A DNA stretch of 64,000 nt from Craspedostauros australis (lineage: Eukaryota > Bacillariophyta > Bacillariophyceae > Mastogloiales > Achnanthaceae): positions 62,001 through 126,000 of the forward strand of contig JAMXDE010000051.1 of assembly GCA_026770025.1 (NCBI GenBank). The letters run 5' to 3'. The notes under the pieces are model-generated. The model saw nothing but the letters and a program-made list of their open reading frames with translations, had not been told where the DNA came from and did not search any database. This document shows positions 1-64,000 of this stretch, piece after piece. The stretch's first letter is position 1, and the number at the start of each line of letters is the position of its first letter. The position numbers were made by a program, and so were the translations under genes.

Positions 1-2405
1 ATGTGCTGGCATTTGGTGGGCATGAGATGAGCCTGCGCCATTTGCTGCGCGGTCTGGTAAATGCCCGATAGCTGTCGATTGCCCGCCGTACGAGCATTCG
101 GGGCATGTGGCAATGGTGCGCGCCGTTGGGCCATAGCGCGTACCGTGTTCAGTTCCAGCATGGGGAAGAACAAGGGCAGAAAATGTGACATGAGCGAAGC
201 ATCAAGCAATCAGAAGCACACAGCCGAGATTTGCATGGGAGGACTGCCCGCAGCCTCGAGCAAAGACTGTATTCATACGTGGATACCAACAAAACACACA
301 CACAAACACATACATACATTCATGCACACAAACAAACACAAGTGCATCGTATTCCCACAGAAGAACGAATCGAATCCATGTTTCCACCTTGCCATGGGCG
401 TGGATCGCGGATTCGCTTCTCTCTGTTGGAAAGCACACACAGCACCTTGTCAAGCATGTGATACAAAGAACGTCCACTCGCATGCCCCGCTCTCATTTCG
501 GATTATGCCATGCCATGCCATGCCATGCCATCTAATCGCAGCAAATGCGAGCTCGTGCAACACTTGGTCTTACCTTGCTTGGGAAGTAGACGGCGCCTGA
601 TTGGCGTTGTTCGATCGAGAGCATGGCGCAGTGCCGGCACTGGATACCGACCTGCCCCAAGATGATCGGTTTGTTGCGACCTTGCCGGATGATGACGGCG
701 TCTTCCGTGGTTGCCTCGAAGTACTCGATCTGCTGTCTGACGAAGCATTGGTAGTCCGACAAAAAGCTGCGATCTTCGTCGGAAAACAGCAGCGTGCGGT
801 GCAGTTCGTTGTTTTGCAGATTGTGATTCTGCTGGTGCTGGTGGTGCTGCTGATGGTGCTGCTGATGGTGGTTTTGCTGGTGCTGTTGGATGGTGGCGTT
901 GCTGTCTATTCCGAGAGCTGGGAGCATCCAAGGCTGTCTCTGAGCCGCCAGAGCAGCTTCTGAGGGTCGATCCTGAGGCTGTCTAGCAAGATCTGTAGGA
1001 TTGTCGTCTTCGTGCAGGAAGGGCATTATGCCACCATCGCCACTGCGACTGCGACTGCCGCTTCCACTACCATCAACGTTCCCAATCTGGGCATCTGGAC
1101 CACCAAGACCAGCGACTCCCAAGCCATCGTGCGTGTCATCGGAACGAGAGTGATCGTTCGGGTTGTTGTGGAATGCATGAGGCAGTGACGCAGCAGACAT
1201 CGCCCCACGTTGTGGAGGTAGGCCGTTGAAGAGGCGGTGAGTACCGGTGGCGTGCGGTTCGGATGATCCGTGCAATGAGGAAAATGCTTGAGGATTGTTC
1301 GCAGCGTGTGGTGTGGCAGGCGAAGTTGCTGTTGTGGGGAAGATCTGATTACCCATGACCGCCAAGGGAGTTGCAGAAGCGGAAGCCGCCCCTGCTGCGA
1401 CTGCCTCGATCGTTGCTGGATGAGACGTTGCGGATTGACCCGATGCGCTGGTGGGATTGGTGAGGCCTGACTGGAGACCCTGCGTAGCCAAGGAGGTCTG
1501 CAACTGGAGATTGAACGTAGCGAGCGCGTTGTGGTCCGGATGGGCGCTGTTTATCGATCCGAGCGAGTTGTTTATCAGCTGCAGAAAGATCTGAGGGTAC
1601 ATGGAGGCCAAGGAGACGAGCACGTTGGGTTGCTGCAGCAGATGAGCGACGGAAACGTTGCTCGGATTGGCGAATGGATTGGCAGGGACAGGTTGAGCTT
1701 GGGTGTTGTTGACAGCTGCAGGATTGTGATTTGAAACAGCGTCCCGCAGCGGTACCGCCGACACGGGGATCCAACGTGAACCTTGCACCGCATCTTGTGG
1801 CTGCTGCTGTTGCTGCGAAGTCTGTGGATGTTGTGTGGACTGTTGCGATTGGTGATGCTGCTGTGACTGCTGCTCTTGTTGTTCATGGAGTGGAGCATGA
1901 GGCTGTGGCTGTCGCTGCTGCTGTTGGTTGCCTGAATCAGAGCCTGCGGTGGCGCCAGGCTGCTCATTTGGACCAACTCCATCGGCAACGCCTCCTTTGG
2001 CCCCAGCGGAGCAGAGCAGAGAGGAGTAGAGAATGAGTGGAGTGTGATGGAGTAAGATAGAGCAGATGGGATGAGTCAAGTTGGAGCAAGGCACAGCATT
2101 GCTCGCATCTACTATATAACATTGGAATATGTAATAGCTGGTTGTGCATGTTTCATCCTCGATCTGCTGCCCATGCGCATGCATACTCGCACTATAGTCA
2201 GCAGCAGCTGGGCTCGTTGGTTCCCTGCTCCAGGTTGAGACTTACCTTGGCTCGTTGCCGACGCAGTGGCTGATGCAGCCGCGCTTGTCGGTTGCTGTTG
2301 CTGCTGCTGCCGCTGAACTGTACCATCGCGACCAAATGTGATCAGATATATCGTCCCATTTGGGTCTGTCATGAGCCTGGAGAGCTCATTGGGCTGATTG
2401 GACAT
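1..2405 (-). CDS. Spliced QVGIxCRHC-family protein, 3' end beyond window
   Basis: I infer three exons: 2405-2246, 1994-574 and 71-<1. The start ATG at 2405-2403 opens an N-terminus beginning MSNQPNELSRL. Intron 1 (2245-1995) starts GTAAGT and ends CCAAAG; intron 2 (573-72) starts GTAAGA and ends GACAG. Both junctions keep the reading frame. Residues 54-450 are low-complexity, rich in Gln, Asn, Ser and His, with long Gln runs. Residues about 454-527 hold the conserved part: an acidic FSDEDRSFLSDYQ block, then a GRNKPI and GQVGIQCRHCA motif (Cys506, His508, Cys509) and VYFPSK. The last exon continues with LSGIYQTAQQMAQAHL and reaches a further Cys-His pair. I remember this block as a large family in diatoms; the Cys/His spacing suggests metal binding. 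Function is unknown. The family match and exon 2/3 splice are firm; the intron 1 acceptor is less certain. Confidence 0.8.
72..573 (-). other. Intron 2 of the left-edge gene
   Basis: This 502-nt GT-AG intron interrupts the conserved QVGIxCRHC domain. The donor reads AAG|GTAAGA and the acceptor GACAG|CTATCG on the minus strand, in phase 0. Without it the frame ends within 14 codons; with it the conserved LSGIYQTAQQMA motif follows VYFPSK directly. It contains a TGCCA pentanucleotide array at 506-530. Confidence 0.8.
506..530. repeat. TGCCA pentanucleotide microsatellite
   Basis: Five perfect copies of TGCCA lie inside intron 2 of the left-edge gene. Confidence 0.9.
1995..2245 (-). other. Intron 1 of the left-edge gene
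   Basis: This 251-nt intron has donor CAAG|GTAAGT. The acceptor could be AAAG|GAG or AAAGGAG|GCG, 3 nt apart. Both fit phase 1, so the proteins would differ by one glycine. The acceptor has no strong pyrimidine tract immediately before it, so its exact position is the weakest part of the model. Confidence 0.6.
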
Positions 2406-2474
2406 TGCTTGGCGTCTCGCTTGCAGCAGGAGTGTACCCTGGAGTCAATGCAAGTGAGGTGGAGTAGAGTGGAG

Positions 2475-2497
2475 TATGGTATGGTATGGTATGGTAT
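2475..2497. repeat. TATGG/ATACC microsatellite upstream of the left-edge gene
   Basis: About 4.6 copies of the 5-bp unit TATGG (ATACC on the coding strand) lie about 70 bp upstream of the start codon at 2405. The same unit lies upstream of the IML1 gene. Confidence 0.9.
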
Positions 2498-4296
2498 CGT
2501 AGAGCAAGTCCTCAGTTGATGCAGCTGATCACCTCCGCTGATCAGTTGTGGACTGTTGGTGTGCGATCGCTGAGCAGCTTTTTTCGAATTATATCGATTT
2601 ATGCTCGGAGGTATGATACTCGTACCGATGGTACTGAACAGCGCAAGCAGGTCCACCGCTGCTTTGAGCCATACTCATCCACGAAGGAAATAGGGACCAC
2701 GACACAGTACAGCACGATGCTGACTTTTTGGCGCCAACAATGGCGACAAGAACGGCAACAAGAACGGCAGGAGAATGAGGATGGCAACGCAAAGGCCAAC
2801 GCCAATGACGATGTCGACGATGGTGATGAAGATGCTGATGTCGACTACGTTGGGCACCGGATGAAACGGGAGCAATGCTCGGACCTGTTGACGATATCTG
2901 CTGATGGAGTGAGTACCAATGATGAGCCTCCTATTTCTTGCTACTAGTGTGTGATGGTACGAGTATTGCGTACTCGCACTCGGGCTCGCGCTCGCACCAG
3001 TGTGCATCTCCTTTTGTTCAGTTTTCGCGATGCCATAAACTCTTTCTTCGCATGAAATGGTGTGTCGTCGCTGAGTGTCTGGAAATATTTGTGCGAATTT
3101 TGGTTGTTTGCGTTGTGTGGTGTTTGGGTCGCAGCGAGCGACCCAACGGTTTTGGTTCGCGATTGCCGCGCTTTTTGGTAGGGCAGGATCGAGTCATGGT
3201 CTCTTACGTCACCAACGTCATCCCAAAGCATCCTTCAACGACATCTGGCCCAACCAGTTCGCTCCATTCACCAATTGTCGTAGAATCACGTTCATTAGTA
3301 CTACGATAATTTGTCCTATTTTATGCCTGAATGTGCCTATCGATTTTTACCCGACTGTATCTCTACCCTACAAATACGCAAGTTCGCAAGCTGCGATTGC
3401 TTCCTGTCACATTTGGTTGGCTGATCACGTGATACTGTGGGGGTGCCGGAGAGCAGCTGCTGTCGACCTCAGGCGTCTTTTTCACCACCACGTCCACGCG
3501 AGAACAAAAACCGACCACATCCGACCATCTGCTGCTTCATTCATCCCATCCTCGCGGAATGACGTCGGGGATGGATGATATCAACAAGAACACACAATGA
3601 GCAGACCCCCGATCCATGCCACATTTTGCTGGGATGGTTTATCGATAACGCACGAAACTGACGTACTTCATGTCTCCCATGTTCTCTTCAATGATGAATG
3701 ACGGTACCGATGGCGATGACAACAAGGCACAGGCATCGCCACACAGGCTATTCCCATGCAACAGATGCAGAACAGCGGTTGTCCCGTGCGTACCCTCGAT
3801 GGGCATCAAATTGCTTTCCTTGCGCACAAGCAAGACTGTGTTGGCGCGTCTGACGTCAGGATGAGGTGAGCTCGGTCTGGGAATTGGCAGATGCGTGAGC
3901 TGCATGGACCCCCAGAGATACTACTTTCCGCTGCAGCAAGTCGTGAAAGTGACACTGTCGACGCCAACAATCATGATGGTTGCTGCTGTCGTTGCTGCTG
4001 TCGTTGCTGCTGCTGCTGAAGTTGCGATTTCTGTTTCTCTTCCTCTTCCTCTTCCATTCCTCTTTCCCCAAGCAAGAAAGGATCTCGTGGAGTCTTCTGA
4101 TTGCGCGCATCGTGTGGAGCGCCATCACTCCTGATTCATGTCGTCATTGATTATTCACATTGGTGTTGATGTCGACGTTGGTGCTGTCGTCGTCGACGGT
4201 GGTGGTGGTATTGATGGATGATTGATCGGTGGAGTGAAGAAGAATACGGTGTTCTATCACACAGTCCAGTGATGTACACTACACTACATTACAGTC

Positions 4297-4318
4297 CACG
4301 ACACGACACGACACGACA
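4297..4318. repeat. CACGA pentanucleotide microsatellite
   Basis: About 4.4 copies of a CACGA unit in intergenic DNA. Confidence 0.85.
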
Positions 4319-6843
4319 TTGGAGGGCAGTGGGGTAGAGTGACACCGACCAATCAATGGCAGCCGGTGTATGGCAGATGGCACGGTGTTCATCTTCGATG
4401 CAACGCAATGCAACTGATTCAATTCGATACTCTGCAATGCGATACATTGCGGCGGGATGAAAGTGCAATATCGGTGTGAGCACTAGCATGAGCGTCGACA
4501 TGAACATGGGAGATGGCAGCAACGCCCATCTTTGCCAATGCAATCATAATTGCACGCATGCATCAATGAAAGCCGCCATCATCGGGACGGATGACAGAAT
4601 GGGCGACGCAGCATCGCTCATTCACAGAGCATATCGCAATACGATGAGTATCATCTGTCTCCATCGACACTGTTGTCGCACTACGCAGCACAGCGCAATA
4701 GAACGCATCGCAATCGCAACACACTCGCATGGCGTAGTACAGATGGACGACATGGTGCTGCATCTTCACACGCGCACGTCGCGCAACCGCTATCCATCAA
4801 GAGGGATGAGCGAATAGCATCCGCCATCGCAGCACATGCCATGCCATGATGCGTCCTCCGGTGTCACCAATCATCACGAACACAGCGGAATTCTGGAGCT
4901 CTGCTGAAGCAACGGACGTGTCATTTCTTGCGCATCGACAATCGTCAATTTGCCATCGGCCAAAAATAGTGGCAACACTCTGCGATGTGGCGTCAACGAA
5001 GCGCAGCGACTTCAAACGACGTGCAGGCACAAAAGCCGGAATCGACCAATACACCTCATGGGGGAAGATGGAAAACGACGCAATTCCCAGATGCTCGACG
5101 ATCAACTAGAGTACGAGCCTACAATTCTACGCGTATGTGTACGAGCATGCTCCGTCACACGGCTAGGGAAAGAGAGAGAGAGAGTAAAATAAGAGATCAG
5201 CAACGTGATGTGCAACAGACGACAAACATGCTCTCATTCGGCAAGTACCATATCATACATACGTGCACGTACGGATGCAGGTACTCAAGTACGGAAGATG
5301 CGTGAGTGATGGCAGCAATTCAACGATGGTTCATCATCTAGCTTGGGTCGGAACGTTGGAACAGCCTACTTGTTTGCGTCCGCGTCGCCTCCGTTGCTGT
5401 GCCCACGGCGAGCCGACAGCAATGACGGCAGAGCAATGCGAGTTCTCCTGGGCATCGCAGTGTGTGGCAAATTCGTTCTGAAAATGGCCCTCGCCACAAC
5501 CGGCCTCGCAGCATTCGATGCGGCATTTGCCAAATAACGAACAACGGTGCTGAATTCTGGATTGGCACTGCCGTTTGCTTAGTGTTGTTGCGTTACGCAC
5601 ATCGGCTGGGCCTCTTGATATAGCTCGAAAATGGTCTCTCTCACACTTCGTTTTTAATGCATTGCGATTACATCTTCATGCGAAGATCGCATCATCCACT
5701 ATACTCTACGCCACGCGTCACGCGTTAGTCGTGATGTGCGTGATGTTGGTGGCTTGGGCGCTATGATTTCACACACAGGCAAGACGATGTGCCGTAAAGT
5801 TGAGTAGAGTAGCATGGTAGTCAATTATGCTATCACTACGCTTCTTTCTCCGGTTGCGCGGAGCATCATGTGCGCGGCATCACTCGCTGCCGTAAATGAG
5901 CAAGGAAGGCTGCGCACACCAAGATTGCGAGAAAGAAATATCGAACAGCCATCGATTGTCATCGAATGATGTCGGCCATGCGCTCGACGGATCACGAGCG
6001 AATGCAGCACCATGGTCTTGGTGGGATCACATGATCGCTCAACTTCCGTTCGAGGTGCGACAGCATCAAGTTGCCAAGAGTGCTGTACGAGCTATACCGT
6101 GGTTGTACTCGTATGACTGCGTGAACCACACAGCGTATGCGCGCATACAGGAGCAGCTCGAGCAGAGTACCTCCCGGTCGCACAAGCAAGAGGACAGACA
6201 GCGTCTCGAATTGAACTTCGATTCTTGATCCGTGCATGTGTCATGCACTCCGAGTACATGTGCTTGTAGCATGGTCCGTATGGCGAACCCTCTGGATCAA
6301 GCAGGTTGCAAGGACGACGGGCAGAAGCGACAGGCAAGAATGAAAGATGGTATTGCACCTTTGGACATGGCCTACGTGCGCTGTCGTTGATGACGCGCCA
6401 TTTGTTCTCGCCAAGAATCCTCTTCCATCCAAGATGCACCCTTGTTAACGCAGTGTATGGTAGTATGGCGAGGCAAGGTCACCAGCACTTCATCCAGCAA
6501 AAGGGCAGAAACCATGACACGGCGCTCTGGCATAGTCGTACTTCAATCAACGATTGTGTCCTGCCAAAGGCCCCATCATGCAAGTTCGTGCCACATTAGC
6601 ATTCATAATACGTAGCCCTGCGCCAGACAATACTCTCATCTCATCTAATCTATTGTAGTATGTATTATTTCATACATGATCGACGTTCCACTGAATGATT
6701 GCGATCATGAGTTGCGCTTTAGTGTCTATGGAATGCAATGGGGCCTTGAGGTCGAGATGGAGCAAGCCAAGCTGAGCCGACCTGGAGCGAGTTGCGTCGT
6801 GTGGGACCGAGCTCGGTTCTTTTCCGTTTCAATTTTGTGACTC

Positions 6844-7020
6844 TACGGTGAAGATATCAAGAAGTACTGTCCAGAATATTCCATACTTTGCTATTGGTCT
6901 CGAACATGTGTATGCGGTGAAATATCTAATTTCCATTATAAAAGCCGATTGTCGGGTCCTACGGTAAAATACACAATTTATGTTCTAAAAGGCAATATAT
7001 GGCTTTGCGGTGATATATCC
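6844..7020. repeat. Degenerate tandem repeat in AT-rich DNA
   Basis: A motif close to T(A/G)CGGTGAAATATC recurs at 6844-6858, 6912-6925, 6960-6972 and 7006-7020, with spacings of 68, 48 and 46 bp. The sequence between copies is AT-rich and only loosely alike. It could be an old tandem array or the remains of a non-autonomous element. I found no terminal repeats around it. Confidence 0.5.
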
Positions 7021-10000
7021 AAGTTGAGATTCAATGAGGGACAGACTAATACCGAACACGGTATCAACCCGATGGGAGAAATTCTTGTTTTGGCGCGAAA
7101 TCTTCCGACCTGATCGACCACCAAATCTTTTCTCCTCCTTTCTCTCCTCCATTCACGAATCCATCATGACTCAACCATGACCGACCTGACTCACATTCCA
7201 CCTTGGGAACTATATGCTCCTCAGATCCTTTTACTACAACATACCTCGATTCCCTCCATGCTGATGACTACTGCACCACTGCCGCAGTCTTAACGCATGT
7301 ATCCAACCTGCTTCAACTCAAGCAATGGAATCCGAGGGTCAGCTCCAACCACAGCCACTGCTTCATGGTCGTCACTGCCATGTGCCATGATCTACACTGC
7401 AGTGTATCTACGTGTGTGGAGAGCAAGGCGCTGTAATGACTGTATACCCTGTAGCACTGAACCAAGTACATCAGTGCAGGGTCTCGCCAAAGTTGTGTGG
7501 CATCGTTTCTTCACCCTACTAACACTACAAGCTAACTCATAATAAACACAGACAAAGATTAGCTACAAAGCACTCTACTTCTCATCGTTACAAGTTATAA
7601 CTCTTCAATCAGTACACCTCTCTTGAACTGCATCACACGGCTATCCCGAAGCTGGCAGATCCAAGAGACATCCTCCACCGATTCGCGCCAACTACGCCCG
7701 AATCCTAACTATCCATAAAATATAGTTTGGTGTTGTCAATCAAGAGCAGATATTGATCGCGACGTTGAAGCAAAAGATGATGCCGACACAAGGCGCAAAA
7801 GAACTTCCCGCTATCCACAACAAACGGCATGAGATACAGACAGAAACCCCGCGAGCAAGATGCTCTGTGCAGGGACGCGAATGACAACAATGGGAATCGG
7901 CAGTCCTTGTGTGCATGATTGCGTGGTTTGAGTTCGTGGGTGTTTTGTTCGGAATGATTTTCTTGGAACAAATGTTCAGGAAGAGGAAGCGGAAGGAGCG
8001 ATGTTGGGTTGTCTCCGTGCTTTTGCGGATTTACTGCGAGGTAACAAATATGCTCCGCCATTCCGTATCCGTTGCCAAAATGGCGAGGGGTCACAACAGC
8101 TGAGAACAAAAGGGTGAGACTAATTGTTGGTGTCTGATGCTGTGAGCATCTACTATGAAGTTGAGCACCTGTTCGTTTGTCCTGGAGGGGACATGTCGTG
8201 TGCCATGGTTGTTGGGCATGGGTGCTTGATGTATGCGGTGATCACAAGCCCCCTTGATGGAATGGAGGAATGCGAGAGAAGTCATCGATACGACGATGCG
8301 GACAGAAGGGGGCTGGGGTATGTCCATTGCGACAATGAAAGCCCTTCTCAGACTCAATGGGTAATTTCGTTCGCACGAGTGCTTCAACGAGCGCTTGTAC
8401 ATACGCGTACGCGAGCGACTGTGTATAGTTATGATCGGAGAGGCCAGAAAAGAGAAAACGCAACAAGCGGATCTATTGGTGTTGGATGTCCGCGTGTTGG
8501 CATCTCCTCAGCAAATGCAACGAAGGGTGCTTGGTGTGACCGGCCAATCCCCTTTCCCCTTGCCGAAGAAGCTCGCATGGTGTCCGTGTCAGGGATAGAA
8601 CGAAGGAGGCAAGGCCCAACGAGATCGTGTGGTGTTATGGTGTTGCTTGTGCTCTGGAGAGTCGCATAGACTCAAACAATCGTGTGCAGGTGATGGAGGG
8701 CGGCGATATGCAAGACGAGGCATCAGTTAGCCCACGAGCATGGGCAGGACAGTGGATGGAGGGAGGAGAAGATCGTTCCACATGTCTCCTGTCGGCACTG
8801 GATGCAATGCATTGCGAAGCATCAAGGAGCGCGGGTTGATTTCGAACTGACTCCACACAAATTCGTGCCGATGATAGGTGTTGTTAGATCATCAAGGTAT
8901 ACGATCTTTGCAGCGCAACTTTTGGGTGTTCCTGTGCACGTTTGTTTACCAACGAGTAAACCAGACCGGGCGTCTGCACCAATACTGTCCATCGCATCCG
9001 GCAAGAGCTGGATCGTGAAGGAGGATCACGGTACAACCTATTGCACCCTTGATCCGCTGGCTGGATTATCATGACGTCGATGCTCAGGTTTGTCTACCTC
9101 CAAACAGAAGCGGGTATTTGCCGTCGTATAGAATGGTGCGTGGGGCCAAGGAATGATGGAGCGTCTAGCGCGCATCAAACCACGATGGTCATGTCTGGAA
9201 GATGCTGCTCTGTCTGTCACTCATGCCAGGACACAACAAGCACACATGTGCCATGGGCGACAGCAATCAGGCCCGCAAGGACATCGCATGAGAAAGCAGT
9301 TCGTCACGACTCTATCTGTTGACCTTTGTCCCTTTCATCGTGACCGCAATCAATGTGGAGGAACAAATTGGGTTCCACAAGAGAGTGTGATCCCCTCTCT
9401 GATTTCGCTTTTGGTCCAGACGAGGAACGCGTAATGACTCGTGTGAGTATGTATGGCATGTATCCGTGATGGGCTGATGGATTGATGGATTGACGAGTTG
9501 ATGAGATGCCTGTCGATGACTCGCCTGACATCGATGCGGAGTTGGACGGCGAGGCACGATGGTTAGGTAGGATTGGTTCGTCTTCGTTTCGTACCTCCCA
9601 CCAACATGCGAGAAACGGGAGGCTTGCATGTTTGTATGCGATGGATGGACAGGTGGATCGATTGGCACGACAGCGGATGTCGTTTCGGCTGCAGGATCAG
9701 TGAGCGGGTAAAGGATGTTATTGGTATCCACCATCGATCTGGCTCGCAGGAGAGGCATGACTTGCAGTACGAGTATTCTAGAGACTCTCTGGAACGCCGA
9801 AACCGACAGCGACAGGTCACGGCGATCACAGGCGATGCGGATTGCATCCAGGGAGGAAGAGGCGAGCCCGCAACGGAATGAAATGGCAACTCCGAAAGGA
9901 TACAAGCCGCCGGAAAGTTCTTCTCCCGTGGGCTGTTCTCCTTTGGTTCTCCAACACATGCTCGATGGGAAGCAAGCCCAAAGCAAGGAATACGATCCTG

Positions 10001-10955
10001 CGTACTCTGGAGGACTTCGCTCTGGAACAGACAGCTTCGCAAGAGTGGATCGCAAGGAGGGCAATGCAAGTCCCATTGTGAAAGGAAAGGATTCCGGTTG
10101 GTAACATCCGGTCCGTTTTCCTTGCAACGCAGCCCCAGCGACGATCCATTCCACACCATCCCATTCCGTTCCGTTCCATCTCCGTGATCTCTGCAAGTAT
10201 GCAGAAAGCCTGCGGCCATAGGTGTTGGCAGTTGCAGTCGCATGTGAGCTTGTATGATTGGGAAGGGACATTGATGTCTCCAGCCAATCAATCAGTCAAT
10301 CGACCAGCTGACAGAGTGGACGACATCAATACCACCTTGGCTGCATCTCCATCTCACATTGTGATGGGCGGTCTTCGTCGATGCCTTCGCTGGCCCTGCA
10401 AGTTCGTTGCGCGCCATTTTCGTTTTCGGGCCATCTTGTGAAGCGCAAAACAGGAGGACATGATGTGCGGCATCGCCGTGCGGTGCAAGTGCCCAGTTGC
10501 GTCTGTGCTCACTTTTTGGGGTTTCAATCGTTGTCTTGCTCGTGTTGTTGGTTGTGTGTTTGACACAATGCATGCACGCACGAGGTACGAATAATTGTGT
10601 CGTGTTTCATGGCGATGTCAGCGTCCTTGGTTCACGTAGCGGGCAACACGATTGTTGTTGTCACGCCGCGGTCATTGACGGGCTATTGTGGCGATTGGCC
10701 CAAGTGGTACCTATCAGAAGGGAGGAACTCGAAATTATCACACCTTGACAGTTTCTTCGCTTTTCTGCCATAACCAGCGTCGGGCAAGACCAACGCGGGC
10801 ATAAATTGAAGCTGACACATAGGGCGGCCTCACGCACAGCTGAGAGGAAAACTACACACAATGTTTCATAACTATGGCGTTCTGCCGTGTCTGCTGAATG
10901 CCGGTATGCGGAGAAAGGTTAGTTATTTTCGCAATGATGTTCGGTGTTGTTGTGA

Positions 10956-10995
10956 TGTGTTGTGTTGTGTCGTGTTGTGTCGTGTCGTGTTGTGT
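10956..10995. repeat. YGTGT pentanucleotide array
   Basis: Eight copies of a 5-bp unit, TGTGT or CGTGT, in intergenic DNA about 430 bp before family gene A. Confidence 0.85.
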
Positions 10996-11381
10996 TGTTG
11001 GGACGTGGTTGACATCGCAGACGGAACACGATGCACAAAAGAAGTGCAATGCGTGCGCGTGCGCGTGTTCGCGGACTCTGATCAGTACTACTCGATGAGG
11101 CACGGTTGTACCTGGTCTTTCGCTTTTCGGCTGCCGCGGAGGAACAACGGCAACGAGGAAATCTCCAGCGCCAAAACAACACGACAAGATGGCGATACTC
11201 CGAGTTGAACTGCTCGACATCTCCGCCCTCTCCGATCTGCTGCGTCTCCTCTCTTCTCATAAACCGAACATTCTGAGCCAACAGAACAAGACTCCACACA
11301 ACTCAACTTGCTCGCACACCGCCAGTACTCTACTCGACCCCACTCTCCTCAGACCACACAACAGTGACAGAAGCAAACGAC

Positions 11382-11417
11382 AGCAGAGATAGCAGAGATA
11401 ACAGAGATAGCAACGAT
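11382..11417 (+). repeat. 9-bp tandem repeat in the presumed 5' UTR of gene A
   Basis: Four copies of a 9-bp unit close to AGCAGAGAT end 10 nt before the start codon at 11428. The position suggests transcribed leader sequence. Confidence 0.85.
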
Positions 11418-11427
11418 AACAATAAGC

Positions 11428-12969
11428 ATGCCTCCTCTTCACGAACTCGACGCAGCAGACATGAGCAACATGCACAGACGCCTCAGCCGCCACAACAGCG
11501 GAAGCAGCGCAAACAGCAGCAGCACCACCAGCAGCAACCTCAACACCAACACTGCCAATAGCAACAGCAATAGCGATAGCAATAGCGGCAGCAGCAGCAA
11601 CAAAAGGAGCAGCAGGCCATCATCGAAGGGAGCCTCCAGACGATCCCCAGTCCCAACCAAAGGAAAGATCCAGAGCATGATCGACAAGTTCGGAGGCTCC
11701 GACAGCAACGAGCTGTCCATCGCGGACCTCGAGCGCTTCAACGACAACCAGCGCAAGGAGCAGCAGAAGCAGCAGCAGGCCAGCCTGTGGAACCCGGAAG
11801 GCTCCGACTACTCCCTTGACCACACCCGCCGAGGCCCTGCCAGCGGCAACACCAGCCTCAACAGCAGCTTCAACAACAGCTTCAATGGCAGCTTCAATGG
11901 CAATGACAGCAGCAGCAAGGTCGCCAAGACCTCCTCCGATCCCGTCCTCGGTCTGGACTACTCCCTCGACATCAAGCTCTGCCTCAAGAACAAGAACTCT
12001 CTCTCCACCTCCGGGCCGCGACGCGCCAAGAAGGGGACCAAGATGGCCTTCGCCAACCTCGGCAGCGTGCACAGCAACGCCAGCAGCTTCAGCAGCTTCG
12101 ATACCAGCCTCAGCAGCATCGATTCCTGCGACACCTTCGAGAGCGCCACCTCCTCGGCGAGCAAGGACACGCGCCGTCGCAGACACCCGAGCACCTCCAG
12201 AAGGTCCAAGGCCTCCCTCTCTCCCGTTCGCAGGCGAAGCAGCAGCAGGAGCGCCAGCAAATCAAGACGATCCAAGAGCGCCGATCGCAATGCCAAGAAG
12301 TCCACCAAGCCACCTTCATCTGCAGCAGCAGCAGCAACCGCGGCATCTCTCAAGACCGCCGCTCCTGTCGCGCCCATCAAATCGGCCATGAAGCAGACCA
12401 CCAGCAGCAACAAGGACACGCCATCCGCAAAGAAGGTCCAGTTCTTCCCACGCGTGCGCATCAAGCGCGTCGTCAACCGCGCCGACCTCAACCTGGATCA
12501 GATCAACCGCATCTGGTACTCCCGCGACGACTTCCGCGAAATCCGCAGGGAGTGCTTCGAGACCATCCGCCTCATGAACAGCGGCAAGCTTTCCACCAGC
12601 ACGGGCAGCCTCATCTGGGACGACAGCGATCACGATGATCACCACGACGATAGCCATGGCGACGACCATGACAGCCAGGAGGACGACGAGGCCGACAACG
12701 GCTTCTGCTCGCGCGGATTGGAGTACAAGACGACCGGCTGCTACCAGCAAAGACAAACGGCCAAACGTGAGATCCGTACAGTCGTCTTCGAGGAGCAGGA
12801 CTTTCAGAGAGAGCAGGGCATGGTCGACACCATGTGGATCGCCAAGCTCTCCGAAGAACAGTCCAGAACCTGCGTCTCCGCTGCCATTCATCTGGCCAAG
12901 CATGATGCCAGGGAGGCACAGAAGTGCTACCTGTCCCCCACCACCTCCTCGCCTCCATCAGCCCCCTGA
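11428..12969 (+). CDS. Diatom-type VxF/WYS-RGLE family protein (gene A)
   Basis: A single-exon 513-residue protein. Residues 1-330 are disordered, dominated by Ser, Asn and Arg, with SR/KR-rich patches at about 245-300 that could act as nuclear signals. Residues about 336-395 carry the first conserved block: VQFFPRVRIKRV, then INRIWYSRDDF and an IRRECFETIRLM helix. An acidic Asp/His stretch follows (about 395-420). Residues about 422-505 hold the second block: SRGLEYKT, a charged linker, then a helix around VVFEEQDFQREQG and a C-terminal helix ending LAKHDAREAQKCYL. The two-block layout is one I recall as a large expanded diatom family of unknown function. Four more copies lie in this window, at 30916, 43783, 53340 and 62127. 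The first ATG was chosen because the upstream sequence is a repeat-rich leader. Confidence 0.88.
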   Translation: MPPLHELDAADMSNMHRRLSRHNSGSSANSSSTTSSNLNTNTANSNSNSDSNSGSSSNKRSSRPSSKGASRRSPVPTKGKIQSMIDKFGGSDSNELSIADLERFNDNQRKEQQKQQQASLWNPEGSDYSLDHTRRGPASGNTSLNSSFNNSFNGSFNGNDSSSKVAKTSSDPVLGLDYSLDIKLCLKNKNSLSTSGPRRAKKGTKMAFANLGSVHSNASSFSSFDTSLSSIDSCDTFESATSSASKDTRRRRHPSTSRRSKASLSPVRRRSSSRSASKSRRSKSADRNAKKSTKPPSSAAAAATAASLKTAAPVAPIKSAMKQTTSSNKDTPSAKKVQFFPRVRIKRVVNRADLNLDQINRIWYSRDDFREIRRECFETIRLMNSGKLSTSTGSLIWDDSDHDDHHDDSHGDDHDSQEDDEADNGFCSRGLEYKTTGCYQQRQTAKREIRTVVFEEQDFQREQGMVDTMWIAKLSEEQSRTCVSAAIHLAKHDAREAQKCYLSPTTSSPPSAP

Positions 12970-15165
12970 AGAGATACAGTGTGCACGCATAGTACAACAA
13001 CACAAAGATAGAGATCAGGAGCGATCCACTTGAACAACAAGGAAGGAGGAGCATCCAACGTTAAGAACGAATCTACAACACATACTATAATCATATAATA
13101 GAGAGATCCACGAACACCATACACAGGGAGTAATCGCGATGATAGGCAGCGTGAACGTGAACTGTCTCCCGCTTCACAAGTCCAGCAAACTAGTATCAAT
13201 CCATTCCATCCAGACATGCAAGAGCAGAGTACAGCAGAGCAGAGAAGTGCAACATACGGAGAGCACTCCCAATCGACGCAACTAGGCCGCATGGCGCGAA
13301 GCCCTTCTTTCCTGCCTCAACTTGCGTGGTGGCGCGTCGGCGTGCGCAACCAGAGACGGAGAGGAACTCGCGACAAAGGCAACAGCAGCATCGACAAGCC
13401 CGGCATGAGGCACGGTTCCACACAGAGAGCGGAGGATTGCAGAGTGAAACGCACAAATCACACGCTTGCTCTTCAACATCAGTGTTGTCGTCGTCAAGGC
13501 CACGACACAAAATGTCTCATCGACTTCTTCTCTGCATCACCCAAACACGCAACACCATCGCCATCGTTCCTTGTCTTGATTGGCGTTGGGTGTAGCTCGT
13601 GCGCGAACGTGGCAGGGATCTGTGCGTGTTTGTGTCAACAACACCACACATCTTTCTCTCTGTTCCAAAAACGAGGCTGGTTGGCGGTGTGTGATTGGAT
13701 ACGATGGGTCTTGTCAAGACGTTCATCGCTCCTGATTCAAATCATCCACGGTAGGCCATTTCGAGTATGATTGACACGATGTTCATCTTGCTGTGCGTGC
13801 GAAGTTGCATGAGGCCGTTTCGTGTCGCCGCTGTTAGGTAGGCGTTGGGAACGTTACAATCAAATCAATAATTAAATGGCTTCATGGTTTGGGATGATTT
13901 GTCCTTTGTGATCATTGTGAAGTACGTGAGGCGAATTCGAATTGAATGACGCCAACTGCGTGGATCTGACTGGCTTGGTCTGGAACACGGCATTGATCCT
14001 GATACACAACAGCAACCCACAAATGGAATTCATCAAGACGTTCTTCATGGAAGGTCTTTCCATCGGTAGCATGCGCTCTGCTGAACGGTACGTTTAGAGA
14101 CGATACCCAGTACGCCTTTGGTGCTCTTCATTCATCTACGCGCAGGCCATCCAGGGCAGCGCTTCAAGGTCAGATATGCTGCGTCGATTTTGTGCCTGAA
14201 ATGAACAAAGAAAACGGAGGCGAAGGCCTCCTTCGTTCATGAGGTCGACTGCTGGCTTTGCACCACTTGCGTGTCTGACAATGGGAATTGAGCAACTGAC
14301 GGTGGGTGATATTTGGAGAGGCAAAGTAGCTGGGCCATCTTCAATCATCGACTCGACGCGTATTTATCAGACGTGAAGAATGCGGGGCAAGGCGTTCACA
14401 GCGCTCAGTTCAACATACATGCACGTAATCGCACGAGACATCATCAAGTAGTTTCCGTTTCTGTCCATTGCGTCCCACACGAACATCAACGACCCAGGTT
14501 GACGACACACTGGCTGCGACCGTGTTATTCGAGCACAATCACAAACGATACAATTCTATAATGAAGGAGAGCTCAAAGTGAGGAAGTGCTGGACGGTCTG
14601 ATCTGTCCGCACCCGTACTAGGTATGATGTATGACTACGCAGAGTCCACTCTTTGCAAAGGCACTTGATGCTGTTTCTCATCAAATCAAGATCTCACATG
14701 CTGGCGTATTTCTCCGTGCGCGCGACATCGCTTTTGGTTGCCGAAGACGGAACCGAAGTCTCCCGCAAACTCCGCAGGAAACGGGTTGAAGACGAAGTGG
14801 CGTACAACCTATTTCAATCCCAACGGGCCCAACACGGTGCGACGATCACTATCGCAACCACAGCCGCAGTCACTCACACAGGTCGCTCGTACGAGCTACA
14901 CAGACAAACGATGCGGGAGCGGAGCTGATGACGCACTCGCATTCGCGCTCGCACTTTCCCTCACTCTCACGATCGCACACGAAGAGCGGACCAACAACTC
15001 CGCAAAGGCAGCAACATCATGAGCGAAAGCCGCAGAGCGGAGCACGTTGAGTACTCCGCTCTGTCACATCGTAGCATTGTGCAGACAAACCGATTGGTTG
15101 TCACAACAAGGATGACGGAACAACAAAGGTAGTCTCATAATCTCAACATCGGTAACACCCACAAC
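12970..15165. other. Intergenic, nothing recognised
   Basis: About 2.2 kb between gene A and the ATPase gene. Frames are short and overlapping, with no recognisable domain, RNA gene or repeat. The last 100 bp before 15166 should hold the ATPase promoter and leader, but I see no clear element. Confidence 0.6.
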
Positions 15166-18100
15166 ATGAAGCAGGACCAAACTCGCAACATCGATGCCAT
15201 GAGTGCCAACAGCCAAGCACTCATACGAGCCGACGGTGGCATGGGCGAGATCGGCGAGACTCCTCCATCCCCGATCACCAAGGCTTCACCCAGATCCACA
15301 CCCACAGATACCACCACACCCACCAACAGCCCCACCAATTCATCGTCGTCCGCGTCGTCCACGGCGTCATCATCATCATCGATCTCCTCCTGCTCTCTGC
15401 CGCCGTCGCCGCCTGCGTTGATTGATGACAAAACTCCTGAAACATGTCAGATCCGCAACAAGAACAACAAGAGCAACAAGAGCAACAAGCTGGCCTTTGG
15501 GAAGGTCGGATTGGTTGGAAGGGAGAAGGAGATCCGGATTCTGCGCAAGGCTGTGTGCAAACAATCCAAGATCCGTGAGTCTCTCCTTGGCAGCATCAAC
15601 GCCAGTAATCTGCCAGAGTCGTCAACATCGTCATCGGCTTCCACTTCAACTTCATCTGCAGCGGGCCTACCTCGAGACAAACCAGGCCATGAACATGGCA
15701 GAGGCCGTCCCGATGGGAGTGTCAAGTCGGTTTCGGAATCCTCACTCGATTCGTCATCGTCGAAAATGCAAATCCCCACCCGGACGCTCGTCCTCATTCA
15801 CGGCCAGTCCGGCAGCGGCAAATCGGCCATCATCGAGCATCTCCGGCGTGAGATCCTCTCTGGCCATGGTGGTAATAGCGCCGCGACCGTCGCTGCCGTT
15901 ACTCCTACTTCGACGAACGAGCCTGCTAGCACCACCAATTCTGCACGTACCCACGCTGGTGGTACCGTGTCGAGGAAAGCTGACGGGTTCCGTGGATTCT
16001 TCGTGTCTGGCAAGTGCGAGATCTTCAGCCGAAAGCAAGGCGTGCCGTACGCAGGAATCCAATCCGCCATGATCGATCTGTGCCGACAGATTGAAAGCAC
16101 CTCATCGATGGGTTCCAGGAATGCAAAAGGTGCAACCACAGATGGAGAAAACAATGAAAACGGAAATCCACCAAACAGGCATGACCACACCAACCACGAT
16201 AACAGCGGAAGCAGCGGCAGCAGTTCGTTCGAGGTGGGTATCAACTTCGGGAAGCGTCACAAGCCAGACATGTCGCCGCTCCAGGCCCATCTATTCGATG
16301 GTTTGACGACCTCCGAGACGCGGCTCCTCTCCAAGGTCATTCCCAACATCCACTCTGCTCTCGGGGCCAACCTGCGCGGGCCCATCTCGCGACATTCGAT
16401 CAGCAGGCATTCACGAGGAACGAGCCTGTCCTCCGACGCTTCATTCTCAACATCCATCTACAGCCAAAGCAGCGCGGATGTCTCATCGATAGGCTTCCGC
16501 AAGCACACAGACCGACTCAAATACGTCCTTCGCCGTTTCATGCAGCTGCTTTGCAGCCACTGCTCCGTCGTCATGGCTATCGACGATCTGCAATGGGCCG
16601 ACCACGCATCGCTCACTCTACTCGAGTCATGGCTACTTGACAACAAGAACACGGCGCTCACCATCATCGGGTCCTATCGTTCGAACATGCTAGACGAGAA
16701 CCAGGCCTTGGCTGCGACACTGCAGTCGCTGGAAGATTCCAAACGCCAAAGGTCCATCCGGATCATCGACATGCGCATACGCGATTTCGACGTGGATGAA
16801 GTTGCTCTCTACCTCGCGAGGCTCTTCACTGGTTCGGCATCCTCCCTGCATTATGCGAGCGTCGCTATTGATGCCATCTCGCAATCAGCCGAAGTCCAGG
16901 GACTCGCGCGGGTCGTGCACAACAAGACCGGCGGTAACGTGCTCTTCATGCAGCAGTACCTGGAATCCCTCGCGAAGGACAGCCTCATCACGTGCACATC
17001 CAACACAGGCACTACCGCGATGGATCAGATCCCCTGGTCCTGGGACGTCGACACCATCAATGCCTGTTCCTTGAGTACGGGCACGTGCGGCACCATCATC
17101 GGATTCATGAAGGCCAAGCTGCAGTACGTGACATCCGCCCACCGCGTGCTGTCGGTGGCGGCTTGTCTTGGAACGACCTTCTCATTCCACAACCTCTACG
17201 TCGTTATGCGAGGGCTTTCCATCCACTCCGATCACTCTCAGTTCTTCCGCAAGATCTTTCAACTAGATGTCTTCATCTCAGAGAAGGATATAGCGAGGAT
17301 GATCAGCGACTGCCACCGCGAGGGGTTGATCCAGCCTGCCCGCTTCGGTCCCCGCAAAAGATTATCCAACAGGTCGTTTGTGTCCATCGAACGCCAACAG
17401 AAAGACGCTCCGTATGCTCGTGCCGATGCGAATGGAAGTGTTGTACATGCAGGTGAAGGTGCGATCAACAACAACAATGACTCCCGGAAACACCACGGCA
17501 TGGAGCGGCAATACTGCTTCGTCCATGACAACATCCAGGAGGCCTCGTTGATGTTGATCCCAACGCAGGATCAGCTGTCCGAGCTCAGATATCGAGTTGG
17601 CGAGATCCTCCTGTACGGAATGTCAGACGGCGAGCTGCAAGATAAGACTTTCCTCGTTGCCAACCTCATCAACACAAGGCCCGACCTCATGCCCAACCAT
17701 CATAAGATTGATCGTCGCATGAAGATCGTCATGCTCAATCACAGAGCGGGGATTCAAGCTGCAAGCTCCTCGGCTTTCCACCTGGCCTCGATGTACTTCG
17801 TTGCCGCCATCAACCTGCTTCCGGACGACCACTGGAAGTCAGCATTCAAGCAGAGCCTGGACCTGTACTCTTCGGCTGCCGAAAGTTGCTTCGTCGTGTC
17901 AGACTTCGCGAAGGCTCGGGCCTACTGCTCCGCCGTCATCAAGCTGGATTGCGATATCTTACACAAGGTGCGAGCCTATCACGTCCTCATCGATGTGGGA
18001 ATTGCGAACGCCCCGGACAAGCAAGTGCAGGATCGGTCACAGAAGCGGCAGCAGCAGCAGCATCAGAAGGCGGTATCGGACGATACCATCGACACCACCA

Positions 18101-19458
18101 ATGGCCCATCCCACACCCCGAGTGAGATATGCTTGAGCTTGCTATCTCAGCTGGGTTGCAACTTGCCCAAATCCAGCTTTGGCCGCATCATGTACGTTCT
18201 GAAAGGCATGGTGGTTGCGAAACGCACAACCAACAGACTGGAGCAAGACATCAAGGATGGCCTGTGCTTTTCCGACGACGAGCGCCACGTGGCCGTTATG
18301 AAGACCCTGGACAAGCTCGGCCTCGCCTCCTACCTCACCGAACCAGACCTGATCATGCCTGTGATCTTCAAAACGCTGAAGCGAAGCTTGTCTCAAGGCT
18401 TCACCGCCTACGCAGCACCGGCACTTGCCTTTCAGGGCATCAGTCTGGGCTTCGTCATGGGTGACTTCGAGGCTGGGCACAAATGCCGGCAGATGGCGCT
18501 CGACGTGCTGGAGGCGTCCGACGATCGCAGCGTTGACAGCCGGACTCTGATGTACGTCTACGCCCACATCCACCATTGGAAGTACCCATTGGAGGACGCC
18601 ATCGACCCTTCCTTGGAGGCGTATCGCCTCGGGATGGCAACGGGTGATGTCGAAGCGGGTCTTTGGAGTTTGTGCACAAATCTTGTCATCTCCTTCTACA
18701 GCGGAAAATCGCTGGAGGTGCTGGATGCCGAGTTATCGACATCGACGAAGGTCATGCTCGACTTCCAGCAATCCGCGCTGTACGAACTCACGCTAATGGT
18801 CTGGCAAGCCGTGCTCAACCTCCGCGGCGACAACAACGGTCGCACCACCCAGTTGATTGGCGACGCATGTGACGAGACGACCAAGGTCTACGAATTGGAT
18901 CACGCAGCCAAACCGATGCACGATACAATCCGCGACATCAACAAGATACTCCTTTCATCGTTCTTTGGTGAATACGAGACAGGCGCAAGTCTGATGACCG
19001 CGCTCGGCCTTGGCCTTGTGAAGACGCTCCCATCAAGCTTCCAGCTCCCCGTCTGCTTCTTTCATGGGGCGCTTTGCTGTTTTGCCGTGGCTCATACAAG
19101 CGGAGGGGCCGTGAGAGATTACAAGTACCTAAAAACCGCCAGAAGGTGCCTGAAGAAATTGAAGGAATGGAACAGGAAGGGATGCCCCAACTACCCTCAT
19201 CACATCGCGCTGCTCGACGCAGAAGACAGCTTCCTGAGAGGACGTTGCCATGATGCCGAAAAGCAATACCGAGCATCCATCCAGCTCGCCCAAAAGCGTG
19301 GGCTCGTCCAGGACGAAGCGTTGGCGACTGAACGGTTCTCCATTTTTTGCGCTCGCCAAGGTGATGCCATGCAAGCGAAGGAGAAGCGCGATGAATGCAT
19401 CCGTTTGTACAAGTCCTGGGGAGCTGATGCAAAGGTCGATCTTTTGCTACACGAGTAA
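15166..19458 (+). CDS. Large AAA/STAND-type ATPase with helical-repeat tail
   Basis: A 1430-residue single-exon protein. Residues 1-110 are Ser/Thr-rich and disordered. The ORC1-like AAA_16 region starts with LVGREKEI near residue 116. It has a Walker A motif GQSGSGKS (Lys219) and a Walker B motif VVMAIDDLQWAD (Asp473-Asp474). A disordered insertion of about 150 residues separates the two. A GGNVLFMQQYLESL segment near 585-600 is typical of the family's lid region. From about 840 the protein is a run of TPR-like helices. The tail, with EKQYRASIQLAQKRGLVQDE and YKSWGADAKVDLL, matches the C-terminal signature of the ATPase core in bacterial and fungal hybrid histidine kinases and Ser/Thr kinases. 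No kinase, GAF or cyclase domain is attached here. I infer a nucleotide-switched scaffold or regulator with unknown partners. Met13 is an alternative start. Confidence 0.85.
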   Translation: MKQDQTRNIDAMSANSQALIRADGGMGEIGETPPSPITKASPRSTPTDTTTPTNSPTNSSSSASSTASSSSSISSCSLPPSPPALIDDKTPETCQIRNKNNKSNKSNKLAFGKVGLVGREKEIRILRKAVCKQSKIRESLLGSINASNLPESSTSSSASTSTSSAAGLPRDKPGHEHGRGRPDGSVKSVSESSLDSSSSKMQIPTRTLVLIHGQSGSGKSAIIEHLRREILSGHGGNSAATVAAVTPTSTNEPASTTNSARTHAGGTVSRKADGFRGFFVSGKCEIFSRKQGVPYAGIQSAMIDLCRQIESTSSMGSRNAKGATTDGENNENGNPPNRHDHTNHDNSGSSGSSSFEVGINFGKRHKPDMSPLQAHLFDGLTTSETRLLSKVIPNIHSALGANLRGPISRHSISRHSRGTSLSSDASFSTSIYSQSSADVSSIGFRKHTDRLKYVLRRFMQLLCSHCSVVMAIDDLQWADHASLTLLESWLLDNKNTALTIIGSYRSNMLDENQALAATLQSLEDSKRQRSIRIIDMRIRDFDVDEVALYLARLFTGSASSLHYASVAIDAISQSAEVQGLARVVHNKTGGNVLFMQQYLESLAKDSLITCTSNTGTTAMDQIPWSWDVDTINACSLSTGTCGTIIGFMKAKLQYVTSAHRVLSVAACLGTTFSFHNLYVVMRGLSIHSDHSQFFRKIFQLDVFISEKDIARMISDCHREGLIQPARFGPRKRLSNRSFVSIERQQKDAPYARADANGSVVHAGEGAINNNNDSRKHHGMERQYCFVHDNIQEASLMLIPTQDQLSELRYRVGEILLYGMSDGELQDKTFLVANLINTRPDLMPNHHKIDRRMKIVMLNHRAGIQAASSSAFHLASMYFVAAINLLPDDHWKSAFKQSLDLYSSAAESCFVVSDFAKARAYCSAVIKLDCDILHKVRAYHVLIDVGIANAPDKQVQDRSQKRQQQQHQKAVSDDTIDTTNGPSHTPSEICLSLLSQLGCNLPKSSFGRIMYVLKGMVVAKRTTNRLEQDIKDGLCFSDDERHVAVMKTLDKLGLASYLTEPDLIMPVIFKTLKRSLSQGFTAYAAPALAFQGISLGFVMGDFEAGHKCRQMALDVLEASDDRSVDSRTLMYVYAHIHHWKYPLEDAIDPSLEAYRLGMATGDVEAGLWSLCTNLVISFYSGKSLEVLDAELSTSTKVMLDFQQSALYELTLMVWQAVLNLRGDNNGRTTQLIGDACDETTKVYELDHAAKPMHDTIRDINKILLSSFFGEYETGASLMTALGLGLVKTLPSSFQLPVCFFHGALCCFAVAHTSGGAVRDYKYLKTARRCLKKLKEWNRKGCPNYPHHIALLDAEDSFLRGRCHDAEKQYRASIQLAQKRGLVQDEALATERFSIFCARQGDAMQAKEKRDECIRLYKSWGADAKVDLLLHE

Positions 19459-19504
19459 ACATACAGGCATTAAATCCAGTGCCCCATACATATTGTAAAT
19501 TAGT

Positions 19505-19543
<39 letters not shown>

Positions 19544-20676
19544 TGTGTGTGTGCGTGTTTTTGTGTAGGCAAGGAATGGTGTTGCCTTCATGGGGATGTA
19601 TCACCACTATGTTTACTCCTGCAGAATGAGAATCAATAGAGGACTTGTGGGTGACAAGTGAAGTTGGACAGAGCAGACTGCAGCAGAATAGAGCAGGACG
19701 GGACAGATGAGTGGAAGATGGAAGTACGGCTGGTCATCTGTCGACACGACATTCTCGCCTTTATTCTGGATTGGCATGTTAGACTGTTGAGAAAGCAATT
19801 CGCGTACACAGCCAATCCGGGACTTACTATCACGTAGTTGGGAAATCAAAGCAAGGAGCATCCCCCAAACGGGCATCGAACTATCATCATAAAAATGCAA
19901 TTTTACCGTAGCCTTCCATTCGCGCACATCACGTGATTCCATTGTGTCCCGTGAAATTGACAAGTTCGACTTCGCCGTTTAACTAGCGGACATAGTGCCA
20001 GACATAAAGTTCGGTGAGTAGTTAGTCATAGGCGTTAGCCTCTGCACTGCTATCCATAGCATTTCAACATGCGACCCCATGGGAGACATTCATGACGGAG
20101 AGTCTGTGGGTACGACTACACGTCGCGAGAAGAGAGAAGAAGATGTGTGCAGCCAGGAAGGAAGGAGGAAAGTCGGTTTGGGGAGGCACATGCATGCGTG
20201 GCGATTGCCCATGTGGTGCATTGCCTGGCGTTTGTGATTGATGACCAGCCGTTGTACTCGGAGCGTAGGTTCAAGCAGAGTTGAAGGTGCAGAGTTGAAG
20301 GCGCAGAGTGCTGTTGATCGTAAACAGCCAGAATGCCCCCCTGCTCCACGATCGAGCAATACGGCATCGCTTTGGAGTTGAAGGCTTCACGGTGGCTCAA
20401 CACCTGTTTCCTTGGTCACGTTGCATGTGGCCAAAGTGAAGCCATCGTAACGTCAATTAAAGATGGCGGCACGCAGTCACAAGGTCATCACTATTGCATT
20501 TGATCCTGCGTTGACATTGCACTTCCTCCCTAGGTGGGCATAGTTATCTTTGTCTCCATGTTAGTCTGGCACGCCAGCCACATGTCGACTTGTACTTGTG
20601 AGCTACCGCGTGTTGCTGTTTCCAGAAGTACTTGCAGGTAGAAGATCGGTGCGATTGACTCGACTACGTACGAGCC
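19459..20676. other. Intergenic between the ATPase and NYN genes
   Basis: The two genes converge here, so both 3' ends fall in this 1.2-kb gap. It begins with the compound microsatellite at 19505-19556. Otherwise I see nothing. Confidence 0.65.
19505..19556. repeat. Compound TA-GA-GT microsatellite
   Basis: Nine TA units run into about ten GA units and then a short GT tract, starting 47 bp after the ATPase stop codon. It probably lies in the 3' UTR or just beyond. Confidence 0.95.
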
Positions 20677-22452
20677 CTAGGACTCAAAAGCATTTGAATG
20701 CGCCTCGGTGAGACAATCCATCCATGTCTTTTCCACGCTCGATGCATCATCGAGGGCCTCATCCGTGAGAGGCAGTTGCACAGGAAGCTCGAAGGTGCCG
20801 TTGATCAATTCCATCCTTTCAGCTCGCCTCGTTCTCCGAGCGAACACATACACGTCGATGATGCACGGGCTTGGTCGGAGTTCCCAGTGGTGCCCTTCCT
20901 GTCTTGCCTGCCTTTCCTGCTTCGAGGCTTGGCCAGGATTCGCGTGTCGGATCACGTTTGCGTTGAACAACTCCTCCAGGGTTTTCTTGCGCTCGAACTT
21001 GATGTGGGGCGGGCCCGATTTCATGTAGAGCTCGAGTATTTCATGCCGGCTCAGCTGCGGCGTTGACTGTATCAAGTGACGGATGTATGCTGCGGCATCA
21101 TGAATCGGTCTGCGGATGGGCTCGGTCAGCTCTGGATGTATGTCGCGGGTGGCTTCGGCTATGTTCGTTCCTGCTCCTGTTGCTGTTGCTGATGTTAACG
21201 TGGGTGGATTTCCAATGGATTGGATGATGTAGTTGATGAGCTGCCGCTGCATGCTGCCGTGAGATCGGATGCGATGGTCGAAACATAGACTATCCGTATC
21301 ACTCTTGGGCCGGTGGATGTTGCTGCTGACCTTTTGACAATACTCTGCGATGAGTCCAGCGCATGTTGCTGTTCTGACGTCGGCGTGAGCTCTTGTGTTT
21401 GTGTTTGTGCTCATGGTTTCAGTTACATCCGCATCCACATTGGCATTTTTGTCTGTGCCGACTGCAGTAGCGGCATGTTGCGATGGTGGCTGCTGCTGAA
21501 AGCGACTCGACAGCACGCAGCGAAGGCATTCCGCAACGACAATGCGATGCCATGTCAGCTCCGGAAATGCCCGTGGAACCGTGGTGGAGGGTGGTGAATA
21601 GTCGCTCTCAAACGCAACCGATTCCCAGGGCACCTGCTTCATAGCGCTCTCCTTTTCGTGAGGTGATCTCCACGGTGGCTGCAGATAATCAAACTGCCGC
21701 AGGTCATATTCCACGTTGCCAACGCTGCGCATCACAGCGGACAGCGTTTGTGAATCTGTCGCCTCATGTACGCTTTCAGTGTGGTTGTCGTTGGTGGCAG
21801 GTTCGGCGTTGTTCTGGATTGCATCGCCCGCGGGAACTTGGCGTCCCTTGCCGGCGCCATGTATCGTTAACACTGTGATGTAGTGCTTGATCCAATCCAC
21901 AAACTCTCTGGACGAAAAGATGAGCTGGACACCTTGACGGCGGCAGCGCAAGCGGAGCTCCCCATCTGCGGTGACGACGACGACGGTGACATCTTTGCTC
22001 TTGACCAGATCCTGCCCCAGGAACCATCGCGATGTTTGGACGATGGTGTCATCGGCCGTCCGGTGAAGACCAGCGAAGATGAAGGCTGCGGATGGGTTGC
22101 AGAATGCCTGCGCTTGTCTGCCATGATCCATCATGAACACAGGGTGCAGATTGGATTGGAACATGGGCCTGCTGTTCTTGATGTCTGTGATCTTTTGGAG
22201 CAGGTCCTCGTTCGTCCATTTGAAGTGGTCGGCACCACGCACGTTGTTGGAATCGATCAGCAGCACCACGTGTCTGCGGCTATCGCAAACATAGTGCTGG
22301 ATGCAACGACCGAGCGCGTTGATGGCATTGGCATACGTCTCGATGCTGCTTGTACCGGTGGTCTGGCTTGAGTTCGCGCTCTGTTGCCTCTTGCTGTTAC
22401 CTCCGGTGGTCCGCCTCCTGGTAGGAGTCTTCTTCTTCTTTCTCATCCCCAT
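20677..22452 (-). CDS. NYN/PIN-like (YacP-type) ribonuclease-domain protein
   Basis: A 591-residue protein with a Lys/Arg-rich start (MGMRKKKKTPTRRR) that could be a nuclear or nucleolar signal. Residues about 60-200 form a NYN domain of the YacP type. The acidic residues expected of a PIN-like metal centre are all visible: Asp67 in VVLLIDSNN, Asp109 in VFMMDHG, Asp134-Asp135 in TADDTIV and Asp163 in VVTADGELRLRC. After a disordered Asn/Thr-rich linker, the C-terminal third (about 420-590) is helical and charged, with an ELYMKSGPPHIKFERKKTLEE segment I cannot assign. Known NYN proteins cleave structured RNA in rRNA, tRNA or mRNA metabolism. The target here is unknown. The start is supported by a basic N-terminus and by a short repeat that fits non-coding sequence 29 bp upstream. 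Confidence 0.82.
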   Translation of the reverse strand: MGMRKKKKTPTRRRTTGGNSKRQQSANSSQTTGTSSIETYANAINALGRCIQHYVCDSRRHVVLLIDSNNVRGADHFKWTNEDLLQKITDIKNSRPMFQSNLHPVFMMDHGRQAQAFCNPSAAFIFAGLHRTADDTIVQTSRWFLGQDLVKSKDVTVVVVTADGELRLRCRRQGVQLIFSSREFVDWIKHYITVLTIHGAGKGRQVPAGDAIQNNAEPATNDNHTESVHEATDSQTLSAVMRSVGNVEYDLRQFDYLQPPWRSPHEKESAMKQVPWESVAFESDYSPPSTTVPRAFPELTWHRIVVAECLRCVLSSRFQQQPPSQHAATAVGTDKNANVDADVTETMSTNTNTRAHADVRTATCAGLIAEYCQKVSSNIHRPKSDTDSLCFDHRIRSHGSMQRQLINYIIQSIGNPPTLTSATATGAGTNIAEATRDIHPELTEPIRRPIHDAAAYIRHLIQSTPQLSRHEILELYMKSGPPHIKFERKKTLEELFNANVIRHANPGQASKQERQARQEGHHWELRPSPCIIDVYVFARRTRRAERMELINGTFELPVQLPLTDEALDDASSVEKTWMDCLTEAHSNAFES

Positions 22453-22480
22453 GCTTGAACCTCCTTGATGTCAGCGCCGA

Positions 22481-22525
22481 TCTGACCCGATCTAATCTGA
22501 TCTGGTCTGATCTGATCCGATCCAA
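22481..22525. repeat. TCTGA pentanucleotide array upstream of the NYN gene
   Basis: Nine 5-bp units close to TCTGA (TCAGA on the coding strand) lie 29-73 bp upstream of the NYN start codon, probably in the leader or core promoter. Confidence 0.9.
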
Positions 22526-25427
22526 AGCGGCCCAATAGAGCTCCGTTGGCCTCCGGTTGACTTGGCTCGGCTTGACTTTGACTCTCTTGGCTCTGGTATG
22601 GTGTATGGTGCATTCGTGAGACTGTGTTATCGCTTTCTGGTGTTGGATCTTCTCTTCTTGTTTCGTCGTTTTGGCAGAAACAGACGATGTGTGGCGGTGG
22701 CAAATCCATGCCATCAAAACGAGACTAAGTCAGTATCTTTCGATCTTTCATGACGTTCGCGCCAAGTTGGGCTGGTAGAGGGGCTCACACCGCGCGAGTA
22801 GTTGGGGTGACGGGCAAACGTATCTTCGAGCACAGAGAAAGAGTCCGAGCCGCGGCAGAGAGACTCCTCCTGTTCGAACTAGAAGTTCGTCGAGTAGTAG
22901 TACGGCTGCTGCTCTGTCCACGTCTCGTCCGCTCCGGCAGTCTTCAGTGGCAACATCCTTGAAGTTGCATCGCAACTCCCCGAGCAGTACCTGCACAACG
23001 CGGAGAGTGCTCCGCTTCACTCTCCCGTGGAGTGTCTGGACACAGTTACATGTGCGGAGTATTACAGGTCGGAGAGTGGAGGATTTCTAAAAATTGTATT
23101 GCATCGGACAGTAGGCATGTATAATTATATTTGGCGGTGCAATGCCATCACATCGCCCGCATCGTTGCCATGGGTGTGGTCGTGAGAATACAATCATACC
23201 AGCCCGGTAGGCATGTCCCAACTTTCATCCGCGCCGGGTGATGGTGGATCTACTTGCTGCGATGTGGTTCTTATGGAGAAATTCCGATCAAAAAGATACC
23301 AACGCTGTTGTGGCGATAAGTGTACTCGTAATTCATGTACCAGACACATCATTTCCGGCGTTTTCGTTACAGCAAAACAGTCACTTGGTGCGTTCATTTC
23401 TCCCGCACATCTGCCTTGTCGCCGTCGGAGCATGTTGGATTTCCCGACACACAGATCGTAATTCTTTGACTTGCGTGGTTGAGCAACATGAGACCTTTTC
23501 GTCGATGTGCACAGGAGTGGGTGTCGCGGAAGTTGCGGGTCATAGTCGTACGTAATCACGATGGTGTCTGACTGTTTCGCCGTCTTGACGAATGGCATGG
23601 AATGTCCAAGCAATCTCGATCTCTGAGAATAGGGTGGAGTACGACCTGGGACAGTTTTGTTGTGTCAGTGCTGATTTCATGTCCACTGGACGAGTAGCTC
23701 CTCGTACGAGCTTAGCACAATCATCCGCTTCCGCTACTCCAATCACAAAAGGGCTTGCTTGTTCGATGCTCGGTTGTCGCCATCAATCGAGCAGCAAGGT
23801 GACGGTGGCAGTGGCAATGCCAATAGCAAGGCGCGGTCATCTTGTGCTGTTGTTGGCGATACCTGTGGCTTGTCTGATGAGGCAAACTTCTTTTGGCGCA
23901 CTCGCAGGCTATTGTATCTGCTTCACTCTATTCGTACTGCCAGCTGCAGCAAAGGTAGATAAGATCGTAGATCGTATTATACTCTGTATACTACTTCACG
24001 TGCTCCTGGAACAGAAGCCGCTGCATGTCAAGCGACTTCGTTCTGAAGCCTGTCCGCGGGGATACGATGCGAGCTCTAGGTCTTTGCATCATAATACATC
24101 TTCGGGTTGTATGGGGCGACAACAAATACAGGACAAGAACGAAGCAGCACAAGTCGTCGACGTCTTCACTCTCTCTCTCTCTCCTTGTTGTTGCCGCCAA
24201 CGTTAGTGTTTCTCGAGGAACAGCCGCCATCTCCTCTTACTTCTGGGTCTGATCAAGCTCCACGACCTGATATACGTACCCACATACTCGTGCCCTTCTC
24301 GCGTTTACCTCGTGCAATGCTCCCTCCACACAATACCATTTGGAGTGTAGAGCAGCAGAGACTCCTCTTTCAAGGAACGGCATCCGTCTTCTGCTTTTGT
24401 TCACTCATGTGCTCGTATGCACACTAGAATGGGGTCCAACCTGGAGAGAGAGTAGAACAGAGTAACGTCTTGGATACTAGGCACAAACAGGCACCTTGCA
24501 TGAACTTCGTCTTCGTCCACACCTGTCACGGCTTCGACCCCAGAGCCACCATGGGGTGTGAGAAGCGAAGATCATCTCTGTCGTGGCCAAAATTGTGACG
24601 AGAAAAGCATCAAAATCACACAAGGTACCTACGTGTGGATCGTGCTCGTGGTCGTTCTCGTTGTACACTTCAGTTTCGCCATTTGCGATGCGTGCAATGT
24701 TTCCGTGGCTGTGTGTGACTAGAAAAGAAGATCACCAACAGCACAGCGTGGATTGTTTCGCAGGGCGATGTTGTGGAAGGCCTCACCGCGCTCAGTTGTA
24801 CTTTCTCGGTCTTCCTTCCGGCGAACGAGTCACGGAACACCAATTTGTCTCATGTCAGGTGACTGAAACTCCTCAGTGTCGGTATTCGGAAAATGCACAA
24901 CTTCGCTTCATGCAAAAGTACCGATCGTTGAGGAGGTGGTGCATCTTTCCATCCGTTCATGACACTATCGAAGCGCGAGTCAGCTTCAACAGTGCCCTCA
25001 CAATTCTTCCCATCGTGCCCAACGAGATTTCGAAATGCAACGCAATCACTGGTTGCGACATCACATTTTGCAATAGAACAAACGTTATTCCCCGATGTCA
25101 GAAAGCATGTGATCGCGACAACGTGCAATTCCGTGTCGCAAATCGAAAATCCAAAACGCACAACCGGCACACGCCACGAACTGAGCGTCACCACACAAGC
25201 GACGAAATTCTGGGAGCGTGATGCTGGTGTGCCCTTCGTTGTGTTTTGGTGCCTCGCTGTTGTTGGAGGTTGTGCAGACAGCCCAAAGGCTACTCCGACA
25301 ATGCCGCCATTTCCAGCCTCATAAAAAACAAAGCAACACGCCACCCAGCGCCAAACGCATCCATCAACGCATTCATCGACGCAATCATACAAAAGCTCAC
25401 AATCATACCGGAACAGTCACAGCAAAG
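22526..25427. other. Intergenic between divergent NYN and TPR-like genes
   Basis: About 2.9 kb that should carry both promoters. It contains a CT tract at about 24168-24182. Open frames up to 212 codons exist but overlap one another on both strands and show no family motif. Confidence 0.6.
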
Positions 25428-26891
25428 ATGGAGACAATGAACATCCAACCATTGCACCACCAGCGATCGATTGCAACATGCAAGTATACACCACAACCAA
25501 CAGACGCAGTCCATGCAACGCCTGCGACGTATGTATCACATGTATCACGCGCATCATCATATCCAATGCGTCCGCAGCAACCACTGCACCAGGCACCACC
25601 AATCGCATCCATCAGCTTCAAAGAGGGCCATGCCGTGCCGGCCTCCGCGTCCAATGACGACAACAACTCAGCCTGCCTGTCGAACTGCATGTCCGACATG
25701 GGCTTCAACAGCTTTGGCGACGACCGCGAGATCGACTTCGATCAGGGCGATGACAGCTTCGGCGCATCCCACGAAGAAGCGCAGCTCGAAGATGCTCCCA
25801 ACCAGCAGTACGTCGACGCTCTCAGAGCCGCGTTGACCCAGTTCGTGCAGAACCTCGAGCAGATGGAGGCCATGTCCACGGACGAGCCACACAACGAGGC
25901 CATCATGAACGCGCTGTGCCAGATTGGCGAGGTGTACTGGAAGCTGCGCGAACGCGACTCCGCCAGAATGTACTTCATGCGAGCCACCTGCATGATGGAC
26001 ATCTTGGTGGAGCGGCAGGCCGCCATCTCATGCACCGCGAACATCGAGCATGCCCGGAAGATGCTGGCCTACTCCCTCGAAATCAAGTCCACCATGTTGC
26101 TTGGCTCCTACCTCGGCGAGCGCGACATCATGGAGACGATGTTCCGCCTGGCCTCGCTCGATGGTCAGCTGGGCAACTTCGGTAGCCAGCGCGCCCTGCA
26201 GATGAAGGCCTTGACCATCCAGAACAGGTTGCTGAAGCAGCGGCTCGAAGCCGCCATGCAGTTGCAGAGCGGCCCACCTGCATTCATCACCATCGCGAGC
26301 GACCCGGAGGATGATCCCAAGCCAGTCCACGACGGTCTTGACGAAGATAATGACGATGATGATGACGATGATGATGTCAAGAGGAGCACGTCTCGGCATG
26401 AACGAGAGGGTGCAACGAAGCAGAGAAAGGACACGTACCGACCAAAGCGGAACCGTCAGCAGCAGCAACATCGCCAGCAGACGCCTGATCGCTGCCGCGT
26501 CGCCAAACCGGGCTCGTGCTCTCCATCGCGCAAGGCGAAGAAGGAACTCGTTCCTGCCACACCGTCGCCACCAGCCCAAGTCTCGCCCACCAGGAGCGGC
26601 AGACGCAAAATCAACCCAGTCAAGATGCTCTCCATGAGGCTGTCAAGCAGGATCCTCAAGCAGCAACGTTCCGACGATACCCGTGATTCGTCAGATTCGG
26701 CCAAGGACGTGAACAACAAACAGGACGGGAGCAAGACGGAGAGTGAGGATACGAAGCAGAGCCGCAGGCTCATGGAACGGCTGCGCGCCCGTCGCCTGTG
26801 CAAGACGTCGGTGCGCGGTTGCAAAGCAGACAGGAACCTCTCCTGCGAGAAGACGATCGGCACCGAACAGACTGCGGAAACAACCATATGA
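25428..26891 (+). CDS. TPR-like protein with basic disordered tail
   Basis: The frame is open from 25218, but I start at the ATG at 25428. The 70 upstream codons look like translated leader, and a Gln/His-rich N-terminus follows this ATG. The protein has 487 residues. Residues 1-110 are disordered, then comes an acidic stretch with DDREIDFDQGDDSFG. Residues about 125-300 are helical. They include a TPR-like pair around ALCQIGEVYWKLRERDSARM and a later MFRLASLDGQLGNFGSQRAL, suggesting two to four degenerate TPR units for protein binding. An Asp run (about 305-320) follows, then a Lys/Arg/Ser-rich tail to the end. Proteins with divergent TPRs of this kind are common in diatoms. No enzymatic motif is visible, so I assign only a likely protein-binding role. 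Confidence 0.75.
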   Translation: METMNIQPLHHQRSIATCKYTPQPTDAVHATPATYVSHVSRASSYPMRPQQPLHQAPPIASISFKEGHAVPASASNDDNNSACLSNCMSDMGFNSFGDDREIDFDQGDDSFGASHEEAQLEDAPNQQYVDALRAALTQFVQNLEQMEAMSTDEPHNEAIMNALCQIGEVYWKLRERDSARMYFMRATCMMDILVERQAAISCTANIEHARKMLAYSLEIKSTMLLGSYLGERDIMETMFRLASLDGQLGNFGSQRALQMKALTIQNRLLKQRLEAAMQLQSGPPAFITIASDPEDDPKPVHDGLDEDNDDDDDDDDVKRSTSRHEREGATKQRKDTYRPKRNRQQQQHRQQTPDRCRVAKPGSCSPSRKAKKELVPATPSPPAQVSPTRSGRRKINPVKMLSMRLSSRILKQQRSDDTRDSSDSAKDVNNKQDGSKTESEDTKQSRRLMERLRARRLCKTSVRGCKADRNLSCEKTIGTEQTAETTI

Positions 26892-28518
26892 CAACGCAGT
26901 AATCGGCCCGGGAAGGTTGACAGAGGTCAAATGTCATGCATGCGCATCCGTGCGCGTAGAGAGATGCCAGAGGTTACCAATAGATACGGCTAGAGCACAG
27001 GTTACAGTTACACAGTTACTGTACAATTTCAATCGCAGATGCAGATGCACTGAAATGGATAGGGACCACAGAGCACTGGTACGTAAGGAGCAAACGAGCA
27101 TGATGGACCGGTGACGGAGCTGATGGTTGGGCTTTTTCACTTTCGCGTGCACCACACGGCAGCGAAGACGAGCTTGCCTCACCCTGAGCTTCGGGTGGTG
27201 CTCGGATGGTGCCACACCTGTGGTGGACGAGGACTCGTTGCGATCCGCATCTGCATGGCTCGTATGGCACAAGTGTCAACCGGCCTCTCCCACGGCCGTG
27301 TGCTCTGCAACAGCTCTTTCACTGGTCAGAGGGGAACGAACCGACCAAGACGGACAAGAAGGGACGTGAACATGGCGCAAAAGCCCTTCTGCATCCGTGA
27401 TTGAAAGAAGTGGTGCACCCATTCGCTACACGCCCACTGGGTCGTACGCATGCGAACCGAAGATCGTTCTCTGCAGTGACATGATCAAAAGGAAACACGA
27501 GTCGGCGAATGGTGGCGGAGCGCGGCACAAATGAGCCAAGCGTAGAGCATGGTGGGGCAGATCGCACAGTCGAACATAGCCATGCAGGAGTCAGGCGGAG
27601 TGAAGCATGGCAAGGCAGTGTATGTTTTGTTTGTATTGTACGACTCTGGTACGATCTATAATGCCATGCCACAGCAGCACGCGTACCTTCCTGCACACTC
27701 ATGTTGAAACATCACGGTGGTCTCATAAAGTGTGGAGTACGTATGCATCCCCGCAGAGCAGCCGGTGTGATGCTGTTCTGGCTCGCGTGTTCAGTTGTCC
27801 CGCATGGTGCCCAGCCTGCGTGTCTCTCCGTGGTTGGTTTCACCTTGGCACAGTGAGACGACATCTTGGATGGGAAATCAAGATTCCTGCACAGGATGTC
27901 CGAGCAGCACAATGATACCACCACCGGAACGCCGTTCGTTGCGCCCCCTCGATCACCAGTATCTTTTCGCAATAGCCTTCTCGCTGCGCTCTGACTTGCT
28001 TCGGTCTTGTGTTGCTGCCATTCTCCCTTTCTCTTTGTGTCTCTCGTCACCATGACCAATGAACGTGATTGATTCTACTTTTGCTTTCCACATTGCCCCC
28101 GTTCGCGCCATTCGTTTTCTCTCCAGTTGGCAGAGCAGTTGTGCCTGATGGCACTCGTATCGACGGAGAGAGGCCTTTCCGTGTGGCTCTTGTGCCAAGA
28201 AAGTAGGAATCTGAGGCGGGTCGTGGGCTGGCCCACAGCACACATGCAGCAACATGACCGAAGCACAACACGGAAGGCACAAGACACAGGAAACCACAAG
28301 AAGGCATCCACACAAGACATCGCTCGCAAGATTCATATTCGTCGATGGACGGAGAAGAGCGGAGCATGGGCATCTACGCGGATAGAATACTCGTATGGCA
28401 CAGCACTTGACGAGCTGTTCGTATAGTAAGTCGGTTCGTTCCTCGTTTGATTTCACAGTTTGTTCCATTTTACTCCACTCTCCTGAGAGCGCCAGCAGAG
28501 AGTTCGCCGTGCTCCGCT
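26892..28518. other. Intergenic, nothing recognised
   Basis: About 1.6 kb between two convergent genes. Only short overlapping frames, with no repeat or RNA gene that I can recognise. Confidence 0.6.
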
Positions 28519-28818
28519 TTACTTCCCGCCAGTCTTCCGCTGTGCTTCCTTCGCCCGGACGTGCTTGGCGGAGTAGATCGTTCCAGATCCACCACTTCCG
28601 CCTCGGTTATCCTGGCGTCTCTTGATCTTGGCGTTGCCACCGCCGCCGCCGCCACCACCTGACAGGCCGAAGTCATCATAATCATCGTACTCGTCTTGTG
28701 CTTCGAAGAAGGCGGCGCTGTCCACGCTCGTCGTTCGGTCGTTCTGGCCCGGGGTCGGTCCTTGGATGTGGCTCGTGTTGCTGCCGCTGTTGCCGTTGCT
28801 GTTGTTGTTGTTGCTCAT
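28519..28818 (-). CDS. Small Asn/Gly-rich protein with basic C-terminus
   Basis: A 99-residue protein. Residues 1-20 are Asn/Ser-rich, followed by an acidic segment around AQDEYDDYDDFGL (about 39-51), a run of eight Gly, a basic patch KIKRR and a C-terminal TIYSAKHVRAKEAQR. The IYSxKHVR ending looks conserved from memory of other stramenopile small proteins, but I cannot name a family. It is probably soluble and nuclear or cytoplasmic. Support comes from a clean ATG-to-stop frame, the ordered acidic-glycine-basic layout and a repeat-bearing leader directly upstream. It could be the first or only exon. Confidence 0.6.
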   Translation of the reverse strand: MSNNNNSNGNSGSNTSHIQGPTPGQNDRTTSVDSAAFFEAQDEYDDYDDFGLSGGGGGGGGNAKIKRRQDNRGGSGGSGTIYSAKHVRAKEAQRKTGGK

Positions 28819-28830
28819 GGTTCAACCTTG

Positions 28831-28858
28831 GTGATCAGTGATCAGTGATCAGTGATTG
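28831..28858. repeat. GTGATCA 7-bp tandem repeat upstream of the small protein gene
   Basis: Three perfect copies and one imperfect copy of GTGATCA begin 12 nt before the start codon at 28818 on the minus strand. Confidence 0.9.
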
Positions 28859-30215
28859 ATAGTGGGTAAAGGATGCGTTCTTGTGCTCGTCCAAATGCTG
28901 CACGCAGTGGAATGGATGATCGGTTGCTCCTGTTCCTATCCCTTGAGTTGTGGGGTGATGGCAAACGTCGCCATTGTCGTTCCTGTTCTCGTTGTTGCTG
29001 TTGTTGCTGTCACAACCGCGCAAAGGATCCGTCGCAACCCATTCCTGTATCAGATCGTGGCGGCAGTTGTGTGTGAGAGTTAATCATACCAGTCAACCTC
29101 AATCGTGTATTCAAACGTGCCAAATGAGAGCAAACACGTCTGGATGTTCCCAGACGTGGACATTCATGCGAAGGCTAATCTTCGAATGTAGTTTGAACCA
29201 AGGCTCTCGAAGCCACACATTGGACCTTGCGCTCCGATGTCAGATCTGGCGTTTGTATTACCACCTCGCTTCTCCCCAAGGCATTCATGCTCTGCTTTAG
29301 ATGCTGCCATGGAAGACAGGAGCATTCCATGTGCGATACTCCACAAGACAACTACGTAGGTAAGCAGATTCATGGATGCCCTGCCTCGCAAAGAAGTCAA
29401 CGACAGATGGTATTATATGTTCTTTCACACGACACCAGGAGGCCATCGGTCTTTGATGATGATAGCAACCAAGCACCCTTGTCGTAGCATACATACTCAC
29501 GTAGTACATAGTCTTCACGTGAATATCCGGAATAGTACTATGGAGCACGGCAGGGACACAACAGGAGGATAACAGGAGCACAATGTGCTGGACGGCCATC
29601 AGAGGATTTCAATGTGCAACACGAGTAAGATGGCGAGGAACTCTACTCGTATGCAACGTCTTCGTCGATGCAACCTCATACCATTCCCTCATGAGACGTC
29701 CGCCACAAACTCTTCCTCTTCAACACGATTCCTGTATTGTTAGATTGGGCGACGATTCGTGTCATCTTCGTCGTTGCCTTCCGCTAAACTTGGCCAAGGC
29801 AGAGACTTCCCATCGTGTTGCCTTCGCTTCACGCGTTGTGTCGTGCGATCAACCCCACGTCCACAGAAATTTGGTTGTGGAACTGGTGAACCAACTGCGT
29901 TCGGAAGCCGCGGATCCTGCATAAATTGTATTCGGGGCTGAATACAATTGAACCCACGGAAATTTCGGCCATGACATGCCCACAAATTCGGTTCCTTTCG
30001 AGCAATTTTGTGTGGCCAAAACTGTGCACAAATCCCGTCAACGCAAACAACGAAAAACGAGACATCACACACAAAAGCAAACACGACAAACATGTGTTAC
30101 GTGATCCTTCTCGCGCAATCGTTGCGCCTTGGTTTCAACAAATTCATCAATTCGGTGAACGACCAGCCACCATCCGTATCATCGCAGCCATAGCATCACT
30201 GCTGTTATTTTTAGT

Positions 30216-30270
30216 GATACTGACACTGATACTGACGCTGATACTGACACTGATACTGACACTGATACTG
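30216..30270. repeat. 6/12-bp tandem repeat (CTGATA / CTGACA)
   Basis: About nine 6-bp units alternating CTGATA and CTGACA/CTGACG, giving a 12-bp higher period. Confidence 0.85.
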
Positions 30271-30450
30271 CCGCTTATTGCGACGACTTGGTTCCTTCTT
30301 TCGCTTGCTTTCCACTTTCTCTCTTTGGTCTCTCTCCTTTCGTTTCATTGCTTCCCACCCACATTCTGGTCTTTTTTCCAACCTTGCTCCATCCACCTCA
30401 TCCACCTCATCCACCACATCGTGCACGACCAGGCCGTATTCACACCTCCA

Positions 30451-30491
30451 CTCCATTGCACGCTCCATTGCACGCTCCATTGCACGCTCCA
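30451..30491. repeat. CTCCATTGCACG 12-bp tandem repeat
   Basis: 3.4 perfect copies of a 12-bp unit, preceded at about 30398-30415 by a TCCACCTCA repeat. Confidence 0.9.
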
Positions 30492-30915
30492 TACCAGTAC
30501 AACTCGAACACGCAACTCGTACCAAACACTGCGAACATAATTGAATACGATTCAAAACAAGAACGAAGACGAGGATTCTTCCACGTTGCTGCTACTGATG
30601 CAACATAACATAACACAACAGAGCAACACGCTGTTGGAGTTTCGAGAACACAAGTTGGAAGCTTCGTTGCGACCATCACAAAACGAGTGCGCATTGAACG
30701 AGCGTCAGTACACAGAACACCGAGTACACGGCGGAACGACAAGCACGATAATCAAGAGATCAGCTGCCTGCTCTCCCATCCACGTGACCGTCGTCAAACG
30801 CAGCGTCAACAACCACCACATCGAAGCCACGCACAGAGACCCACACAAGGACATTCACTTCCTCACATTCTCACATAATTCCAGGAACGCTCCTCATCAC
30901 GACGACTAGCACACC

Positions 30916-31662
30916 ATGCCGCCGCTTTCCGTATGCAACGACAACTCGCCAGTGCTCGGGGCCACACCCACGGTCACGGTCACAGCGACAACACTGCCCA
31001 GCAAGGTCGAGCTCACCATCCCAAAGGATAAGACGGTCAAGTTCTGCGACAGCAGAACCACCATCCACGAGATACCGACGGTGGGTATCATCGAGAAGAC
31101 GCAGATCTGGATGAGCAAAAATGATATGCTCCGTATCCGCAAGGACTGCGTCAAGACGCTGCAGCGCGTGATGAATCAATCCATCGCCTCCCAATTCTCC
31201 CACGAACCGCTCGAGCTGCGCGGATTAGAAGCCAAGCTTCCGTACGGCGTCTGGAAACGCCAGCAGTGTCGCAAGGCGGCGGTCCAAGCCGTGCTCAATG
31301 AACAGGAGCGTCAGAGGAAGCGACACTACTCGGATCCGGAATGGATCTCCACCCTCTATCAACAGGTGACGCGTCGATGCGAGATGGAGGCCAAAGTGAT
31401 TGGCGACCGCGATGAGTTCGCAGTCAAGCGGATAGCGTCAGAAACAGCGGCGGCGGAGACAGGTGACGCATCGTCATCGTCGACATTACGAGCCAGGAAG
31501 ATAATGGAGTCACCGTCGTCGGAAGGGAACGAATCAACACCACGATCAGCAACACCAACCACACAATCAGCGATGTCGTCGTCGCCAATAACATCGGCAA
31601 AGAGAGCAGCATCTGCCAACTCGACTCTCCTTTCGCTCTTTCCAACAAGGCTCGAGATCTGA
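30916..31662 (+). CDS. Diatom-type VxF/RGLE family protein (gene B)
   Basis: A compact 248-residue member of the same family as gene A. Residues about 41-86 form block 1: VKFCDSRTTIHEI, IIEKTQIWMSKNDM and an IRKDCVKTLQRVM helix, where WMSKND takes the place of the usual WYS. Residues about 98-170 form block 2: LELRGLEAKLPYGVW, a basic RKAAVQAVLNEQERQRKR helix and DPEWISTLYQQV with a following helix ending GDRDEF. The C-terminal 75 residues are Ser/Thr-rich and disordered. It has almost no N-terminal low-complexity region, so it is the cleanest copy here for defining the family core. Function is unknown. The start ATG follows a non-coding leader. Confidence 0.88.
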   Translation: MPPLSVCNDNSPVLGATPTVTVTATTLPSKVELTIPKDKTVKFCDSRTTIHEIPTVGIIEKTQIWMSKNDMLRIRKDCVKTLQRVMNQSIASQFSHEPLELRGLEAKLPYGVWKRQQCRKAAVQAVLNEQERQRKRHYSDPEWISTLYQQVTRRCEMEAKVIGDRDEFAVKRIASETAAAETGDASSSSTLRARKIMESPSSEGNESTPRSATPTTQSAMSSSPITSAKRAASANSTLLSLFPTRLEI

Positions 31663-32219
31663 TCGTGTGACAATGCTGTTTCGTGTGTGATGTCCTCCGT
31701 CTATCCAACGTCACACACGTCTGTACGCAACAACACCAGCACAATCGCGATATCGCAGAGCACAATGCTCTCTTTATGATCGTGTCGCACTCATCTGCCA
31801 TGATGAAACAAACGAATGTGCATGCAAAGAAAACAAATATTATACAAGAGTAGAGGATTCTACTCTATCGAGGTGGTTGGGAGTGTAGCTCGCAATCCAA
31901 TTGGGAAATTACAGCGGGAGCAACCAGGCAGTCAACCAGACCAGCCAGCCAGCCACTCGTCTATCCACTGGAACAACACCTGTACGGAGCAGGAGAAGGA
32001 CCATTAACAACGCAAAGTTGAACGAGGAATAATGCAGCAAACGAAAACGGAGCGCATACCACGGACCATTTGCAAGTACCACTATACGTAATACTCGTAG
32101 CCCACTTGTAGACTACACGCAGCAATCATGAGGTTGACAACAGTTGAACAAACATACGCTGTGATGAGACCGCCGAACAGCTGTCGCGAGATCAGACGCT
32201 AGCGAATGTTCAATCATAA
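31663..32219. other. Short gap between convergent gene B and IML1
   Basis: About 560 bp that must contain both 3' ends. No gene or repeat is visible. Confidence 0.7.
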
Positions 32220-35200
32220 TTATTCCTCTACTTTGGCCTCTTTTCGGCTGGTGTCGATCGCGACATCATCGGTAGTTCTTGTCGTCAAAGCACTCGGACG
32301 GTGGTCCGCTTCCGCTTCCGCCTTGGCATTTGTATTGGCAGAAATATTCGCATTGTCGTTGGCACTACCACTGGCACCTGTGCTACCCATGCCTTTCAGC
32401 GCTTGCTCCTGTTCAACCTCACGCTCCTTCTTCTGTACTTGGATGGTCTCTCGCTCTCTTTTCTGCGCCTGCTCTTGCTCCTTCTCCTTCTCCCTTTGCC
32501 GCCGTTGATGCTGTTGCTTCAAGTCCTCGATTATCCGACACAGCTCAAGGAATGACGATCGCAGCATCCTTCGGTACTTGGGCAGGTCGTGTCTGGATGA
32601 ATGCTGGGTGTTGGGTATCACGACAAGTATTACCCAACCCTTCTGATCACGGAGCTTGCGCACAAACATCGAGCCGGATCGATGCACAAATTGACGCGAG
32701 GAAATCCGCGTGAGCCTCACGCCCGCGCTCTTCTTGTTCTCGTCGTCGGCCTTCTTCTTGTTTCTGGGCGCTCTCGCCCTTGAAAAGTCGTAGTCCTCGC
32801 TGCCGTCGATGCAACTGAGTACGGAAGACTTCGTAAAGTACACGCCATCATTGACGAAGACGGAATTGGCCAATGCGTCGTCGATTTGATCAGCCACGGC
32901 AGCGTCCTTGATGCAGATGGAGGGCGGCACCACGAAGGCGTTGAGGAAGGGATCTTCCGACACCGAAATGTGGGGGAAGGTCGTCAGGTTCAGCCCGTAC
33001 TGCGAGCACCGTCGCTTCACCATCTGCAGCTGCGCCTCGACCTTGGCAGAACTGGCAACGAGCCAACTGAACATGATGCGGTACGATCTGTTGGTGTCGA
33101 ACACAGCATCAGCTGCCAGCTCCAACCATTCGAATGCACCCAGTTTCCCCTGCCGCAATGGCACGTTCAGCCGTATCATGGAATCGAACGTTGTTCTCTT
33201 CATGGTCGACACTTCGTCAGGCCATTGGCTGTTCTCGTCCCTGCTCGACACGATTCGCACACTGAAAGGTGCCTTCGAAGCATCCTTTTGCCGCAGCTTG
33301 TTCAAGTATTCAACGAGGCGGAGGAATCGCGCGATGTATGCCTGCTCCTCAGTGTGGTTGCGGAACCTTTCCGGGACCATGCCGTACACGACTCGACGAA
33401 ATCTCATGCCCTCCTCCACACCAGGATTCTCATGACCAGCTAACATTTGATCGAATTTGGAGAACTTGTACGGATCAGCGTACTTCTTGAACGTCTGCTG
33501 CGACCTCCAGTAGCTTTGGGTGATGGGCGAGTACATGAGGAAGTTGTACGTGAACTTGTTGGATTCATCGTTGGCCGTACCCTTCCTACTGTACGTCAAG
33601 ATTTCGATTCCATCCGTCCGAGCATCCCAGGTGAGCTGCTGGATGCGATGGCCCATGCTCAGGATGTGCGTCATCACGCCGGGTGACTGGCGTGGAATGA
33701 CCGACTGCGTGGGCACGAACGAATGCATGTGATGGTTGGGCCGGTTGTGCTGCATCTGGCCAGCGGTTCTGTCAGACGCCGTCAAATGCCGCTGGTGCTC
33801 ACCACTCGCGCTGCTCTGCTTCACTGCGGCTTCGGTCACCAGCTGGTAGTCATGTGTCAGCCTTTGCCGCACCATCTCCATTAGCAGCTCTGCGTGCGAG
33901 GTGTACTGCGACTTCTCGACTCCCTCCATGGAGACACTGTGGAAACCGGTTGTGTAGCCGCGGAATTCCAGTGCGGATGGCAAATGGTCGATGGACAATG
34001 GCAGGATGGCTGGTGCTGTGAGGCTCTTCCAGTTGGGACCGGCATGGCGCTTGAATTCCACCTCCCCGGCGGGGAAGACGTGACTCCACCGTCTGCGATT
34101 GTGACTCTTGATTGCAATCACCACGTCCTCATCGCTCTGTCGAAATGGGTTGACGGCACGTTCGCTCTTTGATTTCGTTGTGCGTCGACGTTGCGATGCT
34201 GCTCTGGAAATGGGACTGGAGTTGTGCCGCCTCGATGCGTCCACAATCCCACGACTTCGTATGCTTGGTGGACTTGAAGCAGGAGACCCGGCTACAGTTC
34301 GGCTGGAGTGGGTGCTCCTGTTCTGCTTGGTCCCCTTCGCCTTTTCATCGGGACTGGTTGGCTGGGGACGCCCGAGACCTGGTTCCGTTCGTTTTATGGC
34401 AATCTTCTTGGTCTTTGGCATTCTTGATCCATCCGTCATCAACCCTCGGCGGTTGGTCGCATTGACGGAAGACGTCGCCGCTGGTCCTGCTGGTACCAAT
34501 CGCACAGGAAATGTGGCCTGGCCAGAGAGGGCGGGCGCAGGGCCGTTCGCGAGGGACTGCTGAACCTGAGGCTGAACATGGTTGTACGCCCTGTTGGTGA
34601 CATTCACCGATCCGAACACTGTGGGAATGCGCGTGTTCTGCTGTATGTCACCCGCGGATGCCGCGCGGCTGGAGGGCCCTGCTCGCATCGGAAACTGCCG
34701 AGGACCTGAGATGGTGGGCGGCGGCCCCTTCATGATGTTGCCTCCATTCGGTGGAATCAGTCTGTGGGGCAACCCCGACGGTGCCTGCGGAGCATCTGAT
34801 ATCCCACCTGCCTTTACGCCCGCCGCAAGTGCCAACGGTGATGGTGACGACGAACGACGCTCCCAGTTCGACATCTGTCTTTGCATTGGACGGTTCTGCA
34901 GCATGGCGTTGGTGCTGTAGGTTTGGATCCCACCTCGAGACATGTCAGGATCGTACCCCGCCGCCGTTGCTGGCAATTGCGCAGCGCTGCCGTGGCTGTT
35001 GTTGCTGCTCATGTTCGTACTGCTCGCATTGACGTTGGGGTTAGAATTGGGCTCGGAGCCGAATGGCTGATCGTTGGAGTACTGCGAAAGTGCCGCTCTG
35101 AGACCACCAACGCCGCCAGTAGCAGCGCCATTCTCGGTTTCCTTGTTCGTATCTGCAACGCCTTTATCAACGACAAGATCAGAATCGGGATACATTAGGT

Positions 35201-38200
35201 CCACATCCTTGCTCTCGACGTCTTTGATCCTGCTGCACTTGAAGTAATTCGAATCGCGCGAGCGCATGATCCGCCTCAAGCGTTCGGCATGCGTCTCCTT
35301 TGCCGGCCCGTGCGGTGCCGGTTTGGAACGTTGGTGATTGCTGGTGTTGTTGCCATCCTGGAATCGAGCATCCATGGCGCTACGGATAGTGCTTGCAGAT
35401 CCGTTGGATCGATCATCATCGCTGTGCGTGCTGTCGGTATCATCGAATTTGTGAGCTGTCGAGTCTTTGTGGACCGTGTCGAATTCCAATGACGGAGATC
35501 GCTGGATTTGAAGCACCGAGGAGAACTTTGTGCTGGGCGAGCCCGATCGCATCCACGTGCTGCCGTCGAATGACATCCCATACATACTCGACAGCTGACT
35601 TGCAGCGCCAGACGCGATGGACACGCTATCGCTGAAATCGTCCAGAGGCGATCCTCTCGAGCTGTCCCGTAAGATCAATCGCTGGATTCTGTTCTGCCGC
35701 TTGACCTCTTTCATCCGTGTCACGACGTCCGCGACCGTCATTGTACCCCACTCGCTCCATCCGTGGAACCTGTCCGACTTTTCTTGGAAGATCTGTTTGA
35801 GGGACTTGGGCGATTTGCCTTCACTAATTCCTGTTGCGTACATATGCGCCTTCAGCAGCATAGACAACGCGGATGGCAGCGAGTCTCCGCTCAACCTTGG
35901 GCGGCATGCCTCGAGAATATCGCGGAAGCTCCGTCCTGAGATCAGCTGCCGCTCTTGCGTCATGATTTCCTGTTTCCGCGGTCCGAAAGTGCTGCCTGCG
36001 AGCGGAAAAGCAGAGGGGACTTTGACTCTCAGCGTCGGGCTGGCAGGCCTCGAATTGGGCCGATCTGACATGGTTCCGCCACGACGCGGTGATTGGAAGC
36101 CGCTGATCATTCTGTCCGAGTCTGCGAGCCTTTGGGAAGAGGGAGGCGGGGATTGCGTGGCTCCAAGGCTGCTGCCAGCCGGTGCTTGATCATACACCAG
36201 CGGCTCCTCTTCGCTGTCGTAGGCGATGAAGGACAGGTTCATCCAGTGCGGTATCTCGTAATAGCTCTTGCTCGTGTCTACACCGTGTTTCTTCGCCTTC
36301 ATGTACTCCTCGCTGTACAGGAAGAAGGGGGCGATGTGCAACGGAGGCAGTCCGAGACTGAGCATGTCGCTTCCAATTCCGTTGTCCATCATGCGTTGAT
36401 AGCTGATGCTGGCCAACCGTTTGTCGACCTCGAAGACGCCGTTGCCGGCGGATATGACGACGATGGAGTTGCCTGTGCGGTGCAGGTCGCGATCCAAGAA
36501 ATGGAACTGCATGACGTTGAGGGTGATGTTGATGGCCTCGAGGAGGTTGCCCTGGATGGCGTTGGACGGCATGCGCGTCTTGAGGTCCCAGCCAAGGTCG
36601 ATCGGCCATCTCACGAATGCTTCTTTGATGCTCACGATCAACGATTCCCAGTCCGTCGAGGTTTCATTCTCCAGGATCGTCTTGTAGTTATCCTCGTAGC
36701 TGCGCCCGTAGATATCCTTGGTCCCAGCCCTTGATTCTTGCTTGTGCATCAAGGTGCGACTGAAGAAGATGACCGTGAGCGAATGCGTGACATCGAGTTC
36801 TTTCCACTTCGCAAACAGTGTTTCAACGAAGCGTATCCATCGGTCAAAGTACAGCTCGCAAATCGGTTCCGAATGGTGCGCAGCTGGTGCAGGTTGACCC
36901 GAAGCCATGTGTTGATACTGTTGTTGATTTTGTTGATGATGCTGGTGATACTGCGCATCCTCGTGCTGGTTGTACATGTACGGAGATGTGTAGTCCCACA
37001 TCTCGCTGCTGAGTTGCACCAGCCAGACGATCCTCGCTGATCTCGAACGGAAGGTGATCTTTGTGTTCTCGGTGACAATGCCAGATCGCACGACGGCCTT
37101 GCCATGCTTGATGCGCTTCGCGTGAGCATCCGCACTGCGGGCCTCCAACCGAAGTCGCTGGCCTTCGTAGATCCAGCTTCCCGTCATGGCCTCGCGGAAC
37201 ATGTGCATGTCAGCTCTGGAGAGGAATTGGTCCTTGAACATGAGGACGACGAAATCGACGGAGACCTTCTTGAGCACCTGCGGTTCGTCTGCCGGATGGA
37301 CCTTATGGACCGTGACCATGTCATAGCTGGACAGTTCGTACAAGTCCGCGACCTGCCTGAGCATGGATATTTGCGTTCTGGAGCTTCCTTTGAGAGTGCT
37401 GATCATCTTGGATGTGACGAGGATGACGAACGATTTGCGCAGCCTGTGCGTTCTCATGATCTCATTGAGGGCGTTGTCTGCGGCCACGATGTCATCGTGC
37501 GGAGCGACGAAGCCTGGCTGGATGCGATGAAATGGCGATTGCTGGTGCTGCTGTTGTGGTTGTTGATACTGCTGTTGCGCTTGGTGTTGATGGTGTGGTT
37601 GATGGTGTTGAATTAGGTTCTGATGCTGGAACGGCTGGTGCTGCGATGCATTCTGATGCGGATGCGGAGGTTGATTCTGATAATGCTGCTGATGACGTTG
37701 CAGCGAAGGGGACTGCGGATCTGCAGATTCGAAAGCTGGGGTTGCTTGCGAATCGAACGTTACATCGGAGAAGTTGCGAACATGGCGGCTAGTGGGTGGA
37801 GACTTTTGATCCATCGAGCTGTTTCCACCTGCCCCTGTTCTGGCAAAGACAGAGAGCGGGTTGATGGAGACATTCGCTGGCGGTGCCGGAAGGAAGCGGT
37901 ACTGTTGTGAATTTGCGAATGGCGATGGGTTGTGAATGCCTCTGTTGTCATGTCTGGATGGAGGTGGGTATCGTCCTCTATTCGTGTTGATGTTGCTGTT
38001 GCTGTTACTGTTGCTGTTACTGTTGTTTGTGGTGATGGCGGTGATAGCATTGTTCTCGTCACGGTTGTTGTGGTTGTGGTTATTCGTATTGTTGTTGGTT
38101 GCGGATCCGCCAAAGGCCCAACCGCCTGGCCTGAGCAGAGAGAATGGTCCACTCGTACTCGCAGTATTGTTGTTGTTATTGTTGTTGGTGGTGTTGTTGT

Positions 38201-39326
38201 TGGTGGTGGTGTTGTTGCTGTTGCGCTGGCTGCTCCTTGGAAACACCGGTGGCAAAGCCGAGGACTGGAGATCGTTGTTGGGCGCGGCTGTTGAAGATGG
38301 AGACGCGACCTGTGCACCAGATCGGCGCTGCCTTTGCCTGCTGTTGGAAGATGCTTCGGAATACTGCAGAGAGTTCTGCGTGTTGATGGACACGGCCGAT
38401 ACCCCACGAGGTCGGCCCTGAGTTGCTGTTTGCGCGATGGAAGAGTGACGAGTCCTGCGTTCCGATGTTTGGGAAGATGCGGCGCTGCTCGGAGGTGATT
38501 GTCGCGGGGGCGATCCGGGCGATATTGATAAATTGGATGAGGATGCAACCTGTACGTCAACGAAGGATGAATTGCTGGACGTTATGGAGAGATGGTTGTT
38601 CGTTGCTAGTGGGTTGGCTGGTGTCGAAGTAGATGTAGATGCAGACATAGGTGGGGGGATCGATACAGATGTTGAAGCTGACGCTGATGCTGACGCTGAA
38701 AATGATAGTGATGGGCTGTGAATCGGCATCGATGTGATCCCCGATCGTCGCAGCGTTGAGTTTGACGTGGGGCTCGTCGTTGCCATTTTCATCGTTGTCG
38801 TTGCTGTTGTCGTTGTTGCTGCCTTGATTTCGTCCTTGGTCATCGGGTCCCATATTCTAATCTCGATCATGTCGCCAACAGCGAGCTTTGCCCGCTGCTG
38901 CTGCTGCTGCTGTGGTTGTGATGGACTGGACTGATGCTGATGTGATTGATGATGTGATTGATGATGCGAGTTGTGCGTGGACATGTCATTCGCATTGATG
39001 CTGGCCCTGGAACCGCCAAAGACGCTGGTGTCATCGGAATGGCTCTGCCCGATGGGTGGCGCACCGCTGGCTCCACCGATGGAAGAGGCAGCACCCGTCG
39101 CTGATCCACCGAACGAGGCCACTGATAATCTGGGCTTGATGCTGGAACCGGCGATGCCCGACAACGACGTCGAGGCGGAGGATGGATGGCCGGCACTTGA
39201 GGATGGTTGGAAGAGATCAGGATGAAGGCACAGTTCGGTGCCTTCGAATGTCATCGCATCGTGCACGTTCAGCGACAGCAGCTTGGTGAGCAGCATCTTG
39301 TCGTCTGGTGGTTGTTGCGGTTGCAA
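32220..39326 (-). CDS. IML1/DEPDC5-like GATOR1 subunit
   Basis: A 2368-residue protein homologous to yeast Iml1 and human DEPDC5, the subunit through which GATOR1 inhibits TORC1 by acting on Rag GTPases at the lysosome or vacuole. Residues 10-60 and VGDMIEIRIWDP near 149 form the N-terminal domain. A Ser/Asn/Gln-rich insertion follows. Residues about 620-1050 hold the central Iml1 region: SFVILVTSKMISTLKG, VDFVVLMFKDQFLSR, ICELYFDRWIRFVETLFAKW and IVVISAGNGVFEVD. The conserved PNWKSLTAPAILPL motif lies near 1765. The C-terminal domain (about 1895-2135) includes QLTWDARTDGIEILTY, PYKFSKFDQMLAG and AFEWLELAADAVFD. A Glu/Gln/Arg coiled coil lies near 2265-2310. The length far exceeds the usual 1,600 residues because of disordered inserts. 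I do not see a DEP domain between the central and C-terminal parts. The assignment is firm from these motifs. Confidence 0.9.
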   Translation of the reverse strand: MQPQQPPDDKMLLTKLLSLNVHDAMTFEGTELCLHPDLFQPSSSAGHPSSASTSLSGIAGSSIKPRLSVASFGGSATGAASSIGGASGAPPIGQSHSDDTSVFGGSRASINANDMSTHNSHHQSHHQSHQHQSSPSQPQQQQQQRAKLAVGDMIEIRIWDPMTKDEIKAATTTTATTTMKMATTSPTSNSTLRRSGITSMPIHSPSLSFSASASASASTSVSIPPPMSASTSTSTPANPLATNNHLSITSSNSSFVDVQVASSSNLSISPGSPPRQSPPSSAASSQTSERRTRHSSIAQTATQGRPRGVSAVSINTQNSLQYSEASSNSRQRQRRSGAQVASPSSTAAPNNDLQSSALPPVFPRSSQRNSNNTTTNNNTTNNNNNNNTASTSGPFSLLRPGGWAFGGSATNNNTNNHNHNNRDENNAITAITTNNSNSNSNSNSNINTNRGRYPPPSRHDNRGIHNPSPFANSQQYRFLPAPPANVSINPLSVFARTGAGGNSSMDQKSPPTSRHVRNFSDVTFDSQATPAFESADPQSPSLQRHQQHYQNQPPHPHQNASQHQPFQHQNLIQHHQPHHQHQAQQQYQQPQQQHQQSPFHRIQPGFVAPHDDIVAADNALNEIMRTHRLRKSFVILVTSKMISTLKGSSRTQISMLRQVADLYELSSYDMVTVHKVHPADEPQVLKKVSVDFVVLMFKDQFLSRADMHMFREAMTGSWIYEGQRLRLEARSADAHAKRIKHGKAVVRSGIVTENTKITFRSRSARIVWLVQLSSEMWDYTSPYMYNQHEDAQYHQHHQQNQQQYQHMASGQPAPAAHHSEPICELYFDRWIRFVETLFAKWKELDVTHSLTVIFFSRTLMHKQESRAGTKDIYGRSYEDNYKTILENETSTDWESLIVSIKEAFVRWPIDLGWDLKTRMPSNAIQGNLLEAINITLNVMQFHFLDRDLHRTGNSIVVISAGNGVFEVDKRLASISYQRMMDNGIGSDMLSLGLPPLHIAPFFLYSEEYMKAKKHGVDTSKSYYEIPHWMNLSFIAYDSEEEPLVYDQAPAGSSLGATQSPPPSSQRLADSDRMISGFQSPRRGGTMSDRPNSRPASPTLRVKVPSAFPLAGSTFGPRKQEIMTQERQLISGRSFRDILEACRPRLSGDSLPSALSMLLKAHMYATGISEGKSPKSLKQIFQEKSDRFHGWSEWGTMTVADVVTRMKEVKRQNRIQRLILRDSSRGSPLDDFSDSVSIASGAASQLSSMYGMSFDGSTWMRSGSPSTKFSSVLQIQRSPSLEFDTVHKDSTAHKFDDTDSTHSDDDRSNGSASTIRSAMDARFQDGNNTSNHQRSKPAPHGPAKETHAERLRRIMRSRDSNYFKCSRIKDVESKDVDLMYPDSDLVVDKGVADTNKETENGAATGGVGGLRAALSQYSNDQPFGSEPNSNPNVNASSTNMSSNNSHGSAAQLPATAAGYDPDMSRGGIQTYSTNAMLQNRPMQRQMSNWERRSSSPSPLALAAGVKAGGISDAPQAPSGLPHRLIPPNGGNIMKGPPPTISGPRQFPMRAGPSSRAASAGDIQQNTRIPTVFGSVNVTNRAYNHVQPQVQQSLANGPAPALSGQATFPVRLVPAGPAATSSVNATNRRGLMTDGSRMPKTKKIAIKRTEPGLGRPQPTSPDEKAKGTKQNRSTHSSRTVAGSPASSPPSIRSRGIVDASRRHNSSPISRAASQRRRTTKSKSERAVNPFRQSDEDVVIAIKSHNRRRWSHVFPAGEVEFKRHAGPNWKSLTAPAILPLSIDHLPSALEFRGYTTGFHSVSMEGVEKSQYTSHAELLMEMVRQRLTHDYQLVTEAAVKQSSASGEHQRHLTASDRTAGQMQHNRPNHHMHSFVPTQSVIPRQSPGVMTHILSMGHRIQQLTWDARTDGIEILTYSRKGTANDESNKFTYNFLMYSPITQSYWRSQQTFKKYADPYKFSKFDQMLAGHENPGVEEGMRFRRVVYGMVPERFRNHTEEQAYIARFLRLVEYLNKLRQKDASKAPFSVRIVSSRDENSQWPDEVSTMKRTTFDSMIRLNVPLRQGKLGAFEWLELAADAVFDTNRSYRIMFSWLVASSAKVEAQLQMVKRRCSQYGLNLTTFPHISVSEDPFLNAFVVPPSICIKDAAVADQIDDALANSVFVNDGVYFTKSSVLSCIDGSEDYDFSRARAPRNKKKADDENKKSAGVRLTRISSRQFVHRSGSMFVRKLRDQKGWVILVVIPNTQHSSRHDLPKYRRMLRSSFLELCRIIEDLKQQHQRRQREKEKEQEQAQKRERETIQVQKKEREVEQEQALKGMGSTGASGSANDNANISANTNAKAEAEADHRPSALTTRTTDDVAIDTSRKEAKVEE

Positions 39327-39520
39327 CTCCAGTCACTGTTGTTTGTGATGCTGTTTGTGATGCTGTTTGCGATGCTGTTTGCGATGCTGCTTTTGCTATT
39401 GGTGGACAACCAATATTCAGATGGTCGAGATCTGCGTTGCCGTTCGACTTTGGCGAGAGGTACTACGCGTACTTGTATGGTATTTGACGTCGTACTCTGA
39501 GTTGATACTCTGATCATGCG

Positions 39521-39548
39521 TGGTATGGTATGGTATGGTATGGTATGA
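39521..39548. repeat. TGGTA/ATACC microsatellite upstream of IML1
   Basis: More than five copies of the same 5-bp unit as at 2475-2497 begin 195 bp upstream of the IML1 start codon, in the same orientation relative to the gene. Confidence 0.9.
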
Positions 39549-40014
39549 TACAATACGATCTACTGGAGAGAGCAGTCGTCCCGCACTGGCAACCACACTT
39601 TCACACTCTCACCCTACCCCCGTCGCGCACACTCTCGATTCCAAGTTAGGTTGCGAGCTGTGAGTACTAGTGATGATTAGTGAGTACTAGTGATGACTGG
39701 TACGAGCTATTGAGCTGAGGTAGTCGTAGTCGTAGTCGTAGTCGTTGCGTGATCCTGAGTCTGCGTTCGCCGCATCATCAATGGCAGGATCTCTCCACTA
39801 TTGCCAATCGCAGCCGCAGCAACAGCCGCAGACGCAACTCTTTCGTGTTCGTTGTGCACTTCTTCGTCTTATTCCCGCTCTCCGATCACAGCAGGTCTAC
39901 CACCGCATCGCAAGTATGGCACTCCGCTCGTCTTGGGTCTGATGCGTACGACCTATGATCACTAGTGTGCACTATATGGTAATATATGATGGTAATTTAT
40001 GATGGGACTCTCAA

Positions 40015-40036
40015 CTCTCTCTCTCTCTCTCTCTCT
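40015..40036. repeat. CT dinucleotide tract upstream of RLP24
   Basis: Eleven CT units, 387 bp before the RLP24 start codon. Similar tracts occur at 42313, 48975 and 51227. Confidence 0.95.
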
Positions 40037-40422
40037 GGAGCAGAGTATTGCACCAAGACTCCGCTCATCAGCTGCAGGTGTGATCTTGTTGGAGGCAGTG
40101 GCTCTGGATCTGGTTTCTCCCTTCGCGCCAGCGTGCACGAGGGCGTCTCTTCTTGGTTGTCTCTTGACCCTTCTCTTCGCGAAATTGTGGAGAATGAGAA
40201 CGGAATAGACTTAAATAGTCCCTATTCGATTGTCGATCCTCAAGATTCCAGATTCCTCGTCGTCCAACCACCAACAAAAACTGTGACAAGACGAGAAACA
40301 AAACAAGAAATGGAACAAGCCGACCATGGTGACACGCCGTTCTTCCATCCACGACAGTTACCACCAACACCGCCTCACATTGCATAACATTGACTCATTA
40401 ATCCGCAAACAACTTCGACAAG

Positions 40423-40959
40423 ATGAGAATCGAACGATGCTACTTCTGCTCGTCGCCGTGCTACCCCGGCCACGGCATCATGTTCGTGCGCAACGACAGC
40501 AAGCAATTCCGCTTCTGCCGCTCGAAATGCCACCGCAACTTCAACAAGAAGCGCAATCCGCGCAAGGTCGCCTGGACGAAGGCCTACCGCAAGACCAGGG
40601 GCAAGGAGATGGCGGTGGACTCCACCTTCGACTTTGAGAAGCGCCGCAACCGACCCGTCAAGTACGATCGCGACCTCATGGGCAAGACCATCCTGGCCAT
40701 GCACAAGGTGGATCAGATCCAGCAGGCACGCGAGAAGCGATACTTCGACACGCGCATGGACGATTCCAAGGCGGAGAAGAAGGCGCAGGCGCGAGCGGAG
40801 ATCGAGAAGTCCATAGAGCTGTTGGCGCCGGCCGTGGCGCAGCGCGATCAGGTCATGCGCAATGTCGTCGACAGCGCGAGGGCGAGGATCGCAGCACGCA
40901 AGAAGGTCAAGTCCGCTTCTTCTGCTGCTGTGGATGGCGATGCCATGTTGGACGATTAG
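40423..40959 (+). CDS. RLP24: Ribosome biogenesis protein RLP24
   Basis: A 178-residue homologue of Rlp24/RSL24D1, the assembly factor that occupies the eL24 site on pre-60S particles. In yeast it recruits the AAA ATPase Drg1 (Afg2) for its own release in the cytoplasm. The eL24-type zinc ribbon is complete: Cys6 and Cys9 in RCYFCSS, Cys32 and Cys36 in FRFCRSKCHRNF. The strongly conserved NPRKVAWTKAYRKTRGKEM follows (residues 45-63), then FEKRRNRPVKYDRDL. Lengths near 165-200 residues are usual. The C-terminal third is charged and helical, as expected of RLP24 rather than of ribosomal eL24 itself. It is a single exon. The short N-terminus MRIERCYFC fixes the start. Confidence 0.95.
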   Translation: MRIERCYFCSSPCYPGHGIMFVRNDSKQFRFCRSKCHRNFNKKRNPRKVAWTKAYRKTRGKEMAVDSTFDFEKRRNRPVKYDRDLMGKTILAMHKVDQIQQAREKRYFDTRMDDSKAEKKAQARAEIEKSIELLAPAVAQRDQVMRNVVDSARARIAARKKVKSASSAAVDGDAMLDD

Positions 40960-43782
40960 TCTGTGTGAGCGTCAATGTCGGTTGGTGCGTGTGTGCGGGA
41001 GACTGGCAGCCATGCGGACAGGCACTTGTGACACATTCCCGTGGATGCAGTTGCGTCTTACACAAATTGTTGCATTCAGCAAACTACATACGCACACACA
41101 CAAAAATGAGGCGAGCTCCCGATGTGTTTCAGAATGTGGTGGAGTGGAGTGGAATGCTCGCTGGAGATCTCTGTGCTACTCGACGGCCCTGCAGTATCGC
41201 CAATGGGGAAGGGCATGCAATAGATCACCATCAGATCACATTGGGCACGGTGTGCGACTATAGTGGCATTGTAACTCGATGCTCATACTGCACTCTGTAG
41301 ATGCAGATCATCGTGGAGTTAACGTGAGTTCCAATGCTGCGAACGGATCAAAGGTGTAGCAGGATGCACAAGACGATTTCCATGCGATGCCATCCTCTGC
41401 GTCACCTTCTGTGCCACGCTTCATGCTTCACCAGTCATTGCAGTGGAGCGTTGTACGAGGACAGTTGCAATACGGGAACCGACGAGACCAGAGCCACGAG
41501 CACCTGGTGTCTGTCATCCAAGTGGCAAAACAAATACGCGGCGTGGTGTGATGAGGGGAATGCAAATCAATCAATGTGAGGCACCGGTCAGCCATCCAAC
41601 TTGCTCGGTCTCTATCCAACGACAGCGGTCTCTGAGGCCGATCGCGATCATTCGCATCAATCTGCAATCTAAACATGTCAGCAATAGCGCGATGGAACAA
41701 TTCCCAATCTGCTTCAATCACAACAAGAACATCAACTACAGTAGAGTATGAGTCTTACATGATGCGCTCGTTTGGCGAGACCATTTGTTCGTGGGTATGT
41801 TACGACAACGATGACACGAGCCACAATGCTGCTATTTGCCAACTCCTACTTTGTGGCGATACGCGTCATGTCCGCATTCTACAAGATGGTGATGCACATT
41901 GCCAAATTGGCGACCGACACATGCCGCGCTTTTGATTCCCACCAAGAGCCGCCATCCATGCCATCTCCGAGTTCTGCGCTCACGTGACGATTGTGGTGGG
42001 AATGGAACGTTGCTATTGCGAAGGTCACCACCCTGCAGAATGCGTATCGCCACAGAAGAACGACAGGCTGGCTGCAATACGAGCACGAGTGCAATTCTGA
42101 TGGAGAATGAATTCACAAACAGCATCACACAAGATCAGATGAGTATCACCGCACGACAACAACGCTCATTCGTGATCTTACAAGGCATCACGCGAGACAC
42201 ATTCAACCCATGAACAAGTCTGAACATTGCACAGTGTTGGCACAGTGTTGACACAGTAGAGTACAGAACAGAACAGAGTAAATGGAGTCGTGAACATCGC
42301 CCCTTTGGTCTACTCTCTCTCTCTCTCTCTCTCTCTCCACAGCGTACGTGTTGCTCCATCACTTCAATTATCCAATGCACCAAACAGCGAGTTTGTGACG
42401 GCATGCAGAGTCGCCAGATCTTCGGATTTCACCTCATCCGTTCTCCATGTGACCTGCTTTCAAACAGTCTTGGATGAATCGTGCCGAAACGCTCGATGGT
42501 GAATGGATTGATCCACTCATTGATTGATTGATCGATTGATTGAATGATTGAATGAATGAGTGGCTTTTGAATGATGCCGTGCACCTGTTTGTGTGATTGA
42601 TGGCCAACAAGCATGTTGTGTGAGTGGAATCGGAACGAGATCGCGACTTCGCCCGCGTATCGCTTGGTGGTTCTGCTTTTGGTGTTCATTCCCGTCTCAC
42701 GCGTTGACGCGTTGTCCAATCACGCGGAACCAGGTGCGCAACAACACGTGACAACACGGGACGACAGGCGACGACATGCACCAACACATGGACGGTTCCG
42801 ATCCCACAATTTTGGCGAGGCGGACTTGAGCGAGGTGGCTCACGATTGATGCATTCGTGGGAATCATGTCCACCAACGAGACGAATTGTACGGCTGGCGT
42901 ATGTAGAGAACCGTCCGGAGCTAGAAAACGGTTATAAACGTTAAAATGGCGAGAGCAACTAAGTGCCCGTGATCCCATGAGACATCCTCTCCAAGTTCAT
43001 CTGCGTGACATCGCGCCGGTTGCGGCAAACTATTGGAGGAACTGCGGTGCCTGCGACATGCGCCAAACGACCATACCGAGTGGGCGGTTACGTTTCCCTT
43101 CCGATGCCTGCCGTCGCCCCAGTCGTCAAAACCAGATCTCTCTTCTTTGAACAGCTCACTCGTTTTCGTTTCGTTGGGTTTCGTTCTGCTTGGTTTGGTT
43201 TGATGCTCACCTGACTCTCGTGAATCTCGGTAGAGGACTGGAGCATCAGCCACGCAGATCGCCAGTGTTGCGACTTCGCCATCATCTCATCATCCATCAT
43301 CGTTGTGCCATCCAACATCCATCAAGAGTTTTGCAGCAGAAACCAAGAAGGTGCCTCTGCGTGAGTGGAGCAAAGTGGAGTACACCGAGCACCCAGACGA
43401 ACAAGGAAGTGGTGGCGAAAAGAAGCACGACAGGATACCACAACTGACGCGAAGTGAAGCACTGCAAAGAGAGGAGGCGAGAGGAAGCAAGGAAGAGGGA
43501 GGCATCAAGCACATCCAAGACATCAGCTGAACATCGCAGCAGAAGGCGCAGGAATTGTCCTTTGCATCCAAATCGTTGCGTGTGGAAAAGTTGAGTGCGA
43601 CAAGCAATTCAAACATCGCATTGGTGGTTTTCACGACTTCACAAAGATCAGCGAGTGCACAAAAGCGCAACGAAGAGTTTGTGGCAACGGAGTGGTTACT
43701 CATACCATTTCGTTCAAGAGCAGCAGATCGGCAAGAGACGAGAGCAACCTCACAGAATCGCACAGAATAGCAAGTCGACAGG
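40960..43782. other. Intergenic, nothing recognised
   Basis: About 2.8 kb with a CT tract at 42313-42337 and an ATTGA-rich patch near 42510-42560. The final 400 bp before gene C have few stops but no recognisable domain. Confidence 0.6.
42313..42337. repeat. CT dinucleotide tract
   Basis: Twelve CT units in intergenic DNA between RLP24 and gene C. Confidence 0.95.
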
Positions 43783-45189
43783 ATGCCACCCATGTCAGCT
43801 TCACCATCGGCGCCCCAGGCGGAGACCACGAGACCGGACATGCTGAACAAACCGCACAAACCGCGCAGAGCCAAGTCGTCACCTCAGCGATTGATGACCA
43901 AGCTCTCACGCATCGACGAGGTCCCAGATTGCAACAGCGACGGACCCACCCGCATGGCTAAGACAGGAATGAGCAGCAGCACGGTCAATCGCAAGCCTCT
44001 GGACAGAGCCAGCGGCAACGGCAGCAACCGACAGCGACCTGCCATTGAGATCACCAAGTCCGACTCCATCGAGGACGTCTTTGATGGATTGGAAACCCCG
44101 AAGCGCCATGTGCTGGAGGGAGGGGGCAATGGCAACGCTACCATTGCGAGAGCAAAGACTGATGGGGTCGCCCAACGGCGTGGTGGATTGGCTGGGGGTG
44201 CAGATAGCACCGGCGAACGTGACACAAGCACTACTCGCAGCAGTCGCGCCAGCACCACCGCAGCCAGTGTCAGCATCACCAACACCACCGCCAACGATGA
44301 TCGCCAGTCTTCAAGTCATCGATTCCAGGCCAAGAAGAAGCGTTGCTTCCGGACGGACAAATCGACCAAACGGGTGCGCTTTGCCTCGAGGCGCAGGATT
44401 CACGTGATCAAGACCGAAGACGAGATCCCCGCCACCGAAGACGAAGCCAACCAAACTTCATCCATGCCAAGCCGTCAGCCCAGTGACAAGCAGCAGCACC
44501 CAAGAACGCCAGCAGGAATGAAGTACACGCCCACGAGCAGCGCCATATCACCGAGATCTGGCGGATCCTGCGCCCTCATACGGCAATCCACGGGCCTTGC
44601 CAACACATCGTGGTTCTGCTCCTCCCCCAGCCTGTCAGAGGCATGCTCACGGACGTTGCAGTTCATGATCACAGGGCAGGTCGGCACAGGCGGTGCATAC
44701 CCATCTGCAACACCCAACGTCATCCCAACACCGACAGCATCAGCGTCACCGTCCGCCAAATCCTCAACGCAATCGCCGGCGATATCCAAGGCAGCAGGAA
44801 CCGCTGGATCAAGACGATCGAGCATGCGCAACTTCGTGGAGTCGGCACGGTTCCAGGACTTGTCCTGCAACGAGAACACAGCCCAAGAAGAATGCGTGAG
44901 AGGATTGCTCACACCCAAGCTCAAGACGAGACGATTCGAGACCCGCAAGGTCGCATGGAATGTCGTCTTCAAGGAGCAGTCACAGCAAAGTGTGGCGGGC
45001 ATCGTCGATCCCGACGCCATCGCGCAGAAGTACGGCTCCTGCTGTCGGTCGGCATCACAGAAGGCGCGCAACCTGGCGATGCAAGATCAGGAGGATGCCA
45101 TCGAGATCAACTCGCCGCCCGGTTCGCACAAGCAACGCAGCTCCGCCCGGCGTCGTCAGCGTGGCCGGTCTCCTGTGCGGGAGCTGTAG
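43783..45189 (+). CDS. Diatom-type VxF/RGLE family protein (gene C)
   Basis: A 468-residue member of the gene A family. The N-terminal 185 residues are Ser/Thr/Asn-rich with basic patches. Residues about 190-205 hold KKRCFRTDKSTKRVRF and then RRRIHVIKTEDEIP, the start of block 1. The WYS part of block 1 is not recognisable, so block 1 seems degraded or very divergent. A Ser/Pro-rich linker follows. Block 2 (about 371-445) is clear: CVRGLLTPKLKTRRF, AWNVVFKEQSQQSV, GIVDPDAIAQKYGSCC and a helix NLAMQDQEDAIEI. The last 25 residues are Arg/Ser-rich. Role unknown. The first ATG follows a leader with no in-frame upstream extension of coding character. Confidence 0.82.
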   Translation: MPPMSASPSAPQAETTRPDMLNKPHKPRRAKSSPQRLMTKLSRIDEVPDCNSDGPTRMAKTGMSSSTVNRKPLDRASGNGSNRQRPAIEITKSDSIEDVFDGLETPKRHVLEGGGNGNATIARAKTDGVAQRRGGLAGGADSTGERDTSTTRSSRASTTAASVSITNTTANDDRQSSSHRFQAKKKRCFRTDKSTKRVRFASRRRIHVIKTEDEIPATEDEANQTSSMPSRQPSDKQQHPRTPAGMKYTPTSSAISPRSGGSCALIRQSTGLANTSWFCSSPSLSEACSRTLQFMITGQVGTGGAYPSATPNVIPTPTASASPSAKSSTQSPAISKAAGTAGSRRSSMRNFVESARFQDLSCNENTAQEECVRGLLTPKLKTRRFETRKVAWNVVFKEQSQQSVAGIVDPDAIAQKYGSCCRSASQKARNLAMQDQEDAIEINSPPGSHKQRSSARRRQRGRSPVREL

Positions 45190-47511
45190 TGCGAGATCGG
45201 AGGAGGCATGTCGTCAACGGCGGTCGCAAGCGGATCACTCCGGGGAATTCGAGCCGGATCAACACATACGGAAACTCGGGCACAAGCGTGAGCCATACCG
45301 GTAGCTTGAAGACCCACCCGACGTCAAAGGGCACCTGCCAATCAGCGCACTCAACTGGTCAGTCCACCGAGGCAACGCAGTGGGAATGAAATCAAAGGAA
45401 ACGAAAACAAGCATGCAAACAGTCAGACAGGCAGACAGATACAGAAAGAAGGAGAAAAAGAGAACTACCTCTCGCAGCCATCGTCATGGAACAGTTGTGC
45501 TGTGTGCTGCTTGGAGCATCGCACAGCCACAACGGCCACCATCGACGCCGCCACACCAACGCATTTAAGCAACCGCTGTGCTATGCCGCGGCATTGGACG
45601 AGAACGAGAATAACAAGCACGAGAACAGCATCCAACTTCCACGACGAGAAGGCAACACGATGCCAGTGGAGGGGTTTGAGGGACGAATTGAAGCTATGAT
45701 GACGTTATTATCAGCATCTATTCACAGGGCAACAATGAAAAAGTGCGAAAGCGGCAACAATGATCACGGCAGAGGGGGACATCATCATCGTGGGACGAAG
45801 CCTGGGTCGAGCGACCACTCGAGGGTGACGTGGCATGAATGGTATGGTATGGTATGGCATCATTCCCCCTCGTGCTCTATCGGCCATCACTGAAACAGAG
45901 TGAGGAGCGATCATGCAAGGTGGAACAACATGTGACAGAACCACCACCCTGACGCGAGATTAAAGAACGCTGCCATACTATACTCACTCGTACATACTCG
46001 GACGGATGTATTGGATGATGCAATACTCCACTATTCTCCCTGAGGCACACATACGGGTTGGAGACACTCGCTCACTCGCGTGGCGCATGAAACCACGTAG
46101 ATGAATAAGAACAGCTGAAGATGGCAACGTGGAAGTGCGAAGATGAGGAAGAATGAAGTTAAGTGCGCATAATCAAAATAGAGATCAACTAAAGGAATGG
46201 ATGGAACTGGAGTATACCTGAAGTATCGAAGCATACGATGAGTGTCCTCATTTGTGGCGAGGTCTTCCACCAGTTAGAGTGGAACGACTTCATTGCGGGG
46301 CTGACGCCAGTTGCAACAATAAACGCAACAAGCGAAGAACTTTGTCATGTGTGGAGTGGAAGTCGAAAAGTGACATCGTCACCACGTGTCAGCAGAAACC
46401 ACGAAATTGCGCCGCTTCTCCCCACGAATGGTGCAATTGCGATGATGGGCTTGGGACACGTCACCACATCCATCCACGTGAACAGCGTCATCGTCGACTA
46501 TTTTATGCTGCTGTTTTACTCTTCTACCCCACATGCGCACTTTAACCGTGACATTCCCACAGCCTGTTGGCCCGCACTCGTGCCATGCAAACATCTACTC
46601 CATGTACGTATACTGCGAGTACTCTCCTCCACCATGCCTTTCCAACTCATGGCAACGCCAAGATTCGTACTCTCAGGCGCCACGGGGGGACTGGATCTCT
46701 TGTTATCGCTGGAACAGTGGATGGAACAGCACCCGCTGGTATACAAGCTACTCGTACGGGCTATGCTGTGCATGGAGGCGATGAAGGCCATGAGGGCGGG
46801 TCCGAGAGGAATGAAATGGCATCACCAACTGGTTTGGAGCGGTTCTGCGGTTCTTACTGTTGTCACTCTGCTACATGGATGTAGTATTGGTACATAATAC
46901 AATTGTATGCGTGGGTGAGATTGATTCGGCGATGAAGTGGAGCGAAGTGACACGGAGTGGAGTGAAGTGGTGCGATGCTATTTGGAGGATGGAAGGACGG
47001 AGGAACGATGGCGGGCATAGATGCAGAGATAGATCCCACACAAACAGAGGTACGCGGTAGAGACTCGGGGTGTGTGTTCGTATCCATGCATTAAAACTTT
47101 TTTATCATTATTACAGTGTGATGGAGTGCCGTGATGTGTTGTGTTGCGCTGTGCATAATATGTTCCATACGAGAAAGTAGAGTATCGTATGTTTCCTGTG
47201 CAACGTAGATCCGTAATTGCATCTGCTCTTGTCGTTGCTGTGCACCGCGTGAGCATCTTCTCGTGCTTCCTATCTCACGGTTGTGACTCGCGTTCGAACG
47301 ATGTCGTGCTCCTGCTGCTGCTGCTGGTTCCAAAAAGGTGGCACTTAGCGGCGATTCCGCAAAATTGTCCCGGAGCCCTTCGAGGAAGGGTGGGGGGAAT
47401 GACCGCGTTGCATCACCGAACCGACCAACGGCACGGAGGCTCCCGTTCCATCCGTGCCTTCCTCTCTCCCTTCCCTCTATCATAGAGCGCGTGCTCCATC
47501 GCTCCGGACTC
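45190..47511. other. Intergenic, nothing recognised
   Basis: About 2.3 kb between convergent genes. It has a short ATGGT array at 45838-45860 and a GAGTG-like patch near 46936-46975, but no recognisable gene. Confidence 0.6.
45838..45860. repeat. ATGGT pentanucleotide array
   Basis: About four copies of the unit also found near 2475 and 39521. Here it is not next to a start codon. Confidence 0.85.
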
Positions 47512-48009
47512 TTACATGACAGCGTCCGCCATATCGGCATCAGCGTCAAAGTCGTCATCCTTGAGGATATCTAGCACATCGTCGATGATCGTCACCAATT
47601 CGAGTCTTCGGTCTGTGGAATGCACAGAACTGAACGGTGGCAGGGAGGGTGGAGTCTCCTGGGCAACCCTGCTGAATCCATCGAACGGAGCGAATGTTGC
47701 CATGCTTGCGTTGCTGTAGCTTGCCTGTCCTAGGAGCTGGTTGTGCTCGAAACGAACACGTGGAAAGCATGAAGACTGCTGGGCGCTGGATGGAGACGGT
47801 GGTATCGGTGGCGATGATGCTGAGGTTGACTCTAGGAGCGATCGAGAGGCCTGGATGTGATGATTGCTATGTCTGAGCATGAGATGAGGAACCAGGGCAG
47901 TTCGCAGCTGAGAATCTTGTTGCTGTGCCTGCTGCTGGTGCGGCTGCTGGCCTTGGTGGTTGTTGGCGCGCCTTGGAGAGGCAGGCGGCGAGCTTTGTTG
48001 CATCTTCAT
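47512..48009 (-). CDS. Hypothetical Gln-rich protein with acidic tail
   Basis: A 165-residue protein of unknown function. Residues 1-40 are Gln/Pro/Ser-rich with several QQ runs. The middle is Ser/Pro-rich and includes SCFPRVRFEHNQ, which faintly recalls the start of block 1 in the gene A family but is not followed by its WYS part. The C-terminus is ordered and acidic: RLELVTIIDDVLDIL near 138-152, then DDDFDADADMADAVM. The composition matches the other genes here. I call it real from the Gln-rich start shared with neighbours and the acidic helix at the end. It may have lost its partner block or may have missed exons. Confidence 0.55.
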   Translation of the reverse strand: MKMQQSSPPASPRRANNHQGQQPHQQQAQQQDSQLRTALVPHLMLRHSNHHIQASRSLLESTSASSPPIPPSPSSAQQSSCFPRVRFEHNQLLGQASYSNASMATFAPFDGFSRVAQETPPSLPPFSSVHSTDRRLELVTIIDDVLDILKDDDFDADADMADAVM

Positions 48010-48112
48010 GTTGATTGATGGGATGGATTGATGGTCGGTTGGTTGGCAGTGCGGAGCAGAGGAGTGGCGCAGAATGGATGTGGTGAATTCAAGCTTGGTG
48101 TTTTGGTTTGGA

Positions 48113-48139
48113 GAGTGGTGGGAGTGGTGGGAGTGGTGG
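48113..48139. repeat. GAGTGGTGG 9-bp tandem repeat
   Basis: Three perfect copies, 104 bp upstream of the start codon at 48009 on the minus strand, followed by a CTTCTG tract. Confidence 0.9.
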
Positions 48140-48974
48140 TACTTCTGCTTCTGCTTCTACTTCTGTGTATTGTTGGTTTTGATTGTTGGTTATTATTGGC
48201 CTGTGTTTCCAGTTTGTGAGCAAACGAGGGCGACGACAATCTTGATGTTGCTCTTGGTGAATTGGAGACGTATCAGTGGTATACGCAGAAATGGTACGAG
48301 CCCGCACGAGATAGTTGGCACAGAAGAGAAAGGCGTGTGGGTGAGGTGCCTGCGACACACTTCTCTGCACTTCTGGGCTTCCTACGCGGAAGAACTCCTC
48401 CTTCCGAAGAGAGACGTGGCAGGTTCTTTCTCTGGCGTTGCTGCGAGTAGAAAGACTCCCCTTGACAAGCTGTGTTCGCTAGTTTGGCCTTTGGCACCCT
48501 TCCTTCACTTTTGGGATCCTTGCCGTGCACACGCTTCGTTCGATTCTTCAACAACAAGCACGCAAACTGCGATTGTCGCGGGTGACGGCACAAGTCAACC
48601 GCGCGATGATACCCTCGATGAGCGTCAAAGAACTGCAACACACGAGGACAACGCTCGAAAGATTCGTCTTTCGGTGTGAAGGGGCAAGGATTCTGGCCTG
48701 GGCCTGGGTGTGGAGAAGAACTCGGTAGCTCCCATGTGGATCCGAATTGGCGCTTCATGCCGTCCTTTTTCTTCTACCTGTCCGCGACATTTCGCTGTGT
48801 CCCAGGTGTGCGAATGTGATGTCTGTGGGGAATTGGTGATGGCGCCAAAAAATAAATCCACATCAAAGCGCCGCGCGTCCGAGCGCGGCACAAGGCACGA
48901 AAGACACGAACGAACGTGATGTCAATGAGACCAAAGCGCTGCGATGCGGATGCGCTGTACGATCTTCTCAACAC

Positions 48975-48994
48975 CTCTCTCTCTCTCTCTCTCT
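48975..48994. repeat. CT dinucleotide tract
   Basis: Ten CT units in intergenic DNA. Confidence 0.95.
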
Positions 48995-51226
48995 GCGTGG
49001 TCTGTTGGTACTTGTTTGGTATTCTACAAAATGTATGGCGTGGTGGAAGAGTAGGCACGATGTTACTGTAACAGCGCATGCGCATGCCCTGCAAATACAC
49101 GCAGCTTGCAGAGTAGGTCGGACATGTTCTGTTTCCAAAACCATCCAGCCGCTTTGGTCCTTGCCTCCAAGCGAGGCGCGTAGTTCGCGTGTCGTGGGAA
49201 CAATGACCTCGAGATCCAAAGCATGCCATAGAATAGAAAGGAAGAAAGACAAAGCAGACCTCCCAGGAACAACATGACATCGCGAGGCTATCTCACAACT
49301 ATTATACGATCTATTCTGCGGAAGTGGGCAAGTTGCCGAACTTGAAGAGTGTGACCTATGGTGCACGACCGATGGGGTGAGAATCGGGTGCGGGTATGCG
49401 ACATACCAATACTCCCAACTATTATGTTAAACTGCTTCATGTTCTGTTCTGCTTCCGGCTCCAACCATGACAAACAGAACACAAGATCGTACACTTCTGA
49501 TCAAGGATCTTTTGCAGGTTCCTCGCTGAATTGGGGAACCTGGACCGGCGCAGGCGTTCATGGCGATCCATGCAGGCCGACTCAATCATCGATACTCTCG
49601 TACTCACAAGCGAAGACTTGTACACAACACATACCCTCGCCAGTATGCAAAACAGGAGAACTTGTGTCGAATGCCTCTTTGCCCGTGTGTGGAGCATGTC
49701 AAGTACCGCATTCTACTTGCATCCCAGCTGCAGGTATAGGTCGTACACACTCTGCCCATACTACTATTGGTAGAGAGGAATGTCTGTCGGTGGGTACAGA
49801 TGATGCAGGCGCACTGATACAAGACGAGCTACGAATACGCATCCTCTCGAATCATTCACAGCATGCCGCCACGGAATCCATCGAATGCCTTGGTGATGTC
49901 TTGGTCATCCGTAGCAGCAGGTGTGCCCTGAATAACCTGCGCCTTTGGGGAGTTCTTCCCATGACCAACAAGCTCCGACTATCATCATGACACTGGCGCA
50001 ACAAGCGATTGCTGATCTTGTGTTGAATGGCACGAGTCATTCCTATGTATTACCATACACTCCAGGAATCAATTCCCACTGATCGATCCGATGAGCCAAA
50101 GAGGACAAAAGCCACCAGATCTTCGATCATGTGTTCGTTGAATGAAGCAGGAATCGTCGCCGGATGGAAGATGAAGGTCAACTCGTCCGCTTGGGTCGGC
50201 ATAGTTGGAATACCATGATATCGACGGGAGGTCAGGAGCAAAGAAGAAGAAGAAGGGATAGCTCGTAGTGCACGGTTTGGTGATAGTACTGTGTTGCGGC
50301 AACACAACACAACACAATCTGGAACGAAGTTGCTTGTTGCCTGCCTCGCAAGGAATTGGAGACAAGGAGGACAGGCGTTGCATCGTATGCAGCGTTTGTG
50401 GGAGTTGTTTTTCCATCTCCCCAAGAGCAATGGTATCCACCAATTGATCGCACTCTACTGGTGCAGCAGGACCAACGCACAGCTTGCTGGTACGAGGAAC
50501 ATGATTACATTGGGAATAGGTGTAAAATGTCCACAGACATCAGAACGCAACATCACAGAAGTCCATCACGCCCAAGGCATTGGCAAATGTGGTGACCTCG
50601 AGAGGCGACCATATCAGCGAACTGCGTACGCTGCTTTCTCGATAATTAGTTTATGGACACGTCATACAATAAGTGCTTGTGATTGTATTTCGCGGAACGA
50701 TGTGTCAATTCTCAAGGCTGCTTCATGTTTCAAGTGACCATCAGTTCGCACAGTTTGGCGAAACGTCCAGTGTGCACATTTGGCGTCCAAAGATCGCCAC
50801 CACCAAACAAAGAAATGTGAGAAGGAGGAACAAAGAGCACAACGATGGTGATGTCGCTTGATTTGTTGTTGAAGAGGAAGAGTCGAAGGCAAATCCACGA
50901 CTACGGACCGGAGACAGCGGAGGTCGTCGCCTTGCGGTGTGTGCGTGTCCGCACTCTTCACCAACTGATTGTCAACGAGAGCGTCCCTGTTGCCAAGGGA
51001 GAGGGGGAGAGAGGAGACGTGCCAAGTATGGCGCCACACGCGCAATGGCAGAGAGAGCTCCGGCTCTCTCGCTCGTCTGAATACGGGGACGAAACTGTTT
51101 TTCTTGCTGTGCTGTGTGCAGGTACGCTGTGATGCCCACCCAAGATACAGTATGTAGTAGTCCTTTCGCTGTTCGTGCCGGCAAGGCAGATTGTCTGAGA
51201 GGATGCGAGGCTCTGTCCGATTATTT

Positions 51227-51244
51227 CTCTCTCTCTCTCTCTCT
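51227..51244. repeat. CT dinucleotide tract
   Basis: Nine CT units in intergenic DNA. Confidence 0.95.
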
Positions 51245-52430
51245 TCCGCTGCAATCCACCAAGATCGAGAGCGCGGGACAGCACCTTGGATTGGGCTCTT
51301 GGGTACTCATACGGCATGAGCACTCGAGAAGGAATCTGTCTCTGCAACAAGGGCCAGAACCGGAGCGAAGTTGATGTGAAGTGAATCGGAGGTGTCGCAA
51401 GAGGAGCGAAGAAGTGAAGAGGCGAAGAGAAGCACGAGGGAGGGAGCAAACGGCGCCTGATGGAGAGAGAAACGGAACTCTCCACTTCCCCCTGGCAGAG
51501 AGCAGAAAGAGAGTTTCGTATCTCTGGGAGGCGAGGAACGAGTGTGGGCTGTGGGCTATTCGTGGACCGACCGCAATGTGAAATCGATGAGGGCTTGTCT
51601 TTTTGTGTTGTGAAGGTTCGGGCTGAAGGCTCTCGCAGATGAGAATGAGGAGCGCGCAGCAGGAGAAGTCACTGGATCTAGTTCAAGCGCAAGATTGCGT
51701 TGCCGGCAATCGCCCCACTTTTCTGGCCTCTGTCACTTGCGTTCTTTCATCTATCAACCATGCCCTCCTTTCTTGGCGGATGACAGCGCCGCAAGTCTCC
51801 AAGTGAAGAGGGGTACGAGTCGGAACGGAGGAGAACAGAGTCGAGCTGAATGAATGTGTTCTTTCCCGGACTGGATGAGCTATGATAAGCGGTGGATATG
51901 ATGGCTCCTCCCATCACAACCATGACACAGCAGCATGGTGATGAACATGGGTGGAATGCACGTGGATGAGCGGCAGGTCGCACATCGCGCGATCTCGCCC
52001 TTTGGGATCAAAAGCGGAACGAATCCTCCCACTCCCCTTGGATACGATCTATGCCTCGCGCTTGGAGGGTAGCTCATGTGCCATCCATGTATGTATTCGT
52101 GCGTGTGCTTATGGGACAGTCTTCTTCCATTATCCAAGATTTCTTGCATTGTATTCCCGGATTCAGCCATCACACTCTCTCACAACCAGCGATCCTCTCT
52201 CTCTCTCCATCTCCATCTCTCTTGGCCCAGGTCGATGGCACCGTCACTCTTGTCGCTGCCTCTCTCTTCTTGCAGACGTGTGGAACGGATGCTGATCACT
52301 GGTGGTAGCGACATCACATCAGAACATCGTGCGAGCCATTTACGGTATCCCAGATCAGATGAATGGATGAGCGGAGCAGTTCTATCGTTCGGTTGGTCAG
52401 TCGGTCATTTTGTTTGGGTGGACGTGTTGG

Positions 52431-52486
52431 TGGGTCGATGGGTCGATGGGTCGATGGGTCGATGGGTCGATGGGTCGATGGGTCAA
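52431..52486. repeat. TGGGTCGA 8-bp minisatellite
   Basis: Six perfect copies of TGGGTCGA followed by one imperfect copy ending CAA. The near-perfect copies point to recent slippage. Confidence 0.95.
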
Positions 52487-53339
52487 GGGATTGACGAATC
52501 CATGATGCGGCCAAGTTTTACACCCACATTGTGTCGCACATTGTGGCATCCAGATGCTCGCGCGACATTCCACTCGGAAACCATGGCGTGTGCATGGACG
52601 GTGCTGGGACGCAAGATCTTCCGGACTTTGCGTGTGTCTACGCGCCATGTTGCTTCGCAGTCATTCTGCTACTCTGCACGGGTGCACTCTGTGAGTGTGC
52701 CACCACTCAGCCACACACGCGGCCATCAAACTCCGCAACTGTCGATCTAAGGTATTATACGTAGATGAACGATTCATGGGGGCCAGTGTGACAGCCAGCT
52801 GAGCTGCCAACTCGGCACCCGACCAACACACCAATCGAGGGAGGTATTGACACTTAGCATCCGCAGCCAAAGGTATGGCTGGATTATCGTCGGGAGCAAC
52901 ACAGTGCAAGATTTCATCGTCCACATCATGTAATACCTGCTATCGATTGTCTGGGGTGTCATATTTTGCGTATTCTTCATGAATTCTATTCTACCAGAGA
53001 ACTTCTGTGTGGGACGATTATATATTACATTATGTGTCTGTTCATACTCATCGTTCTTCGAAGCTTCCACGCTTTGGCGTTTCGACGCTCCGAGTAAATC
53101 ACTTGCTCGTGCTTCCTTTCTTCCATCTATATGTCGTGCTGCACCTCTACTCTTTGCACAATCTATGTGTTGCATTTGTTGTGTGGTACCATGCGTATCT
53201 CGGGAGCATCCCATCACAGTGCTTGCAATGTCATTTGCTGTTGCTCCAGCGAACGCATCAGCTGACGAAACGTTTGGCCAATGAAACGCTTGGCCAATGA
53301 AACCATCGATTGCTTGGTCGGCCATCAAGACGGCCAGTC

Positions 53340-54227
53340 CTACCTCCACAGGCTTCGGACGTGGCTCTGCAGATCCATGGCCATGTTGTGAGCCTTCTGT
53401 CTGGACGGCGCTGTCATGTTGGAGCACAGCACCGCCATCCATTCCGCATCCGGGCCCGAGAGGAGCTCAAGCTGCTGCTGCATGAGAATGGTTTCCGTCA
53501 GATTGTGGCGCGTCACCTTGCGCTGCTGCGAATTGGGTCGGAACATGTTCTCCAATCCGTGCAACGATTCGCGGCTGTTGGTTGGTTCGTCAACCACGGC
53601 GAGGATGCTGGGGTGCTTGCCTGACGATGAGATGGTCTTGACGAATTGTGGGCCGCGAACCTTGGTGGCTTGGATCACGAGACGGGCTGCCTTAACACGC
53701 ACCTGCCGCAATTCGGACGTCGAATACCACGTCGAGGCGCAATCCTCGTGCTCGATGGTTTTCCTGACATGAATTGGCCGCACCAACACCTGCTGTGAGA
53801 ATGATACCGAGGCATGGCGGCGACGGCGTTTGGATCCCTTCGTGTTGCTACTTTCGTTGTTATTGTTGTTGTTGCTGCTGTTATTGTTGGGGCTGTCCCT
53901 GGCATTGCACAGAATCGACTTGGGAAACGCCGCGGCGCTGACGCTGCCTGCCGATGGATTATTTGTGGATCGCATCGACGCAAACGGAGACATTGAGTCA
54001 GACGCATCTGCAGATTTGGCCTGCGCCGCGAGCATCGACGGCTGCGGAGCTGCTGTTTCCGTGAGGCTGTTCTCGCATGAGACTTCTGCCAGTGGCACAT
54101 TCCCCAGATGCTGCGGAGCGCTCTTTGATGACAGTGGTGATGGCAGTCGTGATGTTGTTGGTGATGGCAACCCCGATTGTCCCGAGTTTCCGTCTTCAAA
54201 ACTGTGCAGGTCAACGAGTGGAGGCAT
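53340..54227 (-). CDS. Diatom-type VxF/WYS-RGLE family protein (gene D)
   Basis: A 295-residue member of the gene A family on the minus strand. Residues 1-130 are Ser/Asn-rich and disordered, with an Asn run at 114-124. A basic GSKRRRRH patch (131-138) is a possible nuclear signal. Block 1 spans about 139-190: VSFSQQVLVRPIHVRK, then STWYSTSELRQVRV with Trp-Tyr-Ser intact and an AARLVIQATK helix. Block 2 spans 219-295: SLHGLENMF, the basic RKVTRHNLTETIL helix, a QQQLELLSGPDAEWMAVL segment replacing the usual DPExI, and a C-terminal helix. It differs from gene B throughout except at these landmarks, so the duplication is old. It lies 1.4 kb from the left end of the transposon. Confidence 0.87.
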   Translation of the reverse strand: MPPLVDLHSFEDGNSGQSGLPSPTTSRLPSPLSSKSAPQHLGNVPLAEVSCENSLTETAAPQPSMLAAQAKSADASDSMSPFASMRSTNNPSAGSVSAAAFPKSILCNARDSPNNNSSNNNNNNESSNTKGSKRRRRHASVSFSQQVLVRPIHVRKTIEHEDCASTWYSTSELRQVRVKAARLVIQATKVRGPQFVKTISSSGKHPSILAVVDEPTNSRESLHGLENMFRPNSQQRKVTRHNLTETILMQQQLELLSGPDAEWMAVLCSNMTAPSRQKAHNMAMDLQSHVRSLWR

Positions 54228-55623
54228 GGTTGCTGCTATTCTGTCTCAGTTGATCTGTTGCTTTGGGTATTGCTGCTGCTGCTGCTGTTGTTGCTATCGG
54301 CCTTGTTGTGGCTTTCTATTTGTTTTGTGGGAGAGGAGATGGCGATGTGAGATTGTCGTTGGTACTCATAGTCGTACGACTACGAGTGTTGTGGATGTCG
54401 TCAGGTTGATTTTCGATTCGTGTGCCACCTCCAGAGATGGAGTTGTGTCCAATGTCAAAGAAGAACCAAGAGGAACGTTTCTTCAGATACAAGAAGGCTG
54501 GATACCCCTGCCAAGAGTGGATGTTCCTCGCTGTCTGTCCCTGCAGCCAATCGATGATGATTCGTGTTGTCGTGTTCTGTTTGGATGCTTCTTCTCTCTC
54601 GGTTCTGTTCGTGTTGTTGGTGTTGGTGGGATGGTGTTGCGGTGTGACGATGTGACGATGTGACGATGTGTGGCCTTGTTGGCACACGTGTTCATGTGAT
54701 GGCAAAGGCTGAATGTTTGCGAACCCTCCCTGACACCAGCCTTGCTGTTCGTGCGAACTCTTCTTCGTTCACGAACCGCCTGCGTATGGAACGTGTTCCG
54801 CCAAAAAGAAGACAATCGAACATCATCTATGCGGTCGAATGGGTCAATAGGCATGTTCAAACGTGACACGAACCATCTTCAACAAAAAAATACACACGAT
54901 TCAGAGAAGCCTCCAAACACATCACCGCAAGGACGGATGGAGGCGCAATTTCCAAACGACAACCACCGAGTGACATCACAGAACAGCCACGAATGCTGCG
55001 TACCAGCAACAACACACGCATCCCCATCATTGTGCACCATGTTCGTCACCGACGGCAGCCACCACAAGATCGGGCTTCGGCGAGCTGACCTCATCCGGCA
55101 GATTGGAGCAGAATGCGTGCAGACGAAGGTGGGGTATGTACACAACACACATCTGTAGTGTTCTAGAGTGAGACGAGACGGAATGACTAGCGGAGCTTGG
55201 ATTGTCAGCACGCGTCAGCATGCGTTCATGATGAACCAGTGGATAGAACACACGTGTAGAAGCACTTTCGAGGAACATGTCATACGCGACGCAGTGTGTG
55301 CGCAACACGTCATACTGCTCACGTCTATCTGTGATGCTAAATTGGCATTCAGCGTGTGCTGCTTGGCGTCAACCATGTCCGGAGGCGATTGGGAATGAAG
55401 GCGAGGCCTGAGGTTTCTATCCACAGAGAACCATGCGCAGCGAGCAGAGTCGTGCTATGCTGTGTCGTGCTGATCTCCACCAATCTGCATGAACAAGGCG
55501 GAACGATAGTCTGCCGAAGTTGTCGCAATGTAGCAGCCGTCATACCAATTCCCAAGTATCCCTGGTATCCACTGGATGGTATGTGTGCATGTCCGTTCTT
55601 GGTACTTTACAGCGTAATACTCT
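54228..55623. other. Intergenic between gene D and the transposon
   Basis: About 1.4 kb. A GCTGCTGTT tract at about 54271-54296 lies in the presumed gene D leader. A TGTGACGA array lies at 54643-54670. No gene recognised. Confidence 0.6.
54643..54670. repeat. TGTGACGA 8-bp tandem repeat
   Basis: 3.5 perfect copies of an 8-bp unit, about 415 bp upstream of gene D. Confidence 0.9.
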
Positions 55624-55627
55624 TTAC
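55624..55627. repeat. Target site duplication TTAC, left copy
   Basis: TTAC directly abuts the outer base of the left terminal inverted repeat. The same four bases abut the right terminus at 60222-60225. Confidence 0.8.
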
Positions 55628-55781
55628 GACCCGGTTGTGTGACGGGACCTGCAGTCGGTCCTGGAGGGGTGGCAACTTACGGGGCTTTCAGCCAAGCCAC
55701 CCACATATTCATAAACTAGAACAAAATATAAGAATCATAGTGGACGCAGATTTTGCTTTAATGTCTTATTTTAATTTTTAT
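55628..55781 (+). repeat. Left terminal inverted repeat
   Basis: 154 bp that pair, with about ten mismatches and no gap, with the reverse complement of 60068-60221. The outer 53 bp are perfect and GC-rich; the inner 100 bp are AT-rich, with all the mismatches. The outer part is probably the transposase binding site. Confidence 0.95.
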
Positions 55782-56214
55782 CCATCTTTGTAGATTTACG
55801 GTCCTCTTGGTCGAATATGAACACTGCTCCGTGATGATTGCAGGGCATTGATTAGCTTTTCCGATGCAAACAACGCAATGTGCGCAGACACGTTCGGGAA
55901 AGAACTTTTTTTGACGGGTTGCGTACGGAATTTGACATTTCAGCGACGCCATTGTTCAACTTGTCCGAGCACGTTTTTGAAATAATAAACCATTAGTTGA
56001 CGTTACCATTCAAATTCAAATTTTGATTCTCGTCACATGTCACAAATCTCCTCACATTTTGCCGCCAAATCGAGTTTTGCTTTTCGTGGTGGTGTGCTGT
56101 GCTTGTGGCATGTTCATGTAGTTCTTGTATTGTCACCTTCTTGCACTCCTCCTGCTCAGTTCATTTCCATCATTACTAGTTTTCTCTATCCACCCATCAG
56201 TACCAATCAGCATC

Positions 56215-59200
56215 ATGCCCGTCTCTACCACGAACGCTGCGTCGAAGGACGCCAATCTTTCTCCCTCCAAGAAGCAGCGTTTTCCCTCCTCTCCATCCGT
56301 GCGTCCCTTCCCATCCGATCCGATTGATTGTAAGGAACTCTTCGCACCATCTACTGCTGAGAAGCTCTTGCCTCCATTGGATATGGATGGTAAGCAGCAC
56401 AATCCAACTTCTGCAACAGACAAGCTCCTCCCTCCTGTGCTCGAAGGCGCGACCTTCAACAACGAGTGTGACCTTGAGACCCCAGGCAACCACGAGCAAA
56501 ATCGCACACTCAATGCAACCAACAAGAAGCTCTTCGTCTGTGTGCACATCACCACCAATAATGGCATGATTCTTGACACCTCCAAGGTCACAGTCCAGGC
56601 CTTTGGACAGGGCTCCAATGCTGGGACAAAAGTGCATGTCAAAGTCTGCGTCCCGACTCCTCCAGCTTTCCCCGCACCCCTTCCCGCACCGACTATCCAA
56701 CCAGCAAAGAAAGGCAAGCGCATCCAATGCTGCAAGGCTGGCGACAACGAAGCCTTCCGCCCCAAGGGACGCAACAAAATCAAGAGCAGGAAATCAAATG
56801 CGGGAAGATTCCAAAACAAGCACAGCACGAACAAGAGAGATGCGTTTGAAACCATCCACAAGGTTTGCAAGAGCTTGGAGCGAAGAACCTTGCGACTGTG
56901 CTGACCAAATTTCCTCGTTGCGGATTTGTATTGGGGCGCAAATCCAACAAGCAAGTGTGGAGCAAAGCGAAGAAGATCTTCGCGGTGGCCTCCAATGCGC
57001 TGTGGAAAGCGCTGATTCTGGCAATGAACTTGCCAGTTCCTCAGATGGAACAGGTGGTGGTGTTCGTGCGCGCAGGGGTAGACTTGCCGCCTATCAAGCT
57101 GGCTCCCAACCTCTACGCGATTTGCCTCGTCGGCAAGAAAAACATTGCACGCAAAGCAAGGTGCATTCTTGCCATGTCTGTCTTGCCACGCCAATGTACT
57201 AACCTCCTCTCGCGACACAAGAGCGAACTTCCTGACGATCAGCGTCTTCGCCTCTTGCCAGAGCAATACACCATCACACAGGGCCAGCTCCTCACTCTGC
57301 GCAACTACTACAAGCTCTTGCGCGAGGGCAATGTGCTTGGTGCTGCTGTTCACGACTATCGTGTCAGCACATACAGCTTGGCTGGCATGGTGTCCTTCAT
57401 CAGCAACACAACCACATACAAGGTGGGCCTTTGTCACAATATCAAATTGGGAGGGGTGATATTTGAAAACGTGCCAGTATTCGAATGTGGCAGAACGAGT
57501 GTAGACGAGCTGTTCCACATGTACAAGATTACGACGAACAATCCAGTCAGCAAGCCAGCATTCTGAGCAATGACAGGCCTGCTCACACGCAGAGACAAAG
57601 TGGTTACTGGTCTCCCCTCTTTCGAAAACTACTTCTGGATGGCAACGAAGACGTTGAAGGAGATGCTCGTGCGCTTGAATGCTCTACTCAAGGATTCATT
57701 CAACGGTGATGACGGACACGACGACCTACCCGTGGAGTATATTCAAACCTGTGAGACATTGTTGCGCGATCTGGACCTAATGATCACATGCCTCAAGTGG
57801 GAGTATACTGCGTCGCACATGCAGATCAAGTGCAAAGAAGACTGCATGCACTGCGCTCATTTCGCGCTTCGCCGCGATCCAAAAACGTGACAGGCTAAAT
57901 CTACACTCAACACCACCACCACAACAGCACCTGCCAGCACCGATATGACATGCGTGGTCATTCATCCTCCCACAACAACAACAGAGTGTGATGCCAATGC
58001 CATTTCTCCCATCACTCATGATCAACAAGGCAAAGTATGCGACAGATGTGGAGACGCGATGCGATTCATGGATGTTCGCGTCGCACCATTCATCGAGACG
58101 CTCAAGGTCAATCATCTTGGCGACCATGAGGATGAATTAGGCAGTATGCTGGAGGCGGTACTGGGCTTCAACAATGAGATCACTGTGTACATGGCACACC
58201 AAGTGAGAGCAAAGGTCCAATTTGATCAGATGAACAAGAACAAGGCCAAGCTCAACAACAATGACAAGTGCGCCTATGTCATCATCAACCATAAGCAGAA
58301 GATTCTGCTGACAGCGCAAGGAGAATCACAGACAGAGTACTGGGGCAAGAAGGGCATGTCGCTCCTTGGCGTTTTGATTGTCACTTGCAAAGATGACAAA
58401 TTCACCTATCACTTTGTTGATATAATTGTTCATGACCTGCCAACCCAAGACACACTTAAAGTTGGTGGGCTTCTCAAAGCCATCCAGAAGGAGGTTCGCG
58501 ATCTCCTACCATCGGTGACAGAAATCATCCTGCAGTCAGACAACGCTGGCTGCTTTGCCAGCCACGAGCACATCGCGCTCGTCTCATCATGGATCAACAA
58601 GAATGCGTCATGCAACAGACTTCCCCAATTTGTCATTTGGATCTGCACAGAAGCCCAAACCGGCAAAGGGCGAATTGACACTCACTTCGCCTACATCACT
58701 ATCGTACTACGATCCTATGTGCAAAGTGGCGGCAAGATTCAAACCGAACACGAAATTTTTGTTGCGATGCGAATGGGAAATATCAGAGGTACTACCACCG
58801 TCTTGGTTGGCGCATTGGGTTTGAAAGGTCGCTGTGTGACGCACAAGACAAATGCACGCATCAGGTTCCGCGCGAAGGGCATGAATGTACGATCAACGCA
58901 CGAGGCGCAACACAGAAACGGCTACGCAGACATACTTGCAGCTTCAAATGTTACTGATCCAGTGCATGTGGAGGAAGTTTAATGGGAAGACTATGACGTC
59001 ATGAATTCCGAGGTTCCTATCATGATAGAACACCAGTCCACACAAGAGCCACTTGCAACAACATCACCACGGAAGCAGAAAAAGACCCTCAGGTTCGCGA
59101 AGAGTGCCACCGAAAGCAAGGCGCTGACGTACCTCGAAGGGATCAACATGGCAGCCTTGGAGACACCTGACGTAAGTAGTGTGCTGCAGGACACCACAGC

Positions 59201-59789
59201 AGCAACAGAACATCTGCGATTGGCTGAACCTGGCTGAGCTGCGAAAGCCGTACAACGTAACAAGCCCATTCGCCCATACCTGGTGGAAGTGTTGGAGAAG
59301 GTGTGCAGAGTGGCACGCGCGGACCCGAAGAACAGACCAACCAAGTACGAGGCATTCAGGCGGTGCATGGAGACGACCAAAATGAAGACTGACTGGTATG
59401 CGCAGGTACACGTGAACCCAATGCAAGTGAAGCAATACATGTCCGCGTCGTACCAGCGCACGAAACCGAAGCCCACGAACATGAGTACCCTGGAAACCAC
59501 GATCAACAAAAACGCAACGAACACAACGAACACCCCACCACCGACGAACGCGAACAGCACCCACACAGAGATCGTGCCTGCACAACACACAACAGCAGAT
59601 GAGGAGGAAATCGCGCTGCAACAAGAAGAAAACGAAGCATCGGAGCAAATTGCGTGCGAGACACAAACAATGAAGGAGAATACGGAATCTCCGGAGTTGG
59701 TGGAACAAAATGTGAGGACACAATTGTTGCGGCGAGTCAGAGCTGCAATGGAGGCAAGTTATTACACACGTGAAACCCAATTAAGATGA
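56215..59789 (+). pseudogene. Degraded transposase gene of the transposon
   Basis: One gene of about 1,190 codons starting at ATG 56215 (MPVSTTNAASKDANLSP). It is read in one frame to about 56890, then after a one-base shift in a single frame to 59789. That second frame is interrupted by TGA at 57564, TGA at 57888, TAA at 58980 and TGA at 59235. Coding character continues across every stop. Order of parts: a Ser/Lys-rich N-terminus; a basic region with KKIF and KLLREGNVLGAAVHDYRV; a Cys/His block CKEDCMHCAHF near 57830; a CDRCGDAM pair near 58040; an RNase H-like core. The core shows GESQTEYWGKKGMSLLG, LQSDNAGCF (Asp at 58539) and CTEAQTGKGRIDTHF (Glu at 58650), then VRGTT-like IRGTTTV. The first expected core Asp is Asn (IINHKQK, 58287). 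The C-terminus holds a YEAFRRCMETTK block. Homology is to transposase-like proteins I recall from fish, cnidarians and stramenopiles. Confidence 0.88.
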
Positions 59790-59942
59790 AAAGGGGTAAA
59801 GATGCAGATTATGAGTCTTATCGATGTCGTACGAGTCTGTGCAACTGCTTCACTGCTGGATCGTCCTTGATTGGTGCACGTGTTCATATCGTAACGCCAA
59901 TTCAACAGTTTCACACGTATCACGGATTGGAGGGGCTAAGAA

Positions 59943-59948
59943 AATAAA
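59943..59948 (+). terminator. Possible polyadenylation signal of the transposase gene
   Basis: AATAAA, 154 bp after the last transposase stop codon and inside the element. A six-base motif can arise by chance, so this is weak. Confidence 0.35.
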
Positions 59949-60067
59949 TTAGCACTGCAATTGACATCGATACTTCTTCTTTTGGCGATACGAATCAAGG
60001 CACCAAGACACCGAATCTGGCCGTAGTGCGCTAGTCGTGTCTAGATAAGCGCGAAATCGATGGGTCC

Positions 60068-60221
60068 ATAAAACTTAAAATAAACCATTAAAGCAAAATC
60101 GGCGTCCACTATGATTCTTATATTTTTATCTAGTTTATGAATATGTGGGTGGTTTGGTTGAAATCCCTGTAAGTTGCCACCCCTCCAGGACCGACTGCAG
60201 GTCCCGTCACACAACCGGGTC
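60068..60221 (-). repeat. Right terminal inverted repeat
   Basis: Partner of 55628-55781. The outer part, 60169-60221, is the exact reverse complement of the outer 53 bp of the left end. Confidence 0.95.
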
Positions 60222-60225
60222 TTAC
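60222..60225. repeat. Target site duplication TTAC, right copy
   Basis: TTAC directly follows the last base of the right terminus and matches 55624-55627. Bases further out differ on the two sides. Confidence 0.8.
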
Positions 60226-62126
60226 TCGTGAGTTGGGACCCTGCTGCTCTGGTTGCGTTCGCGGTTGTGGACCCAGAAGGTCAGTGATGGATGTTCCTGT
60301 GTGATGCCTGTTTCGTACAGAAAGAGGGCGACCTTGCGGTCTTGCGCAGCTGTTCTTGTTCGTTCACTCATGTTGTTGTCCCTGCCTCTGCTTCGACTCT
60401 TGATGTCAGTATCTGCTCGCAGTACCGTCGCGGGGGAGATTCATGGCCTGGCGCCGCTCCGATGCGACCAGGGAATCAATTTGCTGTGCCCGTTCTGTTG
60501 CGAACCCACGCCAATTCGTGAGACACCATCGCCTGGATGCCGCATCATCGGCGGGTGCCGAAGAACGCACACACTCAAATGCGTGCGCCCCGCATGTCCA
60601 GCAGGGTGCCGATAGTTCTGCCCTCCAACGAACCATGGCTTTGAGACTTATTGGTAAAGGAGATGGATTCCGTTTGACATTCGTTGGCACTTCACAATTC
60701 GTGTTCTGTCTCATTGTCCCTGTTCCCATGGGTTTTGCGTCGGCGTTGGTATGGATTCTGTCGGCGTTGTGGATGCTCTTTTTTGTCATCGTTCGCTCAA
60801 GCTTGATGTTGAGGTTCAAACTGAGATGAGGCAACAGGGAGATCCAACAGGCGTCTGTACCTCGAGGGACGAAAGTAAATTGGCTGAGAACAACGGGAAT
60901 GAGGAGAAGGTCAAGGCATCCCGCAGATGTCCGCAAGTGCCAACATCACCTCGGATCAATCCCATGAGGCGACAACCACATAGCGTTTCTCTCGCCTTTC
61001 GCGAATGGATGGTCTCACATCATTCGTCGTCATCGTCGTCATCGTTGTCATCATAACGTACATAAGCAATATAATAGAGAGCCATGGTTGTTGCAGTCTC
61101 CGTCTTCGCTTCGTGCCTTGTGTGGATGTTGCATGACACTGTGATTGGCAATCGTGCGTGCTGTTTTGCAACGTTCGATCACCTCCTCGCACAACGCGTG
61201 CAAGAGGCGCCAAGCGGGACAGAGTACTGGCACGGCGAAGTGGAAGCGTTCGTTGTTGCAGCGCGTTGTTGTGCGATGTTGTTGTGATCAACTTGTCACA
61301 ATGACACAAAGGGGTCTTCTGTGCGAATCACGAATCGAGCCTTGTGAATGATGTCTGTTGGACTATCCTCAGCATGACACCTCACACTAGAAAACAATAG
61401 TGTTTTCAATACACCCGACATAGCGCTAGGGATACGTCATTCGGCCAGTCCGGCAATCCAAGAAACTTCGAATCTTGGGTACAATTCAAGCAGGAACGGA
61501 GTGGTCACATTTTAGCGCTGGTCGCCAAGTTTGCGTTTGAATCCATCACCGCTTTTGTTGCTTGTCGTTAGTCTTGTAGCCGCAAACAACTGCCAAGGAG
61601 ACAAGGGCAAGGCTGAGAGAGACAGGTTACCACGCTGCGTGAGGTAGAGAGGAACACGCAAGACATGCACGCACCCTGGTCTTGGTCAAGACGAGGAGAG
61701 GTGCATTTCAGCATTGCATGACAATCGCAATTGCCAATACAAACAAAGACAACGAGGTGTCACGGCACGGTCACAATTAACCAGAAGCACCACCGCAAAC
61801 GGAAGAGATCACGTCCACCAGGCATCAACTGGCACATACTTGCGCATACTCTGTAGCAATACTCGCACCATACATACACTTACGCTTACCTGGTCATAAA
61901 CAACACTCCGAAGAGATAGCAGCAAGGCGCGCATCGTCAGCCACTCTGTCATACCCCAACCCATCCACAATTGCCACTCCTGTGCTACTCCTACTCCACA
62001 CGGCAATAACACAACCGCGGTCATACCAAACCGCCATCCCATCGCATCGCTTTACACACAAGTACGGACATCAGCCGTGTCGCATCGTAACACAGCCCCA
62101 AGACCAGAACACAGCTCGGAGTCAAC
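60226..62126. other. Intergenic between the transposon and gene E
   Basis: About 1.9 kb with short overlapping frames and no recognised gene, RNA or repeat. Confidence 0.6.
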
Positions 62127-64000
62127 ATGGAGCAGCACCAGCAGCCAGACGAGCAGAGAGATCAGCAGATAGGTCAGCAACAGCAGAATCAAGAAGAGAT
62201 GGAGGAGCAAGGGCGACGCCAACCACAGCACCTGGAAGGACAGTACGAGAGACAGACAAGTGAAGGCTCACAAGTTGGCCTGTTTCAATACCTCAAATTC
62301 TCGTCTTCCAATGATAGCGACAACCATAATCGAATCAGCAGCCGCAACAATAACAACAAGGAAGGAAGCCACGTCTTGGGCAACAGGGTGGAAGTAGCGA
62401 TGAAGATCGCGGCACCAAGCGACGCGTCGGTGGTATCCATTGGATCTGCCGCGACTTGGTCGTCTGCGATGCAATCACCTGCTCCGGACATGCAGCAAGC
62501 ACGAAGCATGAACGTTCGAACATCAGGCAAAGAGAAACGAGATCTTGCGGCGTCGCTGTCGAAGCTCCTGTCGACCGCAACTGCTTCGACCGAACCATCG
62601 TGCGATTCTTCGCTTCTGTCGTTTCAAACGCCGGTGTCGACATTGTCTGCACTTTCCGTTCATTCACCATCTTCGCGGCCAGTCTCGCCATTTGATGAAC
62701 CGGCCTTGTCTTCCAACAGCACGCGCGTTTCGGATATGGAGATGGAGATGGAGGCGCAGCAGTCTCGTGATCGCAAGCGCGGCCAGGGTCGCCGACGTGG
62801 TCAATCACGTGAACGCCCACGCGGGCACAGGCGCAGCCAAGGCAAGAAGCAAAAGCGCAGCAGCGATGATAGATCAAGCAAGAGGTCGAAAGAGGCAGCG
62901 ATGTCCAACGATGTGATGTCCGTTCCCAGGAAGCGCACCGTGCACTTCCCCGAAGACATCGTTCAGGTGCGGTACATCCCGAACCTGAAGGATATCTCTG
63001 CGGAAGAGAAGGCGGATGTGTGGCTCACTGCTTCGGACCACGAGCAGATTCGACGTGATATCGTCGCTGTGCTCGAGGACATCATGGCAAGTCGCAACAA
63101 CAGTGGCGCAAGCAGCAGCAACTCTGGTAACAGCCATCGATCCAAGAGCACCAGAAATCAGCCGTGGAACAACTACACTCAGAACAACGCCAACATCGGC
63201 CGTTCCCATCAGCAGTCGTCGAAGTCGACGTCCTCGTCCATCCCACCCTCGGCAGCCTTCAAGACATGCCATCGCGACATGCTGCGTGGCCTGGAGGCTC
63301 AGATTCCAGAGCTGTGCTACGGGCATCGCGCGCTGATCGCCGAGGCGCAGGAGGCGGTGCTGGAGGAACAGATGATCCAGAGGGGATGTCACTACTGCGA
63401 CGACCAAGCCATCGCGACGGTGTACAGCACCTTCAGCCGTTCGGCCCAGGATGTCGCCCAGCTCATTGCCGTGCGTGATGCAATGGCCTGCCGTGAGACG
63501 TTCACCAAGCCCACCACCCGACGAACTCGCACACAGTCGCGCGCCCGCGGACGGATCAGCGGAAGACGAACGCGCGACAGCTCGGTGCCATCGTCAGCAT
63601 CACTGTCATCGTCGGCATCGTCGGTCGGTTCCTCCACCACCGATGCGAGCAGCACGTACAAGAGGCATCGCCACCAGCACCATCATCATCGCAATCATCA
63701 TCACCACCGTGTCATCAAGACCAACGGTGCGAACTGCATCGACAGAGTGCAGCATTCCCGAAGGTCAAAGAATGCAGGTGCGCATGTCAGCAGTAGCGCC
63801 AACAGCAGCAGCAGCAGCAGCAGCAGCCGGGCAGCTTCTCTCCGTTCTCCCATCGCCGCTGATGCTGCTGCGGAAGCAAGCAAGCGCAAACACCAACGCC
63901 GTCAGCGCTCACAGCAGCCATCACGATCCCAGGCATCCGCCAGAACAACAGCGACAACGTCGCTCTCACCGACACGCAAACCAGCTGCGGCTGCTTCTGC
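62127..64000 (+). CDS. Diatom-type VxF/RGLE family protein (gene E), 3' end beyond window
   Basis: The frame is open from ATG 62127 to the window edge, at least 624 codons. Residues 1-30 are Gln-rich (MEQHQQPDEQRDQQ). A Ser-rich stretch and a strongly basic RDRKRGQGRRRGQSRERPRG segment at about 210-235 follow. Block 1 lies at about 267-320: RKRTVHFPEDIVQVRYIPN, EEKADVWLTASDHEQIRRD and a VLEDIM helix, with WLTASD in the place of WYS. Block 2 lies at about 385-465: MLRGLEAQIPELC, AEAQEAVLEEQMIQRG, DDQAIATVYSTFSRSAQDVA and AVRDAMACRETF. The tail is Arg/Ser-rich with a His cluster near 510-530 and a Ser run near 560. This is the largest family copy here and the fifth in about 52 kb. Function unknown; basic patches suggest a nuclear location. 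Confidence 0.87.
   Translation, partial: MEQHQQPDEQRDQQIGQQQQNQEEMEEQGRRQPQHLEGQYERQTSEGSQVGLFQYLKFSSSNDSDNHNRISSRNNNNKEGSHVLGNRVEVAMKIAAPSDASVVSIGSAATWSSAMQSPAPDMQQARSMNVRTSGKEKRDLAASLSKLLSTATASTEPSCDSSLLSFQTPVSTLSALSVHSPSSRPVSPFDEPALSSNSTRVSDMEMEMEAQQSRDRKRGQGRRRGQSRERPRGHRRSQGKKQKRSSDDRSSKRSKEAAMSNDVMSVPRKRTVHFPEDIVQVRYIPNLKDISAEEKADVWLTASDHEQIRRDIVAVLEDIMASRNNSGASSSNSGNSHRSKSTRNQPWNNYTQNNANIGRSHQQSSKSTSSSIPPSAAFKTCHRDMLRGLEAQIPELCYGHRALIAEAQEAVLEEQMIQRGCHYCDDQAIATVYSTFSRSAQDVAQLIAVRDAMACRETFTKPTTRRTRTQSRARGRISGRRTRDSSVPSSASLSSSASSVGSSTTDASSTYKRHRHQHHHHRNHHHHRVIKTNGANCIDRVQHSRRSKNAGAHVSSSANSSSSSSSSRAASLRSPIAADAAAEASKRKHQRRQRSQQPSRSQASARTTATTSLSPTRKPAAAAS

Follow-up and report, generated by a model that had tools for sequence, protein, structure and literature searches.

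hAT elements (Hermes, Ac) and RAG/Transib form a hairpin on the flanking DNA and leave a free 3'-OH on the element; the non-transferred strand is cut 1 nt outside the element by Hermes and at the border (0) by RAG. This flank-hairpin chemistry is known from both hAT and V(D)J recombination, and off-centre opening of the hairpin gives P nucleotides in V(D)J joining. The hAT duplication measures ~8 bp, while piggyBac, Sola3 and Kolobok are TTAA users. Further diagnostic features are given in published surveys: the C/DxxH signature between the second D and the last E marks hAT, MuDR, Kolobok, P and Dada (PMC10045372), piggyBac termini are CC..GG (PMC10045372), and Ginger and IS481EU termini are 5'-TG..CA-3' (PMC10045372, PMC10741241).

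The window, i.e., the whole 64,000-nucleotide stretch of DNA analysed here, contains a 4,594-bp element at positions 55628-60221, with the boundaries GACCC...GGGTC. We consider it likely that this copy, dead yet complete in structure, belongs to a TIR transposon family that exists in many copies, was active recently, has a large (~1,200 aa) RNase-H-fold transposase and excises through a flank hairpin. Inverted-repeat comparison delimits a left TIR of 154 bp (55628-55781, + strand), starting with GACCCGGTTGTGTGACGGGACC, and a right TIR of 154 bp (60068-60221, - strand). The two are 93.5% identical and, by reading, identical over the outermost 53 bp; the slightly larger inverted arms 55625-55781 and 60068-60224 are 93% complementary. 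Both copies of the target site duplication, TTAC, were read from the sequence (unstranded; left copy 55624-55627, also following the NTAN rule of the family; right copy 60222-60225). The original prediction had described these ends in the same terms: 154-bp inverted termini with an identical outer 53 bp and TTAC on both sides.

As had been proposed, one transposase-like gene lies between the termini, filling ~56.1-59.8 kb of the element, but it is broken: the open-frame listing shows one frame change, near 56.85-56.90 kb, and four in-frame stops, which end at 57566, 57890, 58982 and 59237. On the + strand, the open frames divide the gene into an N-terminal part before the frameshift (56122-56904, a stop-to-stop frame compared with intact relatives), a second piece in the shifted frame with a stop at its end (56850-57566), and a third piece bounded by two in-frame stops (57567-57890). 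These are followed by a fourth piece with the predicted catalytic RNase-H-like core (57891-58982, also supported by family matches), a fifth bounded by two in-frame stops (58983-59237), and a C-terminal piece (59238-59789, also supported by intact relatives). All the motifs named at the outset, YWGKKGMS, QSDNAGC, TEAQTGKGRID and NIRGTT, were located within the open frame 57891-58982, which also carries TEAQTGKGRIDTHF. The first conserved acid is N in the window copy (VIINHKQK), whereas D occupies this position in 45/45 rows of alignment A2. With a broken gene and an altered first acid, the window copy can hardly be able to move itself.

Further copies were sought throughout the same genome (74.8 Mb, 90 contigs). 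A terminus pattern based on TIRs from the two clades gave 384 matches (191 forward, 193 reverse), roughly 190 elements' worth of ends; since the reversed control pattern gave 0, these matches are beyond chance. The search for more copies that had been suggested for the terminal repeat thus yielded 384 termini. When the catalytic piece was used as the query, 375 candidates were seen and 112 matches were listed; among the matches listed, 27 fall in the window's own clade (79-100% identical) and 85 in a second clade (53-58%), the matched part being stop-free in 84 of the 85. Copies commonly have open frames of 1,100-1,300 codons, and dozens are open over ~1,200 codons. Twenty second-clade copies were taken with their flanks, and 18 of them, measured together with the window copy, show two size forms, ~4.6 kb and ~5.7-6.1 kb. 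Inspection by eye of the extra 1.6-1.7 kb of the long form in copies L017, L012 and L009 revealed no recurring frame indicative of a second conserved gene.

The closest pair of copies is 98.5% identical, and one TIR pair reaches 99.4%. Across 20 reading frames, the median dN/dS is 0.27 (range 0.18-0.34; 174/190 pairs, dS 0.05-1.5), which indicates that the transposase is under purifying selection and was therefore kept functional until recently. The family is large, recently active and of the cut-and-paste type, and is probably algal. Shorter derivatives with the same kind of termini also occur (L059, L060 and L061, ~1.2-1.4 kb; L076, ~3.4 kb; L017, ~8580-9970; L018, ~8330-9740) and are presumably mobilised in trans. 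At L069 (C75:94560-94650), family elements adjoin, a second-clade terminus following directly after a CTAT duplication. In L028, a 384-bp inverted repeat (1003-2064; 98% identical) stops precisely where the copy is inserted.

In 19/19 copies with both ends resolved, including the window copy, the flanking 4-mers are equal and have a central TA; the script behind this count required equal 4-mers, not TA, and excluded L010, whose retrieved interval yielded no TIR pair, and L016, which has a scarred end. Equality was not required for 17 further pairs from the window's clade: the duplications agree in 12 pairs whose termini are both intact and in 2 with a scar at one end, they differ in 2 (C37, C24b), and 1 pair is truncated (C48). 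With a stricter pattern that did not require TA, the dinucleotide was in place at 321/336 termini and absent at 15/336. The search for empty sites covered 16 of the 19 copies and excluded L012, L019 and L023, whose flanks resemble other family termini. In L019 and L023, another family terminus was seen ~77 and ~34 bp past the insertion, respectively.

Paralogous empty sites that match well across the junction were found for 7/16 copies, and 5 of these 7 (L014, L015, L017, L021, L025) hold one intact NTAN in an otherwise unchanged junction. Altered junctions were seen in the paralogous sites of L020 (ACAC in a 95% paralogue) and L026 (poor match only). No empty site of the window copy itself was present among the matches listed. 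The left flank of L024 was not counted as an empty site, as the 28 listed places match only 7-17 bp past the junction. The target of L021 is a repeat with at least 23 copies at 95-100% identity among the matches listed. As the empty sites hold a single NTAN, insertion duplicates 4 bp, and the target is NTAN. The proposal that this is a complete DNA transposon and duplicates 4 bp is thus borne out by the many copies and the empty sites, although the gene is broken in the window copy; empty sites showing that insertion does not duplicate the 4-mer had been named as grounds for abandoning it, and for the family 5/7 hold a single NTAN, as duplication requires. It is also highly improbable that the duplication is really TA, as in Tc1/mariner, with the outer bases matching by chance: TA is nearly invariant and Mos1 is among the nearest folds, but the outer bases at the two ends are equal in 12/14 window-clade pairs with both termini intact, where equality was not required, and the empty sites with a single 4-mer refute such a reading.

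In alignment A2 (45 proteins), two D residues and E627 are invariant, and D636 is present in 44/44 gap-free rows; E627 and D636 (A2 numbering) are both candidates for the third acid of the catalytic triad. The motif around this acid is E-x-Q-x-G-K-x-x-x-D, and the second D is separated from E by 31-37 residues. Relatives in A1 and A2 share a conserved HC..ALG..C..H..C..C cluster before the catalytic core, perhaps zinc-binding, which looks partly lost in the copies of the window's genome. In the predicted fold of a family transposase, an invariant D lies on the helix after strand 5, and the prediction points to an RNase-H-fold (DDE/DDD) transposase whose nearest predicted folds are of the retroviral-integrase type and mariner, with Mos1 among the nearest. 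A Foldseek search against the PDB returned nothing below E 0.001 for either the whole model or the core; the top matches were a herpesvirus terminase nuclease and Mos1. The whole model matched Hermes and piggyBat weakly, and the matches listed include no KDZ or Academ structures, which has no exclusion value. No credible match was obtained from Pfam (best 25 of 34 families), NCBIfam or PDB sequences, and the rve profile reached a best E of 0.0043, in 2/45 proteins.

The named relatives are transcripts of the diatoms Dactyliosolen fragilissimus and Ditylum brightwellii. No relative was confirmed in viral contigs, nor in one scan of prokaryotic contigs with alignment A1, which gave 81 pattern matches. 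Animal relatives had also been proposed, and the motif set may resemble that of animal proteins; a search with an alignment that included an animal-like sequence gave this link no support, recovering known family proteins and some shorter relatives with no named animal source (exact-word candidates, 8,000 scored), a result that does not show the family to be absent from animals. The weak structural matches include transposases of large viruses and would agree with a viral integration relic, or with a captured gene lying between repeats, in place of a transposon. Such an origin is barely conceivable, given hundreds of precise-ended termini at unrelated sites, the empty sites, and the lack of a confirmed relative in viral contigs.

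Evidence on excision of the transposon comes from damaged ends. A total of 128 ends (105 + 23) were inspected; the first detectors tested a 2-nt loop only (and, in the set of 105, also the NTAN letters), and an open palindrome search (arms of at least 8, loop 0-8) was run over all 128. The standard NTAN terminus was present at 98/128 ends, with a palindrome in 2/98, both unlike the scars, while 10/30 non-standard ends contained a palindrome. In 10/10 of these scars, the adjacent flank is present again as an inverted copy, which leads into a shortened TIR; scar C3c is a mutated near-copy of scar C14. The frequency of scars is not a rate, since some ends were chosen because their matches looked truncated. 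Among the other 20 non-standard ends, which carry no scar, 6 have a complete terminus but no NTAN in front of it, and the rest show point changes, deletions or rearranged ends. In L102 (C7:1988530-1988700), the first 43 bp of the terminus occur in tandem, the inner copy without a TA target, an arrangement explained by neither a hairpin nor a simple deletion.

To evaluate the geometry of the scars, the number of duplicated bases was varied from 0 to 4 both on the flank strand and in the inverted copy, in every combination. Two bases on the former and four in the latter fit 7/7 scarred ends whose duplication is readable at the other end of the element; this solution is unique in 4 of these 7, and the other 3 are ambiguous because the duplication ends in T. 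Fold-back termini could also be ordinary microhomology or template-switch scars of random breaks, uninformative on the transposase, and indeed the scars are joined to trimmed TIRs and other damaged ends show plain deletions or substitutions. We regard this origin as quite unlikely, as the centre keeps a constant offset from the duplication in 7/7 testable ends, uniquely in 4/4 informative ones, and the open palindrome search of the 128 ends found no scar with another centre.

The 2/4 geometry, in which one strand of the flank retains two bases of the duplication and the other all four before the flank folds back on itself, is instead the one expected of a flank hairpin. It suggests that cleavage of the non-transferred strand takes place 2 nt outside the element, and that of the transferred strand precisely at the element end. 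In the proposed mechanism, the transposase would nick the non-transferred strand 2 nt outside the element at each end, and the freed flank 3'-OH would attack the opposite strand exactly at the element border, generating a flank hairpin. The 3'-OH of the element would be freed when this hairpin closes, and the free element ends would then be inserted into the target at NTAN, with a stagger of 4 nt. The scars may represent aborted excision, in which off-centre opening of the flank hairpin was followed by joining to an element end that had been trimmed, leaving an inverted flank copy. The hairpin step is suggested by 10 scars, one of them a near-copy, and the identical sequence would result if a cellular ligase sealed a staggered break. 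As a guess, the invariant W four residues before E627 could serve as the base-flipping residue.

The family could not be assigned to a known superfamily from Pfam, NCBIfam, PDB sequences, viral contigs or prokaryotic genomes, and no description of it was found in the literature covered, which takes in few subscription papers. We tentatively propose, at somewhat less than even confidence and with Sola compared by description only, a new superfamily of eukaryotic DDE transposons defined by a 4-bp NTAN target, GA(C/G)CC termini and flank-hairpin excision with the non-transferred strand cut 2 nt outside. Should the family prove distinct from Sola, it would provide a new transposase superfamily with defined ends, a defined target and many open copies, and would thus be directly testable; the scars predict where cleavage occurs and would tie flank-hairpin chemistry to a core of the integrase type that lacks the usual insertion domain. 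A new superfamily would also imply that eukaryotes have arrived at RAG-like hairpin chemistry by one more route. For genome annotation, the family adds a transposase that goes undetected by the Pfam and NCBIfam models applied here.

The family might instead be a divergent Sola1/2/3 lineage, i.e., a new family of a described superfamily, which we hold to be unlikely but deserving of weight. According to the respective papers, Sola elements duplicate 4 bp, encode a DDD transposase, carry TIRs ranging from 11 to 1124 bp and are reported in bacteria (PMC10741241), Sola1 is long, with a mean of 5,445 bp in bivalves (PMC10294476), and a Sola1 family occurs in the brown alga Ectocarpus (PMC12477816). 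By description, the family resembles them in its 4-bp TSDs, long elements (copies of 4.6-6.1 kb), long TIRs within a widely varying range of lengths, and eukaryotic hosts, which for Sola include a brown alga, as well as in the invariant D on the helix after strand 5. With regard to the DDD, the family has two invariant D, and the third acid may be either the invariant E627 or D636, present in 44/44 gap-free rows. PMC3627910 gives Sola2 targets as AWWT or ATAT/AAAT/ATTT, of which ATAT would fit NTAN, and TIRs of 12-21 bp, whereas here, in a comparison by description and not by sequence, 19/19 duplications are NTAN, TIRs are mostly long and termini are GA(C/G)CC.

As to the remaining groups, the family has the TIRs, fixed-length TSD, predicted RNase-H fold and conserved acids of cut-and-paste DDE/DDD TIR transposons. 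Ginger1/2, IS3EU, IS481EU and retroviral integrases share with it the closest predicted fold (together with mariner) and a D2-E spacing near 35, and Ginger1 also the 4-bp TSD. The rve profile reached a best E of 0.0043, in 2/45 proteins; the family differs from this group in its E-x-Q-x-G-K-x-x-x-D motif, and its GA(C/G)CC ends, in place of TG..CA termini, speak against Ginger and IS481EU. Tc1/mariner is similar in the central TA of the target and in the fold of Mos1, but the family duplicates 4 bp, as its empty sites show, and its scars point to a cut outside the element; its protein is also about three times longer than the mariner transposase. The 4-bp duplication with central TA is shared with piggyBac, Sola3 and Kolobok, yet the outer positions can be any base here, and NTAN and GA(C/G)CC, as opposed to a TTAA duplication and CC..GG termini, speak against piggyBac. 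The C/DxxH signature is found in 1/45 proteins only, which speaks against hAT, MuDR, Kolobok, P and Dada, and a duplication of 4 bp, not ~8 bp, against hAT. In mechanism, the closest resemblance is nevertheless to hAT (Hermes, Ac) and RAG/Transib, as the scars fit a flank hairpin and a free element 3'-OH; unlike these, the family would cut 2 nt outside the element and has a 4-bp TSD, and, since its second D and E lie just 31-37 residues apart, it has no insertion domain there.
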